Assembly (NCBI RefSeq): GCF_900116715.1 | Contig: NZ_FPBM01000002.1 | Span: 536,589 to 600,588 of the forward strand | Source of the DNA: Polaromonas sp. YR568 | GTDB taxonomy: Bacteria > Pseudomonadota > Gammaproteobacteria > Burkholderiales > Burkholderiaceae_C | DNA: 64,000 bases | Reading direction: 5' to 3' | Shown here: piece by piece, positions 1 to 64,000 of the stretch | Position numbering within the stretch: the first letter of the stretch is position 1 | How the letters are laid out: every line of letters begins with the position of its first letter | Notes under the pieces: model-generated | The model's input: only the letters and a program-made list of their open reading frames with translations | Told to the model about the DNA's origin: nothing | Databases searched by the model: none | Program-made: the position numbers and the translations under genes

Positions 1-882
1 GCGGACCATGTAGTCGCACATCAGCGACTCTATGTGTTCGCGCGTCAGGCTCTCCTCGGGGGCGGCGTCGCCGAAGAACTCGGTGTCCCACGACGCCAGC
101 CACCAGGGGTTGTGATAGGCCTCGCGGCCAACCATCACGCCATCGAGCCCAGCAAGCTGCTCGGCCACCTGCGCGCTGGTGTTGATGCCGCCGTTGATAC
201 CGATGACCAGATGCGGGAATTCCTTTTTCAGCCGGTGCACCAGCTCATAGCGCAGCGGCGGCACTTCACGGTTTTCTTTGGGCGACAAACCCTTGAGCCA
301 GGCATTGCGGGCATGCACCATAAACACCTTGCAACCAGCCTCACTGACCGTGCCCACAAAGTCGCGCACAAAGTCATAACTTTCAGCCTTGTCGATGCCG
401 ATACGGTGCTTCACAGTGACGGGCACATCCACCACATCGACCATGGCCTTGACGCAATCGGCCACTAGTTGCGGTTCGGCCATCAGGCAGGCGCCGAAGG
501 CCCCGCGCTGCACACGCTCGCTGGGACAGCCGCAGTTGAGGTTGATCTCGTCGTAGCCCCACTGCTCACCCAGCTGGGCGCAGCGGGCCAGATCGGCGGG
601 CTCGCTGCCGCCAAGTTGCAGTGCCACCGGATGCTCTTCCGCGTTAAAGCGCAGGTGGCGTTCCACATCGCCATGAATCAGCGCGCCGGTAGTCACCATT
701 TCGGTATAGAGCAGGGCATTGCGCGACAGCAAGCGATGGAAGTGCCGGCAATGCCTGTCGGTCCAGTCCATCATCGGCGCCACACTCAGGCGCCAGAAAT
801 CGCCGGAGAAATCACCGGATGCAGGCGTGCCGGCGCCTGTCGGGCGCAGAAGCGAAATCGGGGGGGCGGACTGGGCAGGCAT
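1..882 (-). CDS. dusA: tRNA-dihydrouridine synthase A (3' end cut by window edge)
   Basis: FMN-dependent enzyme that reduces uridine to dihydrouridine in the tRNA D-loop. The reading frame runs from ATG at 882 to the left edge without a stop, 294 residues of an expected ~330. The N-terminal 30 residues are a loose extension; the barrel starts at about residue 31 (SVAPMMDWTDRH). The Dus signature LNCGCPSERV is at residues 115-124, with the probable catalytic Cys at 119, followed by the phosphate/FMN segments VKHRIGID (158-165) and the GING motif near 228-231. The DWTDRHCR motif and early active-site spacing fit DusA better than DusB or DusC. The neighbouring lipoprotein gene is divergent, so this is probably a single transcript. 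Confidence 0.93.
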   Translation of the reverse strand, partial: MPAQSAPPISLLRPTGAGTPASGDFSGDFWRLSVAPMMDWTDRHCRHFHRLLSRNALLYTEMVTTGALIHGDVERHLRFNAEEHPVALQLGGSEPADLARCAQLGEQWGYDEINLNCGCPSERVQRGAFGACLMAEPQLVADCVKAMVDVVDVPVTVKHRIGIDKAESYDFVRDFVGTVSEAGCKVFMVHARNAWLKGLSPKENREVPPLRYELVHRLKKEFPHLVIGINGGINTSAQVAEQLAGLDGVMVGREAYHNPWWLASWDTEFFGDAAPEESLTREHIESLMCDYMVR

Positions 883-1072
883 GAGGCATTTTCCCAGAAA
901 GAGCGCCATCCGGCCCGGGTGGGGTTTTGCACCGTAACAGGCTGCTTACGAACTCTGCCGAAATAGCCCCGCTTGTCACGCCGCCGCACCACCGTGCAGG
1001 TAACATGAGCAGTCACGCCACGAGATCAAACCGTGCCCCCGATACAGGAATGAGGAACAGGACTTCAAAAGG

Positions 1073-2950
1073 ATGAAAAGGACGATGACAATGACGCGCC
1101 CCCTCCCGATAGCCTCTCACGCGTTGCTTATTCCCCGCCCCATCATTCGTGTGCGCCCTCTTGCCGTGATGGCGCCCCTGGTTTTGCTGGCCGCTTGCGC
1201 ATCGACGCCCCTGCCGCCCTGGACACCAGCCGCTCTGCCCGGCCCCGCCGCGAGCGCGCCAGCCCCCGCTCCTGCGGCGCCCGCTGCACAGCGCCCGGCG
1301 CCGGCAGTGGTCCAGGTGACGCCGGTTGCCCCCGTGGCGCCGGCCGCCCTGCCCTCATCACCTGTCTCGCCTGCATCCCCTGTATCACCTGCCGCCGACC
1401 AGGCCGCTCCCTACAGCGCCGCGGTGGCCGCCCGTTTCCCCGCGCCTTCCGTGACCTACAACACACCGGGGCTGCAACCCGGACGCACCACGTTCACCAG
1501 CCAGGCCGAGATTCAGGGCTGGCTGCGCGAGCAGGCGGCGGCCGCATCGCGTTCACCCGGCGTGCGGGCGAGCGTATTGCCGATCGGCCGCTCGCAGCGC
1601 GGTGAGGCTCTGGAGGCGCTGGTGCTGACCCGCGCAGGCGGCACAGACCCCGCCGTACTGCAGGCCGCGGGCAAACCCACGGTGTTGCTGGTCGGCCAGC
1701 AGCATGGCGATGAGCCCGCCGGCAGCGAGGCGCTGCTGGTCATTGCGCGTGAGCTCGCGCAGGGCCTGCTGTCACCCGTGCTGGAACGCATCAACGTCGT
1801 GATCGTTCCACGCGCCAACCCGGACGGCGCGGCCAGCGACCAGCGCGCCACCACCGGCGGGCTGGACATGAACCGCGACCACCTGCTGCTCAACACGCCC
1901 GAAGCCCAGGCGCTGGCCCGGCTGGCGCGCGACTACAGCCCGACCGTGGTGGTGGATGCCCATGAATACACCGTGGTGGGCCGCTACCTGCAAAAGTTCG
2001 GCACGGTGCAGAAGTTCGACGCGCTGTTCCAGTACGCCACCACCGCCAACCTGCCCGAGTTTTTGACCAAGGCGTCCGAAGAGTGGTACCGCCGCCCGCT
2101 GCTGGCGGCGCTCAAGAGCCAGAACCTCAGCACCGAGTGGTACTACACCACGTCCAGCGATCTGGCCGACAAAAAAATCTCCATGGGCGGCACGCAGCCG
2201 GACACCGGCCGCAATGTGAATGGCCTGAAAAACGCCGTGAGCCTGCTGATCGAGACGCGTGGCGTCGGAATAGGCCGCCTGCATATCCAGCGGCGCGTGC
2301 ACACCCATGTCACCGCCATCACCAGTGTGCTGGCCAGCACCGCGCAGCGCGCCAACGAGCTGCACCAGCTGCGACCTTACCTCGACAAGGAAGTCGCCGC
2401 CCAGGCCTGCAAAGAGCAAGCCGTCGTCGAAGCCGGCGCCACGGCAGCCCAGTACGACCTGATCATGCTGGACCCTGTGACAGGTGCCGACAGATCCCTC
2501 TCCGTCGACTGGGACTCCGCGCTGGCGTTGCGCAACCTCAAGTCACGTGCGCGCCCTTGCGGCTACTGGCTGTCGGCGGCGTCCACCGTGGCTGTGGACA
2601 GGCTGCGTCTGCATGGCGTGCAAGTCATGCGCGTGGCCGAGCAAGGCTCCATGCTGGGTGACAGCTATCGCGAAACCTCCAGCACCTCCGGAGAGCGCCA
2701 GGACGTGCGCGGCGCGATTGCTGACGCCAACGCCATCATCAAGGTGCAGGTCAGCCTGACACGCGGCGTGGTCGACGTGCCGCGCGGCAGCTACTACGTG
2801 CCCCTCAACCAGCCCATGGCCAACCTGGTGCTGGCGGCGCTTGAGCCCGACACCCAGAGCAGCTTTTTCGCCAACCAGATCGTGCGCGGCTTGCAAAGCA
2901 CGGTGCGTGTGATGGCTGAGCCGACCGTGAAGCTCGAAGAAATCAATTAA
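1073..2950 (+). CDS. M14-family zinc carboxypeptidase-like lipoprotein
   Basis: A 625-residue exported protein related to the M14 metallocarboxypeptidases. A long N-region leads to a hydrophobic stretch and the lipobox LLAAC, with Cys at 42, so it is probably a lipoprotein. Residues 44-110 form a Pro/Ala/Val-rich linker. The M14 zinc motif is complete: H211 and E214 in QQHGDEPAG, and H297 in VVDAHEYT; substrate-binding arginines are likely R247 (PRANPDG) and R268 (MNRD). The C-terminal 250 residues have no recognised motif. The protein is much longer than classic 300-400 residue carboxypeptidases and resembles bacterial 'M14 family metallopeptidase' lipoproteins of unknown substrate. An AGGAAC ribosome site lies about 20 bases upstream; an internal ATG at 1169 would shorten the signal peptide. 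Confidence 0.85.
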   Translation: MKRTMTMTRPLPIASHALLIPRPIIRVRPLAVMAPLVLLAACASTPLPPWTPAALPGPAASAPAPAPAAPAAQRPAPAVVQVTPVAPVAPAALPSSPVSPASPVSPAADQAAPYSAAVAARFPAPSVTYNTPGLQPGRTTFTSQAEIQGWLREQAAAASRSPGVRASVLPIGRSQRGEALEALVLTRAGGTDPAVLQAAGKPTVLLVGQQHGDEPAGSEALLVIARELAQGLLSPVLERINVVIVPRANPDGAASDQRATTGGLDMNRDHLLLNTPEAQALARLARDYSPTVVVDAHEYTVVGRYLQKFGTVQKFDALFQYATTANLPEFLTKASEEWYRRPLLAALKSQNLSTEWYYTTSSDLADKKISMGGTQPDTGRNVNGLKNAVSLLIETRGVGIGRLHIQRRVHTHVTAITSVLASTAQRANELHQLRPYLDKEVAAQACKEQAVVEAGATAAQYDLIMLDPVTGADRSLSVDWDSALALRNLKSRARPCGYWLSAASTVAVDRLRLHGVQVMRVAEQGSMLGDSYRETSSTSGERQDVRGAIADANAIIKVQVSLTRGVVDVPRGSYYVPLNQPMANLVLAALEPDTQSSFFANQIVRGLQSTVRVMAEPTVKLEEIN

Positions 2951-3050
2951 GCCCCCACGGTCATTCACTGCGTGTAATTCCCTGCCCCCCACGGGGGCCG
3001 CCCGCCCTGCGGCCCGGCAAAGCCGGTTCCGCGGCTCATGCTGGGTTGAA
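2951..3050 (+). repeat. Dispersed GC-rich repeat, copy A
   Basis: About 100 bp directly after the peptidase stop codon. It shares the ordered blocks GCCCCCACGGTC, CACTGCGTGT, CCCTGCCCCCC, CTGCGGCCCGGCAAAGCCGG and TTCCGCGG with the copy at 18367-18465 and, inverted, with the copy at 3072-3163. The GGCAAAGCC core and the C-run/G-run pair can form hairpins. No open reading frame. Function unknown; probably a non-coding intergenic repeat family. Confidence 0.8.
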
Positions 3051-3071
3051 GATTTCAATGAGCACTACCAG

Positions 3072-3163
3072 TGGGTGCCGCGGGACTGGCTTTGCCAGAC
3101 CGCAGGCACCGCCCCCTTGAGGGGGGAACAGGCTACACGCAGTGAGCCTGGACGGGGGGGATT
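3072..3163 (-). repeat. Dispersed GC-rich repeat, copy B (inverted)
   Basis: Reverse-oriented relative of copy A, separated from it by about 20 bp. Read on the minus strand it carries CACTGCGTGTA, a C-run followed by a G-run, CTGCGGTCTGGCAAAGCC and CCGCGG in the same order as copy A. Together A and B fill nearly all of the 318 bp gap between 2951 and 3268, which otherwise holds only the ribosome site of the next gene. Confidence 0.75.
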
Positions 3164-3268
3164 GACGTTCACGTCTTACAGGAAGAGGATGTAAACGCTG
3201 ACCGGAAATTCCCCCTTTCCGCGCCTTAATGATTCGTTGAAGCAACGCAATCCATGAAAGGACTCGCC

Positions 3269-3664
3269 ATGAAGCACTTTGAACTGACCAAAAAAATGCT
3301 CAGTATGGGCGGTGTGTTTTATCCCACCGGCTACGCCTTCATCATGTTCCCGGACCCGGACGATGCCAGACAAGTGGCCCATGAACTTGAAGTGGCCAGC
3401 GACGGCGTGATGCTGCTGACACCGGACGAGATCATCGACAGCATCAGCCATGCGGACGGCCATTCGGATGTGCGCCTGCCGCGCGTCGGCACCGAGGGCG
3501 CGACCGTGCACAAGTACGTGGACCTGGCGCGGGAAGGCCACCATGCGCTGATGATTCCTGTGCCCAATAAGGACACCACGGAACGCATCATGGCGGTGGT
3601 GCGCAGGGTTCCTTTTTCTTATGCCCAGAAGTACCACAGCCTGGCTATCGAAGACCTGGAATAA
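3269..3664 (+). CDS. Hypothetical protein, 131 aa
   Basis: Soluble acidic protein of about 131 residues with no recognised domain, signal peptide or membrane segment. The N-terminus has an alternating hydrophobic pattern (FIMFPDPDDARQVAHELE), then VMLLTPDEIID and, near the C-terminus, HALMIPVPNKD. The pattern of short strands and helices suggests a small alpha/beta protein. I prefer the ATG at 3269 because AAAGGA lies 8 bases before it; the ATG at 3254 would overlap that site. It follows the repeat pair and stands alone on the plus strand. Function not recognised. Confidence 0.7.
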   Translation: MKHFELTKKMLSMGGVFYPTGYAFIMFPDPDDARQVAHELEVASDGVMLLTPDEIIDSISHADGHSDVRLPRVGTEGATVHKYVDLAREGHHALMIPVPNKDTTERIMAVVRRVPFSYAQKYHSLAIEDLE

Positions 3665-3752
3665 ACACCCGAAGTCAAGCCTGTCCCCCACGGGTCAACG
3701 GGCAATCGCCGCTGATTGAAAGCCCTGGCGGCTTTGAGGCACACTGCGCCTC

Positions 3753-4280
3753 ATGCCTCTGCCCAGCAATGCCATTCCTCCAAGCACACCCCGCGCCCTG
3801 CAACTAATCGAACAGCTGCAACTCCAGCCCCATCCCGAAGGCGGCTGGTACCGCGAGGTGTTCCGCTCCCGGAAGCAGGTCATGCCGCAGGACGGCCGGC
3901 CCGCGCGCAACGCGCTGACCTCCATCTATTTTTTGCTCGAAGCCGGGCAGCACTCACGCTGGCACCGCGTGCTGTCCGATGAGGTTTGGGTCCACCTGGA
4001 GGGTGCGCCGGTGGACCTCTGGATCTGGGACGCAACGGACAGCACACTGAGCCGCACGACGCTAGGGCCTGTCAACGCGGTCACCACCCCCCAACACATC
4101 GTGCCCGCCGGCTTGTGGCAGGCCGCAAGGCCAGTACCGGCCGACACCGCAGGCTACACCCTCGTCGCCTGCACGGTGGGGCCGGGCTTTGACTTCTCGG
4201 ACTTCCGGATGATGGAGCCCGGCGGCAGCGAAGCGCTGCGAATCGCCGCCGACCATCCGTCGCTGGCGCCACTGATCTAG
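3753..4280 (+). CDS. Cupin_5 (DUF985) family protein
   Basis: 175-residue single-domain cupin of the cupin_5/DUF985 family. The family opening is visible as LQPHPEGGWYREVFRS (about residues 26-41), followed by TSIYFLLEAGQHSRWHRVLSDEVWVHLEG, in which the His residues and Glu lie where cupin metal ligands are expected, and a C-terminal ACTVGPGFDFSDFRM segment typical of these proteins. Length matches the family (about 160-180 residues). Members have no generally agreed reaction; some are annotated as sugar epimerase-like. It precedes a glutathione transferase on the same strand, 36 bases away, so co-transcription is possible. Confidence 0.85.
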   Translation: MPLPSNAIPPSTPRALQLIEQLQLQPHPEGGWYREVFRSRKQVMPQDGRPARNALTSIYFLLEAGQHSRWHRVLSDEVWVHLEGAPVDLWIWDATDSTLSRTTLGPVNAVTTPQHIVPAGLWQAARPVPADTAGYTLVACTVGPGFDFSDFRMMEPGGSEALRIAADHPSLAPLI

Positions 4281-4316
4281 CGCTCAATACATCTCACGCA
4301 TTCACCAGGATTTTTC

Positions 4317-5036
4317 ATGATTGACCTGCACTATTGGCCCACCCCCAACGGATGGAAAATTTCCATCATGCTCGAAGAGTGCGGCCTGCCCTACCGGCTG
4401 CTTCCCGTGAACATCGGCAAGGGTGAACAGTTCGCGCCGGAGTTTCTGGCCATCAGCCCCAACAACCGCATGCCGGCCATTGTTGACCATGAACCCGCCG
4501 GCGGCGGCGCGCCCGTGGCGGTGTTTGAAAGCGGCGCCATCCTCATGTACCTGGCTGAAAAGACCGGCCGCTTTCTGCCCAACGAGCTGCGCGAGCGCTA
4601 CCAGGCCATGCAGTGGCTGATGTGGCAGATGGGCGGGCTGGGCCCCATGGCGGGGCAAAACGGCCACTTCCTTTTGTATGCACCCGACAAAATCCCCTAC
4701 GCCATTGAGCGCTACGGCAAAGAAGTCGACCGCCTTTACGGCGTGCTCGATGCACAGCTGGCGCGCACCGGCGCGCATGTGGCCGGCGACGGCTATTCGA
4801 TTGCCGACATGGCTATCTTCCCCTGGGTGCGCACGCACAAGGCCCAGCAGGTAGACCTGCAAAAATTTCCCCATGTGCAGCGCTGGTACGACGCCCTGTT
4901 TGAGAGGCCGGCCGTCAAGCGCGGGCTGGACCTGGGCAAGGAACTGCGTGCACCGGCACTGACCGAAGAAGCGCGCAAGGCCTTGTTCGGCCAGACTGCA
5001 CAAAGCGTGCGGGACGGCGCGCACAAGGTTTCCTGA
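4317..5036 (+). CDS. Glutathione S-transferase, YfcG/YghU-like
   Basis: 239-residue cytosolic GST. The thioredoxin-like N-domain starts with IDLHYWPTPNGWKISIMLEE, where the TPNG segment is typical of the nu-class/YfcG group (disulfide reductase activity with glutathione in E. coli). The glutathione-binding SPNNRMPAIVDH block and FESGAILMYLAEKT follow near residues 46-85; the helical C-domain carries the GDGYSIADMAIFPW N-capping motif (about 155-168). The next gene, 32 bases downstream, is a DsbA-fold isomerase also typical of glutathione chemistry, suggesting a shared transcript. Physiological substrate unknown. Confidence 0.88.
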   Translation: MIDLHYWPTPNGWKISIMLEECGLPYRLLPVNIGKGEQFAPEFLAISPNNRMPAIVDHEPAGGGAPVAVFESGAILMYLAEKTGRFLPNELRERYQAMQWLMWQMGGLGPMAGQNGHFLLYAPDKIPYAIERYGKEVDRLYGVLDAQLARTGAHVAGDGYSIADMAIFPWVRTHKAQQVDLQKFPHVQRWYDALFERPAVKRGLDLGKELRAPALTEEARKALFGQTAQSVRDGAHKVS

Positions 5037-5068
5037 CTTCCCTTTCTCCCCTTAAAAACGAGACATCC

Positions 5069-5689
5069 ATGATTGAATTCTTCTTCGACTGCTCCAGCCC
5101 CTGGACTTACATCGCCTTTCGCAATATCCAGCCCATGGCGGCTGAACTCGGCGAAACCATTCGCTGGCGGCCTGTGCTGGTTGGGGGCATCTTCAACAGC
5201 GTCAACAAGGGCGTTTACGCCGCGCGGGAAGACATGAACTCGCCGAAGAACCGCTACATGCTCAAGGATGTGCAGGACAGCGCGCGCGAAGCGGGCCTGA
5301 AGATCGCCTTCCCGCCCAAGGTTTTTCCGGTCAATAGCGTCAAAGCCATGCGCGGCTGCCTGTGGATTGCGCAGGATGCCGCGGCGCAGCCGCACTACCT
5401 TGAATTTGTCGAAGCCACCTTCGCGGCTTATTTCACCCGCGAAGAAGACATCTCGCAGGACGAAGTGCTGGCCGCCATCTGCCGCCAGACCGGCATTGAC
5501 GCCGATGCATTTCTGGCGGGCATTGCACAGCCCGATATCAAGGAGCAGCTCAAGGCCAATACCGATGAAGCCATCCGCCGCGGCGCATTCGGTTCACCCA
5601 CCTTCTTTGTGGGCGAGGACATGTATTTCGGCAATGACAGGCTGTCGCTGGTGCGCTCGGCCGTGCTGCGGGCCAAAGCCAAAGCCTGA
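5069..5689 (+). CDS. 2-hydroxychromene-2-carboxylate isomerase family protein (DsbA fold)
   Basis: 206-residue kappa-class GST relative. The N-terminus IEFFFDCSSPWTYIAF places a Ser-rich SSPW where the kappa GST/HCCA isomerase active-site serine is found. The DsbA-like helical insertion covers about residues 30-150 and the cis-Pro segment GSPTFFVGEDMYFGNDRL is near the C-terminus. HCCA isomerases act glutathione-dependently in naphthalene breakdown, but no naphthalene genes are nearby, so the substrate is unknown. The stop codon abuts the stop of the convergent antiporter gene with no gap. Confidence 0.88.
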   Translation: MIEFFFDCSSPWTYIAFRNIQPMAAELGETIRWRPVLVGGIFNSVNKGVYAAREDMNSPKNRYMLKDVQDSAREAGLKIAFPPKVFPVNSVKAMRGCLWIAQDAAAQPHYLEFVEATFAAYFTREEDISQDEVLAAICRQTGIDADAFLAGIAQPDIKEQLKANTDEAIRRGAFGSPTFFVGEDMYFGNDRLSLVRSAVLRAKAKA

Positions 5690-7396
5690 TTAATGCGCGC
5701 CGGTTGAGGCGGCAGCCGCCGCGCGCTCCAGTACATGACGCGTCATCGACTGGGCCAACTCGTGCTCGCCGAGGAACACCTTGCCGGCCTTCTCGTTGTC
5801 CAGCAAGCGCGCTTCGGCCTCGTTGTGGGTACGCACAACGGTTTCGATGCCGGGGTTAAGCGCCCGCGCCGTCGCCACAATCTGCCGCACATCCAGTGTG
5901 TCGGGCGTGGCGATCACCAGCATGCGCGCCTGCGCGATGTGGGCCTGAATCAGCACTTCCGCCTCGACGGCATCGCCAGACACCGCTGCCATGCCTTGCT
6001 CCCGCAGCCGCTCCACCGCTTCGCGGTTCTGTTCGGCCACCACAAAAGGAATGTGGTGGGCCTTGAGCGCGTCGGCGATGCGCCGCCCTACCCGGCCGTA
6101 GCCCACCAACACGACATGGTGTGACAAATACTTCTCGTCCGTTGTAGCCGGAAGCTCGGCCATCGGGTCGTCGCGCGCCTCCAGCTTGCGGGCCAGCGGC
6201 GATTTGGCCAGTATCCACTTCTGCAGCGGCTCGACCGACTTGAAAACCAGTTCGTTGAGTGCGATCGAGATCAGCGCACCCGCCAGCACCAGGCTTTGGC
6301 CCTCGGGCGGCAGCAGGCCCAATGAAGCGCCCAGGCCCACCAGGATGAATGAGAACTCGCCGATTTGCGCCAGGCTCGCGGAGACCGTCAAGGCCGTGTT
6401 CAGCGGGTAGCGAAAGGCCATCACCAGCACGCCGGCCGCGAGCGTCTTGCCGACGATGATGATGCCGACCACCGCCAGCACCTGCAGCGGCCGCTCCACC
6501 AGAACCCAGGGGTCGAACAGCATGCCGACCGAGACAAAAAACAGCACGGCAAAAGCGTCGCGCAGCGGCAGCGACTCTTCCGCCGCCCGGTGGCTGAACT
6601 CTGACTCACGCATCACCATACCGGCAAAGAAGGCGCCCAGCGCAAACGACACACCAAAGAGCGCTGTCGCGCCGAAGGCAATGCTCACAGCAGCCGCCAC
6701 CACGCACAAGGTAAACAGCTCGCGCGAGCCGGTGCGCTGCACCTGCCACAGCACCCACGGGAAGAAGCGGCGCCCCACCACCAGCATCAGGGCGACAAAA
6801 CCTCCCACCTGCAACAGCGTGACGCCCAGGGTCTTCCACAGCTCGTTGACGTCCGCATTGGTCTTGCCCGACAGCCATCCACCCAGCGGCGGAAGCAGCA
6901 CCAGCACCAGCACCATGGCCAGGTCTTCCACCACCAGCCAGCCGACCGCGATGCGCCCATTGACAGAGTCCAGGATGCCGCGGCTTTCAAGCGCGCGAAG
7001 CAGCACCACCGTGCTGGCCACCGACAGCGAGAGGCCGAACACCAGCGCACCGCCCAGGTTCCAGCCCCACCAGTGCGCCAGGCCCATGCCCAGCGCTGTG
7101 GCAACCGTCATCTGGACGACAGCGCCGGGTATGGCGATCTTGCGTACCGCCAGCAGGTCATCCAGTGAAAAGTGCAGGCCCACACCGAACATCAGCAGCA
7201 TCACGCCGATTTCTGCGAGCTGGCTGGCGATCTCGGCATCCGCCACAAAGCCGGGCGTGAACGGCCCGATGATCACGCCCGCCAGCAGATAACCGACCAG
7301 CGCAGGCAGGCGAAGCCGAACGGCAAGAAAGCCAAAAATCAGGGCGAGGCCAAGGCCCGCGGCGATGGTGCTGATCAAAGAGACGCTATGGGGCAT
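5690..7396 (-). CDS. ybaL: CPA2 family cation:proton antiporter, YbaL-like
   Basis: 568-residue inner-membrane antiporter of the monovalent cation:proton antiporter-2 family. Twelve or so hydrophobic segments occupy residues 5-385, beginning with TIAAGLGLALIFGFLAVRL; the segment LVGYLLAGVIIGPFTPGF is very close to E. coli YbaL. A Rossmann KTN/TrkA-N domain follows (VVLVGYGRVGRRIADAL, about residue 425 onward), ending in ATARALNPGIETVVRTHNE. KefB/KefC have the same architecture, but the N-terminal wording points to YbaL/RosB. Single gene, convergent with the isomerase; nothing seen about regulation. Confidence 0.9.
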   Translation of the reverse strand: MPHSVSLISTIAAGLGLALIFGFLAVRLRLPALVGYLLAGVIIGPFTPGFVADAEIASQLAEIGVMLLMFGVGLHFSLDDLLAVRKIAIPGAVVQMTVATALGMGLAHWWGWNLGGALVFGLSLSVASTVVLLRALESRGILDSVNGRIAVGWLVVEDLAMVLVLVLLPPLGGWLSGKTNADVNELWKTLGVTLLQVGGFVALMLVVGRRFFPWVLWQVQRTGSRELFTLCVVAAAVSIAFGATALFGVSFALGAFFAGMVMRESEFSHRAAEESLPLRDAFAVLFFVSVGMLFDPWVLVERPLQVLAVVGIIIVGKTLAAGVLVMAFRYPLNTALTVSASLAQIGEFSFILVGLGASLGLLPPEGQSLVLAGALISIALNELVFKSVEPLQKWILAKSPLARKLEARDDPMAELPATTDEKYLSHHVVLVGYGRVGRRIADALKAHHIPFVVAEQNREAVERLREQGMAAVSGDAVEAEVLIQAHIAQARMLVIATPDTLDVRQIVATARALNPGIETVVRTHNEAEARLLDNEKAGKVFLGEHELAQSMTRHVLERAAAAASTGAH

Positions 7397-7587
7397 GCGA
7401 AAGGGATTCCTTTAAAAAGCGGTTAAGAGCCCGTCAAGACTCCAAGGAAGGCCTGCGACGCAGCCCGGCAAGCAGGCTGTCCCCGTAGAACACGTTTCTT
7501 TAATTTACTACAGTTGCCTCTTGGGCCCTCACAAAAAATCCCCACGGCATTGCAGGGTGTTCGCATCCATATCGCGAACGCTGCACA

Positions 7588-7615
7588 TAAAAAAACCCGC
7601 CTGAGCGGGTTTTTG
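7588..7615 (-). terminator. Rho-independent terminator of the pha operon
   Basis: The stem ACCCGC / GCGGGT with loop CTGA (7595-7612), read on the minus strand, is followed by a T-run. It sits 23 bases after the phaB stop codon and would end the phaCAB transcript. Confidence 0.88.
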
Positions 7616-7637
7616 GCAAGCGCGCAGAACCCTGCGC

Positions 7638-8375
7638 TCAGCCCATATGCAAGCCGCCGTTGAGCGAGAAGTCCGCGCCGGTGGCGTAGCCGCCTTCGTC
7701 AGAGGCGATCCAGGAAATGATGGACGCGATTTCTTCAGGCTGGCCAAGCCGCTTGGCCGGCACGCCTGCCACGATCTTTTCCAGCACATCGGGGCGAATG
7801 GCCTTGACCATGTCGGTGCCGATATAGCCCGGGCTCACGGTGTTGACGGTCACACCCTTGGAGGCGACTTCTTGCGCCAGCGCCATGGTAAAGCCGTGCA
7901 GGCCAGCCTTGGCGGTGGAGTAGTTCACCTGGCCGAACTGGCCCTTCTGGCCGTTGACCGACGAGATGTTGATGATGCGGCCGAAGCCGGCTTCGATCAT
8001 GCCTTCAATGACCTGCTTGGTCACATTGAACATGCTGTTGAGGTTGGTGGAAATCACCGCGTCCCAGTCGGCCTTGCTCATCTTGCGGAACTGGCCGTCA
8101 CGCGTGATGCCGGCGTTGTTGACCAGCACCGCCACGGGGCCATGCTCGGCCTTGACCTTGTCGAAAGCGGCCACGGTGGAGTCCCAGTCGCCCACATTGC
8201 CCACCGAGGCGTAGAAGGTGTGGCCCAGGGCTTTCTGCTCGTCAAGCCACTTGGTGTAGTCGCGCGTGGGGCCGCAACCCGCCACCACGGTATACCCGTC
8301 TTTGTCCAGCCGCTGGCAGATGGCGGTTCCGATGCCGCCCATACCACCCGTGACGTACGCTACTTTCTTTGCCAT
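7638..8375 (-). CDS. phaB: Acetoacetyl-CoA reductase
   Basis: NADPH-dependent reductase that turns acetoacetyl-CoA into (R)-3-hydroxybutyryl-CoA, the monomer for polyhydroxybutyrate. 245 residues, the usual length. SDR features: TGGMGGIG cofactor loop (9-16), NNAG (86-89), and the Ser-Tyr-Lys triad with S139, Y152 and K156 (NYSTAKAG). Residues around the GKFGQ-like loop (QKGQFGQVNY) match the PhaB group rather than FabG. Third gene of phaC-phaA-phaB; a terminator follows immediately. Confidence 0.95.
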   Translation of the reverse strand: MAKKVAYVTGGMGGIGTAICQRLDKDGYTVVAGCGPTRDYTKWLDEQKALGHTFYASVGNVGDWDSTVAAFDKVKAEHGPVAVLVNNAGITRDGQFRKMSKADWDAVISTNLNSMFNVTKQVIEGMIEAGFGRIINISSVNGQKGQFGQVNYSTAKAGLHGFTMALAQEVASKGVTVNTVSPGYIGTDMVKAIRPDVLEKIVAGVPAKRLGQPEEIASIISWIASDEGGYATGADFSLNGGLHMG

Positions 8376-8458
8376 AACTCTCTCCTTGATTTTGTGAATT
8401 CTTAAAACCGTTGAATTTCTTGAACGCTTGAACTATTTGAGCTGCCTTCTTGCGGTGC

Positions 8459-8507
8459 GCTATTGATTTAATAGCTGCTTACGCACAATTCATGCCCGCC
8501 AGAGGCT
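8459..8507 (+). repeat. Short dispersed GCTAT/ATAGC repeat, copy R1
   Basis: Begins with the imperfect inverted repeat GCTATTGATTTAATAGC (8459-8475), then a TGCTTACGCAC block and ends near AGAGGCT. It lies in the 146 bp gap between phaA and phaB. Related pieces are at 30197, 38903, 48941, 50402, 52485 and 55673. The rest of the gap (8395-8440) is a run of TTGAA-like words with no clear role. Confidence 0.7.
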
Positions 8508-8521
8508 GTTCTACCTGATAT

Positions 8522-9700
8522 TCAGCGTTCCAGTGTGAGGGCAACCCCCATGCCACCGCCAATGCACAGGCTGGCGATGCCTTTTTTCGCATCGCGTTTG
8601 GCCATCTCATGCAGCAAAGTCACCAGGATGCGGCAACCGGACGCGCCAATGGGGTGGCCGATGGCAATCGCACCGCCGTTCACATTGACCTTGCTGGTGT
8701 CCCAGCCCATTTCCTTGTTGACCGCGCAGGCCTGCGCCGCAAAGGCTTCATTGATTTCCAGCAGGTCCAGGTCTTGCGCCTTCCAGCCGGCGCGCTGCAG
8801 GGCCTTGGTGGATGCGGGAACCGGGCCCATGCCCATGTAGGCGGGGTCCAGGCCCGTGGTGGCGTAGCTGGCAATGCGCGCCAGCGGCTTGAGGCCCAGG
8901 GCCGCAGCCTTTTTGGCCGTCATCACCATCACGGCGGCCGCGCCGTCGTTCAGACCCGATGCATTGCCGGCCGTCACACCGCCGGCCTTGTCAAACGCCG
9001 GGCGCAGGCCCGCCAGGCCTTCGGCGCTGGTCTTGCGGTTAATGAATTCGTCAGCGGCAAACACCACCGGGTCGCCCTTTTTCTGGGGAATGGTGATGGG
9101 GATGATTTCATCCTTGAACTTGCCGGCGTCTTGCGCGGCCGCGGCTTTGGTCTGGCTGGCCAGGGCCAAGGCGTCCTGCGCTGCACGGTCAATGTTGTAT
9201 TTCTTGGCCACGTTTTCGGCGGTGATGCCCATGTGGTACTGGTTGTAAACGTCCCACAGACCGTCGACGATCATGGAGTCGATCATCTTCCAGTCACCCA
9301 TGCGCTGGCCGTCGCGCGAACCGTTGAGCACGTGCGGAGCAGCGCTCATGTTTTCCTGGCCGCCGGCGATCACGATTTCGCTGTCGCCCGTGGCCACAGC
9401 CTGCGCCGCCAGCATGACGGACTTCAGGCCCGAACCGCAGACCGCGTTGATGGTCAGGCCAGGAATGCCGTTGGGGAAACCTGCCTTGATGACAGCCTGG
9501 CGCGCCGGGTTCTGGCCCACACCGGCCGTCAGCACCTGGCCCAGGATGACTTCGCCCAGTTGGTCGGCGCTCAGGCCCGAACGCTCCAGCACGCCCTTGA
9601 TGACTGCGGCGCCGAGTTCAGTGGCCGGAATCTTGGCCAGCGAGCCGCCGAATTTGCCCACTGCGGTACGGCCGGCTGCAACGATAACGATGTCTTCCAT
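8522..9700 (-). CDS. phaA: Acetyl-CoA acetyltransferase (beta-ketothiolase)
   Basis: Condenses two acetyl-CoA into acetoacetyl-CoA, the first step of PHB synthesis. 392 residues, typical. The nucleophilic Cys is C88 (NAVCGSGLKS), with the catalytic His at about 349 (GHPIGASG) and second Cys at about 379 (SLCIGGGMG), the complete biosynthetic thiolase set. It lies between phaC and phaB on the same strand; the 93 bp gap to phaC contains a small CCGGAT/ATCCGG hairpin (9776-9792) without a T-run, which could mark RNA processing rather than termination. Confidence 0.95.
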   Translation of the reverse strand: MEDIVIVAAGRTAVGKFGGSLAKIPATELGAAVIKGVLERSGLSADQLGEVILGQVLTAGVGQNPARQAVIKAGFPNGIPGLTINAVCGSGLKSVMLAAQAVATGDSEIVIAGGQENMSAAPHVLNGSRDGQRMGDWKMIDSMIVDGLWDVYNQYHMGITAENVAKKYNIDRAAQDALALASQTKAAAAQDAGKFKDEIIPITIPQKKGDPVVFAADEFINRKTSAEGLAGLRPAFDKAGGVTAGNASGLNDGAAAVMVMTAKKAAALGLKPLARIASYATTGLDPAYMGMGPVPASTKALQRAGWKAQDLDLLEINEAFAAQACAVNKEMGWDTSKVNVNGGAIAIGHPIGASGCRILVTLLHEMAKRDAKKGIASLCIGGGMGVALTLER

Positions 9701-9793
9701 GATGTGTTCCCTTTTTAAAGTTTCTGAATGCGGTCTTGAAGAATGCTTTGGCTGAGGTGTTGCCTGAAGTGCTGCCCGGATGGCAAATCCGGC

Positions 9794-11551
9794 TCAGGCC
9801 TTGGCCTTGACGTAGCGGCCCGGTGCGGCCTCGATGACTTTGTGCTGGCGGTTGCCATAGGTTTTGGGCGCAGCAATTTGCTTGCCAGCGTGCCCTTTTA
9901 GCCAGGCCGACCAGTCCGTCCACCAGCTGCCCGGGTGTTCCGTCGCGCCTTTGAGCCACTCAGCCTGCGTGGCCGGAAATTTGCCTTGCGGCAGCTTGTC
10001 GTTGGTCCAGTAGCTGCGCTTTTTCTTGGCCGGCGGGTTAATCACGCCGGCGATATGGCCCGACGCGCCCATGACAAAACGCTTCTTGCCCGGCAGATGC
10101 TGGGTAGACGCGTAGGCGCCGCCAATCGGCACGATATGGTCTTCGCGTGAGCCGTAGAGGTAAACGGGAATGTCGACCTTGCGCAAATCCACTTTCTGGC
10201 CGCACACCACGGCTTTGCCGGGTTTGATCAGGTTGTTTTCAAAGTAGGTATTGCGCAGGTACCAGGCATAAAAAGGCCCGGGCAGGTTGGTCGAATCGCT
10301 GTTCCAGTAGAGCAGGTCAAAGGGCGGCGGGGTTTCGCCCTTGAGGTAATTGCCGACCACGTAGTTCCACACCAGGTCATTGGGGCGCAAAAAGCTGAAG
10401 GTGGACGCGAGGTCTTGCCCCTTGAGCAAACCGCCCTGCCCCATCTCGGCCTCACGGTACTTGACTGAGGTTTCGTCGATGAAGATGTCGAGGATGCCGG
10501 TGTCGGTGAAGTCAAGAAAAGATGTGAGTAGGGTCGCGCTGGCCACCGGCTTTTTACCCCGCGCTGCCAGCACCGACAGCGCCGTACCGAGGATGGTGCC
10601 GCCCACGCAGAAGCCGAGCGCATTGAGCGTTTTGGCGCCGGTGATTTCCTGCACCACGTCAATCGCCTTGATGGCGGCGTGCTCGATGTAGTCGTCCCAG
10701 GTCTTGCCGGCCATGGACTCGTCGGGGTTGCGCCAGCTGACCACAAAGGTGCGATGGCCTTCGCTCACCGCATAACGAATGAGTGAGTTCTCGGGTTGCA
10801 GGTCGAGGATGTAGAACTTGTTGATGCAGGGCGGGATCAGCAGGAAAGGCTTTTCATACACCTTGGCCGTGAGCGGTTTGTACTCCAGCAGCTGGAAAAA
10901 TTCGTTTTCAAAAACCACCGCGCCTTCGGTCGTGGCGACGTTTTTTCCGACCTCGAACACGCTTTCGTCGGTCATCGACACATGGCCCTGCTTCATGTCG
11001 TGCAGCAGGTTGGTGATGCCCTGGGCAATGCTTTCGCCGCGACTGTCGATGGCTTTTTGCTGGGCTTCGGCGTTGAGCGCCAGGAAGTTGCTGGGCGCCG
11101 TGGCCGCCATCCATTGCTCAACCGCAAAGCGCACACGTGCACGGGTTTTGGCATCGGCCTGCACGGCTTCGGCCATCTCCATCAAGGTGCGGGCATTCAG
11201 CAAATAGGCGGATGCGGAAAATTTGGAGACCGGGTTGGCCTTCCAGGCGTCGCCGGAGAAACGGCGGTCGGAGGACACCAGGGTGTCTGCGCCGTCTTGC
11301 AGGCCCTGGTTCCACAGGGCGGAGGCGTCGGCGATGTAGCGCTGCTGCAGTTCCTGGAGTTTGGCCGGGTCGAACTGCAGGGGCGGCTGGGCCTGGCCCG
11401 CTTGAAACGCGTCTGGTAATGTGAATCCGGTGTTGTTCAAACCGGCGCTTGCCCCGGCGTTTGCCAGGGCTCCCATGGCCTGCTGCAGGCCTGCCGCAAA
11501 GGTTTCTTGCATCTGCCGGGCCGCTTGGGCCTGCTTTGCGTCAAAATTCAT
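9794..11551 (-). CDS. phaC: Class I poly(R)-hydroxyalkanoic acid synthase
   Basis: Polymerises (R)-3-hydroxyacyl-CoA into polyhydroxyalkanoate on the granule surface. 585 residues, class I length. The lipase-like box is GFCVGG with nucleophile C315; the triad is completed by the Asp in YGSREDHIVP and the His in GASGHIAG. The N-terminal 200 residues are the variable domain found in PhaC_N. The start at 11551 is supported by GGGGAGA 6 bases upstream. First gene of phaCAB. Its start is only 15 bp from a possible start of the divergent gene, so its promoter must lie within or across that gene's first codons. Confidence 0.95.
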   Translation of the reverse strand: MNFDAKQAQAARQMQETFAAGLQQAMGALANAGASAGLNNTGFTLPDAFQAGQAQPPLQFDPAKLQELQQRYIADASALWNQGLQDGADTLVSSDRRFSGDAWKANPVSKFSASAYLLNARTLMEMAEAVQADAKTRARVRFAVEQWMAATAPSNFLALNAEAQQKAIDSRGESIAQGITNLLHDMKQGHVSMTDESVFEVGKNVATTEGAVVFENEFFQLLEYKPLTAKVYEKPFLLIPPCINKFYILDLQPENSLIRYAVSEGHRTFVVSWRNPDESMAGKTWDDYIEHAAIKAIDVVQEITGAKTLNALGFCVGGTILGTALSVLAARGKKPVASATLLTSFLDFTDTGILDIFIDETSVKYREAEMGQGGLLKGQDLASTFSFLRPNDLVWNYVVGNYLKGETPPPFDLLYWNSDSTNLPGPFYAWYLRNTYFENNLIKPGKAVVCGQKVDLRKVDIPVYLYGSREDHIVPIGGAYASTQHLPGKKRFVMGASGHIAGVINPPAKKKRSYWTNDKLPQGKFPATQAEWLKGATEHPGSWWTDWSAWLKGHAGKQIAAPKTYGNRQHKVIEAAPGRYVKAKA

Positions 11552-11659
11552 CTCGTCTCCCCGATCATGTTGAGTCTCGGTGACTCTTTTGAGTACACCA
11601 ACAGTATCGTAGGATTTGCATTACAAATTACCCGCCAGGCACCGGAGTTCTACGTATTT

Positions 11660-11944
11660 ATGTATTTGATTGTCATCGCCTGGATCTACGTCGTGCTCAT
11701 GATGAGCGTTGCCGAAGCCACCAACAGCACCGGCACACTTCTGGGTGCACTGGTTACCTTTGTACTCTATGGACTGGGTCCTGTGGCATTGGTGGTTTAC
11801 CTGATGGGTGCGCCTGCGCGCAGCAAGGCAATCAAGAAACGCGCAGCGCAAGAACTCCTGCAGCAAACTGCAGATGCCGAAGCAGCCCGCGAAAAAGCCG
11901 CCCAAGCACCCACGGCAGACGCGCAAGAGCCACCCAAAGGCTGA
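11660..11944 (+). CDS. Small membrane protein divergent from phaC
   Basis: Short inner-membrane protein with two hydrophobic helices (MYLIVIAWIYVVLMMSVA and GALVTFVLYGLGPVALVVYLMG) and a charged Ala/Gln/Lys-rich tail of about 45 residues likely to be cytoplasmic. No named family recognised. Two starts are possible: ATG 11567 (125 aa) overlaps the phaC leader and has no ribosome site, while ATG 11660 (94 aa) has CCGGAG 12 bases upstream and begins exactly at the first helix, so I prefer it. The 11567-11659 stretch may then be the phaC promoter region. A role linked to PHA is not shown. Confidence 0.6.
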   Translation: MYLIVIAWIYVVLMMSVAEATNSTGTLLGALVTFVLYGLGPVALVVYLMGAPARSKAIKKRAAQELLQQTADAEAAREKAAQAPTADAQEPPKG

Positions 11945-11954
11945 CAGACAGCAT

Positions 11955-12863
11955 TCAGGCTTGCCGCGTCCGGGCCGCCTCACCGTAATGCTGCACACAC
12001 AATTGCCGCGTCAGCTGCACCAAAAAGCGGCTCACGCGTGTAGCCGGCCTGGCCTTGGGCACGGCGATGCACAGGCGGTTGCGGATTTGCGGCGCATGAA
12101 TGGCGGCAGTGAAAGGCGGCGTGGCATGCGTCCACTCGCGCACCGAGCTGGCCGGCAGCACGGTGGCCGCCACGCCGCGCGCCACCAGTGACAACACCGT
12201 CTTGATCGAATCGACCTCGGCCACCACCTTGAGGTTGTAGCCACGGGGTTTGGTTTCGCTTTCCAGCAACTGCCTCAAGGAGTTGGGCTTGCTGGGCAGC
12301 ACCAGGGGCAGCGCTGCCACCTCAGCCAGGCGTATGCGCGCGGGCAAGGGCGTGGAGGCCATGAGCACCAGCGATTCGCGCGCCACCGTTTCAACATCGA
12401 GCAAGGGCGAGGCCGGCGGGTCAAACAGCACAGCCACGTCAAGCCGCCCCGCCACCAGGCCTTCGCGCAGGCGGATGCTCAGGCCCTCTTCCACACTGAT
12501 GGCGGCATCGGGAAACTCCGCGCGAAAGCGCTCCACCAGGTCGGCCGTCATCGCATGCGCCACGCGGGGCGGCAGGCCAATGGTGATGCGGCCGCTGGGA
12601 ATCAGTTGCCGCTCGCGCATGTCGGCGCGGGCCCGCTCCGCCAAATCAAAAATGCCGCGCGCATGCTGCAGCAGGGCCAGCCCTGCTGCGGTCGGCTCGG
12701 CGCCGCGGCCGGTGCGGGTCAGTAGCCGGTGGCCGGTTTCCTGCTCCAGCGTGGCGATCTGCTGGCTCAGCGCCGGCTGCGACATCACCAGCGCCGCAGC
12801 GGCCTTGCTGAAACTGCCGGCCTCGGCAACGGCCACAAAGTACTCAAGACGGCGCAGGTCGAT
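11955..12863 (-). CDS. LysR-family transcriptional regulator, probable ATC start
   Basis: LysR-type activator/repressor of about 302 residues with an N-terminal winged helix-turn-helix (SFSKAAAALVMSQPALSQQI) and a PBP-type effector domain. With the first standard start (GTG 12836) the protein lacks the beginning of helix 1; the upstream codons continue in frame as IDLRRLEYFVAVAEAG, the usual LysR opening. A GGGGA site at 12871-12875 sits ideally for ATC at 12863; CTG at 12857 is the alternative. A TAG closes the frame a little further up. It is divergent from the lactonase-SDR-Bug operon and probably controls it through the LysR box at 12909-12921. Confidence 0.85.
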   Translation of the reverse strand: MDLRRLEYFVAVAEAGSFSKAAAALVMSQPALSQQIATLEQETGHRLLTRTGRGAEPTAAGLALLQHARGIFDLAERARADMRERQLIPSGRITIGLPPRVAHAMTADLVERFRAEFPDAAISVEEGLSIRLREGLVAGRLDVAVLFDPPASPLLDVETVARESLVLMASTPLPARIRLAEVAALPLVLPSKPNSLRQLLESETKPRGYNLKVVAEVDSIKTVLSLVARGVAATVLPASSVREWTHATPPFTAAIHAPQIRNRLCIAVPKARPATRVSRFLVQLTRQLCVQHYGEAARTRQA

Positions 12864-12908
12864 GGCGGGCTCCCCAAAAGTCAGATTCCAGCCATTCTAA
12901 AGTCATTG

Positions 12909-12932
12909 TTATTTCCGATAACTGATATTCAG
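12909..12932. promoter_or_regulatory. Probable LysR operator
   Basis: TTAT-N5-ATAA (12909-12921) is a classical T-N11-A LysR box, followed directly by the palindrome CTGATATTCAG (12922-12932). Both lie in the 119 bp gap between the divergent LysR gene and the operon starting at 12983. Inferred from sequence and position. Confidence 0.6.
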
Positions 12933-12982
12933 AATAAGACACGCCAATCCCCGTGGATGGGCACCAGAATACGGGCAGCACC

Positions 12983-13858
12983 ATGAACACAGAACCCGTC
13001 CTCACTTACCTGCCCGAGCCCTCACAGCCGGGCTTTAGCCCGCCGCTGCGTGCCTGCGACAGCCACGTCCACGTCTTCGGGCCGGCCGCGCGCTTTCCGT
13101 TTGCGGCCACGCGCAACTTCACCCCGGCCGATGCTCCTCGCGAAACCCTGTTCAGCCTGCACCGCAAGCTGGGCATCTCGCGTTGCGTCATCGTGCAATC
13201 CGCCATCCACGGTTTTGACAATTCGGTGGTGGAAGACGCCATCTCGGCCGGCCGGGGACGTTACCTCGGCGTGGCGCTGGCGCCGCACGACGTGCCTGAC
13301 GCCGAGCTGCGGCGCCTGATGGCCGCCGGCTTTCGCGGTGTGCGCTTTAACTTCATGAAGCACCTGGGCCAGGGCGCCACGGTGCAGCAGGCTGTCGCCC
13401 TCACCCATCGCCTGGCGCCTTTGGGCATGCATTTGCAGGTGCATTTCGACAGCAGCCTGATCCACGACCTGGGCCCGGTGCTGAAAACCTCGGCCGTGCC
13501 GGTGGTGATAGACCACATGGCCCGCGTCGATGCACGGCTGGGCGCGGACCATGCGGATTTCCGTGCGCTGTGCACGCTCATGGAAGACCCGCTGTTTTAC
13601 GTCAAGGTCAGCGGCGCAGACCGCATCGACGCCAGCCCACCCCACACCTACGCACATGGCGTGGCCCTCGCTCGCCGCCTGGTCGAGTCCTTCCCCGACC
13701 GCTGCCTCTGGGGCACCGACTGGCCGCACCCCAATCACACCCATGTGCCGGACGACGGCGCGCTGGTGGACTTGTTGCCCGCCATCGCCCCCACGCCCGA
13801 CTTGCAAGACCGCTTGCTGGTGCAAAACCCGCAACGCCTTTACCAGTTTCCCGCATGA
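12983..13858 (+). CDS. Amidohydrolase-family lactonase, 2-pyrone-4,6-dicarboxylate hydrolase-like
   Basis: 291-residue member of the amidohydrolase_2 family. The opening metal-type motif is CDSHVHVFGPAARFPF (25-40), and the C-terminal end carries GTDWPHPNHTHVPDDG with the conserved Asp; both closely resemble LigI, which opens the lactone ring of 2-pyrone-4,6-dicarboxylate in protocatechuate/gallate meta-cleavage. Length matches LigI. No ligAB or ligC gene is in the window, so a related lactone is equally possible. Start ATG 12983 chosen over GTG 12953. Its stop overlaps the next start as ATGA, indicating translational coupling. Confidence 0.85.
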   Translation: MNTEPVLTYLPEPSQPGFSPPLRACDSHVHVFGPAARFPFAATRNFTPADAPRETLFSLHRKLGISRCVIVQSAIHGFDNSVVEDAISAGRGRYLGVALAPHDVPDAELRRLMAAGFRGVRFNFMKHLGQGATVQQAVALTHRLAPLGMHLQVHFDSSLIHDLGPVLKTSAVPVVIDHMARVDARLGADHADFRALCTLMEDPLFYVKVSGADRIDASPPHTYAHGVALARRLVESFPDRCLWGTDWPHPNHTHVPDDGALVDLLPAIAPTPDLQDRLLVQNPQRLYQFPA

Positions 13859-14688
13859 ACGCCTCTACTCACTCAGTCAACTCGCCGGTTGCCGGCCGCC
13901 TCGCAGGCAAGGTGGCCTTCGTCACCGGCGCCGGCTCCGTCGGCCCCGGCTGGGGCAACGGCCGTGCGATTGCCGTGCGCTTTGCCCAGGAAGGCGCCCG
14001 CGTGTTTGCGGTAGACCGCGACATCGAACGCATGCAGGAAACCGTACGCCTGGTCGAGGAAGCAGGCGGCGAAATCGCCACCGCGCAATGCGACGTGACC
14101 CAGTCGGCCTCCATCGCGGAAGTTGTGGCAGCTTGCGTGACCCGTTTCGGCCGCATCGATGTGCTGGTGAATAACGTGGGCGGCTCGGCCGCCGGCGGCC
14201 CGGTGGAAATGGCCGAGGAAACCTGGGACGCCCAGATTGACCACAACCTGAAAAGCGTGTTCCTGGCCTGCAAGCACGTGCTGCCGCTGATGGAAGCGCA
14301 AGCGGCCGGCGCCATCGTCAACATCGCCTCGACCTCGGGCCTGCGCTGGACGGGCTCGGCCCAGGTCGCTTATGCCTCAACCAAGGCGGGCGTGATCCAG
14401 TTCTCGCGCGTGGTGGCGGTGCAGTACGCCAAAGCGGGCGTTCGCGTGAACACCGTGGTGCCCGGCCAGCTTTACACACCCATGGTTGATGTGCGCCTGG
14501 CCAAGCAACGCACCGGCGGCGACGTGACCGCCCTGTTGCAACAGCGCCAGTCGCGCATTCCACTGCCCTTTATGGGTGACGGCCGCGACACCGCCAATGC
14601 TGCGCTCTTCCTCGCGTCGGACGAAGCCCGTTTTATCACCGGCACCGAGATCGTGGTGGACGGCGGCATGTCGGTGCGTTGCGATTGA
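13855..14688 (+). CDS. SDR-family oxidoreductase
   Basis: 277-residue short-chain dehydrogenase. The cofactor loop is TGAGSVGPGWGNGRAIA (about 25-41), longer than the usual TGxxxGIG and typical of a subgroup with a GPGWGNG insertion; NNVGG and the catalytic SxS...YASTKAG (Tyr/Lys) follow, and the C-terminus ends in GTEIVVDGGMS. Probably oxidises or reduces a hydroxyl/keto group of the lactone or its ring-opened product. Starts within the stop of the lactonase gene. Its own stop codon is followed at once by an 8 bp tandem repeat. Confidence 0.87.
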   Translation: MNASTHSVNSPVAGRLAGKVAFVTGAGSVGPGWGNGRAIAVRFAQEGARVFAVDRDIERMQETVRLVEEAGGEIATAQCDVTQSASIAEVVAACVTRFGRIDVLVNNVGGSAAGGPVEMAEETWDAQIDHNLKSVFLACKHVLPLMEAQAAGAIVNIASTSGLRWTGSAQVAYASTKAGVIQFSRVVAVQYAKAGVRVNTVVPGQLYTPMVDVRLAKQRTGGDVTALLQQRQSRIPLPFMGDGRDTANAALFLASDEARFITGTEIVVDGGMSVRCD

Positions 14689-14727
14689 GAAAGTTAGAAA
14701 TTTAGAAGTTCAGAAATTGAGAAATTG
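14688..14727 (+). repeat. Five tandem 8-bp repeats
   Basis: Five consecutive octamers of the form AGAAATTN (AGAAAGTT, AGAAATTT, AGAAGTTC, AGAAATTG, AGAAATTG). The first base is the last base of the SDR stop codon. The array fills most of the 67 bp gap before the Bug receptor start. Such arrays can change length by replication slippage. Confidence 0.8.
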
Positions 14728-14755
14728 GGATTTCACGGAGACAAAGGAAAACACC

Positions 14756-15739
14756 ATGACAAGCAAAAACATTCCCCGCAGGGCCGCCCTGCTGCTCACC
14801 ACCGCCGCGCTGGCCCTGGGCTTCGCAGCCCCATCGGTCTATGCGCAAGCCAAAATCACCCGCCTCGTGGTGGCCTTCCCGCCCGGCGGGCCGGTTGACT
14901 TTGTGGCACGCACCCTGGGCGAGCAACTGGGCAAAGAGTTGGGCTCGCAGGTCATCATCGAGAACCGGGCCGGCGCCAACGGCGCGATCGCGGCCGAATA
15001 TGTGTCGCGCGCCACACCCGATGGCAATACGATCTGGCTGACCAGCGTGGGCGCGGTGGCCATCAACCCGCCGCTGTATGAAAAGCTGCCCTATGACCCT
15101 GTGCGCGACCTCGCGCCGGTCTCGCTGGTGGCCAACAATGTGGAGCTGCTGGTGGTCGGCGCGGGCAACCCGGCCAACACCGGCGCTGAATTCATCGCCA
15201 ACGCCAGGCTGAAAAAGGACGGCGTCACCATGGCCTCATCCGGCACCGGCAGCGTGCCGCACCTGGCGATGGAGCTGCTGGCCGACGCCACCAAAGCGCC
15301 GCTGGTGCATGTGCCCTACAAAGGCGCGGCGCCGGCCATCACCGACGTGATTGCCGGCCATGTGGACGGCTTTTTCGGGGACATTCCCGGCCTGGTCGGC
15401 TTCATCAAGGCCGGCAAGCTCAAGCCCATCGGTATCGCCTCCAGCCGCCGCCACCCGCTGCTGCCCGAGGTCAAGACCTTCCAGGAAATGGGCATGGCCG
15501 GCGTTGACTCCGACAACTGGTATGCGCTGTTTGTAGGCAAGGCCACACCGGCCGCCGACATCACACGGCTGAATGAAGCGGTCAGGCGCACGCTGGCCAA
15601 CGAAGGCGTGCGCAGCAAGCTGCTGGCGTCCGGCGCCGAGCCCGCCGCCTCCAGCCCGGCGGAGCTGGCCCTGCTGTTGAAAAATGACACGGCCAAGTGG
15701 GGCAAGGTCATACGCGCCAAGAAGATCAAACCCGAGTAA
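14756..15739 (+). CDS. Bug-family (TctC-like) periplasmic solute-binding protein
   Basis: 327-residue tripartite tricarboxylate transporter receptor. Signal peptide: basic N-end, hydrophobic core LLLTTAALALGFAA, cleavage probably after VYA (about residue 30). Typical Bug features are VVAFPPGGPVDFVAR, VIIENRAGANGAIAA and the PLVHVPYKGAAPAITDVI segment that lines the ligand pocket. Start ATG 14756 follows AAAGGAAA by 8 bases. No TctA/TctB membrane genes are adjacent, as is common for Bug proteins in this family. Probably binds the carboxylated substrate of this operon. Confidence 0.92.
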   Translation: MTSKNIPRRAALLLTTAALALGFAAPSVYAQAKITRLVVAFPPGGPVDFVARTLGEQLGKELGSQVIIENRAGANGAIAAEYVSRATPDGNTIWLTSVGAVAINPPLYEKLPYDPVRDLAPVSLVANNVELLVVGAGNPANTGAEFIANARLKKDGVTMASSGTGSVPHLAMELLADATKAPLVHVPYKGAAPAITDVIAGHVDGFFGDIPGLVGFIKAGKLKPIGIASSRRHPLLPEVKTFQEMGMAGVDSDNWYALFVGKATPAADITRLNEAVRRTLANEGVRSKLLASGAEPAASSPAELALLLKNDTAKWGKVIRAKKIKPE

Positions 15740-15753
15740 AGGCAAACGCACCT

Positions 15754-16275
15754 ATGCGCATCACACCCGTCACCCCCGGTACACGGCCTGAACTGGCCGC
15801 CATCGAAGCCGGCATCATGGCCGAGCGCGGCCGCGTCTCGCCGCTCTACCAGGTGCTGCTGAACAGCCCGCCGCTCGCGCAGGGCTGGGAACAGTTGCTG
15901 ACAGCCGTGCGCAACCGCAATTCGGTGCCCGCGCTGCTGCGCGAAATGATCATCTTGCGGGTGGCGGTGCTGAACCGTGCGCCGTATGAATTTGAAGCCC
16001 ATGTGCCGCACGCGCTGGCGGCCGGCATGCCGTCAGAAAAAATCGAGGCGCTACGCGAGCCTGGCGCGGGCACACAAGCCGGCATGTTCTCGCCGCTGGA
16101 GTGCCATGTCATTGCCCTCACCGATGCGATGACACGCGATATCGAAGTGCCCGACAGCGTCTTTGACCCGCTCAAGCCCTTCTTCAGCGAGCAGCAACGG
16201 GTGGACCTGGTCGCCACGGTAGCGTCTTACAACATGGTGTCGCGCTTTCTGGTGGCGCTCAGGGTTGGGCATTGA
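15754..16275 (+). CDS. Carboxymuconolactone decarboxylase (AhpD-like) family protein
   Basis: 173-residue all-helical CMD-family protein. The core pattern LLREMIILRVAVLNRAPYEFEAHVPHALAAGM (about residues 64-95) matches CMD proteins in the ExxxH region, but the Cys pair of AhpD peroxidases is absent, pointing to a non-redox role such as decarboxylation or lactone chemistry. It follows the Bug gene by 14 bases and almost touches the next gene. In the setting of a LigI-like lactonase a catabolic role is likely. Start ATG 15754; a longer frame upstream overlaps the receptor gene and is rejected. Confidence 0.85.
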   Translation: MRITPVTPGTRPELAAIEAGIMAERGRVSPLYQVLLNSPPLAQGWEQLLTAVRNRNSVPALLREMIILRVAVLNRAPYEFEAHVPHALAAGMPSEKIEALREPGAGTQAGMFSPLECHVIALTDAMTRDIEVPDSVFDPLKPFFSEQQRVDLVATVASYNMVSRFLVALRVGH

Positions 16276-16276
16276 C

Positions 16277-16900
16277 GTGAGCCAGACGCCTCAAGCCACC
16301 GACGCGCTGCTGGTGCAGGCCCATGCGCCGGCAGGCCATGCAGCAGACTTCAGCGCCATGCTGGCGCAGCTGCCCGCCACCGCAGGGCTTGCGGCCAAGC
16401 CAGCGCGCGCGGCCTTCAACAAAGCCCAGGGGATTTTTTACGGCTACCTGTTTCTGGACCAGCGCACTGCTCTGGGCCCATCTGCTGCGCAGGCGCTGGA
16501 ATCCAGTTTGCACAAACACTGGCCCGGCCTGCAAGACCTCAACATCTCCCGGCTGGAGCGCGTGTTTGACACACCAGGCGCTTCGGCAAGCGCCACGCCA
16601 GTTTTTCACTACGTCGTTGAAATGGACCCCGAAGCGGGCTGGATGCCCGAGCTGTCGGCCTGGTATGACACCGAGCACATGCCGGGCCTGGCCAAGGTGA
16701 CGGGCTGCATACGCGCCAGCCGCTTCCTCAACCATGACCACGGCCCGCTGTCGCTGGCCTGCTATGACCTGGTGAGTGAAGAGACGCTGGGCTCGCCGCC
16801 CTGGCTGGCCGTGCGCGGCACCGAATGGAGCAGCCGTATGCGGCCGCGCTTTACCAATACCCGGCGCACCATGTTTGAGGTGCTGCCGCTGAGCAGATAA
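16277..16900 (+). CDS. Hypothetical protein, EthD/dimeric alpha-beta barrel-like
   Basis: About 207 residues, no signal peptide. The second half contains ELSAWYDTEHMPGLAKVTG, which resembles the YNxxHxP pattern of EthD-type dimeric alpha-beta barrels, and the first half repeats a weaker version (QAHAPAGHAADFSAML), suggesting a duplicated ferredoxin-like fold. GTG at 16277 follows the preceding stop by one base; TTG 16265 is also possible. Last gene of the five-gene operon. Function not known; such proteins often accompany oxygenases or lactonases in degradation clusters. Confidence 0.6.
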   Translation: MSQTPQATDALLVQAHAPAGHAADFSAMLAQLPATAGLAAKPARAAFNKAQGIFYGYLFLDQRTALGPSAAQALESSLHKHWPGLQDLNISRLERVFDTPGASASATPVFHYVVEMDPEAGWMPELSAWYDTEHMPGLAKVTGCIRASRFLNHDHGPLSLACYDLVSEETLGSPPWLAVRGTEWSSRMRPRFTNTRRTMFEVLPLSR

Positions 16901-16924
16901 GCCGCTGAAGACAGCGCCGGCGCT

Positions 16925-17701
16925 TTAGACGCGCCAGATGCAGGCCGCCATGCGGCCGGTCGTGCCAAAGCCGTTGCCCGTGGGCCCGGCATCGCGCCTG
17001 TGCGAGAAAAACTTTGAGGGATTGCGCACCGTGCACCAGGCATCGCTGCCGTCATTGCCGTATAGCTGCGTGATCCCCAAAGCCTTCAGGCGCAGTCGCG
17101 CCAGGCCCGGCAGATCGGCCAGGTATTTACCTGCGCTGCTGGGTGCAAAAAGGCGGCCGGCCTCGGGCTGAACGGCCTCGAAAGCCGCTTTGACTTCAGC
17201 GCCGACTTCAAAAGCCGAAGGCCCGATGCACGGGCCCAGCCATGCGAGTGCGCGGGTGCCGGCCTTCATGGCGGCATGAACGCTTTCCAGAACGCCTTGC
17301 CCGCCCTGCCCCGCCAACCCGCGCCAACCGGCATGGGCCGCGGCCACCGTTGCACCGTCTTCGGTAGCCAGCAAAACCGGCAAGCAGTCCGCCACCATGA
17401 TGGTGCAGGCCACACCGGCTTCTTTCGTCAAACAGGCATCCGCCTGCAAGCCGTCATCGGTGGCGGTATCCAGCGCGAGTACGTCGCTGCCATGGACTTG
17501 CTGCAGGAAAACCGCGCGGCTGCCCAGAGCCTGGCGCAGCAAAGCGCGGTTGGCCGCGACTTTGGCCGGCAGGTCGCCGACATGGTCGCCCAGGTTCATG
17601 CTGTCGTGAGGCGCGGCCGAGATGCCGCCGGCGCGGGTGGTAAACACCGCCTGCACGCCGGCCGGCGCCGGCCAGTCGGGAATCAGCCAATCCGCATGCA
17701 C
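16925..17701 (-). CDS. pgeF: Multicopper polyphenol oxidase / YfiH family (peptidoglycan editing factor PgeF)
   Basis: 258-residue DUF152 protein. The family's metal site is clear: QQVHGSDVLAL (first His), MVADCLPVLL (Cys) and AAHAGWRGLAGQGG (second His). In E. coli YfiH/PgeF hydrolyses L-Ser wrongly inserted in peptidoglycan; relatives act as purine nucleoside phosphorylases. The start is 7 bases after the stop of the zeta-class GST gene, so the two form an operon on the minus strand. Confidence 0.9.
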   Translation of the reverse strand: MHADWLIPDWPAPAGVQAVFTTRAGGISAAPHDSMNLGDHVGDLPAKVAANRALLRQALGSRAVFLQQVHGSDVLALDTATDDGLQADACLTKEAGVACTIMVADCLPVLLATEDGATVAAAHAGWRGLAGQGGQGVLESVHAAMKAGTRALAWLGPCIGPSAFEVGAEVKAAFEAVQPEAGRLFAPSSAGKYLADLPGLARLRLKALGITQLYGNDGSDAWCTVRNPSKFFSHRRDAGPTGNGFGTTGRMAACIWRV

Positions 17702-17708
17702 AGCGCGC

Positions 17709-18347
17709 TCAAGCTTCGTTGTCTGGGCAAGCAGACGGCTGGGCCTTCTGGAAGGCCGGCAGCTTCATGCACGCATCAAACGCAGCCATGGTGCGCGGCA
17801 AGCCGTCAAAGCTCACGTTAAAGCGCTTGGCGTTGAATACCTGCGGCACCAGGCAGCAATCGGCCAGGGTGGGCGTCTCGCCATAGCAGTATGTTGAAGG
17901 AGGCAATAGGGCCAGTTGGCGCTCGAAGGCTTCCAGCCCGTCGCGGCACCAGTGGACGTACCAGGCGGCTTTGGCGGCGTCGTCGAGCTTGAGCTCTTTC
18001 ACCAGGTACTTGAGGACGCGCAGGTTGTTAAGGGGGTGGATCTCGCAGGCAATGGACTGCGCCAGCGCGCGCACCTTGGCGCGGCCCAGCGCGTCGGCCG
18101 GCAACAGGGCCGGCGTGGGGTGCTTTTCGTCCAGGTATTCGATGATGGCCATGGACTGCGAGAGCTTTTCGCCGTCGACTTCCAGCAGCGGCACCAGGGT
18201 GTCTGCGGACAGGCTGGCATAGGGCTGGTGTTTATGGTCGCCTTTGGCGATGTGCACGGGGATGTAGTCGTAGCTGAGGCCCTTGAGCTCCATCGCAATG
18301 CGTACACGAAAGGATGAAGAAGAGCGGAAATAGTTATGGAGTTTCAT
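17709..18347 (-). CDS. Zeta-class GST: maleylacetoacetate / maleylpyruvate isomerase
   Basis: 212-residue GST of the zeta type. It opens with MKLHNYFRSSSSFRVRIAM, carrying the SSSSxRVRIA signature with catalytic Ser/Cys position, followed by LVPLLEVDGEKLSQSMAIIEYL. MaiA (tyrosine breakdown) and NagL (glutathione-dependent maleylpyruvate isomerase of the gentisate pathway) share this architecture and cannot be told apart by eye. No fumarylacetoacetase gene is beside it. Because the gentisate operon at 28.9 kb lacks an isomerase, this gene could serve it. Start at 18347; a longer frame runs into the repeat at 18367 and is rejected. Confidence 0.88.
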   Translation of the reverse strand: MKLHNYFRSSSSFRVRIAMELKGLSYDYIPVHIAKGDHKHQPYASLSADTLVPLLEVDGEKLSQSMAIIEYLDEKHPTPALLPADALGRAKVRALAQSIACEIHPLNNLRVLKYLVKELKLDDAAKAAWYVHWCRDGLEAFERQLALLPPSTYCYGETPTLADCCLVPQVFNAKRFNVSFDGLPRTMAAFDACMKLPAFQKAQPSACPDNEA

Positions 18348-18366
18348 CTCTAAAGCATAAACGATG

Positions 18367-18465
18367 GCCCCCACGGTCGCGCACTTCGTGTCGCTCCCTG
18401 CCCCCCGAGGGGGTGCTGCGCCTGCGGCCCGGCAAAGCCGGTTCCGCGGCCCCGGCTGGGTTAAA
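18367..18465 (+). repeat. Dispersed GC-rich repeat, copy C
   Basis: About 99 bp matching copy A at 2951-3050 block by block: GCCCCCACGGTC, CTCCCTGCCCCCC, CTGCGGCCCGGCAAAGCCGG, TTCCGCGG and CTGGGTT. Lies between the divergent zeta-GST and CurA-like genes; 18466-18580 contains only the ribosome site GGAGAC. Confidence 0.82.
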
Positions 18466-18580
18466 TACATCCCCGCCGTCGCGACCACCATGTGGCAGGG
18501 CAATCGCGTGGGCGACTGACGCGCGGGCAGTCCGTCACTACCATTGCCTTTTTGCCCACCCGCCACTCCCGGAGACACCC

Positions 18581-19615
18581 ATGAGCGCCATCACCACCCT
18601 GAGCAACCACCAGATTCGCCTTGCCAGCCGCCCCGTCGGCCTGCCCACGCGCGACAACTGGAGCTTTACCACCGAGCCGGTCGCAGAACCCGGCCCTGGC
18701 GGCGTGCTCGTCAAAACCCTGTACCTGTCGCTCGACCCCGCCATGCGCGGCTGGATGAACGATGCCAAGAGCTATATCCCGCCGGTTGAGATTGGCGCCG
18801 TGATGCGCGCCGGCGGCGTGGGCAAGGTGATTGCCTCGCAAAACCCGGCCTTTGCCGTGGGCGACTATGTCAATGCCGCACTTGACGTGCAGGAGTACTG
18901 CCTGATCTCGGCCGACCAGATCAAGCGCAGCGGCATGTTCAAGATCGACCCGCGCCTGGGCCTGACCTCGTGGCTCAACGTGCTGGGCCTGCCCGGCATG
19001 ACGGGCTATTTCGGCCTGCTGGAAGTGGGCCTGCCCAAGGCGGGTGAAACCGTGGTGGTCTCGGGCGCGGCCGGCGCGGTGGGCCAGACGGTCGGCCAGA
19101 TCGCCAAGCTCAAGGGCTGCCGCGTGGTTGGCATTGCCGGCGGCAAGGCCAAGTGCGACTGGGTGGTGAGCGAGCTGGGCTTTGACGCCTGCATCGACTA
19201 CAAAAATGGCGACGTGCGCGCCGGGCTGAAAGAGCACTGCCCCAAAGGCATCGACGTCTACTTCGACAACGTGGGCGGCGAAATCCTGGACATGGTGCTG
19301 GCACGCCTTGCGCGCGGCGCCCGCATCATCATCTGCGGCGCCATCAGCCAGTACAACAACACCACGCCGGTGAAGGGCCCGGCCAACTACCTGTCGCTGC
19401 TGGTGAACCGCGCCCGCATGGAAGGCATCGTGGTGTTCGACTACGCCGACCGCTACCACGTGGGCGTGGCCGAGATGGCGGGCTACCTCAAGGCCGGCAC
19501 CATGAAGAGCAAGGAAGACATCGTCGTCGGCCTGGACACCTTCCCCGAGACGCTGCTCAAGCTCTTTAACGGCGAGAACTTCGGCAAGCTGGTGCTGCAG
19601 GTCGCCAAGGACTGA
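18581..19615 (+). CDS. NADP-dependent MDR oxidoreductase, CurA/leukotriene B4 dehydrogenase-like
   Basis: 344-residue medium-chain reductase without zinc ligands. N-terminal features RPVGLPTRDNW and LYLSLDPAMRGWMND are typical of the CurA / prostaglandin reductase group; the NADPH-binding VVSGAAGAVGQTVGQIAKLKG (about 150-170) and YFDNVGGEILD follow. E. coli CurA reduces curcumin and other alpha,beta-unsaturated ketones. ATG 18581 with GGAGAC 6 bases before it; an upstream extension reads through repeat C and is rejected. Stands alone. Confidence 0.9.
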   Translation: MSAITTLSNHQIRLASRPVGLPTRDNWSFTTEPVAEPGPGGVLVKTLYLSLDPAMRGWMNDAKSYIPPVEIGAVMRAGGVGKVIASQNPAFAVGDYVNAALDVQEYCLISADQIKRSGMFKIDPRLGLTSWLNVLGLPGMTGYFGLLEVGLPKAGETVVVSGAAGAVGQTVGQIAKLKGCRVVGIAGGKAKCDWVVSELGFDACIDYKNGDVRAGLKEHCPKGIDVYFDNVGGEILDMVLARLARGARIIICGAISQYNNTTPVKGPANYLSLLVNRARMEGIVVFDYADRYHVGVAEMAGYLKAGTMKSKEDIVVGLDTFPETLLKLFNGENFGKLVLQVAKD

Positions 19616-19633
19616 GACAGCCCTTTCAGTCGG

Positions 19634-20128
19634 TTACTTCGCGCTGCGCACCAGCCGCACGGCGGCCGCGGTGGCGCGCGGGGCTTCACCCGCGCTGCCG
19701 TCGCTGAAACCCACAAAGGTGAAATAACCCGGGCCGGTGCTGCTGGAGGTCCAGAAACGCGCCACCGGCGTGCCGGGAAAGGCGTTGGGGTCTATCGCGG
19801 CCTTGTCCACATCGGCCTCCCGCGCAGAAACAATGCTGGACAGCTCTTTGAGAATGGGCAGCCGCCATTCGGCTCCCGGCGCGGAAGCAGCCTTGGCGCG
19901 CGCAGCCGCGTCGGGTGCGCTTAAAAACGCTGCCTGCCCAGTGCAGGTTTTCCCCTTGAAGGTCATGCCCTCAGCGCAACGCCGCCAGGTCAGGCCGGTG
20001 CGGCTGTCGGTGACTTCCTGGCCATCGGCGGACGCGGTGAAACGCTCTTGCGCAAAGCCGGCGCCGGGCAGCGACAGCAATAAAAGAGACAGGGAAAGAC
20101 CCAGGGTGTGAACAGGAACGCGGTGCAT
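19634..20128 (-). CDS. Secreted DUF1566 (Lcl C-terminal domain) protein
   Basis: 164 residues with a signal peptide (hydrophobic LGLSLSLLLLSLPG, cleavage probably after GFA near residue 26). The mature part is a DUF1566 domain: VTDSRTGLTWRRC, WRLPILKELSSIV, FWTSSSTGPG and AVRLVRS are the family's landmarks. Two Cys residues may form a disulfide. Probably periplasmic or surface-exposed, function unknown. The 213 bp downstream of its promoter side (20129-20341) hold no gene. Confidence 0.83.
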   Translation of the reverse strand: MHRVPVHTLGLSLSLLLLSLPGAGFAQERFTASADGQEVTDSRTGLTWRRCAEGMTFKGKTCTGQAAFLSAPDAAARAKAASAPGAEWRLPILKELSSIVSAREADVDKAAIDPNAFPGTPVARFWTSSSTGPGYFTFVGFSDGSAGEAPRATAAAVRLVRSAK

Positions 20129-20341
20129 AGAAAAACCTCCGTGGCCGAAGTGGCCCTTGCAGCCTTACGACTTGTTACCGATGCTAGGCAAGTTGGGCGC
20201 GCGCTGCCATAGGGAACCTATGTAGTGGGTAGTACCTAGCAAGCCGGTGCTTAAGTTGCAATAGCCAAGTTGCAATTGCTCAGTTTTATTGGCTTGTATC
20301 CACCCACCCCGGAAGCCGAAAGTCTGGAGCCGGGGCAGCCG

Positions 20342-21295
20342 TCAGGGCTGGTGCAGCTGGTAGTCCAGCCCGAAGCCGCCGCCGTCGAGCACGTCCTGCG
20401 TGACCTGCTCCACCAGAAAATCCAGCAGCACGCGCACCCGCGCCGGCAGGCGACCGCCCCGGCCGACAAACACCGCATGGATGGGCTCGCGCTCGCCGGG
20501 GTTGAGGTCTTCAGCCACCGGCACCAGGCGGCCGGCGTCGATGTCGCGGCGCACGTGAAAGATCGACATGCGGGCCAGCCCCGCGCCCGCCAGCACCAGG
20601 TGCCGCATCGCTTCGCCGTCGCTGGCGCGTGCATAACCGGTGATGGGCAACTGCTGGATCTGCCCATCTACCCGCACCGGCCAGTAATGCATATTGCGCT
20701 TGAAGGTATGGGCCAGGCGCTGGTGCGCCTCCAGTTCTTGCAGCGTCCGCGGAGTGCCGTAGCGCGCCAGGTAGGCCGGGCTGCCGACGATCACCTGCGC
20801 TGTATCGCCCAGACGCCGTGCCACCAGTTGCGACGAGGCCAGCGCGCCCCAGCGGATCGCCACGTCGGTGCGCTCGTCCAGCAGGTCGACCACGCGGTCG
20901 GTCAGCGTGATGTCCAGGGTGATGTCGGGAAAACGCTCATGAAAGGCCGGCACCAGCGGCAGCAGCAGGCGGTGCGCCGTCGGCATGCTGGCGTTGACGC
21001 TGACCCGCCCGCGCGGCATGGCGCCGGCGGCCGCGCCGCGCTCGGCCTCGTCCATGTCGGCCAGCACGCGCGTGCTTTGTTCATAAAACGTGGCGCCTTC
21101 GGGCGTGAGCTGCAGCTTGCGGGTAGAGCGGTTGACCAGCCGCGTGCCCAGCCGCGCCTCCAGCCGGGTCACCAGCTTGCTGACGGCCGAAGGCGTCATG
21201 CACAGCTGCCGGGCGGCGGCCGAGAAGCCGGCCTTTTCCACGACCTGGACAAAGGCCTCCATTTCACCGGAGCGGTTGACGTCGTTGCGGGGCAT
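20342..21295 (-). CDS. LysR-family transcriptional regulator
   Basis: 317 residues. Winged HTH near the N-terminus (GFSAAARQLCMTPSAVSKLVTRLE) and a CrgA-type effector-binding domain with VSVNASMPTAHRLLLP and TDVAIRWGAL. It is divergent from an MFS exporter gene, the standard arrangement for a LysR regulator controlling an efflux pump; the TGTGA/TCACA palindrome at 21344-21360 in the shared gap is a likely binding site. Confidence 0.9.
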   Translation of the reverse strand: MPRNDVNRSGEMEAFVQVVEKAGFSAAARQLCMTPSAVSKLVTRLEARLGTRLVNRSTRKLQLTPEGATFYEQSTRVLADMDEAERGAAAGAMPRGRVSVNASMPTAHRLLLPLVPAFHERFPDITLDITLTDRVVDLLDERTDVAIRWGALASSQLVARRLGDTAQVIVGSPAYLARYGTPRTLQELEAHQRLAHTFKRNMHYWPVRVDGQIQQLPITGYARASDGEAMRHLVLAGAGLARMSIFHVRRDIDAGRLVPVAEDLNPGEREPIHAVFVGRGGRLPARVRVLLDFLVEQVTQDVLDGGGFGLDYQLHQP

Positions 21296-21343
21296 GGTGA
21301 GGCTATTTTGGAGGGGATGTTGAAGGGATCAGCCCGGTTTAAT

Positions 21344-21360
21344 GTGACTTCAATTCACAA
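21344..21360. promoter_or_regulatory. Candidate LysR operator
   Basis: Perfect inverted repeat TGTGA-N7-TCACA in the 144 bp gap between the divergent LysR and MFS genes. Size and position suit a LysR site; it also resembles a CRP half-site pair with a non-standard spacer. Confidence 0.5.
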
Positions 21361-21439
21361 ATTCTTGTCTTCAGGCCATTCTAGTCAAAGCACTACTTCG
21401 TTTCCATACTACCCACATCCTCTTTTTAAAGCGACTTCC

Positions 21440-22651
21440 ATGGCTGCGAGCACATCACTTTCAACACCTTCACGGCTCCCCCTGGGCCTGCTGGCCCTCA
21501 CCGCCGGCTCCTTCGGCATAGGCACGACCGAGTTCGTCATCATGGGCCTGCTGCTGCAGGTCTCCGCCGACCTGGGCGTGACCATCGCCTCGGCCGGGCT
21601 GCTGATTTCGGGCTACGCGCTGGGCGTGGCGGTGGGCGCGCCGGTGCTGACGCTGGCCACGCGCAAGCTGCCGCGCAAAACCGTGCTGCTGGCGCTCATG
21701 GCCATCTTCACGCTGGGCAACCTGGCCTGCGCGTTGGCGCCCGACTACGGCAGCCTGATGGCGGCGCGCGTCATCACCTCGATGGCGCACGGCACCTTCT
21801 TTGGTGTGGGCTCCATCGTGGCCACCGGCCTGGTCGCGCCCGAGCGCAAGGCCTCGGCGATTGCCATCATGTTCAGCGGGCTGTCGCTGGCCACTTTGCT
21901 GGGTGTGCCTGCCGGCGCCTGGCTGGGCCTGCACTACGGCTGGCGCTCCACCTTCTGGGTGGTGACGCTGATCGGCTTGCTGGCTTTTGTGGTGCTGGCC
22001 ATTTTTGTGCCGCGCAGCGCGGCCGAAAACGGCACGACCTCCATCCGGCAAGAACTGGCCGGCCTGGCCCGCCCGCAGGTGCTGCTGGGCCTCTTGATGA
22101 CGGTGCTCGGCTTTGCCGGCCTGTTTGCGATCTTCACCTACATCCAGCCCATCCTGACGCAGATCACCGGCTTCAGCGAAGCGGCGGTGTCGCCCATCCT
22201 GCTGGTGTTTGGCGGCGGCTTCTTTGTCGGCAACCTGCTGGGTGGCCGCCTGGCCGACCGCGGGCTGCGGATGTCGCTGCTGCTCACGCTGGCCGCGCTG
22301 GCGCTGGTGCTGGGCGTGATGGGCTTTGTGCTGCACTCGCCCGTCGCCACGGTGGTGTTTGTCGGCTTGCTGGGCGCGGCTTCGTTTGCCACCGTGGCGC
22401 CGCTGCAGATGCGTGTGCTGCAGCAAGCGCACGGCGCGGGCCAGAACCTGGCGGCCAGCCTCAATATCGGCGCCTTTAATGTGGGCAATGCGCTGGGCGC
22501 CTGGCTGGGCGGCCTGGTGGTCAGCAGCTCCTTTGGCCTGGGCGGCTTGAGCTGGCTGGCTGCGCTGATCACTGTAGTCGGCCTCGCTGTGGCGCTGTAC
22601 AGCCTGTCGCGCGACAAGGCCGAAGTGCACGCCATTCCCGCAACTTGCTAA
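21440..22651 (+). CDS. MFS efflux transporter, DHA1 (AraJ/YdhP-like)
   Basis: 403-residue major facilitator with about 12 membrane helices. The opening FGIGTTEFVIMGLLLQVSADL and GYALGVAVGAPVLT are hallmarks of the DHA1 arabinose-efflux/YdhP group, and the loop 2-3 motif is ATRKLPRKTVL. ATG 21440 chosen: the frame stays open 390 codons further upstream, but that part is antisense to the LysR gene and has no membrane-protein character before ATG 21440. Followed 12 bases later by the SGNH hydrolase, possibly co-transcribed. Substrate unknown. Confidence 0.9.
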   Translation: MAASTSLSTPSRLPLGLLALTAGSFGIGTTEFVIMGLLLQVSADLGVTIASAGLLISGYALGVAVGAPVLTLATRKLPRKTVLLALMAIFTLGNLACALAPDYGSLMAARVITSMAHGTFFGVGSIVATGLVAPERKASAIAIMFSGLSLATLLGVPAGAWLGLHYGWRSTFWVVTLIGLLAFVVLAIFVPRSAAENGTTSIRQELAGLARPQVLLGLLMTVLGFAGLFAIFTYIQPILTQITGFSEAAVSPILLVFGGGFFVGNLLGGRLADRGLRMSLLLTLAALALVLGVMGFVLHSPVATVVFVGLLGAASFATVAPLQMRVLQQAHGAGQNLAASLNIGAFNVGNALGAWLGGLVVSSSFGLGGLSWLAALITVVGLAVALYSLSRDKAEVHAIPATC

Positions 22652-22663
22652 GAGGTCATCGCG

Positions 22664-23914
22664 ATGAACACCTTCTTCTCTTCAAAGCGGCGCGCGCTTC
22701 AAGCCCTGCTGTCGTTTACCTTGCTGCTGGCCGGCGCCTCTGCACAAGCAGCCGATACTGGTGTGTGGACACCCAGCTGGACCGCCAGCCCGCAACCCAT
22801 CTGGGGTAGCAGCTTTGTGCTGCCGCTGGGCCTTCCCGCCACGCTGCAGGATCAAACCGTGCGCCAGACCGTGCGGGCCAGCGTAGGCGGCTCGCGCGTG
22901 CGCATCGTGCTGTCTAACGAGTACGGCTCGCAGGCTTTACAGGTTGGCGCGGCGCACATCGCCCCCGTAGACGGAACCGGCAAGGCATTGACCTTTGGCG
23001 GCCAGCCGGCGGTCACTGTGCCGGCAAATGCCGTCGTGATGAGTGACCCGGTCGAGATGGCCGTTGCACCGCTAGGCCGCCTGTCGGTCAGCCTCTACTT
23101 TCCGCAGACGACGCCGCTCACGACCATTCACTGGGACGGCCTGCAGCCCGCGCAGATCACGGCAGGCAATGCCGTGAGCGCGAACGCCCTCAAAGCCGAC
23201 AGCACGGTGAACAGCCGCCTCTTCCTTAGTGCCGTGCTGGTGGAGGCCGCGCCCGGCACGCGCACGGTGGTAGCTTTCGGCGACTCGATCACCGACGGTG
23301 CAGCGTCCACGCCCGCTACCGACCAGCGCTGGCCGGACTTTCTGGCGCGGCGCCTGGCCGGGCAAAACGTGGCGGTGCTCAATGCCGGCATCTCGGGCGG
23401 GCGCGTGCTCAAAAACCACATGGGCATGAATGCACTGGCCCGCTTTGACCGCGATGTGCTGGGCCAGCCCGGCATCGCCAGCGTGGTGCTGCTCATGGGC
23501 ATCAACGACATCAGCTGGCCCGGCAGCACTTTTGAGCCGGACGAGCAGGCCACGCAGGCCGAGGCGCTGATTGCCGGTTACCGCCAGTTGATTGCGCGCG
23601 CCAAAAGCCGCGGCGTGCGCATCGTGGGCGCCACTCTGACGCCTTTTGAAGGCGCGCTGACCATGCCGGGCTCACCGATTGCGAATTACCACAGCCCCGC
23701 AAAAGACACTGTGCGCCAGCGCATCAACGGCTGGATACGCGGCAGTGGCGAATTCGATGCGGTGCTGGATTTTGATGCGGTGGTGCGTGACCCGCAGAAC
23801 CCGCTGCGCATCCTGCCCGCCTATGACTCGGGCGACCATCTGCACCTGGGCGATGCGGGCAACAAGGCTGTTGCCGAAGCTATAGCCCTGAAGCTGCTGC
23901 TGGGCGAACGCTAG
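22664..23914 (+). CDS. Secreted SGNH/GDSL hydrolase
   Basis: 416 residues with a signal peptide ending after ASAQAA (about residue 30). An N-terminal beta-rich region (31-190) precedes the SGNH domain: block I GDSITDG with nucleophile S208, block II in NAGISGGRV, block III GIND, and the C-terminal DHLHLGDAGN supplying Asp and His. Probably a periplasmic or secreted esterase/lipase acting on an acylated carbohydrate or ester. Its last four bases overlap the convergent GntR gene. Confidence 0.9.
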   Translation: MNTFFSSKRRALQALLSFTLLLAGASAQAADTGVWTPSWTASPQPIWGSSFVLPLGLPATLQDQTVRQTVRASVGGSRVRIVLSNEYGSQALQVGAAHIAPVDGTGKALTFGGQPAVTVPANAVVMSDPVEMAVAPLGRLSVSLYFPQTTPLTTIHWDGLQPAQITAGNAVSANALKADSTVNSRLFLSAVLVEAAPGTRTVVAFGDSITDGAASTPATDQRWPDFLARRLAGQNVAVLNAGISGGRVLKNHMGMNALARFDRDVLGQPGIASVVLLMGINDISWPGSTFEPDEQATQAEALIAGYRQLIARAKSRGVRIVGATLTPFEGALTMPGSPIANYHSPAKDTVRQRINGWIRGSGEFDAVLDFDAVVRDPQNPLRILPAYDSGDHLHLGDAGNKAVAEAIALKLLLGER

Positions 23915-24633
23915 CCGCCAACTACCAGGCGCAAACCAGGCATCAGGCTTTCGGTTTCGGCGCGCCGCTGCAGCGCCATGCGCATATTCATCTGCGCGAC
24001 TTCAGTGTGCTCCACCGCCAGCGCCTGGGCGCGCGCGCCCTCACCCGCCTTGAGCGCCGCAAACAGCATGTGGTGCTGGCGGTGCGCGTAATGCATCCAG
24101 TCGCGGTCTTGCTCCAGCGTCGACTGCATGGGCAGCATGGCCGATGCCGAGGCAAAGGGCAGTTTGTCGTTGAGCTCGATGGCACGCTGCAGCGCGCGGT
24201 TGCCGCTGGCCTCGAGGATCAGCGCGTGAAAGCGGTCGTTCATGGCGGCATAGGCCGCGTAGTTGTCATAGCCCAGCGGGTTGGCGGCCAGCGCGCGGTC
24301 GCCTTCATCCAGGCATGACTGCAAATCCAGCTGCAACTGGCGTGACACGCCGTGCTCAGCCACCAAGCGCGCCGCCATGCCTTCAAGGTGGCCGCGCACC
24401 GCAATCGCATCAGCCACTTCGCGCGGCGTGAACTGGCGCACCAGGTATTTGCCGGTGTCGTTGGCTTCAACCAGGCCCTCCTGCTCCAGCGTGACCAGCG
24501 CGGCCCGCACCGGCGTGCGCGAGGCGCCCAGGCGTTCGGCCAGTTGCTGCTCGGCCAGGCGCGCGCCGGGCTCAAACTCGCCGCGCAGGATCAGGTCGCG
24601 CAACTGCATCAAAACGGTTTCTTGCAAGTTCAT
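23911..24633 (-). CDS. GntR-family regulator, FCD (FadR/VanR) subfamily
   Basis: 240 residues: GntR winged HTH at 1-70 (ILRGEFEPGARLAEQQLAERLGASRTPVRAALVTLEQEGLV) and an all-helical FCD ligand-binding domain with metal-binding His/Asp positions (DRFHALILEASGN and the AHRQHHMLFAALKAGE helix). Divergent from the Rieske-GS operon, so it is most likely its repressor, with operator at 24663-24672. FCD regulators commonly sense small organic acids. Confidence 0.92.
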   Translation of the reverse strand: MNLQETVLMQLRDLILRGEFEPGARLAEQQLAERLGASRTPVRAALVTLEQEGLVEANDTGKYLVRQFTPREVADAIAVRGHLEGMAARLVAEHGVSRQLQLDLQSCLDEGDRALAANPLGYDNYAAYAAMNDRFHALILEASGNRALQRAIELNDKLPFASASAMLPMQSTLEQDRDWMHYAHRQHHMLFAALKAGEGARAQALAVEHTEVAQMNMRMALQRRAETESLMPGLRLVVGG

Positions 24634-24662
24634 GGCGCAGAATGTACACTGAATTTTAATTT

Positions 24663-24672
24663 CGGTATACCG
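24663..24672. promoter_or_regulatory. GntR operator candidate
   Basis: Perfect palindrome CGGTATACCG in the 90 bp gap between the divergent GntR gene and the Rieske operon, with a second GTAC word (TGTACACTG) 10 bp to its left. FCD-type GntR regulators typically bind short GT-N-AC palindromes of this form. Confidence 0.65.
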
Positions 24673-24723
24673 TTTTGCGGTTTATCTGCCAAATTGACCT
24701 CAAAGCCACCTAACAAGGCCGCC

Positions 24724-26136
24724 ATGAACGCTGAACAAAACGAGTTGTTGACCCGCATCACGCCGGGCACGCCCTGCGGCAAGCTGCTGCGCCAGTACTG
24801 GCAGCCCGCCGCGCTGGTCGATGAGTTCAACCCGGCGCTGGACCCGCGCATGGAGATCCGCCCGGTCAAAGCCATCAAGCTGCTCGGCCAGAACCTAGTG
24901 CTGTTCAAGGATGCATCCGGCGCCTGGGGCCTGCTGGACCGCGACTGCGCGCACCGCGGCGCCGACCTGTCTTTTGGCCGCCGTGAAAGCGCCGCGCAAG
25001 GCGGCGGCCTGCGCTGCCCCTTTCATGGCTGGAAGTTCGCCACCGACGGCCGCTGCCTGGAAACACCGGCCGAACCCACCGGCAGCAAACTCTGCGAGCG
25101 CATACGCCAGCGCAGCTACCCCGTGATTGAGAAAGCCGGCGTGCTGTTTGCCTGGCTGGGCGACGAAGGCAGCACGCCACCGCCCTTCCCCGCCTTTGAC
25201 TGCTTTGCCGCGCCGGCCACGCACAGCTTTGCCTTCAAGGGTTTGTGGAACGCCAACTGGCTGCAGGCTTTTGAGGTGGGCATTGACCCGGCACACCCGT
25301 CCTTCTTGCATCGGTTTTTGCAGGATGATCCTCTAGCCGAAATCGGCGACAACCCGGCGGGCAAGCAGTTTCGCAGCGCCAGCGCCGGCAGCAAGGACGG
25401 TGAGCAGTGGCCGATGACGCGCATCATGCGCGAGTTCGCCCAGCCCGACATCAGCTTTGAGACCAAGCCCTGGGGCATGCAGCTGACCGCGCTGCGCGCC
25501 ATGACCGACAAGCTCACCCATGTGCGCGTGACCGACGCGATATTCCCGGCCACCTTTGTGATTCCGCTGTCGGAAACCATGACCATCACGCAGATGCACG
25601 TGCCGGTGGACGACACCCACACCTACTGGTACACCTTCTTCACCAGCTTTGCCGGCCCGCTGGACCGCGAGAGCATGCGCGCGCAGCGCCAGCAGTTCAT
25701 CGCCCTGCCCGACTACATCCCCAAGGCCGGCCGTCACAACAACTGGGGCTTTAACGCCGAAGAGCAGATGAGCACCACCTATCTGGGCATGGGTGAAGAA
25801 GACATCAATGTGCACGACCAGTGGGCGGTGGAAAGCATGGGCGCGATTCAAGACCGCACACGCGAACACCTGGGCACCTCCGACAAGGTCATCATGGCCA
25901 ACCGGCGTGTGCTGCTCAAGGCTATTGAGACGGTGCAAAACGGCGGTGTGGCGCCCGGCATTGCCGACCCCGCGCTGGCCGCGGAGATGACCGGCCCGGA
26001 CACGGTGGACGGCATTGCGCCGGCCGGCGAATGGGCGCAGTGGTGGCAAACCACCGCCCGCGCCAAACGAGAAGGCGCGCCCTGGCTCAAGGCCAAAGCC
26101 GCCGCCGGCACACCCAGCACCGCTACGCTGCCATGA
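24724..26136 (+). CDS. Rieske [2Fe-2S] aromatic ring-hydroxylating oxygenase, large subunit
   Basis: 470-residue oxygenase of the phthalate 4,5-dioxygenase/vanillate demethylase (single alpha-subunit) type. Rieske ligands: C75 and H77 (CAHRG), C98 and H101 (CPFHGW). The mononuclear iron site is in the helix NWLQAFEVGIDPAHPSFLH, with D188, H191 and H196 expected to bridge and bind iron. No beta-subunit gene is present, consistent with this class. First gene of a four-gene operon; its stop overlaps the next start as ATGA. Ferredoxin is encoded two genes later, reductase is not. Substrate unknown. Confidence 0.92.
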   Translation: MNAEQNELLTRITPGTPCGKLLRQYWQPAALVDEFNPALDPRMEIRPVKAIKLLGQNLVLFKDASGAWGLLDRDCAHRGADLSFGRRESAAQGGGLRCPFHGWKFATDGRCLETPAEPTGSKLCERIRQRSYPVIEKAGVLFAWLGDEGSTPPPFPAFDCFAAPATHSFAFKGLWNANWLQAFEVGIDPAHPSFLHRFLQDDPLAEIGDNPAGKQFRSASAGSKDGEQWPMTRIMREFAQPDISFETKPWGMQLTALRAMTDKLTHVRVTDAIFPATFVIPLSETMTITQMHVPVDDTHTYWYTFFTSFAGPLDRESMRAQRQQFIALPDYIPKAGRHNNWGFNAEEQMSTTYLGMGEEDINVHDQWAVESMGAIQDRTREHLGTSDKVIMANRRVLLKAIETVQNGGVAPGIADPALAAEMTGPDTVDGIAPAGEWAQWWQTTARAKREGAPWLKAKAAAGTPSTATLP

Positions 26137-27617
26137 GCGGCTTTGCAGCGCAATGCGGCGTGCATGACGCCGCAAGGCAGGCGGCGCTGGCCGATGCCGT
26201 GCGGCGCATCGAGGCGCGCGGACTGGAATTGGTGCGCTTTGCCTGGTGCGACCTGCACGGCATGCTGCGCGGCAAGACGCTGGTAGCCTCGGCCGCCGCG
26301 GAAGCCATGACGGGCGGCGTGGGCATGGTGAGCACGCTGCTGCTTAAAGACACCGCCGACCGCACCGCTTACAAGGTGTTTGAAGCCGGTGGCGCGGCCG
26401 AACTGCCGGGCTTTGAATTTGGCGGCAACGTGATGCTGCTGGCTGACCCGGCGAGCCTGAAGGAATTGCCCTGGGCCGACAAAACCGGCTGGCTGCAATG
26501 TCAGCCCTGGTTTCCCGACGGCAGCCCGGTGGCCTTTGACACACGCCGGGTGCTGCAAACTGCGCTCGCCAAGCTGGCTAAAGCCGGCTACGGCATGAAG
26601 TGCGGGCTGGAGATTGAGTTCCATATTTACCGCATCGGTGAAAACGGCAACACGCCCCAATTGGACCCGGAGCTGGCCGCCTGGCCGGGTTTGCCGCCTG
26701 AGGTCAGCATGATCCACCCGGGCTACCACCTGCTGTCGGAGCAATGGGTGGACATGGCCGAGGAGCCTTTGCGCATCGTGCAGCGCACCGCGCAAGCGCT
26801 GGGCCTGCCGCTGCTGTCGCTGGAGATTGAGCTGGGCCCCAGCCAGGTCGAAGCAGTGTTCGATGCGACCGACGCATTGGCCGCCGCCGACAACATGGTG
26901 CTGTTTCGCAGTGCGGTAAAGCAAGCTTTGAGGCGTGCCGGTTACCACGCCTCCTTTATGTGCAGGCCGCCCTTTCCGAACATCATGTCCAGCGGCTGGC
27001 ATTTGCACCAGTCGCTGGTCGACCTGAAAACCGGCGCCAACCTGTTCAAGCGCGCCAACCCCGCAACAGGAAGCACGCCCACCGACGCGCAATACACGCT
27101 GTCGGAAGTCGGCGAGCAGTACCTGGCCGGCCTGCTGGCGCATGCGCGCGGCATGACGGCGTTTTGCACGCCCACCATCAACGGCTTTGGGCGCTTTCGG
27201 CCCAATGCACTGGCGCCGCAATCCATTTTGTGGGGCCGCGACAACCGCGGCGCCATGCTGCGCGTGGTCGGCCAATGCAACGACAACAGCACGCGCATCG
27301 AAAACCGCCTGGGCGAGCCGGCGGCCAATCCCTATCTCTATCTGGCGTCGCAGATCTATGCCGGGCTGGACGGCATGGCCCGCCGCCTGAAAGCTCCGCC
27401 GGCGACTGACGCGCCGTATGGGTCCGCCACGGAGAAAATCCCCACCAGCCTGGGTGAGGCGCTGGACGCGTTAAAAGCCGACGCAGCCTTGACGGCCGCC
27501 TTCGGCGACACTTTCGTCCGTTATCTCGCACGCATCAAGCAGGCCGAAATCGACCGCCATGCCGAAGCCGAAGACAAGGACGACTGGCAGCGCCGTGAAT
27601 ATTTCAGCCGTATCTAA
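26133..27617 (+). CDS. Glutamine synthetase-like ligase (probable gamma-glutamyl-amine synthetase)
   Basis: 494-residue GS-family enzyme. Active-site elements are intact: metal Glu pair E160/E162 (GLEIEFH), EIELGPSQVE (231-240), ammonia/phosphate-site His in SGWHLHQS (290/292) and the Arg-Glu-Arg set STRIENRLGEP (388-392). The usual NSYKR...PG block is replaced by NGFGRFRPNALAP (350-362), as in GS-like enzymes that ligate glutamate to amines (gamma-glutamylputrescine, isopropylamide or anilide synthetases). Translationally coupled to the Rieske gene, which argues for joint action on one substrate. Not a housekeeping GlnA: no adenylylation Tyr region is seen. Confidence 0.88.
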   Translation: MSGFAAQCGVHDAARQAALADAVRRIEARGLELVRFAWCDLHGMLRGKTLVASAAAEAMTGGVGMVSTLLLKDTADRTAYKVFEAGGAAELPGFEFGGNVMLLADPASLKELPWADKTGWLQCQPWFPDGSPVAFDTRRVLQTALAKLAKAGYGMKCGLEIEFHIYRIGENGNTPQLDPELAAWPGLPPEVSMIHPGYHLLSEQWVDMAEEPLRIVQRTAQALGLPLLSLEIELGPSQVEAVFDATDALAAADNMVLFRSAVKQALRRAGYHASFMCRPPFPNIMSSGWHLHQSLVDLKTGANLFKRANPATGSTPTDAQYTLSEVGEQYLAGLLAHARGMTAFCTPTINGFGRFRPNALAPQSILWGRDNRGAMLRVVGQCNDNSTRIENRLGEPAANPYLYLASQIYAGLDGMARRLKAPPATDAPYGSATEKIPTSLGEALDALKADAALTAAFGDTFVRYLARIKQAEIDRHAEAEDKDDWQRREYFSRI

Positions 27618-27625
27618 GATCACTC

Positions 27626-27964
27626 ATGACCACCATCACTGTCAATTTAATAGCATCAAGTGGAAGCACCACACAGATAAGCGGCAAGATTGGGAAAAGC
27701 CTGATGGAAGCGGCCGTCTCGGCCGGCATTGACGGCATAGCCGCCGACTGCGGCGGGCTGCTGACCTGCGCGACATGCCACGTGTATGTGCAGGAACCTT
27801 TTGCCTCGGATGCCAGCCTCCTGCCGCCACCCGACGGAGAAGAACTGGGCATGATCGAATTCACCGCCGCACCGCGCAAACCCACCAGCCGCCTGAGCTG
27901 CCAGATCAAGCTCACGCAAGCGCTGGACGGTTTGGCGGTAGAGTTGCCGTCTACCCAGTATTAA
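27626..27964 (+). CDS. [2Fe-2S] ferredoxin, adrenodoxin/putidaredoxin type
   Basis: 112-residue electron carrier. Cluster ligands C42, C48, C51 (CGGLLTCATC) and C92 follow the C-x5-C-x2-C-xn-C pattern of adrenodoxin-type ferredoxins; the acidic DGEELGMIEF stretch is the usual partner-docking region. Placed 8 bases after the GS-like gene, it presumably passes electrons to the Rieske oxygenase. Codons 6-12 coincide with a piece of the short GCTAT-type repeat (27641-27660). Confidence 0.93.
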   Translation: MTTITVNLIASSGSTTQISGKIGKSLMEAAVSAGIDGIAADCGGLLTCATCHVYVQEPFASDASLLPPPDGEELGMIEFTAAPRKPTSRLSCQIKLTQALDGLAVELPSTQY

Positions 27965-27982
27965 CAACCGACAGGTGCCTAC

Positions 27983-28285
27983 ATGATTCTCGAACTCGCC
28001 GACATCCGCATCCACCCCGGCCAGCAAGCCGCCTTTGACGAAGCCATCCAGCGCGGCATCAAGGACGTGATTTCCAAGGCCAAGGGCTTTCAGGGCTACA
28101 AGGTCAACAAAGGCATTGAAAGCCCCGAGCGCTACATCCTGCAGATCTTCTGGGATACGCTGGAAAACCACACCATCGACTTCCGCCAGTCGCCCGCCTT
28201 TGCCGACTGGCGCGCCATCGTCGGGCCGTTTTTTGCAGGGCCTCCTACGGTGGAGCATTTCGACTTGCTGGCCAAATCGAACTGA
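27983..28285 (+). CDS. Antibiotic biosynthesis monooxygenase (ABM) domain protein
   Basis: 100-residue protein with the ABM/dimeric alpha-beta barrel pattern: LADIRIHPGQQAAFDEAI, FQGYKVNKGIESPERYILQIFWDT and a final RQSPAFADWRAIVGPFF. Such proteins are cofactor-free oxygenases, isomerases or stress factors. Last gene of the Rieske operon, followed by a strong terminator. It could process a reactive product of the oxygenase; no direct evidence. Confidence 0.85.
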   Translation: MILELADIRIHPGQQAAFDEAIQRGIKDVISKAKGFQGYKVNKGIESPERYILQIFWDTLENHTIDFRQSPAFADWRAIVGPFFAGPPTVEHFDLLAKSN

Positions 28286-28301
28286 AAAAGACACGCAAAA
28301 C

Positions 28302-28332
28302 AAAAACGGGGCTTATCAGCCCCGTTTTTTTA
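28302..28332 (+). terminator. Bidirectional Rho-independent terminator
   Basis: Stem AACGGGGCT / AGCCCCGTT with loop TATC, followed by seven T on the plus strand and preceded by an A-run that serves the minus strand. It sits between the Rieske operon and the convergent MarR gene and can end both. Confidence 0.9.
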
Positions 28333-28369
28333 TCTGGTTTGCTTAGCCGTCTTACTACCTGGCGTCGCT

Positions 28370-28813
28370 TTACTTGGCATCGTTCTCGTGGCCGGCGACC
28401 AGCTTGGTCAGCAAGACGCCGAGCTGCACCCGCTCCTCTTCCGCCAGGGGCGCCAGGATGCGCTGCTGGGTCTTGCCGACCGCCCGCTTCATCTGCAGGG
28501 CAACTTTTTCACCTTCCGGCGTGTTCCAGAGCAGCTTTCGGCGCTTGTCGCGCGGGTCGGCTTCGCGCTTGACCCAGCCCTTGGCCTCCAGGCGGCCGAT
28601 GACGGAGCCGAAGGTAGCCGGGTCAAAGGCGACGCGGCCCGACAGCGTGATCTGGTCTTCGCCGGGGTCGTCCATCAGCGCATTGAGGATGGCAAATTGC
28701 ACGGGGGTGGCGTCGAAACCTGCCGTCTCCTCCATGAAGATTGCCACTGCCAGCTGCTGCGCGCGCCGGATCAGGTGCCCGGGCGCTTCTCCGAAGTTGA
28801 AACTTTTTGCCAT
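28370..28813 (-). CDS. MarR-family transcriptional regulator
   Basis: 147-residue winged-helix regulator: LSGRVAFDPATFGSVIGRLEAKGWVKREADPRDKRRKLL contains the recognition helix and the MarR wing motif (DPRDKR). Divergent from the 3-hydroxybenzoate/gentisate operon; the 14 bp palindrome at 28870-28883 lies between them. Aromatic-acid-responsive MarR repressors (such as NicR or HpaR types) have this arrangement, so it is probably the local repressor, relieved by 3-hydroxybenzoate or gentisate. Confidence 0.92.
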   Translation of the reverse strand: MAKSFNFGEAPGHLIRRAQQLAVAIFMEETAGFDATPVQFAILNALMDDPGEDQITLSGRVAFDPATFGSVIGRLEAKGWVKREADPRDKRRKLLWNTPEGEKVALQMKRAVGKTQQRILAPLAEEERVQLGVLLTKLVAGHENDAK

Positions 28814-28869
28814 TTGCCGAGTTTACCGTTCAGGTTTGCGGTTCAGGGTATGTACTAATCCGCCAATTA

Positions 28870-28883
28870 ATAAGTATACTTAT
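28870..28883. promoter_or_regulatory. MarR operator candidate
   Basis: Perfect 14 bp palindrome ATAAGTATACTTAT centred in the 125 bp gap between marR (start 28813) and the hydroxylase (start 28939), in an AT-rich patch unlike its surroundings. Length and symmetry suit a MarR dimer. Confidence 0.75.
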
Positions 28884-28938
28884 CATTAATGCATTCACAG
28901 CAAATTGCAACGACATTCCCGGCTTGACCCACCCCACT

Positions 28939-30132
28939 ATGGCACACACTTCTCCCCTCATCATCTCGGGCGGCGGCATCGGCGGACTGGCCGCGGCCAT
29001 GGTGCTTGCCCAGGACGGCCACCCGGTGACACTCCTGGAGCAGGCGGCGAGCTTCGGTGAAATCGGCGCCGGCATCCAGCTGGGCCCGAATATCTTTCGC
29101 ATGTTCGACTACCTGGGCCTGACCGAAGCCATCAACCGCGTGGCCTTCTTCCCGCCCGGCCTGGGCATGAACGATGTGCGCACCGGCGAGAAAGTGGTGC
29201 GCGTGCCGCTGGGCGATGTGGCCCGCGCCACCTACGGTTTTCCTTACGGCGTGATCTACCGCGCCGACCTGCACCAGGTGTTCCTGGACGCCTGCCGCGC
29301 CCAGCCCAACGTCACCCTGCGCACCAGCGCCAAGGTGGAGTCGTTTAACCAGACTGCCGACGGCGTGACCGTACAGCTTGAAGGCGGCGAGGTCGTTGAA
29401 GGCCGCGCGCTGATAGGCGCCGACGGCATGTGGAGCCGCATCCGCGAAGCGGTGGTGGGTGACGGCAAGCCCCGCGTGTCGGGCCATATCGCCTACCGCG
29501 CGGTGCTCAAGCGCGAGGATGTCCCTGCCCATTTGTGGAGCGACGACGTGCTGCTCTGGGGCGGCGAGAAGACCCACCTGGTGCACTACCCGCTGCGCCG
29601 CGGCGAGCTGTTCAACCTGGTGGCCGTCTTTCACAGCAATAAATACGACGAAGGCTGGAACACTTTCGGCGACACCGCCGAGCTGACTGAGCGCTTTGCC
29701 GACGCCTGCCCGCAGGTCAAAGAGCTGCTGGGCAAGATCGAAACCTGGAAGATGTGGGTGCTGTGCGACCGCGAACCGGTGAAGAACTGGACCGACAAGC
29801 GCGTCACCCTGCTGGGCGACGCCGCCCATCCCATGCTGCAATACCTGGCCCAGGGCGCCGGCCAGGCGATTGAAGACGCGGTGGTGCTGCGCGAAGCGCT
29901 GCGCTTTACCCGCGGCGATGTGGAAAAGGCCTTCCAGAAATACCAGCAAAAGCGCTACCTGCGCACCGGCCGCGTGCAGCTGACCGCCCGTTTTTATGGT
30001 GATATTTACCATGCGGCCGGCGTGCAGCGCGAGCTGCGCAACCAGATGTTCCAGAGCGGCACCGAGAGCGCGGGCTTTGCGGGTCTGAAGTGGATGTACG
30101 ACGGGATCGAGCCGTCAAAACTGTTCCAATGA
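28939..30132 (+). CDS. FAD-dependent monooxygenase, 3-hydroxybenzoate 6-hydroxylase-like
   Basis: 397-residue single-component flavin hydroxylase, expected to convert 3-hydroxybenzoate to gentisate with NADH and O2. FAD motifs: GGGIGGLAAAMVLAQDG near the start, the middle DG motif (LIGADGMWSRIREAV) and GDAAHPMLQYLAQGAGQAIEDA near residue 295. The QYLAQGAGQ wording and neighbours (gentisate dioxygenase, fumarylpyruvate hydrolase) favour 3-hydroxybenzoate over salicylate as substrate. Start ATG 28939; the longer frame crosses the operator and is rejected. First gene of the operon. Confidence 0.92.
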   Translation: MAHTSPLIISGGGIGGLAAAMVLAQDGHPVTLLEQAASFGEIGAGIQLGPNIFRMFDYLGLTEAINRVAFFPPGLGMNDVRTGEKVVRVPLGDVARATYGFPYGVIYRADLHQVFLDACRAQPNVTLRTSAKVESFNQTADGVTVQLEGGEVVEGRALIGADGMWSRIREAVVGDGKPRVSGHIAYRAVLKREDVPAHLWSDDVLLWGGEKTHLVHYPLRRGELFNLVAVFHSNKYDEGWNTFGDTAELTERFADACPQVKELLGKIETWKMWVLCDREPVKNWTDKRVTLLGDAAHPMLQYLAQGAGQAIEDAVVLREALRFTRGDVEKAFQKYQQKRYLRTGRVQLTARFYGDIYHAAGVQRELRNQMFQSGTESAGFAGLKWMYDGIEPSKLFQ

Positions 30133-30157
30133 CGCTTTTAAAGCCTCAGGGACTGTG

Positions 30158-31159
30158 ATGAAGCCTGTTTTTGCCAACTTTTCCCGCCAAATTCTCGCTA
30201 TCTTTTTGGTAGCGGCTTACGCTCATTCTGCGGGCGCTGCAGGCCCAAAAGATTCAAAATCTCCGGAAACCTGGCCAAGCAAGCCGCTGCGCATCCTGGT
30301 GGGCTTTCCCGGCGGCTCCACGCCCGACATGGCCGCCCGCACGCTGGCCGAGCCGCTGAGCCGCGCCCTGGGCCAGCCAGTCATCATCGACAACAAACCC
30401 GGCGCATCCGGCAACATCGCAGCCGACCAGGTCGCCAAGGCCACCGACGACCACACGCTGGGTGTCGTCATCAACGGCAATTTGACCTCGGCCAAGCTGC
30501 TCTACCCCAAGCTGCCTTACGACCCGGCCAAAGACTTTGCGCCGATCTCGCTGATGGCCACCGCGCCGCTGATGCTGGTGGCGCCTGCCAATGAACCAGC
30601 CGGGGCCGAGTTCTTCGCCGCCGCGCGCCAGGGCGGCAGCCAGTGGAACTACGGCTCGGTCGGCAATGGCTCAGTCGCCCACCTTGGCATGGAGCTGCTG
30701 AAAAGCCGCGTACCCGGCCTGACGCCGGTGCACGTGCCTTTTGCCGGCAACCCTCAGGTGGTCACCGCCATGCTGGGCGGCCAGATCCAGATGGCGCTGA
30801 TTCCGCCCGGCGTGGCCATGCCGCATGTGCGCTCGGGCAAGCTCAAGGCCATCGGCCTGGCCGGCGGTCGCTCTTCGCTTGTGCCCGAGGTGCCGCCGCT
30901 GGCCGATGCCGGTGTGACCAACGTGAACCTCGAAGTCTGGACGGCACTGATCGGCCCGGCAAACCTATCCAAAGCCGCGCAGGCCCGGCTGGCGCAAGAA
31001 GTGCCGCGCATCATCCGCGACGCCGACACGCGTCAAAAACTCTTCAACCAGGGCTGGCAGGCTGTGGGCACGTCGCCCGACGGCCTGAGGAGCCGCGTCA
31101 AAGATGAAGCCGCCATCCTGGGCGGCATCATCCAGTCGCGCGGCATCAAGCTGGAATAA
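30158..31159 (+). CDS. Bug-family periplasmic solute-binding protein
   Basis: About 333 residues, TctC/Bug receptor with signal peptide ending near AGAAG (residue 27). Typical blocks: LRILVGFPGGSTPDMAART, VIIDNKPGASGNIAADQV, and VHVPFAGNPQVVTAMLGGQ around the ligand pocket. GTG 30155 directly precedes ATG 30158; the ATG is preferred. Probably captures 3-hydroxybenzoate or a related aromatic acid for the pathway encoded around it. Much of its signal-peptide coding sequence is formed by a copy of the short dispersed repeat (30197-30245). Confidence 0.92.
   Translation: MKPVFANFSRQILAIFLVAAYAHSAGAAGPKDSKSPETWPSKPLRILVGFPGGSTPDMAARTLAEPLSRALGQPVIIDNKPGASGNIAADQVAKATDDHTLGVVINGNLTSAKLLYPKLPYDPAKDFAPISLMATAPLMLVAPANEPAGAEFFAAARQGGSQWNYGSVGNGSVAHLGMELLKSRVPGLTPVHVPFAGNPQVVTAMLGGQIQMALIPPGVAMPHVRSGKLKAIGLAGGRSSLVPEVPPLADAGVTNVNLEVWTALIGPANLSKAAQARLAQEVPRIIRDADTRQKLFNQGWQAVGTSPDGLRSRVKDEAAILGGIIQSRGIKLE
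30197..30245 (+). repeat. Short dispersed repeat, copy R2, inside a signal-peptide coding region
   Basis: GCTAT-cttttt-GGTAGC followed by GGCTTACGCTCATTCTGCGGGCGCTGCAGGCC, matching the R1 layout (stem, GCTTACGC, GCxxxAGGCC/T end). It encodes roughly residues 14-30 of the Bug receptor, including the hydrophobic core and cleavage site. Confidence 0.55.
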
Positions 31160-31167
31160 GCAGAGTC

Positions 31168-32547
31168 ATGGCCTCGATCACTGAACCCGCACGCACCTTG
31201 CCGGTCTACGGCGAGTTTGACGTCGTCGTGGTCGGCGGCGGACCTGCTGGCCTGGCCGCCAGCGTCAGCGCCGCACGGCATGGCGCGCGCACGCTACTGG
31301 TAGAGCGTTACGGCTTTCTCGGTGGCATGGGCACAGCCGGCGGCGTCACCAACTTCGCAGGCGTCTATGGCCGCAAGAACGGCCAGATGCACCAGGTGGT
31401 GCGCGGCGTGGCCGACGACCTGCTGCAACGCATAGACGCACTGGGCGGCCTGAACGCGCCGCAAGACGGCATGCAGAGCCGCATCCGTGTGCGCTCTTAT
31501 GACGTGTCGGCCTACAAATGCGCGGCGGACCAGCTGCTGGTGGCGGCTGGCGTTCACATTCTTTTTCACGCCTGGGCCTCCGCTGTGGTGATGGACGGTG
31601 ATTGCATCGGCGCCCTGGTGGTCGAAACCAAATCCGGCCGGCAGGCGATACGCGCGTCGCGTTTCATCGACTGCTCAGGCGACGCCGACGTGGCGAACTT
31701 TGCCGGCGTGCCGTTTGAGCTGGGCGACGGCCATGGCAGCGCGCTGTTTCCTTCGACGATGTTCCGCGTCGGCCATGTCGATGCGCCGCGCGCACTGGCG
31801 GCCGTGGGAGAGTTCAAGGCTATCAACACGCTGATGGCCGAGAGCCAGGCGCGCGCGCCGGGCCGCTACAAATTCCCACGCGAAGGCGCGATCCTTCGGC
31901 CCCAAAAGAACCCCACCGAGTGGCGCGCCAACGTCACGCAAATCCGCAACGCCCAGGGCACGGCCATGGACGCCACCGACGCGCGCCAGCTCAGCGAAGG
32001 CGAGCTTGAAGGCCGGCGCCAGATCACCGAATACTTCCGCTTTCTGCGCAGCGAGGTGCCGGGCTTTGAAGACTCCGCCATCGTGGACATCGCACCGCAA
32101 GTCGGTATCCGCGAAACGCGCCGCATTCAGGGCCTCTATGCCTTGAGCGGCGAAGACATCCTCTCCTCGGCCCGCTTTGACGATGCCATCGGCATCAACG
32201 CCTGGCCGATGGAGCTGCATGCCGATGGCCGTATCGACTGGCAATTTCCGCGCAATGTAGATGCCGCGCAAGGCCGCGCCTACAACGACCTGCCCTGGCG
32301 CATGCTGGTGCCCCAGGGCGTGGCCAACCTGCTGGTGGCGGGCCGCTGCGCCTCGATGACGCATGAGGGCCAGTCGGCCGCACGCGCCAGCGGCGGCTGC
32401 TTTGTGATGGGCCAGGCCGCGGGCACGGCGGCGGCGATGCTGTCTGCCGGGCAATCTTTTTCCGATACAGACGTGAAACAACTGCAGCAGTTGCTCACGC
32501 ATGACGGCGTGTACTTCGACAACGATTTCGACAACGGCGATCTTTAA
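31168..32547 (+). CDS. FAD-dependent oxidoreductase (FAD_oxidored family), role unknown
   Basis: 459 residues with an N-terminal dinucleotide fold ([29 protein letters not shown]) and the FAD_oxidored features [35 protein letters not shown] and, near the end, [36 protein letters not shown]. Proteins of this family are poorly characterised and usually annotated only as FAD-dependent oxidoreductases. It lies inside the gentisate operon, 8 bases after the Bug gene, yet the textbook 3-hydroxybenzoate route needs no such enzyme. It may handle a side substrate or a precursor such as a partly reduced ring. No signal peptide. Confidence 0.85.
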
Positions 32548-32569
32548 AACCAGAGACTGGACACCCACC

Positions 32570-33667
32570 ATGGACATGACGCCCCCACCCACCCACGGCC
32601 AGAGCACAGCGCCCAACAGCGCCGCGCGCAAAGCTTTTTACGATGCGATTTCGGCACACAGCATGACGCCGCTATGGGAAGTGCTGCATGCCCTGGTGCC
32701 GCAGTCGCCCAGCACGCCGTGCCAGCCGGCGCTGTGGAAGTACGCTGACGTGCATCCCTTCCTGATGAAGTCGGGCGAACTGATCACCGCTGAAGAAGCG
32801 GTGCGCCGCGTGCTGATCCTGGAGAACCCGGGCCTGCGCGGGCAGTCGTGCATCACGCAGTCGCTGTACGCGGGCCTGCAGGTCATCATGCCGGGCGAAA
32901 TCGCGCCCAGCCACCGCCACACGCAAAGCGCGCTGCGCTTTGTGGTGGAAGGCCATGGCGCCTTCACCGCGGTGGACGGCGAACGCACACAAATGAAACC
33001 GGGCGACTTCATCATCACCCCGAGCTGGACCTGGCACGACCACGGGCACGAAGGCCGCGTGGAATCCGACACGCCCGTGGTCTGGCTGGACGGCCTGGAC
33101 ATTCCCATGCTGCGCTTCTTTGATGCGGGCTTTGCCGAAAACGGCACGGCCAAGCAACAAGAGGTCACCAAGCCCGAAGGCATCAGCACCCACCGCTATG
33201 GCGCCAACATGCTGCCGATGCGTTATGACGCACCCTTCGGCGGCAAGACCTCGCCCATCTTCAGCTACCCCTACGACCGCACGCGCGAGACGCTGCACCA
33301 GCTGGAAACCCATGCCGACATCGATGCCTGGGACGGCGTCAAGCTGCGCTATGTAAACCCGGCCACCGGCGGCTCGCCCATGCCGACCATGGCGACCTTC
33401 ATGCAGCGCCTGCCGGCGGGCTTTGCGGGCAAGCCCTGGCGGCAGACCGACGGGGCTGTTTTCAGCGTGGTCGAAGGTACCGGTTCCGTCAGCATTGAGC
33501 AAGGCGGCAAGACTTCGACTTTCGAGTTTGGCCCCAGAGACCATTTTGTGATTCCGTCGTGGCACACTGCGCAATTGCGTTCGGCGCAGGGTTGTGTGCT
33601 GTTCAGTTTTTCAGACCGCCCGGTGCATCAGGCATTGGGCATACACAGAGAAGAAAGGTTGTCATGA
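32570..33667 (+). CDS. Gentisate 1,2-dioxygenase
   Basis: 365-residue bicupin that opens gentisate between C1 and C2 to maleylpyruvate using Fe(II) and O2. The N-terminal cupin carries the iron ligands: H115 and H117 ([15 protein letters not shown]) and H156 (WTWHDHGH). The second cupin (about 260-350) has [13 protein letters not shown]. Length fits the family (about 340-370). Start ATG 32570, shortly after the FAD gene; the stop overlaps the next start (ATGA). Confidence 0.95.
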
Positions 33668-34359
33668 GTTTTGTTATCACCCCACCGGCCGCAGTGTCCG
33701 TCCCCGTCGTCGGCACCAAAGACCGCTTCCCGGTCAACCGCATTTACTGCGTGGGCCGCAACTACGAAGAGCACGCCAAGGAGATGGGTTTCACCGGCCG
33801 CGAGCCGCCCTTCTTCTTCCTCAAGCCCGCTAATGCCGCCGTCGTGGTAGACGCCGGCGCCACCGGCACCATTCCCTACCCGTCGCTCACCAAGAACCTG
33901 CACCATGAGATTGAACTGGTCGTGGCCATCGGCACGGGCGGCAAAAACATCAAGGCGGCAGACGCGCAAAAGCACATCTATGGTTACGCCGTCGGCCTGG
34001 ACATGACGCGCCGCGACCTGCAGGGCGAGATGAAAAAGCAGGGCCGCCCCTGGTGCATCGGCAAGGCCTACGACGACTCAGCGCCCATCGGCCCCATCAC
34101 ACCCGCGGCCCAGGCCGGTGACGTGAACAACGCCGAGATCTATATCCAGGTCAACGGCAAGGACCGCCAGCGCAGCAATGTCTCCAAGCTGATCTGGAAT
34201 GTGGCTGAAACCATCGAGCACCTGTCAGCCGCGTGGGAGCTTCAGCCCGGCGACCTGATCTACACCGGAACACCCGAAGGCGTGAATGCCGTGGTGTCGG
34301 GTGACACCATGGTGGGCGGTGTAGCGGGTTTGACCACGCTGACCGTCAAGGTTGCATAA
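33664..34359 (+). CDS. Fumarylpyruvate hydrolase (FAH family)
   Basis: 231-residue FAH-fold hydrolase, expected to split fumarylpyruvate into fumarate and pyruvate. Family landmarks: INCVGRNY-like [15 protein letters not shown], metal ligands in [21 protein letters not shown], and the C-terminal YTGTPEGV. Translationally coupled to the gentisate dioxygenase, which fixes its role more firmly than sequence alone; homologous FAH proteins also act on other diketo acids. Last gene of the operon, followed by a terminator. Confidence 0.93.
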
Positions 34360-34415
34360 GCGCAAGCAAACAAACAGACATTGCACCGCACCTGCTGCGA
34401 ATGCAGAGATGAGAC

Positions 34416-34441
34416 AAACGGCCGCCTTGTGCGGCCGTTTT
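34416..34441 (+). terminator. Terminator of the gentisate operon
   Basis: Stem AACGGCCGC / GCGGCCGTT, loop CTTGT, followed by TTTT. The remainder of the 313 bp gap (34360-34672) holds a second GC-rich hairpin near 34509-34530 (TTACCCC / GGGGTAA) and the TRAP operon leader; no gene is seen. Confidence 0.88.
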
Positions 34442-34672
34442 GCATGGCAAAAACAGGAGGTGGCAGCTTGCGCGATCACCGCGCACCTGTTTTAATCACC
34501 GCGCAATTACCCCGGAAGCCCCGGGGTAACCCACCTGCCGCCTGCGGGCGGGTTTCTTCATAATCCGCCAGATACCGGGGGCTGTCACAAGGCCTGCAAA
34601 ATGCAGCAATGATGGCAACCCGTATGCCTTGTTCCCCTCCCGTACAAAATCACTGGATCACTGGAGACGCGT

Positions 34673-35161
34673 TTGAAGATTCTTGAAAAACTTGCCAAGC
34701 TGTGCGCCATCCTGGCCGGCGTGCTGCTGACCTGCATCACGCTGATGACCTGCGCCAGCCTGATAGGCCGCAACACCACCGGCGACTCCATCGTCGGCGC
34801 GTTTGAGCTCACCGGCGTGGCCGCCGGCGCCGCGATTGCCCTCTTTATGCCGCTATGCCAGCTGCGCCGCGGCAACATCATTGTGGATTTCTTCACCGCC
34901 AACCTGAGCGACAAAGTCAATGACAAGCTGGATCGCTTCGGCACTTTGCTGTTGGTGGTGATCTTCGGCCTGCTGGCCTGGCGCACCACGCTGGGCGGGC
35001 TCAATGTGTGGTCCGCCCATTCAGAGACACAGATCATGGGCTTTCCTGAATGGGTGGTGTATGCCTCCATGGTCCCGCCCTTTGTGCTGACGGGCCTGAT
35101 CGCGCTGCACCAAACCGTGTTCGGCTTCGGCAAGACTGAAGCTGTGGAGACCCCGATATGA
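34673..35161 (+). CDS. dctQ: TRAP transporter small permease (DctQ)
   Basis: 162-residue membrane protein with four helices (LCAILAGVLLTCITLM, AGAAIALFMPLCQL, LLLVVIFGLLAW, VVYASMVPPFVLTGLIAL) and the DctQ motif LRRGNIIVDFF. The start appears to be TTG 34673, which follows GGAG by 8 bases. Its stop overlaps dctM (ATGA). First gene of dctQ-dctM-dctP. It starts about 310 bp after the gentisate operon and may import an aromatic or carboxylic acid; the substrate is not shown. Confidence 0.92.
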   Translation: MKILEKLAKLCAILAGVLLTCITLMTCASLIGRNTTGDSIVGAFELTGVAAGAAIALFMPLCQLRRGNIIVDFFTANLSDKVNDKLDRFGTLLLVVIFGLLAWRTTLGGLNVWSAHSETQIMGFPEWVVYASMVPPFVLTGLIALHQTVFGFGKTEAVETPI

Positions 35162-36477
35162 GTTCCTTGAGTTTGACGCTGCTGATCTTCGGCAGCATGC
35201 TGGCCCTGATGGCCGTGCGCGTGCCGATTGCCGTCAGCATGTTTGCCGCAGGGGCCATCGGCTATGTCACGCAGACCGGCTGGCCGCCTTTTGCCAGCTT
35301 CCTGAATTCGCAGGCCTTTGCGCGCTTTGCCGGTTACGACCTCTCCGTCATCCCGCTCTTCATCCTGATGGGCCACTTCGCCACCAAGGGAGGCATCAGC
35401 AAGTCGCTGTTTGAGTTTGCGGCGGGTGTCATGGGCCGCTTCAAGGGCGGGCTGGCCATGGCGTCCTTGCTGGCTTGTGCGGCCTTCGGCGCCATCAGCG
35501 GCTCGTCGGTGGCCACGGCGGCCACCATCACCGGCGTGGCCCTGCCCGAGATGCAGCGCCACGGCTATTCAGGGCGCCTCGCCACGGGCACGCTGGCCGC
35601 CGGCGGCACGCTGGGCATCCAGTTGCCGCCTTCCATCGTGCTGGTGATCTATGCGATCCTGACCGAGCAGAACATCAGCAAGCTGTTTGCAGCCGCCATC
35701 ATTCCCGGCATCATCGCGATGTGCGGCTACATGATTGCCGTGGCGATTTATGTGCGCGTGGTGCCCGGCCATGCACCTGAAGTGCAGGCCGGCCACCAGG
35801 GCGTCACCATGAAGTCGCTGATCGGTGTAGCGCCCATCGTGATCATCTTCCTGCTGGTGTTTGGCGGCATTTACGGCGGCTACTTCACGCCGACGGAAGG
35901 CGCTGCCGTAGGCGCCGCATCTACCTTCATCACCGCCCTGCTAAAGGGCGAAATGACGCTGCAAAAGTTCAAGGAATGTTTTTACGGCACGGCCGTGAGC
36001 GCGGCGATGATTTTCCTGATCTTTATCGGCGCCGACCTGATGAACTCCGCGCTGGCGCTGACGCAGGTGCCCAACCAGCTGGCGGCGCTTGTCGGTGGCT
36101 GGGGCCTCTCGCCGCTGATCGTGGTGGTGGCCATCCTGCTCTTTTACGTGCTGCTGGGCGCGGTGATGGACGAGCTGTCGATGCTGCTGCTGACGATCCC
36201 CATCTTTTTCCCCATGGTGATGGCGCTGGACTTCGGCATGGCCAAGGAGTCGGTGGCGATCTGGTTCGGCATCATGGTGCTGATGACGGTCGGCTTCGGG
36301 CTGATCGCCCCACCGGTGGGCCTGAACGTCTACATCGTCAACGGCCTGGCCAAAAAGGTGCCCATGGGCGAAACCTACCGCGGCGTGATGCCATTTCTCA
36401 TCAGCGACGTGATCCGCACCATGCTCTTTTTGTTCTTTCCCATCATTCCCTTATGGCTGGTGGGGTTCATCAAATGA
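35158..36477 (+). CDS. dctM: TRAP transporter large permease (DctM)
   Basis: 439 residues, about 12 membrane helices, the ion-coupled transport subunit. Typical DctM segments include GAISGSSVATAATITGVALPEM, GTLAAGGTLGIQLPPSIVLVIYAI and GLIAPPVGLNVYIVNG. Length matches the family (about 425-440). Coupled to dctQ by a 4-base overlap; the receptor gene follows after 108 bases. Confidence 0.95.
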   Translation: MSSLSLTLLIFGSMLALMAVRVPIAVSMFAAGAIGYVTQTGWPPFASFLNSQAFARFAGYDLSVIPLFILMGHFATKGGISKSLFEFAAGVMGRFKGGLAMASLLACAAFGAISGSSVATAATITGVALPEMQRHGYSGRLATGTLAAGGTLGIQLPPSIVLVIYAILTEQNISKLFAAAIIPGIIAMCGYMIAVAIYVRVVPGHAPEVQAGHQGVTMKSLIGVAPIVIIFLLVFGGIYGGYFTPTEGAAVGAASTFITALLKGEMTLQKFKECFYGTAVSAAMIFLIFIGADLMNSALALTQVPNQLAALVGGWGLSPLIVVVAILLFYVLLGAVMDELSMLLLTIPIFFPMVMALDFGMAKESVAIWFGIMVLMTVGFGLIAPPVGLNVYIVNGLAKKVPMGETYRGVMPFLISDVIRTMLFLFFPIIPLWLVGFIK

Positions 36478-36585
36478 CACTGTCGTTAACGGATCCAGTG
36501 ACTTTTACCCGGGCAGGACTGGGGTAAGCACCAGACGCCGCAGGCCGCTTTTAACGTTACCTTAAGACCATCCCAGGAGACCCTC

Positions 36586-37638
36586 ATGATTCAACGTCGC
36601 ACACTTCTGAAATCCGGCGCCGCCGTGGCGCTGGGTGCACCGGCCCTGAGCGGCCTGGCGCAACAGGCCGTTACGCTCAAGTTCCACACCTTCATGTCGC
36701 CGCAATCGAATGTGTGGCTGGCCATGCACAAACCCTGGATGGACAAGGTCGAAAAAGAATCCGGCGGCCGCATCAAGTTTGAAGGCTACCCCGCCATGCA
36801 GCTGGGCGGCACGCCCGTGCAGCTTTATGACCAGGCCAAAGATGGCGTCGTCGACGTGGTGTGGACGCTGCCCGGCAACACCGCAGGGCGCTTCCCGCGC
36901 ATCGAGGTGTTTGAGCTGCCCTTCATGATGTCCAATGCCGAAGCCACCTCCAAGGCCTATTGGGAATACGTGCAGACGGTCGCACCCGATGAGTTCAAAG
37001 ACACCCAGGTGCTGGCGCTGCAGGTGCACGGCCCTGGCGTCATTCACACGGTGGACAAGCCCGTCAAGTCCATCGCCGACATGCGCGGCCTCAAGCTGCG
37101 CGCGCCGACCCGCCAGGTCACCAAGCTGATGGGCGTGCTGGGCGCGACGCCCGTCGGCATGCCGCTGCCGCAGATTCCCGACGCGTTGAGCAAGGGCACC
37201 ATCAACGGCTGCGTGATTCCCTGGGAAGTCGTGCCTTCGGTCAAGGTCAACGAGCTCACCAAGTTCCACGCAGAGTTCGACCCTGCCGGCGGCAGCCTCT
37301 ACACCACCACTTTTGTGATGGCAATGAACAAGGCCAAGTACAACTCGCTGGCGCCCGATCTCAAGAAAGTCATCGACAACAACTCTGGCATGGCCACCTC
37401 GGCCTGGCTGGGCAAGGTGCAGCAGGGCAATGATGTCCCGGGCCGCAAGACCGCCAGCGACCGCGGCAACACGATCTACACCGTGAGCGCCGCCGAAGCC
37501 CAGGAGTTCCGCCGCAAATCCCGCACGGTGGAAGTCGAGTGGGTGGAAGACATGAACAAGAAGGGCTTTGACGGCAAAAAGCTGCTGGACACGGCACGCA
37601 GCCTGATCGAAAAGCACACCAAGACGACGAAGGCCTGA
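36586..37638 (+). CDS. dctP: TRAP transporter solute receptor (DctP family)
   Basis: 350-residue periplasmic receptor. N-terminus IQRRTLLKSGAAVALGAPALSGLAQQ is a signal peptide (twin-arginine-like RR, cleavage near residue 26). Receptor blocks: LKFHTFMSPQSNVW, the Arg-containing MRGLKLRAPTRQVTKLMGVLGATPVGMPLPQIPDAL where the carboxylate-binding Arg is expected, and NGCVIPWEV. Preceded by an AGGAGA site. Ligand probably a carboxylate; the nearby gentisate operon makes an aromatic acid plausible. Confidence 0.93.
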   Translation: MIQRRTLLKSGAAVALGAPALSGLAQQAVTLKFHTFMSPQSNVWLAMHKPWMDKVEKESGGRIKFEGYPAMQLGGTPVQLYDQAKDGVVDVVWTLPGNTAGRFPRIEVFELPFMMSNAEATSKAYWEYVQTVAPDEFKDTQVLALQVHGPGVIHTVDKPVKSIADMRGLKLRAPTRQVTKLMGVLGATPVGMPLPQIPDALSKGTINGCVIPWEVVPSVKVNELTKFHAEFDPAGGSLYTTTFVMAMNKAKYNSLAPDLKKVIDNNSGMATSAWLGKVQQGNDVPGRKTASDRGNTIYTVSAAEAQEFRRKSRTVEVEWVEDMNKKGFDGKKLLDTARSLIEKHTKTTKA

Positions 37639-37674
37639 TCAAGAGGCTGCAGTTGCGTCAGGTACGCATCCAGG

Positions 37675-37700
37675 AAACCGGGCTCATGCCCGGTTTTTTT
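37675..37700 (+). terminator. Terminator of the TRAP operon
   Basis: Stem AAACCGGGC / GCCCGGTTT with loop TCAT, followed by T residues, 37 bases after dctP. A GCTATCAACTTCATAGCC hairpin of the short repeat type follows at 37743-37760. Confidence 0.9.
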
Positions 37701-37887
37701 ATGCCGGATTGGCCTTTTACCCAGTTAATACACCGGAAAACGGCTATCAACTTCATAGCCACCCGTCTGCCGGAAAACCTGTGCCGCAAGCCGGGTTACT
37801 GCGGCTGCGCCTTCACCCACGGCGCAGCTGCATAAGAATCCACCCCGCACCGCCCCAACATTGCATTCAACCCAAGGGAGTCATTTC

Positions 37888-38853
37888 ATGTCACGTTCTT
37901 TGAAAAATCTTGCAGCCACCGCCCTGCTATGCGGCCTGGCAGGTTTTGCAGCACCGGCCCTGGCCGCCGGCCCCATGGTCAAAACCCAGGCCCCCGGCTA
38001 TTACCGCCTGCCACTCGGCGACTTTGAAGTCACCGCCCTGTCGGACGGCACCGTCAAGCTGCCGGTGAAAGACTTGCTGACCAATACGACACCGGCCAAG
38101 GTCGGCGCGGCACTGAAGCGTTCGTTCCTGCCTGATGCAGTCGAGACCTCGGTCAACGCCTACCTCATCAACACAGGCAGCAAGCTGGTGCTGATCGACA
38201 CCGGCGCCTCCGGCCTCTTCGGCCCTACCCTGGGCAGCCTGCAGGCCAACCTCAAGGCCGCCGGCTACCAGCCCGAGCAGGTCGACGAGATCTACATCAC
38301 CCACCTGCACCCCGACCATGTGGGTGGTTTGGTGGTCAACGGCGCCATGGCCTTCCCGAATGCCGTGGTGCGTGTGGACAAGGCAGACGCCGACTTCTGG
38401 CTGGACGAAGCCAAAATGAACGCAGCGCCCAAAGAGTCCCAGGGCTTCTTCCAGGGCGCCATGGCGTCCATCAAGCCCTATGCCGCGGCCGGCAAGCTCA
38501 AGACCTTTGAAGGCGCCACCGAGCTGGTGCCCGGTGTCAAGGCGCAACCCACCCACGGCCACACTGCCGGTCACAGCGTGTATGTGGTGGAAAGCAAAGG
38601 CGAAAAGCTGGTGCTGTGGGGCGACCTGATGCATGTGGCGGCCGTTCAGTTCGACAACCCGGAAGTCACCATCAAGTTTGACTCGGAATCGCCCCCGGCT
38701 GCCAAAGAGCGCGCCAAGGCCTATGCCGATGCCGCAAAAAACGGCTACCTGGTCGGCGCGGCGCATATCGCATTCCCCGGCCTGGGCCATGTGCGCAAGG
38801 GTGCAGGCAAGGCTTACACCTGGGTACCGGTGAATTACTCGTCGCTCAAATAG
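37888..38853 (+). CDS. Exported metallo-beta-lactamase-fold hydrolase
   Basis: 321 residues with a signal peptide (TALLCGLAGFAAPALAA, cleavage near residue 27). The MBL metal motif is THLHPDHVGG, with further ligands in PTHGHTAGHS and GDLMHVAA. The N-terminal YRLPLGDFEVTALSDGTVKLP and ETSVNAYLINTGSKLVLIDTGA segments match the group annotated as MBL-fold metallo-hydrolases/quorum-quenching-like lactonases. Reaction unknown. ATG 37888 follows AAGGGAG by 7 bases; an ATG at 37861 precedes the ribosome site and is rejected. Single gene. Confidence 0.88.
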   Translation: MSRSLKNLAATALLCGLAGFAAPALAAGPMVKTQAPGYYRLPLGDFEVTALSDGTVKLPVKDLLTNTTPAKVGAALKRSFLPDAVETSVNAYLINTGSKLVLIDTGASGLFGPTLGSLQANLKAAGYQPEQVDEIYITHLHPDHVGGLVVNGAMAFPNAVVRVDKADADFWLDEAKMNAAPKESQGFFQGAMASIKPYAAAGKLKTFEGATELVPGVKAQPTHGHTAGHSVYVVESKGEKLVLWGDLMHVAAVQFDNPEVTIKFDSESPPAAKERAKAYADAAKNGYLVGAAHIAFPGLGHVRKGAGKAYTWVPVNYSSLK

Positions 38854-38902
38854 CGTGAATCAACCAAAAATCCACTCAACCCAATAGGAGCGGGCGTAAG
38901 GT

Positions 38903-38926
38903 GCTACTTTTTTTATAGCGCATCAG
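38903..38926 (+). repeat. Short dispersed repeat, copy R5 (partial)
   Basis: GCTACTTTTTTTATAGC followed by GCATCAG between the MBL-fold gene and the NUDIX gene. Same stem-spacer-stem layout as R1 but without the downstream half. A T7 run makes it also a weak terminator for the preceding gene. Confidence 0.45.
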
Positions 38927-38984
38927 CCAACCTGCCATGCGCCCCAGCGGGCGTCGGCAGGCGCAAAGCCGCTACACTCATTGA

Positions 38985-39539
38985 ATGCAACGCCCGCCCC
39001 TGAACCACTGCCGCGTCTGCGGCACCGCCGTGGTGTACCGTTTGCCGGATGACGGCGACACAAAAGAGCGGGCCGTCTGCCCGGCCTGCAATACGGTCCA
39101 TTACGAAAACCCGCTCAATGTGGTCGGTACGGTGCCTACCTGGGGCGAAGACGGCGCCCAGGTGCTGCTGTGCAAACGCAATATCGAACCGCGCCGCGGC
39201 AAGTGGACCTTGCCCGCCGGCTTCATGGAGCTGGGCGAAACCACCGCGCAGGGTGCGGCCCGCGAGACTGATGAAGAGGCCGGCGCCCAGTATGAGCTGC
39301 TGGGCCTTTTCACCCTCATGAACGTGGTGCGCGTCGGCCAGGTTCACATGTACTACCGGGCAAAACTCTTGAGCACCGAGTTCAACCCGGGCCACGAGAC
39401 CATGGAAGCAAAACTGTTCACCGAGGCCGAAATCCCCTGGGACGAAATTGCCTTCAAGACAGTCAAGCAGACGCTAGAGCAGTACTTTGAAGACCGCCGC
39501 AAGGGCGCCTACGGTATCCACGCCTTTGATATTGAATGA
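38985..39539 (+). CDS. NUDIX hydrolase with zinc ribbon
   Basis: 184 residues. A four-Cys zinc ribbon (C9, C12, C32, C35) precedes a NUDIX domain whose box is complete from G79 to G100 (GFMELGE...ARETDEEAG). This layout is shared with NudC-like and ADP-ribose/NADH pyrophosphatase-like proteins, which cleave nucleoside diphosphate-X compounds. No operon partner; rdgC follows 150 bases later. Confidence 0.9.
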   Translation: MQRPPLNHCRVCGTAVVYRLPDDGDTKERAVCPACNTVHYENPLNVVGTVPTWGEDGAQVLLCKRNIEPRRGKWTLPAGFMELGETTAQGAARETDEEAGAQYELLGLFTLMNVVRVGQVHMYYRAKLLSTEFNPGHETMEAKLFTEAEIPWDEIAFKTVKQTLEQYFEDRRKGAYGIHAFDIE

Positions 39540-39689
39540 AGGTTAACGACAGCCTTCTCATCTGAGCCTGAGCCGGATTCGACGCCTTGCAAAAAAAGCA
39601 CCGCTAGAATTTCCCCGCAAGCGGCAAGCCACTCCCCCGGCCTTCAGCCCGCCTCCCTCTTCTTTCTTTCAACCCCTTCCCCGGATTCC

Positions 39690-40673
39690 ATGTTCAACAC
39701 CGCAATCTTTTTTCGCATTGCCGACGATTTTGTGCTTCCACCGCTGGAAGCGCTTGAAGAAATTTTCCAGTCCCATCGCTTTGTGCCCTGCGGCGCCACA
39801 GAGCCCGAATCCAGCGGCTGGGTGCCGCCGCGCGGCAACAAGAGCACGGTGCTGCTCGAAAGCGTGGGCCGCCAGCTGATCGCCCGGCTGTGCACCGAAC
39901 GCCGGCCTGTGCCCTCGTCGGCCATCAAGGCTGCGGTGGAAGAGCGCATCGAGAAATACAAGGAAGAAACCGGCCGCGAACGGGTGGGCGCCAAGATCAA
40001 GAAGGAGTTCAAGCAGGAAGTCATGCTCGACTTGCTGCCGCGCGCCTTCACCAAGCGCTCAACGACCACGCTCTGGATCGACATGACCAACAGATTCCTG
40101 GTGGTCGACGCCGGCAACCTCACAGGCGCCGACAAAATCGTGAGTTACCTGGTGGAAGCGCTGAGTGAAGTGCCAGGCGCCCTGCCCGGCCTCAAGGCCA
40201 GCCCCATCCAGACGCAGATGTCGGCCGCGGCGGCGATGTCGCACTGGCTGTCGACCCGCGAAGCGCCCTACAACTTCACGGTAGACCGCGACTGCGAACT
40301 CAAGACACCGGACGATCAGAAATCGACAGTGCGCTATTCACGCCACACGCTGGAGATTGACGAAGTGGCCCAGCACATCGCCGCCGGCAAACTGCCGACG
40401 CAACTGGCGATGACGTGGAACGAGCGCGTGTCTTTTGTGCTGACGGAAACCGCGCAACTCAAAAAACTCAAGCTGCTGGATGTGGTGCTGGACGGCGTGC
40501 AGGAAAGCGGCAAGGACGACGATGGCTTTGACACCGACGCGGCCATCATCACCGGCGAGCTGTCGTCGCTGATCCCTGACGTGCTGGACGCACTGGGCGG
40601 TGAACTCGGCGATGGTGAGGCCGAGGCCGGGCAAGCTGAAGCTGCGGCGGAACTGGCGCCCGAGCCCGCCTGA
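39690..40673 (+). CDS. rdgC: Recombination-associated protein RdgC
   Basis: 327-residue DNA-binding ring protein that modulates RecA activity. Recognised from NTAIFFRIADDF, the WVPPRGNKS loop, EERIEKYKEETGRERVGAKIKKEFKQEV and the LVVDAGN/LVEAL central block; length fits betaproteobacterial RdgC (about 300-330). The acidic Ala/Glu-rich tail (last 25 residues) is unusual only in composition. A GC hairpin overlaps the stop (40664-40681) but lacks a T-run. Confidence 0.93.
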   Translation: MFNTAIFFRIADDFVLPPLEALEEIFQSHRFVPCGATEPESSGWVPPRGNKSTVLLESVGRQLIARLCTERRPVPSSAIKAAVEERIEKYKEETGRERVGAKIKKEFKQEVMLDLLPRAFTKRSTTTLWIDMTNRFLVVDAGNLTGADKIVSYLVEALSEVPGALPGLKASPIQTQMSAAAAMSHWLSTREAPYNFTVDRDCELKTPDDQKSTVRYSRHTLEIDEVAQHIAAGKLPTQLAMTWNERVSFVLTETAQLKKLKLLDVVLDGVQESGKDDDGFDTDAAIITGELSSLIPDVLDALGGELGDGEAEAGQAEAAAELAPEPA

Positions 40674-40697
40674 CGGCGGGCCCAACACGAACGGCCG

Positions 40698-41474
40698 CTA
40701 CGCGCTGCCCTCTTTCAACATGCGAAGCATGCTGTCAAGGTGCGCCCGCGCACTGGCAGGGTCGCCCACCCGCATCTGCTCGTAGGCGCGCTGCGCCACC
40801 TCATGAGGAATGCTGCGCAACGGCCGCCCGGTGCTCATCGCCTTGAGCTGGACTTCTGCGGCGCGCTCAAGGTAATAAAGATCGTCCCAGGCTTCGGCGA
40901 TGGTGGGGCCTGTCACGATCACGCCGTGGTTCTTCAGAAACACCACGTCGGCGTCTCCCAATGTAGCGCTGATGCGGTCGCCCTCGGAGTTGTCGAGCGC
41001 CAGGCCGTTGTAGTGCTCGTCAACAGCGACGCGCCCGTAGAACTTCAGGGCCGTCTGGCCCAGCCACAGAAGGGGCGGTCCTTCCAGCATGCTCAGCGCG
41101 GTGGCGTTGGGCATGTGGGTGTGAAAGGCGACGCGCACCCGCGGCTGCAGGCGGTGCAGGCGCGCATGAATAAAAAATGCGGTGGCTTCGGGTTGCCCCT
41201 CGCCGTCCAGCACGTTGCCGTCAAAGTCACAGACCAGCAAGCGCGACGCTGTGATCTCGCGAAAGGCATAGCCATAGGGGTTCACGAAGAACAGGTCGTC
41301 ATGGCCAGGCACCAGGGCCGAGAAGTGATTGCAGATGCCTTCTTCAAAGCCGAACCTAGCCGCAAGCTGAAAGCAGGCGGCAAGCTCGAAGCGGGTTTGC
41401 TGCACGGCATCGGAGGCCAGGTCGACGCGCCGGCCCTTCACAGCCGGCGCCGCTACTGATAGGGTATGGGCCAT
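40698..41474 (-). CDS. Class II aldolase/adducin family protein
   Basis: 258 residues with the zinc-dependent class II aldolase fold. Metal-binding elements: NHFSALVPGHDDLFFVNPYG, AFHTHMPNATAL (His pair) and LKNHGVIVTGPTIAEAW (third His). Members include fuculose-phosphate aldolase and decarboxylases; the NHFSA/FFVNPYG wording matches the large uncharacterised group. Second gene after a HAD hydrolase (37 bp gap), both divergent from a LysR regulator, suggesting a small sugar- or hydroxyacid-phosphate pathway. Confidence 0.88.
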   Translation of the reverse strand: MAHTLSVAAPAVKGRRVDLASDAVQQTRFELAACFQLAARFGFEEGICNHFSALVPGHDDLFFVNPYGYAFREITASRLLVCDFDGNVLDGEGQPEATAFFIHARLHRLQPRVRVAFHTHMPNATALSMLEGPPLLWLGQTALKFYGRVAVDEHYNGLALDNSEGDRISATLGDADVVFLKNHGVIVTGPTIAEAWDDLYYLERAAEVQLKAMSTGRPLRSIPHEVAQRAYEQMRVGDPASARAHLDSMLRMLKEGSA

Positions 41475-41511
41475 TCAAGAATCTCCTTCACATTGAGCGA
41501 TTGATTGCCGG

Positions 41512-42213
41512 TTACCAGCCAAGCTTCTGAAACAGGCCAGGCACTTCATCCAGCCTGGCCAGTGTTGCATCAGGCGTGTAGTCCGGCAAGGGCGCCCTGA
41601 CGCCGCGGTCTATCCACACACACCTGAAGCCGATGTCGCGCGCGGCGGCATGGTCAAGATGCGGGCTTGCGCAGATGTGCACGACGTCATGCCTGCTCAC
41701 GCCCAGTTCTGCATGGGCGTAGTCGAACAGGCGCCTTGCCGGTTTGTAGGCGCCGGCTTGCTGGGCCGTGATGACACGGTCTATCGTCCCGCCCAGTTGC
41801 GCCACGTTGCCGGCAATGATGTCGTCATCGGTGTTGGACACGATGCACAGCTTGAAGCCGAGTTCTTTGAGCCGCCGCAGTGCGCCGACAACCTCGGGAA
41901 ACGGCGGCATCGCACCGATGCCGTCGGTCAGGATGCGGCCGTCCCCGGCGTCGCTGCGCAAGCCCAGCGCCTCAAGCGCCATGCGCACCGATTGGTCAGA
42001 CACCTCGCGAAACGAGCGGTGCGGCCTCTCTTGCTCAAGTTGGTGCTCGTAGCGGTCGTGCAGGGCAATCAAGTCGGCGGGAGGAATGTCGGGCGCACCT
42101 TTGAGCCTGAGGATTTTCTGGACCGCCGCGCGCAGGCCTTCGTCCCACTGGATCAGGGTTCCATAGCAGTCAAAGGTGAGCCAGCTTGGCCTTGGCGTGT
42201 GTTCAAGGGTCAT
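41512..42213 (-). CDS. HAD-superfamily hydrolase, haloacid dehalogenase type II-like
   Basis: 233 residues. HAD motif I is TFDCYGTLIQWD (catalytic Asp at about residue 13), motif II LCIVSNTDDD, motif III lysine in AYKPARRLFDYA, motif IV HICASPHLDHAAARDIG. The FDCYGTLIxW form is typical of the dehalogenase type II group, but the enzyme may be a phosphatase. Start ATG 42213; a longer frame begins inside the promoter region. Upstream gene of the HAD-aldolase pair. Confidence 0.9.
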   Translation of the reverse strand: MTLEHTPRPSWLTFDCYGTLIQWDEGLRAAVQKILRLKGAPDIPPADLIALHDRYEHQLEQERPHRSFREVSDQSVRMALEALGLRSDAGDGRILTDGIGAMPPFPEVVGALRRLKELGFKLCIVSNTDDDIIAGNVAQLGGTIDRVITAQQAGAYKPARRLFDYAHAELGVSRHDVVHICASPHLDHAAARDIGFRCVWIDRGVRAPLPDYTPDATLARLDEVPGLFQKLGW

Positions 42214-42265
42214 GAATCGGTCCCGTAAGTCTTGTACGCCAGGGACTATGCAATCCCCATTTGAT

Positions 42266-42308
42266 ATTTGCAAATTAAATTATCATTTGTCTATCAGTTG
42301 ATTTATCA
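42266..42308. promoter_or_regulatory. Divergent promoter region with LysR-type sites
   Basis: The palindrome ATTTGCAAAT (42266-42275) is followed by three TATCA words at 42281, 42292 and 42304, spaced 11 and 12 bp, that is about one helical turn apart. The region lies between the HAD gene and the LysR gene and is strikingly AT-rich. Inferred as the LysR control region. Confidence 0.55.
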
Positions 42309-42318
42309 ATAAGCATCT

Positions 42319-43167
42319 ATGCTCGATCTCGAACTCCTCAAAACCCTGGTCTGTGTTGTCGACGAGCGCAGCTTCACGCGGGCCGCAGAGCGCGTGCACC
42401 GCACCCAGTCAACCGTCAGCCAGCAAATCAACAAGCTGGAGGAAAGCGTCGGACGTGCCTTGCTGGTTCGCGACAGGACAGGCAAGCGTGTCAGCCCCAC
42501 CGAGCATGGAGAGATACTCGCGGCCTACGCGCGCCGCCTGCTCGCGATTGCGCAGGAGGCGGAAGACGTGCTGTCGGCGCCCACGGCGCTGACTCCCGTT
42601 CGTGTGGGCGTGCCCGAGGACTTCAACGCGCAACGCATGTCGGCGATGTTGTCGGACTTCCTGGCCATCCACCCAGGCGTGCGGCTGGAAACCGTCAGCG
42701 GCATGAGTACGGACCTGAGCCACAAGCTGCACCTTGGCGAGATCGACATCGCCTTGATCAAACGCGAACCCGGCAGCGGGGAGTGCATCGCGTCGTGGCC
42801 CGAATCCCTGGTATGGGTTGCCGGAAAAGCGGCTTTGCAAAACGAAGACGAAGTGCCGCTGGCCGTGTTTCCACAGGGCTGCGTCTATCGGCAGCGCGCC
42901 ATCCGGGCGCTGGACAAAATCGGGAAACGATGGCGCGTGGTGTTTGGCAGCCATAGCCTCACCGGCATTCAGGCCGCTGTCGCATCGGGGCTGGGCATCA
43001 CCGTGCTGCCGACCACAGCCGTATTGCCGGAACACCGCGCGCTGCGTGAAGACGAGGGCTTTCCGGTGCTTGCGCCCACCGAGCTTGCGTTGATCTCGTC
43101 ACCCATGCCGCTCAACACGGCACAACGCCACCTGATTGGGTTTCTTGCCGATTCGATAGGCAAATAA
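42319..43167 (+). CDS. LysR-family transcriptional regulator
   Basis: 282 residues. Standard N-terminal HTH (DLELLKTLVCVVDERSFTRAAERVHRTQSTVSQQINKLEE) and effector domain with VRVGVPEDFN and GLGITVLPTTAVLPEHRAL. Slightly short for the family. Divergent from the HAD-aldolase operon and followed 123 bases later by an Asp/Glu racemase-family gene; it may control both. Confidence 0.92.
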   Translation: MLDLELLKTLVCVVDERSFTRAAERVHRTQSTVSQQINKLEESVGRALLVRDRTGKRVSPTEHGEILAAYARRLLAIAQEAEDVLSAPTALTPVRVGVPEDFNAQRMSAMLSDFLAIHPGVRLETVSGMSTDLSHKLHLGEIDIALIKREPGSGECIASWPESLVWVAGKAALQNEDEVPLAVFPQGCVYRQRAIRALDKIGKRWRVVFGSHSLTGIQAAVASGLGITVLPTTAVLPEHRALREDEGFPVLAPTELALISSPMPLNTAQRHLIGFLADSIGK

Positions 43168-43290
43168 AAACAAGTGGGTGGACAGACACCACTCAGGGTT
43201 TTCCGCGGGGTTGAAAACAGGCGGTCGCGGCGCTAGCTGATCAAACAGACACGCAATCAGGCCAGCGCGGCACCTACCTCACTCAAGCCC

Positions 43291-44013
43291 ATGAACTCCA
43301 CAACGAAACCCCAGCACATCGGCATCGTCGGCTGCTCTGCGGAAGGCGCAGCGCTTTGTTACCAGACCATTTGCGCGGAAGGCGCCAAACACCTGGGGCC
43401 GCACGCCCATCCGGAGGTGTCGATGCACACGCCTTCGCTGTCGGACTATATGGTGCACATCTACCGGGACGACTGGCAGGGCGTGGGCGACGTGATGCTG
43501 GCCTCAGCCCACAAGCTGGCCAAAGCGGGCGTCGACTTCCTGATCTGCCCCGACAACACCATTCACCAGGCGTTTGCCTATGTTCAGGAGCGTTCACCTT
43601 TGCCATGGCTGCACATCGCAGAAGTCGTCGCGGAAGAAGCAGCGCAGCGTGGCTACCGGCGCATCGGCATCACGGGCACCCGCTGGCTGACGAACAGCGA
43701 GGTCTATCCTGAAAAGCTGTCGGCGCGCGGTCTGCAATACCTGCGCCCTGCCGACGCCGAACGCGATGAAATCAACCGCATCATCATGGATGAGCTGGTG
43801 TACGGCGTCTTCAAGCCTGAAGCGATTGCCTATTTCCAGCAAGTCATGGCGCGCATGAAAAGCGAAGGCTGTGATGCGGTGGTGCTGGGCTGCACCGAGA
43901 TCCCGCTGATCATGAGCGACGCGAATTCACCGCTGCCGACGCTGGACTCCACACGCTTGCTGGCGCGGGCTGCGCTGCAGCGCGCTACGCAGGGCATTGC
44001 CGCCGCAGCGTAG
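43291..44013 (+). CDS. Aspartate/glutamate racemase family protein
   Basis: 240-residue cofactor-independent racemase fold. The two catalytic Cys regions are present: LICPDNTIHQ with the first Cys, and VVLGCTEIPLI with the second. The N-terminal IGIVGCSAEGAALCYQTI replaces the GGMGP-type start of AspR. Relatives include aspartate racemases, maleate isomerases and arylmalonate decarboxylases. Near an aldolase/HAD module under LysR control; substrate unknown. Confidence 0.88.
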   Translation: MNSTTKPQHIGIVGCSAEGAALCYQTICAEGAKHLGPHAHPEVSMHTPSLSDYMVHIYRDDWQGVGDVMLASAHKLAKAGVDFLICPDNTIHQAFAYVQERSPLPWLHIAEVVAEEAAQRGYRRIGITGTRWLTNSEVYPEKLSARGLQYLRPADAERDEINRIIMDELVYGVFKPEAIAYFQQVMARMKSEGCDAVVLGCTEIPLIMSDANSPLPTLDSTRLLARAALQRATQGIAAAA

Positions 44014-44067
44014 GCCGCTTGCAGTCCTTTTGCACACCCTGCTCTTTGCGGTTTCTGGCCCGCCAAT

Positions 44068-44101
44068 GAAAAAGGGTTAGCAGACGCTAATCTGCTAACC
44101 C
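44068..44101 (-). terminator. Terminator downstream of tRNA-Pro
   Basis: Perfect 11 bp stem GGGTTAGCAGA / TCTGCTAACCC (44074-44084 and 44091-44101) with a 6-base loop, followed on the minus strand by TTTTT. Ends the tRNA-Pro transcript ten bases after the CCA end. Confidence 0.9.
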
Positions 44102-44111
44102 CTATCAATAT

Positions 44112-44188
44112 TGGTCGGTGTGAAAGGATTCGAACCTTCGACCCCTTGCACCCCATGCAAGTGCGCTACCAGGCTGCGCCACACACCG
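44112..44188 (-). tRNA. tRNA-Pro (GGG anticodon)
   Basis: 77 nt cloverleaf read on the minus strand: acceptor CGGTGTG / CACACCG, D-arm with AGCCTGGTAGCGC, anticodon stem CTTGC / GCAAG with loop ATGGGGT giving anticodon GGG, T-arm GGTTCGAATCC, and an encoded CCA end. Located just after merR, the usual position behind ihfA-merR in this group. Confidence 0.95.
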
Positions 44189-44224
44189 ACAAGCCTCAGA
44201 TTATAGCCTGCCGCTGAGTGCTTC

Positions 44225-44713
44225 TCAGTGGTTGGTGCCGAGGAGATCGCGGATTTCGAACAACTCGCGGCGTACCAGTTGCAGCCTTTGCTGCGCGGCG
44301 GTGCCCGTGGGCAGGTCAGCGCCTTCGGGTTCACTGTCTTCGAAATCGGAGTGGTCCACGGAGTCTTCGAAATCCTCAAGCAAGGAATCGCCGCCTTCAA
44401 GCACTTCAACACCGTCAAGCATGACTTCGCCGTTGCGGCGCTTGTCGCGTTCGATCTGGACGATTTCCTGGAGTTTGTTGCGCGCGCCGCTAATAGTGAA
44501 GCCTTGGTCGTAGAGCAAATCACGGATGCGGCGGATCATGAGCACCTCATGGTGCTGGTAGTAGCGGCGGTTGCCGCGCCTTTTCATCGGGCGTAGCTGC
44601 GTGAACTCTTGCTCCCAATAACGGAGCACGTGAGGTTTGACGCCGCACAAATCGCTGACTTCACCGATGGTGAAATAGCGTTTCGCCGGGATGGGTGGAA
44701 GGGTTTTCTCCAA
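44225..44713 (-). CDS. MerR-family transcriptional regulator
   Basis: 162 residues: MerR HTH at 12-80 (YFTIGEVSDLCGVKPHVLRYWEQEFTQLRPMKRRGNRRYY) and a coiled-coil-like C-part with an acidic stretch (about 105-135). No Cys effector motif, so not a metal sensor. This gene regularly follows ihfA next to tRNA-Pro in proteobacteria. Target unknown. Confidence 0.92.
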   Translation of the reverse strand: MEKTLPPIPAKRYFTIGEVSDLCGVKPHVLRYWEQEFTQLRPMKRRGNRRYYQHHEVLMIRRIRDLLYDQGFTISGARNKLQEIVQIERDKRRNGEVMLDGVEVLEGGDSLLEDFEDSVDHSDFEDSEPEGADLPTGTAAQQRLQLVRRELFEIRDLLGTNH

Positions 44714-44888
44714 TTAAATCAATGCGCTAAGGAGGAAACCTCCAAATCTACTCTAAGTCGAAACTTAGCGCAAAGAGTTGCTTGGGTTTTTTGAAATGTG
44801 TTGTTCCGTCACACAACTGACATGGCGTTACAAAGCCACGCCGACGGTGCAATAAACGGCAACCGGCGGCGGACTGCCGCCCCCTACT

Positions 44889-45215
44889 CTACTCAGCCGG
44901 ATTTTCGCCCTGGATCTGGTCCTTGAGCTTGTGGCTGGCGTGGAATGTGACCACGCGGCGGGCCTGGATGGGGATGGCCTCCCCGGTGCGGGGATTGCGG
45001 CCAGGGCGCGGGGCCTTGGTGCGGATCTGGAAGTTGCCGAAACCGGAAATTTTTACATCGTTTCCGTCCACCAGGCTGTCTGAGATCAGGTCAAAAAACG
45101 CGTCGATCATGTCTTTGGATTCGCGCTTGTTGAGCCCGATCTGCTCAAACAGCAACTCGGCCAGGTGAGCTTTGGTCAGCGCCGGGGTTTCCAGGCTCTC
45201 TACAGAAAATTCCAT
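44889..45215 (-). CDS. ihfA: Integration host factor subunit alpha
   Basis: 108-residue DNA-bending protein; forms a heterodimer with IhfB. Recognised from [41 protein letters not shown] and the beta-arm [15 protein letters not shown], which holds the Pro that intercalates into DNA. About 10 residues longer at the N-terminus than E. coli IhfA. Downstream of pheT as in most proteobacteria. Confidence 0.96.
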
Positions 45216-45263
45216 GCGGCGGTACTCCTGCGATTTTTATTTTTGAAAGCTTGTCGTGGCGGG

Positions 45264-47699
45264 TCAGGCACGCAAGCGTGCCGCCAGCTGACCCTGCAGA
45301 TTTGCGAGAACCGCCTGAACGGCCGCCTCAATCTCCTCGTCGGTCAGTGTAGCGGCGTCGCTCGAAAGCACCAAGCGCACCGCCAGGCTTTTTTCACCCA
45401 TCTGCATGCTGGCGCTGGCCTGCTGGGGGCGATAGACGTCAAACAGCGTCGCGCCTTTGAGCAGGCCCTGTGTATTGGCGCCATGGATGGCCGCCATCAG
45501 CGCGGCATGGGTGACGCTTTCGGCCACGATGACGGCGATGTCGCGCTCAACCGGCTGGAGCTTGCTGACGGGCTTGAACTCCGGCACAGGCCGCTGCAGC
45601 ACGGCTTCAAGGTCCAGTTCGAACAGCAGCGGCGCCTGGGCCAGGTCATAGCCCTGGCGCCACTGCGGGTGCAATTCACCGACAAAGCCGATCGGCTTGC
45701 CGCCCACGGACACGCTGGCGCAGCGGCCGGGGTGCATGGCGGGGTGTACAGCCGGCGCAAAGATGGCCTGGAGTGGCGCGAGCAATGCCTCCACGTCAGC
45801 TTTGATGTCGAAGAAATCCACGGCCTTGTCAGACTGGCTCCAGTTCAGCGCGGCGCGCGGACCGTAAGCCAGGCCAGCCACGCGCATGGGCTGGTTGAAA
45901 CCCGCCACAGTGGTGTCTGTGTTCTGGACCTGCGCATCACGCAGAAAGACGCGGCCGAGCTCAAACACGTTCACGCGTGGCGCCTTGCGGTCCAGGTTGA
46001 ACTTGAGCACTTGCAGCAGCGACCCCAGCAGCGAGGAGCGCATCACGCTCATCTGGCTGGCAATGGGATTGAGCAGCTTGATGGGATTGGGGTTGCCGGC
46101 AAGCTCATGCTCCCAGCGCTCTTCCACGAAGCTGAAGTTGATGGTTTCCTGGTAGCCCAGCGATGCCAGTGCGCGGCGCACACCAAAGGGGCTGCGCTCG
46201 GCCTCAGCGCGCAAGCTGGCGGTGATGGGCGCCAGCGGTGGCGTTTCGGGGAGCTGGTTGTAGCCCACCATGCGCACGACTTCTTCAATGAGATCTTCTT
46301 CGATCTGCAGATCAAAACGGTAGCTGGGTGGGGTTACGGTCAGTGTGCCCTCACCGCCAGCACCTTGCGTCACCGGCAGGCCGAGGCGTTGCAGGGCATC
46401 CAGGCATTGCGCCTGTGTCAGCGGCATGCCAATCACTTTGGCCGCGCGCGCCACACGCAAGGTGACTGGCGCGGCTTTGGGCACATTGACTTGCTGGTCG
46501 TCCATGGGGCCGCAGACGGTATCTGCCGTGCCGCAGATGTCGATGATCAGCTGCGTGATGCGCTCGATGTGTTCGACAGTCTGGCCGGGGTCTACACCTC
46601 GCTCAAAACGGTGACCCGCGTCCGTCGAAAAGTTGTAACGGCGTGAACGGCCGGCAATGGCTTTCGGCCACCAGAAGGCGGCTTCGACGTAAACGTGTTT
46701 TGTGTCGTCAGACACGGAAGTTGCGTCGCCGCCCATGATGCCGGCCAGCGACTCGACCTGCACGTCATCGGCAATGACGCCAACCTTTTCGTCAACCGTC
46801 ACGGTATTGCCGTTGAGCAGCTTCAGCGTCTCGCCGGGCTTGCCCCAGCGGACGTCGAGCCCACCGTGGATCTTGTCGAGGTCAAAGATGTGCGAGGGGC
46901 GGCCCAGCTCGAACATCACGTAGTTGGAAATATCCACCAGCGCCGTCACACTGCGTTGGCCGCAACGGGCCAGGCGGTCAACCATCCATTGCGGGGTAAC
47001 GGCCTTGGTGTTGACATTGCGCACCACACGCCCGGAAAAGCGGCCACACAAGTCGGGCGCGCTGATCTTGACCGGCAGCTTCGTGGCATCGGTAGCCTTC
47101 ACTGCGGGAATGGCCGGCGTCTTCAACGGCGCACCCGTGAGTGCAGCCACTTCACGCGCGACGCCAAAAACGCTCAGGCAATGCGCCAGGTTGGGCGTGA
47201 GCTTGAGGGTGAACAGGGTGTCGTCGAGCTTCAGGTGCTCGCGGATGTCCTGGCCCAGCGGCGCATCAGCGGCCAACTCGAGCAGGCCACCGTGGTCTTC
47301 AGAGAGTTTGAGCTCGCGCGCGGAGCACAGCATGCCCTGGCTTTCCACGCCGCGCAGCTTGCCGACCTTGATCAGGAAAGGCTTGCCGTCTTCACCGGGC
47401 GGCAACTCCGCACCGACCAATGCGCACGGCACCTTGATACCCACGCGGGCATTGGGCGCACCACAGACGATGTTGAGCAGGCTGCCCTGCCCCACGTCGA
47501 CCTGGCAGACGCGCAGGCGGTCGGCGTCGGGGTGCTGGACGGCCTCCTTGATTTCGCCCACAACGATCTTGGTGAACGGCGGCGCCACCGGCTTGAGTTC
47601 TTCGACCTCCAGGCCGGCCATGGTGAGCGTGTCGGCGAGCTGCCGGGTATTCAAAGGCGGGTTGCAGAATTCGCGCAACCAGGATTCTGGGAATTGCAT
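45264..47699 (-). CDS. pheT: Phenylalanyl-tRNA synthetase beta subunit
   Basis: 811 residues. N-terminal B1/tRNA-binding domain with VVGEIKEAVQHPDADRLRVCQVDVGQ (EMAP-like, about 44-70), editing B3/B4 region with HIFDLDKIHG, the B5 segment and a C-terminal ferredoxin-like anticodon-binding FDX-ACB domain (KLQPVERDIAVIV...). Full length compared with E. coli (795). Starts 31 bases after pheS on the same strand. Confidence 0.96.
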   Translation of the reverse strand: MQFPESWLREFCNPPLNTRQLADTLTMAGLEVEELKPVAPPFTKIVVGEIKEAVQHPDADRLRVCQVDVGQGSLLNIVCGAPNARVGIKVPCALVGAELPPGEDGKPFLIKVGKLRGVESQGMLCSARELKLSEDHGGLLELAADAPLGQDIREHLKLDDTLFTLKLTPNLAHCLSVFGVAREVAALTGAPLKTPAIPAVKATDATKLPVKISAPDLCGRFSGRVVRNVNTKAVTPQWMVDRLARCGQRSVTALVDISNYVMFELGRPSHIFDLDKIHGGLDVRWGKPGETLKLLNGNTVTVDEKVGVIADDVQVESLAGIMGGDATSVSDDTKHVYVEAAFWWPKAIAGRSRRYNFSTDAGHRFERGVDPGQTVEHIERITQLIIDICGTADTVCGPMDDQQVNVPKAAPVTLRVARAAKVIGMPLTQAQCLDALQRLGLPVTQGAGGEGTLTVTPPSYRFDLQIEEDLIEEVVRMVGYNQLPETPPLAPITASLRAEAERSPFGVRRALASLGYQETINFSFVEERWEHELAGNPNPIKLLNPIASQMSVMRSSLLGSLLQVLKFNLDRKAPRVNVFELGRVFLRDAQVQNTDTTVAGFNQPMRVAGLAYGPRAALNWSQSDKAVDFFDIKADVEALLAPLQAIFAPAVHPAMHPGRCASVSVGGKPIGFVGELHPQWRQGYDLAQAPLLFELDLEAVLQRPVPEFKPVSKLQPVERDIAVIVAESVTHAALMAAIHGANTQGLLKGATLFDVYRPQQASASMQMGEKSLAVRLVLSSDAATLTDEEIEAAVQAVLANLQGQLAARLRA

Positions 47700-47730
47700 G
47701 GTCTAACCTTGTTTTTCTTGTTCTTGTATT

Positions 47731-48795
47731 TCAGGACTGGAACTGGGACAGGAAGCGGATGTCGCCATCGAAGAACAGGCGCAAATCATTCACGCCGTAG
47801 CGCAGCATGGTCAGGCGGTCGGGGCCCATGCCGAAGGCAAAACCGATGTACTTCTCGGGGTCCAGCCCCATGTTGCGCACCACGTTCGGGTGCACCTGGC
47901 CGGAGCCGGCCACTTCCAGCCAGCGGCCAGCCAGCGGCCCGGTCTGGAACTGGATATCGATCTCGGCGCTGGGCTCGGTGAACGGGAAAAAGCTGGGCCG
48001 GAAGCGCAGCACCAGATCGTCGCTTTCAAAGAAGGTGCGGCAGAAATCGGTGAAGACGAACTTGAGATCCTTGAAGCTCACGTTCTCGCCGATCCACAGG
48101 CCTTCGCACTGGTGGAACATGGGCGAGTGGGTGGCGTCGCTGTCGACGCGGTAGGTGCGGCCCGGCGCGATGACGCGGATCTCCGGCATGCGGCCGCCGG
48201 CATCGATCACTGCGCGGTGCTTTTTGACATGCTGGACCGCGTAGCGGATCTGCATGGGGCTGGTGTGGGTGCGCAGCAGGTTGGGCGCGGCTTCGGTGCC
48301 ACCCTCGACATAAAAGGTGTCGTGCATGGAGCGCGCCGGATGGTCTTCGGGCGTGTTGAGCGCCGTGAAATTGAACCAGTCGGTTTCAATCTCGGGGCCT
48401 TGGGCGACATCAAAGCCCATGGAACCAAAAATGCCTTCAATGCGCTCCAGTGTCAGCGACACTGGATGCAAGCCGCCCTGCGTACGCTGACGGCCTGGCA
48501 GGCTGACGTCGAGTGCTTCAGCCTTGAGTTGCTTTTGCAGTTCTGCATCGGCCAGCGCCTGGCGGCGCTCGGTCAGCGCGGCCTCGATGGCCTGCTTGGC
48601 CAGGTTGATGGCAGCGCCCCGGGATTTCTTCTCTTCGACGCTGAGCGCAGCCATACCCTTCATCAGTTCGGTCACGCGGCCGGTCTTGCCCAGGAACTGG
48701 GCCTTGGCGTTTTCCAGGTCAGCGGGCGTCAGGGCCTGCGCAAAACTCGACTTGGCGCTGCTGACCAGTTCATTGAGGGCGTCAGGTGGATTCAT
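47731..48795 (-). CDS. pheS: Phenylalanyl-tRNA synthetase alpha subunit
   Basis: 354 residues. N-terminal coiled-coil arm (1-90), then the class II catalytic core: motif 1 [20 protein letters not shown], motif 2 [19 protein letters not shown], and motif 3 [17 protein letters not shown]. Phe-pocket residues in [11 protein letters not shown]. Forms the alpha2beta2 enzyme with PheT. Preceded by a terminator-like hairpin that could act as an attenuator. Confidence 0.97.
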
Positions 48796-48883
48796 AAATT
48801 CTCTTGGTCGAAATACAAAACAGCAAAGGCACTTTCGGCAGCACTCTCATCCCGTCGGGAGTCGCAAGCGCTGCGGAAAAGAC

Positions 48884-48923
48884 CATAAAAAAGGGCCAGA
48901 GCCTTTTCAAGCTCCAGCCCTTT
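48884..48923 (-). terminator. Terminator / possible attenuator between rplT and pheS
   Basis: On the minus strand the stem AAAGGGC / GCCCTTT encloses GAGC / GCTC and is followed by TTTTTT. It lies 60 bases after rplT and about 90 bases before pheS. It can end the rplT transcript; pheST would then need its own promoter or readthrough. No Phe-rich leader peptide was found. Confidence 0.82.
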
Positions 48924-48980
48924 AATCTTCTGGATAAGCAGCTATTGATTTGATAGCATCAATACTGCCTGGCCTGAAAA

Positions 48981-49340
48981 TCAGGCGGCCAGCTTGGCTT
49001 TCACCTGTTCAACGATGGCGCCAAAAGCGGCGCTGTCATTGATAGCCATGTCGGACAGAACCTTGCGGTCGATCTCGATGCCGGCTTTCTTCAGGCCATT
49101 GGCAAACTGGCTGTAGGTCAAGCCAAATGAACGGCTTGCTGCATTGATACGGGCGATCCACAACTGGCGGAACACGCGTTTCTTGGTACGGCGGTCACGG
49201 TAGGCATATTGCCCAGCCTTCATTACCGCTTCTTTGGCGATACGGAAGACATTGCCGCGGCGGCCGCGGAAACCTTTTGCAAGGGCTAGAACTTTTTTGT
49301 GGCGGGCGCGAGCCGTTACACCACGTTTGACGCGAGGCAT
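48981..49340 (-). CDS. rplT: 50S ribosomal protein L20
   Basis: 119 residues, the standard length. Starts [38 protein letters not shown], the highly basic N-terminal extension that binds 23S rRNA, and ends in the globular part with SALAIND-like [18 protein letters not shown]. 26 bases after rpmI. In E. coli L20 represses its own operon, relevant to the structured spacer at 49650-49730. Confidence 0.97.
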
Positions 49341-49366
49341 GTGTGTACTCCTTGTTCGTCGTTAAA

Positions 49367-49570
49367 TTAAATGCCCTGGCCTGGGAGCATCTGTGCCATG
49401 TGACCCATATTGGTCTCATGAACAGTCACCGCACCGCGCAGATGGCGTTTGTTTTTGGTGGTCTTCTTGGTCAGGATGTGACGTTTGAAGGCTTGGCCGC
49501 GCTTGACGGTACCACCCGGACGAACGCGAAAGCGTTTCTTCGCGCTACTCTTGGTCTTCATTTTGGGCAT
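49367..49570 (-). CDS. rpmI: 50S ribosomal protein L35
   Basis: 67 residues, beginning [30 protein letters not shown], the L35 signature. Start fixed at 49570 by this conserved opening; a longer frame reading to 49681 covers the structured leader and is rejected. Between infC and rplT. Confidence 0.96.
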
Positions 49571-49651
49571 ATAAATGCTCCTTTTCATTTGTGCTCGTGA
49601 GGCGCTGCGAACCTTCCGCAGACTTGATGGCCCCGAGACACTTGTTAAGCA

Positions 49652-49728
49652 AGGAGTCTTTCGACTCCTCACCGGTCGCAAAAGGTTTGACCCTTCTGCT
49701 TTTGGAAAGCGGGCTTTCGCCTGCTTTC
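49652..49728 (-). ncRNA. Structured infC-rpmI spacer, candidate L20-type leader
   Basis: Within the 205 bp gap between infC and rpmI two hairpins occur on the minus strand: AGGAGTC-GAAA-GACTCCT (49652-49669) and GAAAGC-A-GGC-GAAA-GCC-C-GCTTTC (49705-49728). Both are closed by GAAA tetraloops and are 35 bases apart. Such an arrangement, just ahead of rpmI-rplT, suggests a ribosomal-protein control element. Prediction only. Confidence 0.45.
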
Positions 49729-49775
49729 ACCGGAACGCAGCTAAGCGCCCCTGATCTTTTCTCTACCCACCGGCC

Positions 49776-50381
49776 TCAGGCTGCGGACGGTGCCGGAGCT
49801 GGAGCCGCATCGGCTGCCGACTTGGCGCCACCCGGCTTTTTACGGCCCGGCGCGATCATCATGACCATCTGCCTGCCTTCAAGCTTGGGGAATTGCTCCA
49901 CCACAATCAAATCAGCCAACTCGTCGCGGATACGCGCCAGCAGGGCCAAGCCCAGTTCCTGGTGCGTGATTTCACGACCGCGAAAGCGCAAGGTAATCTT
50001 GCACTTGTCGCCTTCTTCCAAAAAGCGCTTGATATTGCGCAGTTTGATGTTGTAGTCCCCATCGTCAGTGCCGGGCCGGAATTTGACTTCCTTGATCTCG
50101 ATCACTTTTTGCTTGGACTTCGCTTCCGCCGCCTTCTTCTGCTCGGCGTACTTGAACTTGCCGTAATCCATCAACCTGCACACCGGGGGAACCGCTGTGG
50201 GGGAGATTTCAACAAGATCCACGTCGGCCTCACCTGCCAGGCGCAAGGCCTCCATGATGCTGACAATGCCTAAAGGCTCGTTGTCTGGCCCGGTCAGACG
50301 CACTTCGGGGGCCATGATTTCACGGTTCAAGCGGTGCTTGCGTTCTTCACGGTGACGGCGGTCACGAAATTCAGTAGCGAT
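49776..50381 (-). CDS. infC: Translation initiation factor IF-3, ATC start
   Basis: 201 residues starting at the non-standard codon ATC (50379-50381), preceded by AAGGAT 6 bases upstream. The conserved N-terminus [21 protein letters not shown] is only complete with this start; IF-3 genes are known for AUU/AUC starts used for self-regulation. N-domain with [20 protein letters not shown], the lysine-rich linker, and C-domain [17 protein letters not shown]. Ala/Pro-rich tail at 185-201. Downstream of thrS on the same strand. Confidence 0.95.
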
Positions 50382-50401
50382 GGTTCTATCCTTTAACTCT
50401 T

Positions 50402-50452
50402 GCTATAAAAGCTATAGCGGCTTGCGCCCGTCCCACAAGGACGAGAAGCTCA
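50402..50452 (+). repeat. Short dispersed repeat, copy R4
   Basis: GCTATAAAAGCTATAGC followed by GGCTTGCGCCC and an AAGCTCAA end in the 104 bp gap between thrS and infC. Fits the stem, TTGCGC, tail layout of R1. Could fold in the thrS-infC transcript. Confidence 0.5.
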
Positions 50453-50485
50453 ATCCCTGCAAACTCTGGTGAGTTTGTCGGCGAT

Positions 50486-52393
50486 TCAGGCTTTTTGTGC
50501 GATGTCAGAGGCAATTTGCTGGGCAAACGCATCGAGAGGCATCACTCCAAGGTCTTTGTTACCCCGGGCGCGCACTGCAACGGCTCCGGCTGCCTTCTCC
50601 TTGTCGCCCACGACCAGGATGTACGGCAGCTTTTTCATCGAGTGCTCCCGTATTTTATACGTAATTTTCTCATTGCGCAGGTCGAGGTGGACCCTAAGCC
50701 CTTGATTTTGCAGCGTTTTGGCAACTTCCTGGGCATATTCGGCCTGGGAATCGGTGATATTGAGGACCGAAACCTGCTCCGGGGCCAGCCAGGTCGGCAG
50801 GGCGCCGGCGTGTTCCTCGATCAAAATTCCGATAAAACGCTCCAGGCTGCCCACAATCGCGCGGTGCAGCATCACCGGGCGGTGGCGGTTGCCGTCTTCG
50901 CCTACATATTCGGCGTCAAGGCGCTCCGGCATCGAAAAATCGACCTGCATGGTGCCGCACTGCCACTGGCGGCCGATCGCGTCTTTCAGCGTGTATTCGA
51001 TTTTGGGGCCGTAAAAGGCGCCGTCGCCAGGGGCGATCTCAAACTCGCAGCCCGACGCGCGCAGGCTTTCCATCAAGGCGTGCTCGGCCCTGTCCCAGCT
51101 TTCGTCGGAGCCGATGCGGGCCTCGGGACGCGTGGCAACCTTGTAGATGATGTTCTTGAAGCCGAAGTCGGCATACACCTTCTGCAGCAAGGTCGTGTAA
51201 TCCACGCATTCCTTGAGGATCTGGTCTTCGGTGCAGAAGATGTGGCCGTCGTCCTGCGTGAAACCGCGCACGCGCATGATGCCGTGCAAGCCACCCGAAG
51301 GTTCGTTGCGGTGGCACTGGCCGAATTCGCCGTAGCGCAGCGGCAAGTCGCGGTAGCTCTTGATACCCTGCTTGAAGATCAGGATATGGCCGGGGCAGTT
51401 CATCGGCTTGAGCGCGTATTCGCGTTTTTCGCTCTCCGTGGTGAACATGTTGTCGCGGTATTTGTCCCAGTGGCCGGTTTTTTCCCACAGCGTCTTGTCG
51501 ATGATCTGCGGGCCTTTGACCTCCTGATAACCGTTGTCCTGGTAGACCTTGCGCATGTACTGCTCAACGCCCTGCCAGACCGTCCAGCCCTTGGGATGCC
51601 AGAACACCAGGCCGGGAGCATGGTCGTCGATGTGGAACAGGTCCAGCTCCTTGCCGAGCTTGCGGTGGTCCCGCTTTTCCGCCTCCTCCAGCATCGTCAG
51701 GTACTGCTGCAGCTCGTCTTTGGTGGCCCAGGCCGTGCCGTAAACCCGCTGCAGCATTTCGTTGCGGTGGTCGCCGCGCCAGTAGGCGCCGGCCACTTTC
51801 ATCAGTTTGAAGAATTTCAGCTTGCCCGTGCTCGGCACGTGAGGGCCGCGGCAGAGGTCTTCAAAGGCGCCTTCGCGGTAAAGCGAGACATCTTCGTTGG
51901 CGGGAATGCTGGCGATGATTTCAGCCTTGTAATGCTCGCCGATGCTCTTGAAATGCGCGACGGCCTCGTCGCGCGGCAACACGCGGCGTGTGACGGGCTC
52001 ATCCTTGGCGGCAAGCTCTGTCATGCGTTTTTCGATGGCCACCAGGTCTTCCGGCGTGAACGGACGCTTGTACGAGAAATCGTAGAAGAAGCCGTTTTCA
52101 ATCACCGGGCCGATGGTGACCTGCGCATCCGGGAACAGCTCTTTGACGGCATAGGCCAGCAAGTGCGCCGTGGAATGGCGAATCATGTCCAGGCCATCGG
52201 CATCCTTGGCCGTGATGATGGAAACCGCGCTGTCCCTGGCTATCAGGTAGCTGGTGTCGACAACCTTGCCGTCGACCTTGCCGCCCAGCGCGGCCTTGGC
52301 CAGGCCGGCGCCGATCGAAGCGGCGACTTCAGCGACCGTGACAGCTTGCGGAAACTCTCGTTTGGAGGCATCGGGGAGCGTGATTTGAATCAT
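50486..52393 (-). CDS. thrS: Threonyl-tRNA synthetase
   Basis: 635 residues. TGS domain at 1-60 ([12 protein letters not shown]), the editing N2 domain with [16 protein letters not shown] (HxxxH) and the class II core with zinc ligands (C in [10 protein letters not shown], His, His), motif 2 [18 protein letters not shown]-like [23 protein letters not shown], and the C-terminal anticodon domain ([20 protein letters not shown]). Full length (E. coli 642). The leader contains a terminator (52435-52463). Confidence 0.97.
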
Positions 52394-52434
52394 GGGAGTA
52401 TCTTTTCAGGACAAACAGAAAACAGGAAAACGCA

Positions 52435-52463
52435 ACAAAAAAGCGCGGAACATGCCGCGCTTT
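52435..52463 (-). terminator. Terminator in the thrS leader
   Basis: On the minus strand, stem AAAGCGCGG / CCGCGCTTT with loop CATGTT, followed by TTTT. It stands 42 bases before the thrS start. Either it ends the small gene at 52688 or works as a thrS attenuator. The gap 52394-52687 otherwise holds the short repeat GCTATGAAATTTGTAGC (52485-52501) and two weak hairpins (52620-52637, 52646-52670). Confidence 0.8.
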
Positions 52464-52687
52464 GATGGGGAGATTTGGATTTAAGCTATGAAATTTGTAG
52501 CTAACAATCACCAAGGGGTGCGGACTAGCGCCCTGGATGACTCCAGAAAACGGACGAAGTCGTAGTTCGCGGTGTCATAACCCGAACGATCCTTCCTGTT
52601 TCCAGCTTGATTGATTGCATGCCGTTATTTTACGGCAGGTTGGCAAGGCCCATTCACATCGGGCCCTTTAAGCAGGTGCGGTTGTTG

Positions 52688-52867
52688 TTATTGCGGCGAG
52701 CCGGGCGGCAAAAAGCCGAGGCCCAGGCAACGCGGGCATTCTGTGATGACGGTCTGCTTTTCGACTTCGAAATCTTCGTTGATGTTTTCACTTTCGATGC
52801 GCAACTCGCCAGACCCCTGGCAATCAGGACACGAAATACGCTTGAACCCCACGGTTAGTTCCGACAC
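52688..52867 (-). CDS. Small CPxCG-type zinc ribbon protein, 59 aa
   Basis: Small gene starting at GTG 52867 with a near-perfect AGGAGG 6 bases upstream, ending at TAA 52688. Two DnaJ-like zinc knuckles are present: CPDCQGSG (residues 13-20) and CPRCLGLG (44-51), giving a four-Cys site. Between them is an acidic segment (SENINEDFEVEK). The function is unknown; such small Cys-rich proteins often assist folding or assembly. It lies between aceA and thrS, with terminators on both sides, so it is probably a single-gene transcript. Confidence 0.85.
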   Translation of the reverse strand: MSELTVGFKRISCPDCQGSGELRIESENINEDFEVEKQTVITECPRCLGLGFLPPGSPQ

Positions 52868-52941
52868 GGCAGCCTCCTCGAATTGATGTTCACAGTCGTG
52901 TTTTATGTAACAAACTGCACTCTACGCCAAAAAGCGCCCAC

Positions 52942-52979
52942 AAAAAAGCCCGGACAGGCCCTAAGTTCCTGTCCGGGCT
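52942..52979 (-). terminator. Terminator of aceA
   Basis: Perfect 12 bp stem AGCCCGGACAGG / CCTGTCCGGGCT with a 9-base loop, followed on the minus strand by TTTTTT. About 57 bases after the aceA stop codon. Confidence 0.92.
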
Positions 52980-53035
52980 AAAGCTGTACCTGTGAAGGCA
53001 CAAGCGTCTGGGTAATTTATCGGGTTGAAGTCAGC

Positions 53036-54355
53036 TCAGTGGAACTGCTCTTCTTCGGTGGAGCCGGTCAGCGCGGTCACGCTGGACTTGCCGCCCTGGA
53101 TGGTGGTGGTGACTTCGTCGAAGTAACCGGTGCCCACTTCCTGCTGGTGCGACACAAAGGTGTAGCCGCGGTCGCGTGCTGCGAATTCGGGCTCTTGCAC
53201 CTTCTCGACATAGGCGGTCATGCCGCGCTTGACGTAGTCTTGCGACAGGTCGTACATGTTGTACCACATGGAGTGGATACCGGCGAGCGTGATGAACTGG
53301 TACTTGTAACCCATGGCGCCGAGTTCGCGCTGGAACTTGGCGATGGTGGCGTCGTCCAGGTTTTTCTTCCAGTTGAACGACGGCGAGCAGTTGTAGGCCA
53401 GCATCTTGCCGGGGTGAACCTTGTGCACGGCGTCGGCAAACTTCTTCGCGAAGTCGAGGTCAGGCGTGCCGGTTTCGCACCACACCAGATCGGCGTACTC
53501 GGCGTAGGCGTTGGCGCGGGCAACAGCCTGGTCCAGGCCCTTGCGTGTCTTGTAGAAGCCTTCAGCCGTGCGTTCGCCAGTCAGGAAAGGCTTGTCGATC
53601 TCGTCGTAGTCGGAGGTCAGCAGGTCGGCCGCTTCAGCATCGGTGCGGGCAATCACCAGCGTGGGCACGCCGCACACGTCAGCCGCCATGCGGGCTGCGA
53701 TCAGCTTCTGGCAGGATTCGCGGGTCGGGAGCAGCACCTTGCCGCCCATGTGGCCGCACTTCTTGACGGATGCGAGCTGGTCTTCCCAGTGCACGCCGCC
53801 TGCGCCGGAGCGGATCATGGCCTTCATCAGTTCGAACGCATTGAGCACGCCGCCGAAGCCGGCTTCGGCATCTGCCACGATGGGAGCGAAGTAGTCGATG
53901 TAGCCCTTGTCACCGGCATCAATGCCCTTGGAGTGCTGGATTTCGTCAGCACGGCGGAAAGTGTTGTTGATGGTTTCAACGACCTTGGGCACCGAATCCA
54001 CCGGATACAGCGACTGGTCGGGGTACATCGACGAATAGGTATTGTTGTCAGCGGCAACTTGCCAGCCCGACAGATAAATGGCTTTGACGCCGGCCTTGAC
54101 CTGCTGCATGGCCTGGCCACCAGTGAGCGCGCCCAGGCAGTTGACGTAGGGTTCGCTGTGCAGGATGTTCCAGAGCTTTTCTGCACCGCGGCGGGCCAGG
54201 GTGTACTCGATGGGGAACGAGCCGCGCAGGCGGACCACGTCGGCAGCGCTGTAGCCGCGCTTGATACCTTTCCAGCGCGGGTTGGTGGCCCAGTCTTTTT
54301 CCAGGGCGGAAATCTGCTGGTCGCGGCTCAATTGTTCGGTCAGGGTTTGCGGCAT
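53036..54355 (-). CDS. aceA: Isocitrate lyase
   Basis: Splits isocitrate into succinate and glyoxylate, the first glyoxylate-shunt step, needed for growth on acetate, fatty acids and stored PHB. 439 residues. Signature KKCGHMGGK at 198-206 with catalytic C200; substrate-binding [12 protein letters not shown] and the C-terminal [10 protein letters not shown]...[10 protein letters not shown] lid match AceA (E. coli 434). Good ribosome site (GGAG). The AT-rich upstream region holds two phased palindromes (54419-54462). No malate synthase gene in the window. Confidence 0.97.
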
Positions 54356-54418
54356 GGTGGGCTCCGTAGGTTGAAAAGAAAAGAGAAGAAATTGGCTAAC
54401 TCGATGGGTTAACTTTAA

Positions 54419-54462
54419 GTCTTCTACAAGACTTTGTGAAGCTCTTATGTCTTATATAAGAT
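54419..54462. promoter_or_regulatory. Two phased palindromic operators upstream of aceA
   Basis: GTCTTCTACAAGAC (54419-54432) and GTCTTATATAAGAT (54449-54462) share the form RTCTTNTAYAAGAY and start exactly 30 bp apart, nearly three helical turns. They lie 64-107 bp before the aceA start. Likely binding sites of one repressor or activator, protein unknown. Confidence 0.7.
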
Positions 54463-54561
54463 AAAAATAAAATCCAATAAAATCAACAATATTTACTTTA
54501 AATATCGCAATACAAAATTCAATTTCTTGCATTGAGAAATATTTTTGCAGCGCACCATTCT

Positions 54562-54584
54562 TTCATTCCATATTACGGAATGAA
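54562..54584. promoter_or_regulatory. TTCATTCC inverted repeat upstream of aceA
   Basis: Perfect 8 bp arms TTCATTCC / GGAATGAA around a 7-base spacer, about 210 bp from the aceA start. The whole 333 bp stretch 54356-54688 is strongly AT-rich between 54440 and 54610 and contains no gene. Could be a second regulator site. Confidence 0.5.
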
Positions 54585-54688
54585 TTTATCGAATGATGAA
54601 ATGCATCAGAAGCGACTGCTGCGCTTGCCGCGCGAAGTGAAGCACGCACGCCCTTCGGGGCAGGCCACTGGATCTCAGATGGTTTGAC

Positions 54689-55141
54689 TCAGGTCTTGTG
54701 GCTCATTCGATGCGCAACCCAGTCACCACCGGCGATGATGGGTTTGCCCTGCGTGCGTTCAGGCGCGATCTCATAGAGAACGCACACGAGCTCACGGGCT
54801 GCGTCAATCGCCCCGGGTAGAGCGTCCGACGCATCGAGCCGCACCGCCACTTCCCGCTTGGCGTATTCACCGGTTTGCTGCGGCCAAACCTCTTCGATCT
54901 CGTCGAGCACCCGTTCAAGTTCGGCCTCAACGGCATACACCTCGCCGTGCACCGTACCCTGCGCGCCCAGCACCAGCCCGGGATAACTACCCAGATGGTG
55001 CATCACGCCGGTCACGCAAGCCGGCCCTATCCAGCGCGGCGCCGGCCGCAGGCGGTTGATGTCCCGCTCTTCTCCCTTGCGCAGGGTGCCATAGACAAAA
55101 ACATAACGGGGAGTAGATGGCGACATCGCTTCGGGCTTCAT
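54689..55141 (-). CDS. Gamma-glutamylcyclotransferase-like (GGCT/YtfP) protein
   Basis: 150 residues. The GGCT-fold opening VFVYGTLRKGEERDI carries the YGTL substrate loop; a central Glu in VHGEVYAVEAEL is the probable catalytic acid. Family members release 5-oxoproline from gamma-glutamyl amines or amino acids. Start could also be ATG 55126. No partner gene. Interesting beside the GS-like ligase at 26 kb, but 28 kb apart and not linked in expression as far as can be seen. Confidence 0.82.
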   Translation of the reverse strand: MKPEAMSPSTPRYVFVYGTLRKGEERDINRLRPAPRWIGPACVTGVMHHLGSYPGLVLGAQGTVHGEVYAVEAELERVLDEIEEVWPQQTGEYAKREVAVRLDASDALPGAIDAARELVCVLYEIAPERTQGKPIIAGGDWVAHRMSHKT

Positions 55142-55259
55142 CGGTGATTCGGATCGAGCACTGAAAATTGAGGCATGATTTCAGCCTGCGCCTGGCAACG
55201 TCAGGCGATCTATTCAATCGACGGGCTGCAAGGCCGCTGCAACAGGAATTCCCAGTTTA

Positions 55260-56207
55260 ATGAACCGCATTGTGGCGTACGCCTGCCTCGCGCTCAGCAT
55301 GTCTTTGGTAGGCAGCTATGTAGCGCTTTCCAAGCCCCTGGTCGCCGCCCTGCCCGTCTTTTTGCTGGCCTGGCTGCGCTTTGGCATCGGCGGTGCGGCC
55401 ATGTTGCACTGGCTGAAAAAACCCGCAGAAGAAGCCCCCATGAGCCGGCAAACCGGCCAGTTGCTATTCCTCGAGTCCTTCCTGGGCAACTTCCTTTTTT
55501 CGATCTGCATGCTGTTTGGCGTGAGCATGACCAGCGCGGTGGCCGCCGGCGTCATCATGGCGTCCATTCCGGCGGCCGTGGCGCTGATGAGCTGGATGTT
55601 CCTGCGCGAGCGCATCGGCCTGCGGGTATGGGGCGCCGTGGCCTGCGCCGTCATTGGCATCGGCTTGGTATCGCTATCAAAAAATGAGCTTCCTGCGCAC
55701 GTCGCTACTGGGCTGGAGGCCGATTTAGCGTCCAAAAAGGCCTGGCTGGGCAATCTTCTGCTGGTGGGGGCGGTACTGTGCGAAGCCGCCTATGCCGTGA
55801 TCGGCAAGAAACTGACCGGCGTGCTCAGCCCCAAACGCATCACGGCGCTGATCAATCTCTGGGGTTTTGCGCTGATCACGCCTTTAGGGATCTGGATGGC
55901 CTGGAGTTTTGATTTCAGCCGCGTGGCGCCTTCGTCCTGGATGCTGCTGCTGTTTTACTCGCTGGCCGCCAGCGTCTGGACGGTCTGGCTCTGGATGACC
56001 GGACTCAAAACCATCCCCGCCAATCAGGCCGGTGTGTTTACCGTCATGCTGCCGGTCAGCGCCGCGGCCGTCGGTGTCATCGTTCTCGGTGAAACATTGA
56101 ACCCGACGCAGATCGGCGCCTTTGGCATCGCGCTGGCCGGTGTGGTGCTGGCTACTTTGCCGGGTCGGGGTCGGGAAACGCCTGCTCAGGCCGGGCCGCC
56201 GCACTGA
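55260..56207 (+). CDS. EamA-family (DMT superfamily) exporter
   Basis: 315 residues, ten hydrophobic helices in two EamA halves (about 1-145 and 165-300), typical RhaT/YdcZ-like metabolite exporter. The linker between the halves (about residues 138-162) is encoded by a copy of the short dispersed repeat. The last 56 bases overlap the end of the convergent potI gene. Substrate unknown. Confidence 0.9.
   Translation: MNRIVAYACLALSMSLVGSYVALSKPLVAALPVFLLAWLRFGIGGAAMLHWLKKPAEEAPMSRQTGQLLFLESFLGNFLFSICMLFGVSMTSAVAAGVIMASIPAAVALMSWMFLRERIGLRVWGAVACAVIGIGLVSLSKNELPAHVATGLEADLASKKAWLGNLLLVGAVLCEAAYAVIGKKLTGVLSPKRITALINLWGFALITPLGIWMAWSFDFSRVAPSSWMLLLFYSLAASVWTVWLWMTGLKTIPANQAGVFTVMLPVSAAAVGVIVLGETLNPTQIGAFGIALAGVVLATLPGRGRETPAQAGPPH
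55673..55741 (+). repeat. Short dispersed repeat, copy R3, inside the EamA gene
   Basis: GCTATCAAAAAATGAGCTTCCTGCGCAC...GGCTGGAGGCCGATTT; the order stem, GCGCAC, GGAGGCC fits the repeat family. In frame it encodes the hydrophilic loop between the two transporter halves. Confidence 0.5.
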
Positions 56208-57042
56208 TCTCGCGGTCCAGACGCTTTTGCCGGCGCATCACGGAGATGCTGTAGGCAATGATGCCCAGCGACACCACCGTGATCAAAATCGTGGCCGCCG
56301 CATAAATCGACGGGTTCACGCCGCGCCGGGCATAACTGAAGATCACCTGCGGCAAGGTCGTCACGCCAGGCCCCGACAAAAACTCGGAAATCACCACGTC
56401 GTCAAACGACAGCGTAAACGTGAGCAGCCAGGCCGACACCAGCGCCGGCGCAATGCTAGGCAAAGTCACCAGGAAGAACACCTGTATGGGCCGGCAGCCC
56501 AGGTCCATGGCAGCTTCTTCCAGCGTGCGGTCCATTTCACTGAGCCGTGACTGGATGACCACTGTGGCGTAAGCCATGCCCAGCAGCGTGTGCCCCGTCA
56601 CGATGGTGATAAAGCCCCGGTCCGGCCAGCCTATGGTGCGCTGCACCGCCACCATCAACAGCAGCAGGGCCAGGCCGATGATGACCTCGGGCATCACCAG
56701 CGGCGCATTCACCAGCCCATAAAACAGCGTGCGGCCGGTAAAACGCAAATAGCGCACCAGCACAAAGGCGGCAAAGCTGCCCAGCACCACCGACAAGGTG
56801 CCAGTGATCAGCGCGACTTTCAGCGACAGGAAAAAGCCCTCAACCAGCCGCGAATCCGACAAAAGCGCCTCATACCAGCGCAGGGAGAAGCCGGTGAAGA
56901 CACCGTCCTGCCGCGTGCTGTTGAAGGAAAAGACGATCAGGAAGATCAACGGGATATACAGGAAGAGATAGACCAGCCCCATCCACACCCGGCCTACGTT
57001 GCCCTCTACAAGGCGCTGGAAAGTTCTCATGCCGCTCTTCAT
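56152..57042 (-). CDS. potI: Putrescine ABC transporter permease (PotI/PotC-like)
   Basis: About 296 residues, six membrane helices, with the ABC permease EAA loop EEAAMDLGCRPIQVFFLVTLPSIAP. Starts near 57042, right after the potH stop (TGACATG); 57030 and 57063 are alternative starts. Final gene of potFGHI. Its last 56 bases are antisense to the end of the EamA gene. Confidence 0.92.
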   Translation of the reverse strand: MKSGMRTFQRLVEGNVGRVWMGLVYLFLYIPLIFLIVFSFNSTRQDGVFTGFSLRWYEALLSDSRLVEGFFLSLKVALITGTLSVVLGSFAAFVLVRYLRFTGRTLFYGLVNAPLVMPEVIIGLALLLLMVAVQRTIGWPDRGFITIVTGHTLLGMAYATVVIQSRLSEMDRTLEEAAMDLGCRPIQVFFLVTLPSIAPALVSAWLLTFTLSFDDVVISEFLSGPGVTTLPQVIFSYARRGVNPSIYAAATILITVVSLGIIAYSISVMRRQKRLDREISAAARPEQAFPDPDPAK

Positions 57043-57043
57043 G

Positions 57044-57985
57044 TCAGTGGCGCCCTTTTGCATCGCGGTCGCTGCTGGAGCGGTAGTAAAACGCCAGCGG
57101 CACCAGAATCAGCAGGATCATCACCACCGCCAGCGCCGATGCGCGCGGCCAGTTGTTGCTGCTGAACATTTCATCCCACACCACGCGGCCTATCATGATG
57201 TTTTCGGCGCCCCCCAGCAGCGAGGGGATGACGAACTCACCCACGCTGGGAATAAATACCAGCATGGAGCCGGCCACAATGCCCGATTTGCTGAGCGGGA
57301 CGGTGATCAGCCAGAAGGCCTTCCAGGCGCTCGCGCCAAGGTCATGGGCGGCCTCCAGCAGGCGGAAATCCATCTTCACCAGATTGGCATACAGCGGCAG
57401 GATCATGAAGGGGCAATACACATAGGTCATGCCCACCAGCATCGACACATCGGTGTAGAGCATCACCATAGGCTCATGGATGATGCCCAGCGAGATCAGC
57501 AGGTTGTTGAGCACGCCCTGGTCGGCCAGGATGCCCTTCCAGGCATACACGCGCAGCAAAAAGGACGTCCAGAACGGCAGCATGACCAGCATCAGCAAGG
57601 CCGGGCGAATCGAGGGCCGCGAGCGGGCGATGAAGTAGGCAAAGGGGTAGCCGATCACCAAGCACGACAGCGTGGTCAGCAAGGCGTATTTCAGCGAGGT
57701 CTTGTAGGCCTCCATATAGATGGTGTTGCCGAAGCCGCCCACCGCATCGGCCGCGCTGTCGATAAAGATCGATGCGTAGTTGTTGTAGCGCAGCATGACA
57801 TGCCACGATCCTTCGACCGTCTCGATCAGCGGTGCAAAGGGGTCTACGCCGTTGCCCATGTCCGTCACGCTGATGCGCAAGAGGATGAGGAAAGGCAGCA
57901 CAAAGAAAAGCAGCAGCCATGCATAGGGCACGCCGATCACGAAGCGCCGCCCCAGGTTGAGTTGAAGCCAGGAAGGGATTTTCAT
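57044..57985 (-). CDS. potH: Putrescine ABC transporter permease (PotH/PotB-like)
   Basis: 313 residues, six or so helices; EAA motif LEAAHDLGASAWKAFWLITVPLSKSG. Forms the membrane channel with PotI. 12 bases after the ATPase gene. Confidence 0.93.
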   Translation of the reverse strand: MKIPSWLQLNLGRRFVIGVPYAWLLLFFVLPFLILLRISVTDMGNGVDPFAPLIETVEGSWHVMLRYNNYASIFIDSAADAVGGFGNTIYMEAYKTSLKYALLTTLSCLVIGYPFAYFIARSRPSIRPALLMLVMLPFWTSFLLRVYAWKGILADQGVLNNLLISLGIIHEPMVMLYTDVSMLVGMTYVYCPFMILPLYANLVKMDFRLLEAAHDLGASAWKAFWLITVPLSKSGIVAGSMLVFIPSVGEFVIPSLLGGAENIMIGRVVWDEMFSSNNWPRASALAVVMILLILVPLAFYYRSSSDRDAKGRH

Positions 57986-57997
57986 CGCTACAGCGGC

Positions 57998-59101
57998 TTA
58001 TTGGGTCAGCACCACAGGCGCCGAATCGTCCCACCAGAAGAACACCGCATCCTCCCAGGTGATCAGGGAGCTTTCATGACGCGTGGTGTTGGTCTCGGTG
58101 ATCTTCACCCTGCGCCCGCCCGGCATTTCCACAATGAAGGTGTTGTAGCTGCCGAAATAGGCAATCTCGCGCACTTTGCCGGTGAAGAGATTGACGTTCA
58201 CGTCCGGCCTGGTTTTGTCGATATGGATCTTCTCAGGCCGCACCGCGATGGCCACCGACATGCCCAGCGTCCCGCTGATGCCGTGGCCGACATTGACCAC
58301 GCCCTGCTCCGTCGTGACCTCGCAGCGATCTGCCTCGTCCACCGTGAGCTCGCCTTCAAACATGTTGACGTTGCCGATGAAGTCGGCCACAAAACGGCAG
58401 TTGGGATGTTCGTAGATTTCCTTGGGCGTGCCCACCTGCAGCACGCGGCCGTGGCTCATCACGGCAATGCGGGAGGCCATGGCCATGGCCTCTTCCTGGT
58501 CGTGCGTCACCATGACGCAGGTCACGCCCACGGATTCAAGAATATTGACCAGCTCAAACTGCGTGCGTTCACGCAGCTTCTTGTCGAGAGCGCCCAGCGG
58601 TTCGTCCAGCAGCAGCAACTGGGGCCGTTTGGCCAGGCTGCGCGCCAGGGCCACGCGTTGCTGCTGACCGCCTGAGAGCTGGTGCGGCTTGCGTTTGGCA
58701 AAAGTCTCCAGCTGGACCAGCTTGAGCATCTCCTGCACGCGCGCCTCGATCTCGCCCTTGGGCATGCCTTCACGCTTGAGGCCGAAGGCAATGTTGTCCC
58801 ACACCGTCAGATGGGGGAAGAGCGCATACGACTGGAACATCATGTTGATGGGCCGTTCGTAGGGTGGAAATGACGCGATGTCCACGCCGTCCAGGATCAC
58901 TGAACCCTCGGTGGGTTTTTCAAAACCGGCGAGCATGCGCAGCAAGGTCGATTTGCCGCAACCGGAGCTGCCGAGCAGCGCGAAGATTTCGCCCTTATGG
59001 ATGGACAGGGACACATCGTCGACTGCCGCCACGCCATCAAACCGCTTGACCAGCTGGTCTGTCCGCAAAAATCCGTCGCCGGCCGAGAGGGGTAGATTCA
59101 T
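57998..59101 (-). CDS. potG: Putrescine ABC transporter ATP-binding protein (PotG/PotA-like)
   Basis: 367 residues. Walker A GSSGCGKST (44-52), ABC signature LSGGQQQRVALARSLA, Walker B LLLLDEPLGALD, and a TOBE domain in the C-terminal third. Start set at 59101; upstream codons are not conserved. Energises PotH/PotI. Confidence 0.94.
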   Translation of the reverse strand: MNLPLSAGDGFLRTDQLVKRFDGVAAVDDVSLSIHKGEIFALLGSSGCGKSTLLRMLAGFEKPTEGSVILDGVDIASFPPYERPINMMFQSYALFPHLTVWDNIAFGLKREGMPKGEIEARVQEMLKLVQLETFAKRKPHQLSGGQQQRVALARSLAKRPQLLLLDEPLGALDKKLRERTQFELVNILESVGVTCVMVTHDQEEAMAMASRIAVMSHGRVLQVGTPKEIYEHPNCRFVADFIGNVNMFEGELTVDEADRCEVTTEQGVVNVGHGISGTLGMSVAIAVRPEKIHIDKTRPDVNVNLFTGKVREIAYFGSYNTFIVEMPGGRRVKITETNTTRHESSLITWEDAVFFWWDDSAPVVLTQ

Positions 59102-59213
59102 GAACAGGGTTTCCTGCCGACTCAACAAGATGAAAAAAAGCTGCGCACACAACGCATTGCATGCACAGCCGGGGTCACACTGAAATCAGCGCTTGCCAGA
59201 GATCAGTAAAACG

Positions 59214-60377
59214 TCACTTGCCTTTTTTGAAGGCGGTGAACACATTGCTCATCGACTCGCGCGCCTCGTTGCTGAAGCTGGCCGGGGACACCATCTTCTT
59301 CAGGTTGTCTGCATCGGGGAAGACAGCCTTGTCTTGCGCGATTTCAGGCTTGACGTTGGGAATGCTGGCCTTGTTGGCCGTGGCGTAGCCCAGCTCGTTG
59401 GTCAGCGAAGCAGAGACGTCAGGGCGCAGCGAGTAGTTGATAAAGGCCAGCGCGTTGTTCGGGTGCTTGGCATCCTTCGGAATGGCTAGCGTGTCGAAGA
59501 AGATCAGGCCGCCGGTGCTGGGCAGCAGGGCTTCAACGTCGTTGCCGCTCTTGTTTTCAATGGCGCGGCCGCGCGCGATGTTGATGTCGCCGGCCCAGGC
59601 CAGGGCCACGCAGGCCTTGCCGCCGGCCAGGTCATCAATCATGGTGCTGGAGAACATGCGGATGTGCGGGCGAACCTTGGCCAGCATTTCAGCGGCGGCC
59701 TTGTGGTCGGCCGGGTCGTTGGAGTAGGCGTTTTTGCCCAGGTAGTGCATGGCCGGCGGCAGCACTTCGGTTGGCGAATCCAGGTAGGCGATGCCGCAGG
59801 ATTTGAGCTTGGCGGTGTAGACCGGGTTGAACACCAGGTCCCAGGCGTTTTCAGGCATGGGGGTGGAGCCCAGCGCCTTGGTCACCTTGGCTTTGTTGAT
59901 GCCGACGGTGGTGAAGCTCCAGGCCCAGGGGACGAGGTAGGCATTGCCCGGGTCGATGGTGCCCAGCTTTTCCATGATGGCCGGGTCGAGGTTGCCGTAG
60001 TTGGCGACCTTGGACTTGTCGAGCTTGGCGAGCAGGCCGCCGTCGATTTGCGGCTTGGCGAAGACGGCGCCCGGCACCACGATGTCGTAGCCGGTGTTGC
60101 CCGCGACCAGCTTGGCATGCAAGGCTTCGTTGTTTTCAAAGGTCTGGTAGTTGACCTTGATGCCGGTTTCTTTTTCGAAGTTGGCAACCATGTCTTTGGC
60201 GACATAGTCGGGCCAGTTGTAGACATTGAGCACCTTTTCTTCGGCGGGCGCCGCAGCGGGTGCGCTGGCAGCGGGGGCCGGTGTGGCAGCGACAGGCGCT
60301 TCCTCTTTTTTACCGCAACCTGCCAGCACGGCTAACAGGATGGTCGAGAACGCCAGATACCCAAGATGCTTTTTCAT
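59214..60377 (-). CDS. potF: Polyamine-binding lipoprotein (PotF/PotD-like)
   Basis: 387 residues. Lipobox LLAVLAGC with C21 makes it a lipoprotein rather than the soluble periplasmic form of E. coli; residues 26-46 are an Ala/Pro linker. Receptor part: LNVYNWPDYVAKDMVANFEKETGIKVNYQTFENNEAL, then PWAWSFTTVGIN and DDLAGGKACVALAWAGD (aspartates that hold the amine groups). First gene of potFGHI, with a 112 bp gap to potG. Putrescine is the probable ligand, from the family and gene order. Confidence 0.93.
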   Translation of the reverse strand: MKKHLGYLAFSTILLAVLAGCGKKEEAPVAATPAPAASAPAAAPAEEKVLNVYNWPDYVAKDMVANFEKETGIKVNYQTFENNEALHAKLVAGNTGYDIVVPGAVFAKPQIDGGLLAKLDKSKVANYGNLDPAIMEKLGTIDPGNAYLVPWAWSFTTVGINKAKVTKALGSTPMPENAWDLVFNPVYTAKLKSCGIAYLDSPTEVLPPAMHYLGKNAYSNDPADHKAAAEMLAKVRPHIRMFSSTMIDDLAGGKACVALAWAGDINIARGRAIENKSGNDVEALLPSTGGLIFFDTLAIPKDAKHPNNALAFINYSLRPDVSASLTNELGYATANKASIPNVKPEIAQDKAVFPDADNLKKMVSPASFSNEARESMSNVFTAFKKGK

Positions 60378-60640
60378 AATGTCCGCTACTCCTCTTAAAA
60401 CTTGGAAGTGAAACCAGGAAACACACGCAAAAATACAAGCAAAAATCAGACCGGAGCAATTGTATAAGAGGGCTTACGGCCCGGGGGCTTTTTATCCCTC
60501 TCCGGAGGCCCCAACCGGGCGCCCTGTCCGCTAACGTGGCAAATCCGCCTACAGCAGGACACGCCCATAGGCACCTGACACCCGGGCCCACCCTGCGTAC
60601 GCTAAAGGCCAGTCCTTTACCTTCAACTCAGGAGAAACCC

Positions 60641-62782
60641 ATGGGATTTGCCCAGTGGCTAGGCCAGGCCGCCATGAAACCCTTTGCCCGTGCCCTGCCC
60701 GCCATGGGCGACACCGAACGGGCCGCACTGGAAGCCGGCACCGTCGGGTTTGAAGGCCGGTTGTTCTCGGGAACGCCCGATTTTGATGCGCTGCTGGCTG
60801 CCGGCCCCAATGTGCTCACCGCCAGGGAACAGGCCTTCCTGGACAACGAAGTCCGCGCGCTGTGCGCCCTGCTGGATGATTTCGCCATCGACCAGGCCGG
60901 CGACTTGCCGGCCGAAGTCTGGACTTTCATGCGCGACAAACGCTTCTTCGGCATGATCATCCCCGAGGAATGGGGCGGCCTGGGCTTCAGCCACTACGCC
61001 CACGCCACCGTGGTGACGCGCATCGCCACCCTCAACATTTCAGCCGCCGTGACCGTGATGGTGCCCAACTCCCTGGGCCCGGCCGAACTGCTGCTGCGCT
61101 ACGGCACCACCGTGCAAAAGCAGCACTACCTGCCCCGCCTGGCCGACGGCCGCGACCTGCCCTGCTTCGGCCTGACTTCGCCCTACGCAGGCTCCGACGC
61201 CGCCTCCATCCCCGACCGGGGCGTTCTCACCGAGCGGGAAATTGATGGCGTCATGGTGCGCGGCTTCAGCGTCAATTTCTCCAAGCGCTACATCACGCTG
61301 GCGCCTGTCGCCACTGTCGTCGGCCTGGCCTTTAACGCGATCGACGAAACTCTGCCGGAAGGCCAGCGCAACCTGGGCATCACCTGCGCGCTGATCCCGG
61401 TGCCGCAGCCCGGCATGCAGATCGGCCGGCGGCACCGTCCCATGGACGCCGCCTTCATGAACGGCCCCATCGAAGGCCGCGAAGTCTTTATCCCCATGGA
61501 ATGGATCATCGGCGGCGAGCAGCAAGTCGGCCAGGGCTGGCGCATGCTGATGGAATGCCTGGCGGCCGGGCGCGCCATCTCCTTGCCGGCGCTGGGCTCG
61601 GCCATGCAGCAAACAGCCCTTTTTGTCGCCAACGGCTACGGCCAGGTGCGCGAGCAGTTCGGCCTGCCAATTGGCCGCTTTGACGCGATCGCCGGCGTAA
61701 TTGCGGAAATGGCGTGCGAGCTTTACGCAACCGACGCCGCCCGCCGCTACACCGCGGCCGTGCTCGACAAAGGTGAGCAGCCCAGCGTGGCCAGCGCCAT
61801 CCTGAAAGTGCATCTCACGGAAGCCGGCCGGCGGGCCGTTAACCACGGCATGGACATCCTGGGCGGCAAGGGCATCATCCAGGGCCCGTCCAACCTGCTG
61901 TCGGTGGCCTACCGCGGCGCGCCCATCGCCATCACGGTGGAAGGCGCCAACATCCTCACCCGCTCATTGATTATTTTTGGCCAGGGCGCCGTGCGCTGCC
62001 ACCCTTATGTGATGAAGGAAATGGAGGCAGTGCGTGACAACAATGCGGAGGCACTGGGCGAAGCGCTGATGGGCCACGGCGGCCACGTACTGCGCAATTT
62101 CTGGCACAGCATTGCCGGCGCGCCGCTGCAAGGCACGCCGCCCGCGGGGCTCGAAAAAGAAGCCCGGCTGATCGCCCGCCTGAGCAGCCAGTACGCGCTG
62201 ACCTGCGACCTGGCCATGGGCCTTCTGGGCGGGAAACTCAAGCGCATGGAGCTACTCTCGGCCCGGCTCGGCGACGTGCTGGCCCACCTTTACATGGCCA
62301 GTGCCAGCCTGTGGCGTTACGCCTACGAAAAGGATGCGGACATGCTGCCGGTTGCGCGCGCCGCGATTCGCATGCAGCTCGACCAGGCCGGCGATGCGCT
62401 GGAGGCGCTTTACGCCAACTTCCCGTCACCGCTCAGGCGTGTAGTGGGCGCGATGGTGCTCAACCGCAGCACGCGCCTGGCGCCGCTTCGCGATGTTCAG
62501 TTGCTCGAACTTGCCAAGCTGCTACGAACCAGCCCCGCTGTGGCGAAGCGCCTGTGCCCGGACCTGGCCACACCCACCAGCGGCGGGCTGCGCAACCTGA
62601 TGGATGCGCTGGATCTGGCGGCGCAGTTGGGCGAAGACACCGTGACACTCAACAAAGCCGTGCGCAGCAACCAGTCGATGGAACGCGCCGCGCAGGCCTC
62701 AAGCCGGCCCGAACTGGCGCTGGCCTACCTGCGCGCCGCCGACAAGGTGATCCAGGTCGACGACTTTCCTAGCCAGGAATAG
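60641..62782 (+). CDS. fadE: Acyl-CoA dehydrogenase, FadE-type
   Basis: 713-residue flavoprotein that starts fatty-acid beta-oxidation. ACAD core at about 100-480 (IIPEEWGGLGFSHYAHATVV; GLTSPYAGSDAAS for FAD/substrate; GGKGIIQGPSN), followed by the DUF1974 C-terminal region of about 220 residues (KLKRMELLSARLGDVLAHLYMAS) that distinguishes FadE from short ACADs. Somewhat shorter than E. coli FadE (814), lacking its N-terminal membrane segments. Start ATG 60641 after AGGAG. Fits with aceA and PHA genes in acetyl-CoA use. Confidence 0.92.
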   Translation: MGFAQWLGQAAMKPFARALPAMGDTERAALEAGTVGFEGRLFSGTPDFDALLAAGPNVLTAREQAFLDNEVRALCALLDDFAIDQAGDLPAEVWTFMRDKRFFGMIIPEEWGGLGFSHYAHATVVTRIATLNISAAVTVMVPNSLGPAELLLRYGTTVQKQHYLPRLADGRDLPCFGLTSPYAGSDAASIPDRGVLTEREIDGVMVRGFSVNFSKRYITLAPVATVVGLAFNAIDETLPEGQRNLGITCALIPVPQPGMQIGRRHRPMDAAFMNGPIEGREVFIPMEWIIGGEQQVGQGWRMLMECLAAGRAISLPALGSAMQQTALFVANGYGQVREQFGLPIGRFDAIAGVIAEMACELYATDAARRYTAAVLDKGEQPSVASAILKVHLTEAGRRAVNHGMDILGGKGIIQGPSNLLSVAYRGAPIAITVEGANILTRSLIIFGQGAVRCHPYVMKEMEAVRDNNAEALGEALMGHGGHVLRNFWHSIAGAPLQGTPPAGLEKEARLIARLSSQYALTCDLAMGLLGGKLKRMELLSARLGDVLAHLYMASASLWRYAYEKDADMLPVARAAIRMQLDQAGDALEALYANFPSPLRRVVGAMVLNRSTRLAPLRDVQLLELAKLLRTSPAVAKRLCPDLATPTSGGLRNLMDALDLAAQLGEDTVTLNKAVRSNQSMERAAQASSRPELALAYLRAADKVIQVDDFPSQE

Positions 62783-63401
62783 CCACGCCCGGTGACCGGC
62801 CGCTGCACGAAGCGAAGCCAAGCCATGTGTGCGGGTTGCCCTCCCAGCACCAGCCGAGCTTGGGCTGCTTGCCGCTGAGCCAGAGCGCCGGCACCCGCTT
62901 GTCGTCACCGCGTGAGCCCAGCATCATGAAGCAGTGATTGGGCTGAAGGAACTCCGGGTACTGCGTCAGCAAGGCCACGCCCTCTTCGATCGTGAGCGGC
63001 ATTCTGCCTTCGGCGGCGATCCGGGCCCGCGCGTCCTTTGGCACTGCATTGAGGGAGCTGTTGCCCCGGTCGACATCGAGCAGCAAATAGGCGTGCCCTG
63101 ACGGAATCGCCAGGGACGGGGCCGGCCGGAAGAAATCGGGCTTGCGGGGAAAGAGCCGCTCAATCGCCGCCCGGCCGTCACGCACGACCAGCGGCAAGGT
63201 CTTGGCTACCGGCGCAGCCGCGCAATTCACGACCAGCACATAAGCAACCGTCCCTTCTGCCACGTCCAGCCCCGGCGCCTCGGCAGAAACATGGGCACGC
63301 AAACCATCAAGGTGTTCGCGGAATTCTCCTGCTGAGCAACCGAGCATCGCCGGATACCCGAGCGCCACCAGGCGATCAAGCTGTTCTTCGAAAGCTTTCA
63401 A
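62769..63401 (-). CDS. DUF5701-like hypothetical protein
   Basis: 210 residues from TTG 63401, which has AAGGA 7 bases upstream; an ATG at 63440 has no ribosome site. Features: EEQLDRLVALGYPAMLG near the start, FLQPNHCFMMLGSRGDDKRVPALWLS and PKLGWCWEGNPHTWLGFASC at the end, which recall the DUF5701 family. No signal peptide or membrane helix. Its end overlaps fadE by 14 bases, convergent. Divergent from a TetR regulator, its probable controller. Function unknown. Confidence 0.7.
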   Translation of the reverse strand: MKAFEEQLDRLVALGYPAMLGCSAGEFREHLDGLRAHVSAEAPGLDVAEGTVAYVLVVNCAAAPVAKTLPLVVRDGRAAIERLFPRKPDFFRPAPSLAIPSGHAYLLLDVDRGNSSLNAVPKDARARIAAEGRMPLTIEEGVALLTQYPEFLQPNHCFMMLGSRGDDKRVPALWLSGKQPKLGWCWEGNPHTWLGFASCSGRSPGVAIPG

Positions 63402-63478
63402 TGGATTCCTTTTTTGTTTACAACGTACGCCATTGTGCATAATATCGACACCCAATGTCAAATGAAGGAGCGAACAAG

Positions 63479-64000
63479 GTGCCATCCAGATTCACGGGTC
63501 GTGGCGATCCGCAGACCACGCTCACGCTGTTGTGGGACCTGCCCCGCAGCACCAAACCCGGGCGCAGGCCCGGCCTCACGCCGTCGCTCATAGGCGCCCA
63601 GGCCATGGCGCTGGCCGATGCCTCCGGCCTGGAGGCCCTGACCATGCGCACGCTGGGTGAGCGGCTAGGCGTGTCCGCCATGTCGCTCTACCGCTATGTG
63701 CCCGGCAAACCGGAGCTGCTGGACCTCATCGTTGAACTCGCCTATGCCGAGCTGCCCGAAACATTGCCGGACGCCGGCTGGGAGACACGCCTTCAGTGCG
63801 TGGCGCGCGATGCCTGGGCGCTGTACCAGCGCCACCCCTGGATGCTGGAGGTATCAACCTACCGCGCTTCGCTGGGGCCGCACTCGATCCGCAAATACGA
63901 GCGCGAACTGAGCGCGGTGGCCGATGCGGGCCTTGGCGATCTCGATATGGACCTGGTGGTTGCGGCCGTGTCCGACTTTGTGCGCGGCGCCGCGAGGAAC
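63479..64000 (+). CDS. TetR-family transcriptional regulator (3' end cut by window edge)
   Basis: 174 residues seen before the right edge. A 33-residue N-extension (RSTKPGRRPGLTPSLIGAQ) leads to the TetR HTH: AMALADASGLEALTMRTLGERLGVSAMSLYRYVPGKPELL. The C-part begins as TetR_C_1. GTG 63479 after AAGGAG is the favoured start; ATG 63455 lacks a site. Divergent from the DUF5701-like gene, with an imperfect ACAACG/CATTGT inverted repeat in the gap. Confidence 0.88.
   Translation, partial: MPSRFTGRGDPQTTLTLLWDLPRSTKPGRRPGLTPSLIGAQAMALADASGLEALTMRTLGERLGVSAMSLYRYVPGKPELLDLIVELAYAELPETLPDAGWETRLQCVARDAWALYQRHPWMLEVSTYRASLGPHSIRKYERELSAVADAGLGDLDMDLVVAAVSDFVRGAARN

Follow-up and report, generated by a model that had tools for sequence, protein, structure and literature searches.

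A probable Sad-type arylamine oxidation operon, with a one-subunit Rieske oxygenase and a glutamine synthetase-like ligase, in Polaromonas sp. YR568

The window analyzed here is a 64 kb stretch of Polaromonas sp. YR568 DNA, and the numbering used for the operon is that of window positions. The genes and features of the operon and of its surroundings are as follows.

23911-24633, minus strand: GntR/FCD-family regulator, divergent from the operon (Pfam GntR and FCD)
24643-24671, plus strand: promoter-like element TGTACA-N17-TATACC, conserved in GntR/Rieske intergenic sequences
24663-24672: palindrome CGGTATACCG, overlapping the promoter-like element
24724-26136, plus strand: Rieske oxygenase of the one-subunit phthalate type, SadA-like (470 aa; Pfam Rieske and LigXa_C)
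26133-27617, plus strand: predicted glutamine synthetase (GS)-like arylamine:glutamate ligase of the GoaS type, SadB-like (494 aa; Pfam Gln-synt_C, 243.7 bits)
27626-27964, plus strand: [2Fe-2S] ferredoxin, SadD-like electron carrier (112 aa; Pfam Fer2)
27983-28285, plus strand: ABM-domain protein, the last operon gene in the window lineage (100 aa; Pfam ABM)
28370-28813, minus strand: MarR-family regulator, convergent with the operon and divergent to the 3-hydroxybenzoate/gentisate genes (Pfam MarR)
28942-30132, plus strand: 3-hydroxybenzoate 6-monooxygenase (NF006021, 567.8 bits, cut-off 459)
32570-33667, plus strand: gentisate 1,2-dioxygenase (TIGR02272, 522.5 bits, cut-off 442.1)
33559-34359, plus strand: fumarylacetoacetate-hydrolase (FAH) family protein (PF01557, 186 bits)

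The set of four genes and the ATGA overlap of the first two (positions 26133-26136, read directly from the letters) had been described in the initial annotation and were confirmed by open reading frames, Pfam matches and direct reading; the starts of the Rieske and GS genes are internal to longer mechanical open reading frames. The word "fused" in its title holds for the overlap of the genes but not in the sense of a gene fusion. The changed GS loop that it pointed out is NGFGRFRPNALAP. The open reading frame list and Pfam also agree with its description of a one-subunit phthalate-type oxygenase, and neither a reductase gene nor a glutaminase-like or amidotransferase-like gene was found in the operon cluster.

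The Rieske/GS pairing is widespread and more than a matter of chance. Looked for in other genomes, the Rieske gene lies directly upstream of the GS gene in 80/80 loci of our locus set (genome contigs, the best 80 of at least 575 relatives), and comparison of coordinates placed the two genes next to each other on one contig in 63 of the 64 family genomes that have both. Sampling of 299 genomes of the family detected the operon in 64. One can suppose that each of the two enzymes has a substrate of its own and that their neighbourhood reflects shared regulation only, as genome G009 might suggest, in which the pair is split (Rieske and ferredoxin genes on one contig, GS and ABM genes on another). 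Against the near-universal adjacency just described, and with the ligase product serving as the oxygenase substrate in the aniline and 1-naphthylamine systems (PMC11335346), we consider this very improbable. Among the same best 80 of at least 575 relatives, a ferredoxin match is present in 58 loci and a GntR match in 32. In 17 of these 80 the unit adjoins miaB or ffh (genes read by eye), and the context there therefore tells little about the pathway.

The intergenic region between the GntR and Rieske genes is itself conserved. TGTACA-N17-(T/G)ATAC is present in 45 and GG(G/T)ATACC in 43 of 49 distinct GntR/Rieske intergenic sequences, and the exact palindrome CGGTATACCG occurs a single time within the 64 kb. 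The element TGTACA-N17-TATACC and the palindrome are the probable promoter and GntR operator, respectively, and the divergently encoded GntR protein, the probable cognate repressor of the operon, would exert its control via the palindrome over the -10 region.

The nearest solved structure to the ligase is that of NpaA1 (8wwu, E = 5.5e-104; named as the NpaA1 structure in PMC11335346). In the tree, the window GS protein, the inferred SadB (from genome G306, see below), the proteins of 79 loci and that of locus L009 form one clade with a support of 1.0. PuuA (gamma-glutamylputrescine synthetase) and GlnA, which have the GS catalytic domain family in common with the window ligase, are distant from it and fall outside this clade; the initial annotation had named a position among ordinary GlnA enzymes as the outcome that would speak against it, and the protein was placed far from them. 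The glutamate of the GlnA flap, which we take to be the ammonium-site residue of that enzyme, is replaced by leucine in the window ligase, as it is in NpaA1, while E231 and E233 are conserved. This replacement, the location of the GlnA branch elsewhere in the tree and the presence of separate GlnA and PuuA-like copies in the window genome speak against an ordinary GlnA, a reading that was rejected. Both the branch apart from GSI and the N-terminal loop motif surrounding the amine pocket, as described for glutamyl-organic-amide synthetases (GoaS) in PMC11335346, were seen in the tree and the residue map, and the sequence identifies the window protein as a GoaS. At the amine tunnel, the residue map places K72 of the window ligase at the position of Phe75 of NpaA1. 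A lysine is present at this site in 89/89 examined ligases adjoining a one-subunit Rieske oxygenase and in 0/6 examined ligases adjoining a two-subunit one, a contrast that tracks one gene family and not many independent events.

The latter six belong to the aniline-type systems (AtdA, TdnQ and DcaQ for aniline and chloroaniline, NpaA for 1-naphthylamine; except for NpaA1, the gene names of the plasmid copies are presumed ones). These systems, like the window operon, combine a GS-like arylamine ligase with a Rieske oxygenase, and their ligases are 38-43% identical to the window protein. However, their oxygenase has two subunits in 6/6 examined cases, a reductase is annotated nearby in 5/6, an amidotransferase-like protein adjoins the ligase in 4/6, and the tunnel residue is Phe, His or Val. 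Membership of the window operon in the AtdA group was rejected on the one-subunit LigXa_C/phthalate type of its oxygenase without a beta subunit and on the lack of a linked amidotransferase-like gene or reductase. Elsewhere in the window genome, family searches revealed a PuuD-like C26 protein gene adjoining the PuuA-like gene but no glutaminase of family PF04960 (a search in which 4 of 14 controls matched), and a search for ferredoxin reductases returned partial matches only, the best at 33%. By analogy with aniline dioxygenase, the pair probably acts in sequence on one amine.

Alignment of the Rieske oxygenase reveals the features of the phthalate type, i.e., CxH...CxxH (C75, H77, C98 and H101 as cluster ligands), D-x2-H-x4-H (bridging D188, iron ligands H191 and H196) and a third, aspartate iron ligand, D365. 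All of these residues, as well as R268, are identical in 77/77 aligned sequences. D377 was also considered as the third iron ligand; it is Asn in Novosphingobium resinovorum SA1 and in four loci, and the alignment with isophthalate dioxygenase (IPDO) gives D365. R268 aligns with the carboxylate-binding arginine of isophthalate and phthalate dioxygenases. The phthalate dioxygenase and IPDO of C. testosteroni KF1 have the same one-subunit build, Rieske and iron ligands and position of the substrate arginine, but the second acid-binding residue of IPDO, H257, is not kept: it is Gln290 in the window protein, as in all 77/77. We know of no GS partner of phthalate or isophthalate dioxygenases. R268 could hold the glutamyl carboxylate instead of a ring acid.

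The initial annotation had proposed an uncharacterized route. This part of its interpretation did not stand, though the pair of a GS-like amine ligase and a one-subunit Rieske oxygenase did, because the window operon is, judging by sequence, very probably an ortholog of the sad operon of Hydrogenophaga intermedia, reported for 4-aminobenzenesulfonate oxidation (PMC5632844). We infer that genome G306 carries the H. intermedia sad copy; by eye, some of its genes were also assigned to the 4-sulfocatechol set, which among Hydrogenophaga is conserved only in H. intermedia strains (PMC5632844, section 12). Identities to G306 are 67% for the Rieske protein, 65% for GS, 60% for ferredoxin, 79% for GntR and 84% for the FAH protein. 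The inferred copy of the strain PBC operon has the one-subunit Rieske, GS-like and ferredoxin genes in the order of the window, a divergent GntR gene, and FAH and dctP genes nearby, as in the window. In contrast, the stretch compared has no ABM match, and the window operon adjoins 3-hydroxybenzoate/gentisate genes.

A related pair, 54% (Rieske) and 47% (GS) identical to that of the window, is found on pSA3 of SA1 (L004), where a Rieske gene likewise precedes that of a GS-like ligase with the tunnel lysine. Unlike in the window, ferredoxin and FAD-oxidoreductase genes are separate and oppositely oriented, a glutaminase gene is present and a CHMI-like protein is encoded directly after the ligase. 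The pair lies near a maleylacetate reductase gene; such a gene as a sole marker of 4-sulfocatechol degraders was rejected as too common (63/67 genomes in the genus of G114). The orthology to the inferred sad operon and this pair in SA1 could mean that the window operon, like that of H. intermedia PBC, literally encodes a dioxygenase that attacks 4-aminobenzenesulfonate (sulfanilate) at positions 3 and 4. We regard this as improbable: sulfanilate is mainly man-made, yet close to a fifth of the sampled family genomes hold the operon. SA1 is a 4-aminobenzenesulfonate degrader (PMC5632844); that paper, whose section 12 does not settle what the sad operon acts on in nature, itself argues for a natural analogue.

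The genes that follow the operon suggest another destination for the product. With the same two-step chemistry, a substrate such as 3-aminobenzoate or another meta-substituted amine would feed the gentisate pathway, and the ABM and FAH proteins would take part in later steps. The 3-hydroxybenzoate 6-monooxygenase, gentisate dioxygenase and FAH genes after the operon, a maiA gene on its other side and the recurrence of this synteny in several genera fit such a route. Dioxygenation at the C-N bond, however, gives an ortho-diol and not gentisate; gentisate dioxygenase was detected in only 18 of the best 80 of at least 575 relatives, and the opposite-strand MarR gene parts the two units. We therefore consider a gentisate-feeding substrate unlikely, if somewhat less so than sulfanilate itself. 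The FAH gene start overlaps the preceding gene and its start codon is ambiguous; the protein, which matched no NCBIfam model at or above cut-off, is possibly a fumarylpyruvate hydrolase. An FAH match was found in 29 loci of the best 80 of at least 575, and 13 of these 29 had no detected 3-hydroxybenzoate 6-monooxygenase or gentisate dioxygenase, an observation that cuts both ways.

The ABM protein had been thought to treat the product of the pair. Among the best 80 of at least 575 relatives it was detected in 20 loci, 19 of which also have MarR or gentisate-island genes; in another 9, MarR or gentisate genes occur without an ABM match. ABM travels with the gentisate island, outside the conserved core; the role given to it is not supported, and it was rejected as an essential partner.

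Evidence on the substrate comes from the relatives. In sister-clade plasmid clusters (L005, L010, L011 and L209), the gene of PnbB, a 4-hydroxylaminobenzoate lyase, lies nearby, and among the 8 plasmid records in which PnbB matches at 60% or more, the ligase was also located within 12 kb in 6; in the best 80 of at least 575 relatives, PnbB was found in 0/80 loci with flanks of up to 8 kb. In Palleronia, a Lys-type ligase gene is located near pcaHG, and the stretch read around it lacks any Rieske annotation. The window genome encodes pcaHG. No paper on a 4-aminobenzoate route via Rieske oxygenase and glutamine synthetase was found in the open-licence literature. Taken together, the tunnel lysine split, the conserved promoter/operator and the sister-clade lyase point to para-acidic arylamines. 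The alkyl amine also offered by the initial annotation found no support, and an acidic arylamine is preferred because the relatives and the pocket residues suggest one.

Our preferred reading, to which we assign a probability of about 0.6, is that the window operon is a Sad-type arylamine oxidation operon acting by glutamylation and ring dioxygenation under GntR control. The reaction steps are inferred; the gene content, order, conservation, residues and tree behind them were observed. By homology, the ligase would couple an acidic aromatic amine through its amino group to the glutamate gamma-carboxyl at the expense of ATP, and Lys72 at the tunnel would help to accept the acidic group. With electrons from the ferredoxin and an unlinked reductase, the Rieske oxygenase would then dioxygenate the nitrogen-bearing ring carbon together with the carbon next to it, and the unstable diol would expel the nitrogen, most likely as glutamine, to leave a catechol-type acid. 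The natural substrate is probably 4-aminobenzoate, which would yield protocatechuate and glutamine, an assignment less certain than the steps themselves; conversion of 4-aminobenzenesulfonate to 4-sulfocatechol is the known look-alike reaction. A catechol-type product would not feed the adjacent 3-hydroxybenzoate/gentisate genes, and their presence does not follow from this scheme.

What is new here is the tunnel-lysine contrast, the conserved promoter/operator and the 4-hydroxylaminobenzoate lyase nearby in the sister clade. In annotation, the tunnel lysine may separate acidic-arylamine ligases from aniline ligases; nearly all annotated plasmid copies of the ligase encountered here are named "glutamine synthetase family protein". 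Together with the neighbourhoods, the Lys72 signature narrows the candidates for the natural sad substrate, left open in PMC5632844 (section 12), to a short list of amines. More tentatively, the Lys72-type ligase and one-subunit Rieske oxygenase might form a widespread acidic-arylamine system that naturally serves 4-aminobenzoate from folate turnover and scavenges nitrogen by passing aryl nitrogen directly into glutamine; sulfanilate degradation would have been recruited from it, and aniline-type ligases may have lost the lysine secondarily.

Four genes of the window form an operon. Their placement and the ATGA overlap of the first two (26133-26136), as described in the initial annotation, were borne out by ORF coordinates, Pfam domains and reading of the sequence:

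24724-26136, + strand, Rieske oxygenase (Pfam)
26133-27617, + strand, glutamine synthetase (GS)-like protein (Pfam)
27626-27964, + strand, [2Fe-2S] ferredoxin (Pfam)
27983-28285, + strand, ABM protein (Pfam)
24643-24671, conserved TGTACA-N17-(T/G)ATAC / GG(G/T)ATACC element (comparison of intergenic sequences)

According to Pfam, the operon is flanked by a divergent GntR/FCD regulator upstream and a convergent MarR regulator downstream. Its closest named relatives among the matches listed are from Polaromonas, with Polaromonas sp. CF318 and a MAG at 90-92%. On the 3′ side lie genes for 3-hydroxybenzoate 6-monooxygenase and gentisate 1,2-dioxygenase, both above curated cut-offs, and then genes for an FAH-family hydrolase and a TRAP transporter. 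On the opposite side, ca. 6 kb away, a gene exceeds the cut-off for maleylacetoacetate isomerase.

The Rieske-GS pair is conserved in other genomes. In a sample of 299 genomes of the family, the window's own included, the GS-like protein was found in 67 (E ≤ 1e-60) and the Rieske oxygenase in 65 (E ≤ 1e-90); 64 genomes contain both genes, which are adjacent in 63. In the exception, genome G009, the Rieske and ferredoxin genes are on one contig and the GS and ABM genes on another, with maiA, 3-hydroxybenzoate 6-monooxygenase and FAD oxidoreductase genes close by on the latter (loci L213, 6610-8372, and L214, 6674-8558; the only clear split). Only the Rieske gene was found in G291, where it runs off the contig. 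Only GS was found in G065 and G095, at 43-44% identity, and in G166, as a fragment.

In the loci around the best 80 of at least 575 named relatives, mostly from Comamonadaceae, the Rieske gene is immediately 5′ of the GS gene in 80 out of 80. By tblastn (E ≤ 1e-5; contig ends cut some loci and a few matches are weak or distant), these loci contain ferredoxin (58), GntR (32), FAH (29), MarR (22), ABM (20), 3-hydroxybenzoate 6-monooxygenase (19) and gentisate dioxygenase (18). Of the 20 loci with ABM, 19 also have MarR or genes of the gentisate island; nine loci contain such genes and no ABM match. An FAD-dependent oxidoreductase encoded within the gentisate gene set of the window (31168-32547; PF12831, 395 bits) was found in 17 of the 80 loci. 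Since the FAH-family hydrolase (33559-34359) is present near the Rieske-GS pair in 13 loci with no detected gentisate dioxygenase or 3-hydroxybenzoate 6-monooxygenase, it may be part of the amine pathway. In 17 of the 80 loci, many of them from Limnohabitans, the unit adjoins miaB or ffh, with nrd genes farther out (gene names assigned by eye), as if Rieske-GS(-ferredoxin) occupied a fixed chromosomal site in many Limnohabitans. Loci of this type include L129, L134, L135, L137, L140, L141, L143, L144, L145 and L148, with GS at about 8001-9480. An acyl-CoA-ligase-like gene lies past miaB in 7 of the 80 loci, and a catabolic setting is therefore possible at miaB/ffh loci.

The analogy with aniline dioxygenase systems drawn in the initial annotation is a good one; the uncharacterised route that it proposed is not upheld, since this kind of system is already known. 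The parts of PMC5632844 consulted describe an operon in Hydrogenophaga intermedia PBC, sad, which was identified by transposon mutagenesis as responsible for conversion of 4-aminobenzenesulfonate to 4-sulfocatechol. It encodes a dioxygenase (SadA), a glutamine synthetase (SadB) and a ferredoxin. The paper calls it “fairly conserved” across every Hydrogenophaga genome reported up to then, presumes that it originally acted on a natural analogue, and ascribes the 4-sulfocatechol set to H. intermedia only. Genomes G114 and G306 were taken for Hydrogenophaga. One small contig of G306 encodes a maleylacetate reductase homologue (46% to that of the sulfanilate degrader Novosphingobium resinovorum SA1) and, by eye, an amidohydrolase and a cycloisomerase-type protein; we take these genes to belong to the 4-sulfocatechol set. 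The sole GS-like match of G306 at 1e-50 sits in a Rieske-GS-ferredoxin operon and groups with Hydrogenophaga borbori (FastTree); the three proteins of this inferred sad copy are 67%, 65% and 60% identical to those of the window, respectively. On the strength of this match to G306, orthology of the window operon with sad is very probable, the ABM gene being an addition; this lowers the novelty of the finding.

The nearest solved relatives of the Rieske oxygenase are one-subunit phthalate-type enzymes. Residue roles, including carboxylate-binding R234 and acid-binding H257, were transferred from isophthalate dioxygenase (the part of PMC12445078 consulted, which mentions 9INA) by pairwise alignment with a chain offset of 23. 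The cluster ligands align to C75, H77, C98 and H101, the bridging residue to D188, the iron ligands to H191, H196 and D365, and R234 to R268; all are identical in 77 of 77 aligned sequences (8 chosen and 69 from the 80 loci; 11 were omitted as short matches or stop-broken). In contrast, the second acid-binding residue, H257, is replaced by Gln290 in all 77. R268 could bind either the ring acid or the glutamyl acid.

The solved protein nearest in sequence to the window ligase is NpaA1, a GS-like enzyme that glutamylates 1-naphthylamine (E = 5.5e-104). In both, MAFFT alignment places Leu at the position of the GlnA flap glutamate, a residue of the ammonium site. In a FastTree tree of 104 GS sequences (L159 of the 80 loci was omitted because of its short sequence), the window ligase, those of 79 loci, inferred SadB and a Novosphingobium RL4 protein form one clade (support 1.0); E. 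coli PuuA and GlnA and the own-genome PuuA-like and GlnA copies lie outside, so the window protein is not among GlnA enzymes. Support at deeper nodes is weak (0.62 and 0.80).

According to the parts of PMC11335346 consulted, which name 8WWU as NpaA1, the amine tunnel has a bottleneck of F75, F86 and W235 and further residues M81, V201, E232 and E234. These align with K72, F83 and L234 and with T78, L200, E231 and E233 of the window ligase, the placement of K72 being the same with phmmer and MAFFT. Lys occupies the F75 site in 89 of 89 ligases adjoining a one-subunit Rieske gene (79 loci, the window, inferred SadB and eight plasmid relatives). None of the 6 ligases adjoining a two-subunit Rieske has it; their residue is Phe, His or Val. 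The sequences compared are related by common descent and do not represent independent events; a Fisher value, which takes no account of this, was set aside. Three further relatives (Nitratireductor, Palleronia and Pseudooceanicola) also have Lys; Streptomyces and Nostoc relatives have Phe.

Among 54 GntR/Rieske intergenic sequences, 49 are distinct; TGTACA-N17-(T/G)ATAC is present in 45 and GG(G/T)ATACC in 43 of the 49. CGGTATACCG at 24663-24672 is the sole exact copy within the 64-kb window. Its probable role is that of a promoter in which the GntR operator and the -10 region overlap.

Neither a reductase nor a gamma-glutamyl hydrolase is encoded within the cluster, as the initial annotation had noted for the reductase and glutaminase-like partners. 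Elsewhere in the genome, a PuuD-like protein adjoins the PuuA-like gene. A search for PF04960 glutaminase, which matched 4 of 14 controls, gave no match in this genome, and no close relative of the FAD reductase linked to the plasmid clusters was found there (best 33%, partial). According to the part of PMC4539516 consulted, ligation of glutamate to the amine by the GS-like enzyme comes first in the aniline system. The nitrogen probably leaves as glutamine, in which case the hydrolase would be dispensable.

The two sulfanilate-linked copies (inferred in G306; SA1) fall in different clades of Lys-type ligases, and acceptance of para-acidic anilines is therefore probably old among them. PnbB (4-hydroxylaminobenzoate lyase) is encoded in SA1-clade plasmid clusters L005, L010, L011 and L209 (PF16155, 201 bits in the latter); SA1 and RL4 stretches searched gave no match. 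There are 26 plasmid records with PnbB, eight at identity of at least 60%, and in at least six of these eight, among the matches listed, the ligase is within 12 kb. The Palleronia Lys-type ligase lies near protocatechuate 3,4-dioxygenase genes, with no annotated Rieske gene in the stretch examined, and pcaHG is encoded in the window's genome away from the operon. The PnbB clusters, Palleronia pca genes and own-genome pcaHG suggest a route from 4-aminobenzoate to protocatechuate; it is weakened by the finding of PnbB in 0 of 80 loci (flanks up to 8 kb) and by the window neighbours, which serve gentisate.

In Palleronia (L203, 4441-7795), a CehA/McbA-type metallohydrolase precedes the ligase where a Rieske gene is expected, and a CHMI-like 117-aa protein and pca genes follow; here the same ligase may serve another purpose. 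Small proteins of this 5-carboxymethyl-2-hydroxymuconate isomerase family follow the ligase in SA1 (L004, 9497-9838), L203 (7442-7795) and L210 (7362-7700), in the place that ferredoxin and ABM take in the window. Lys72 would provide a handle on the natural substrate of the operon.
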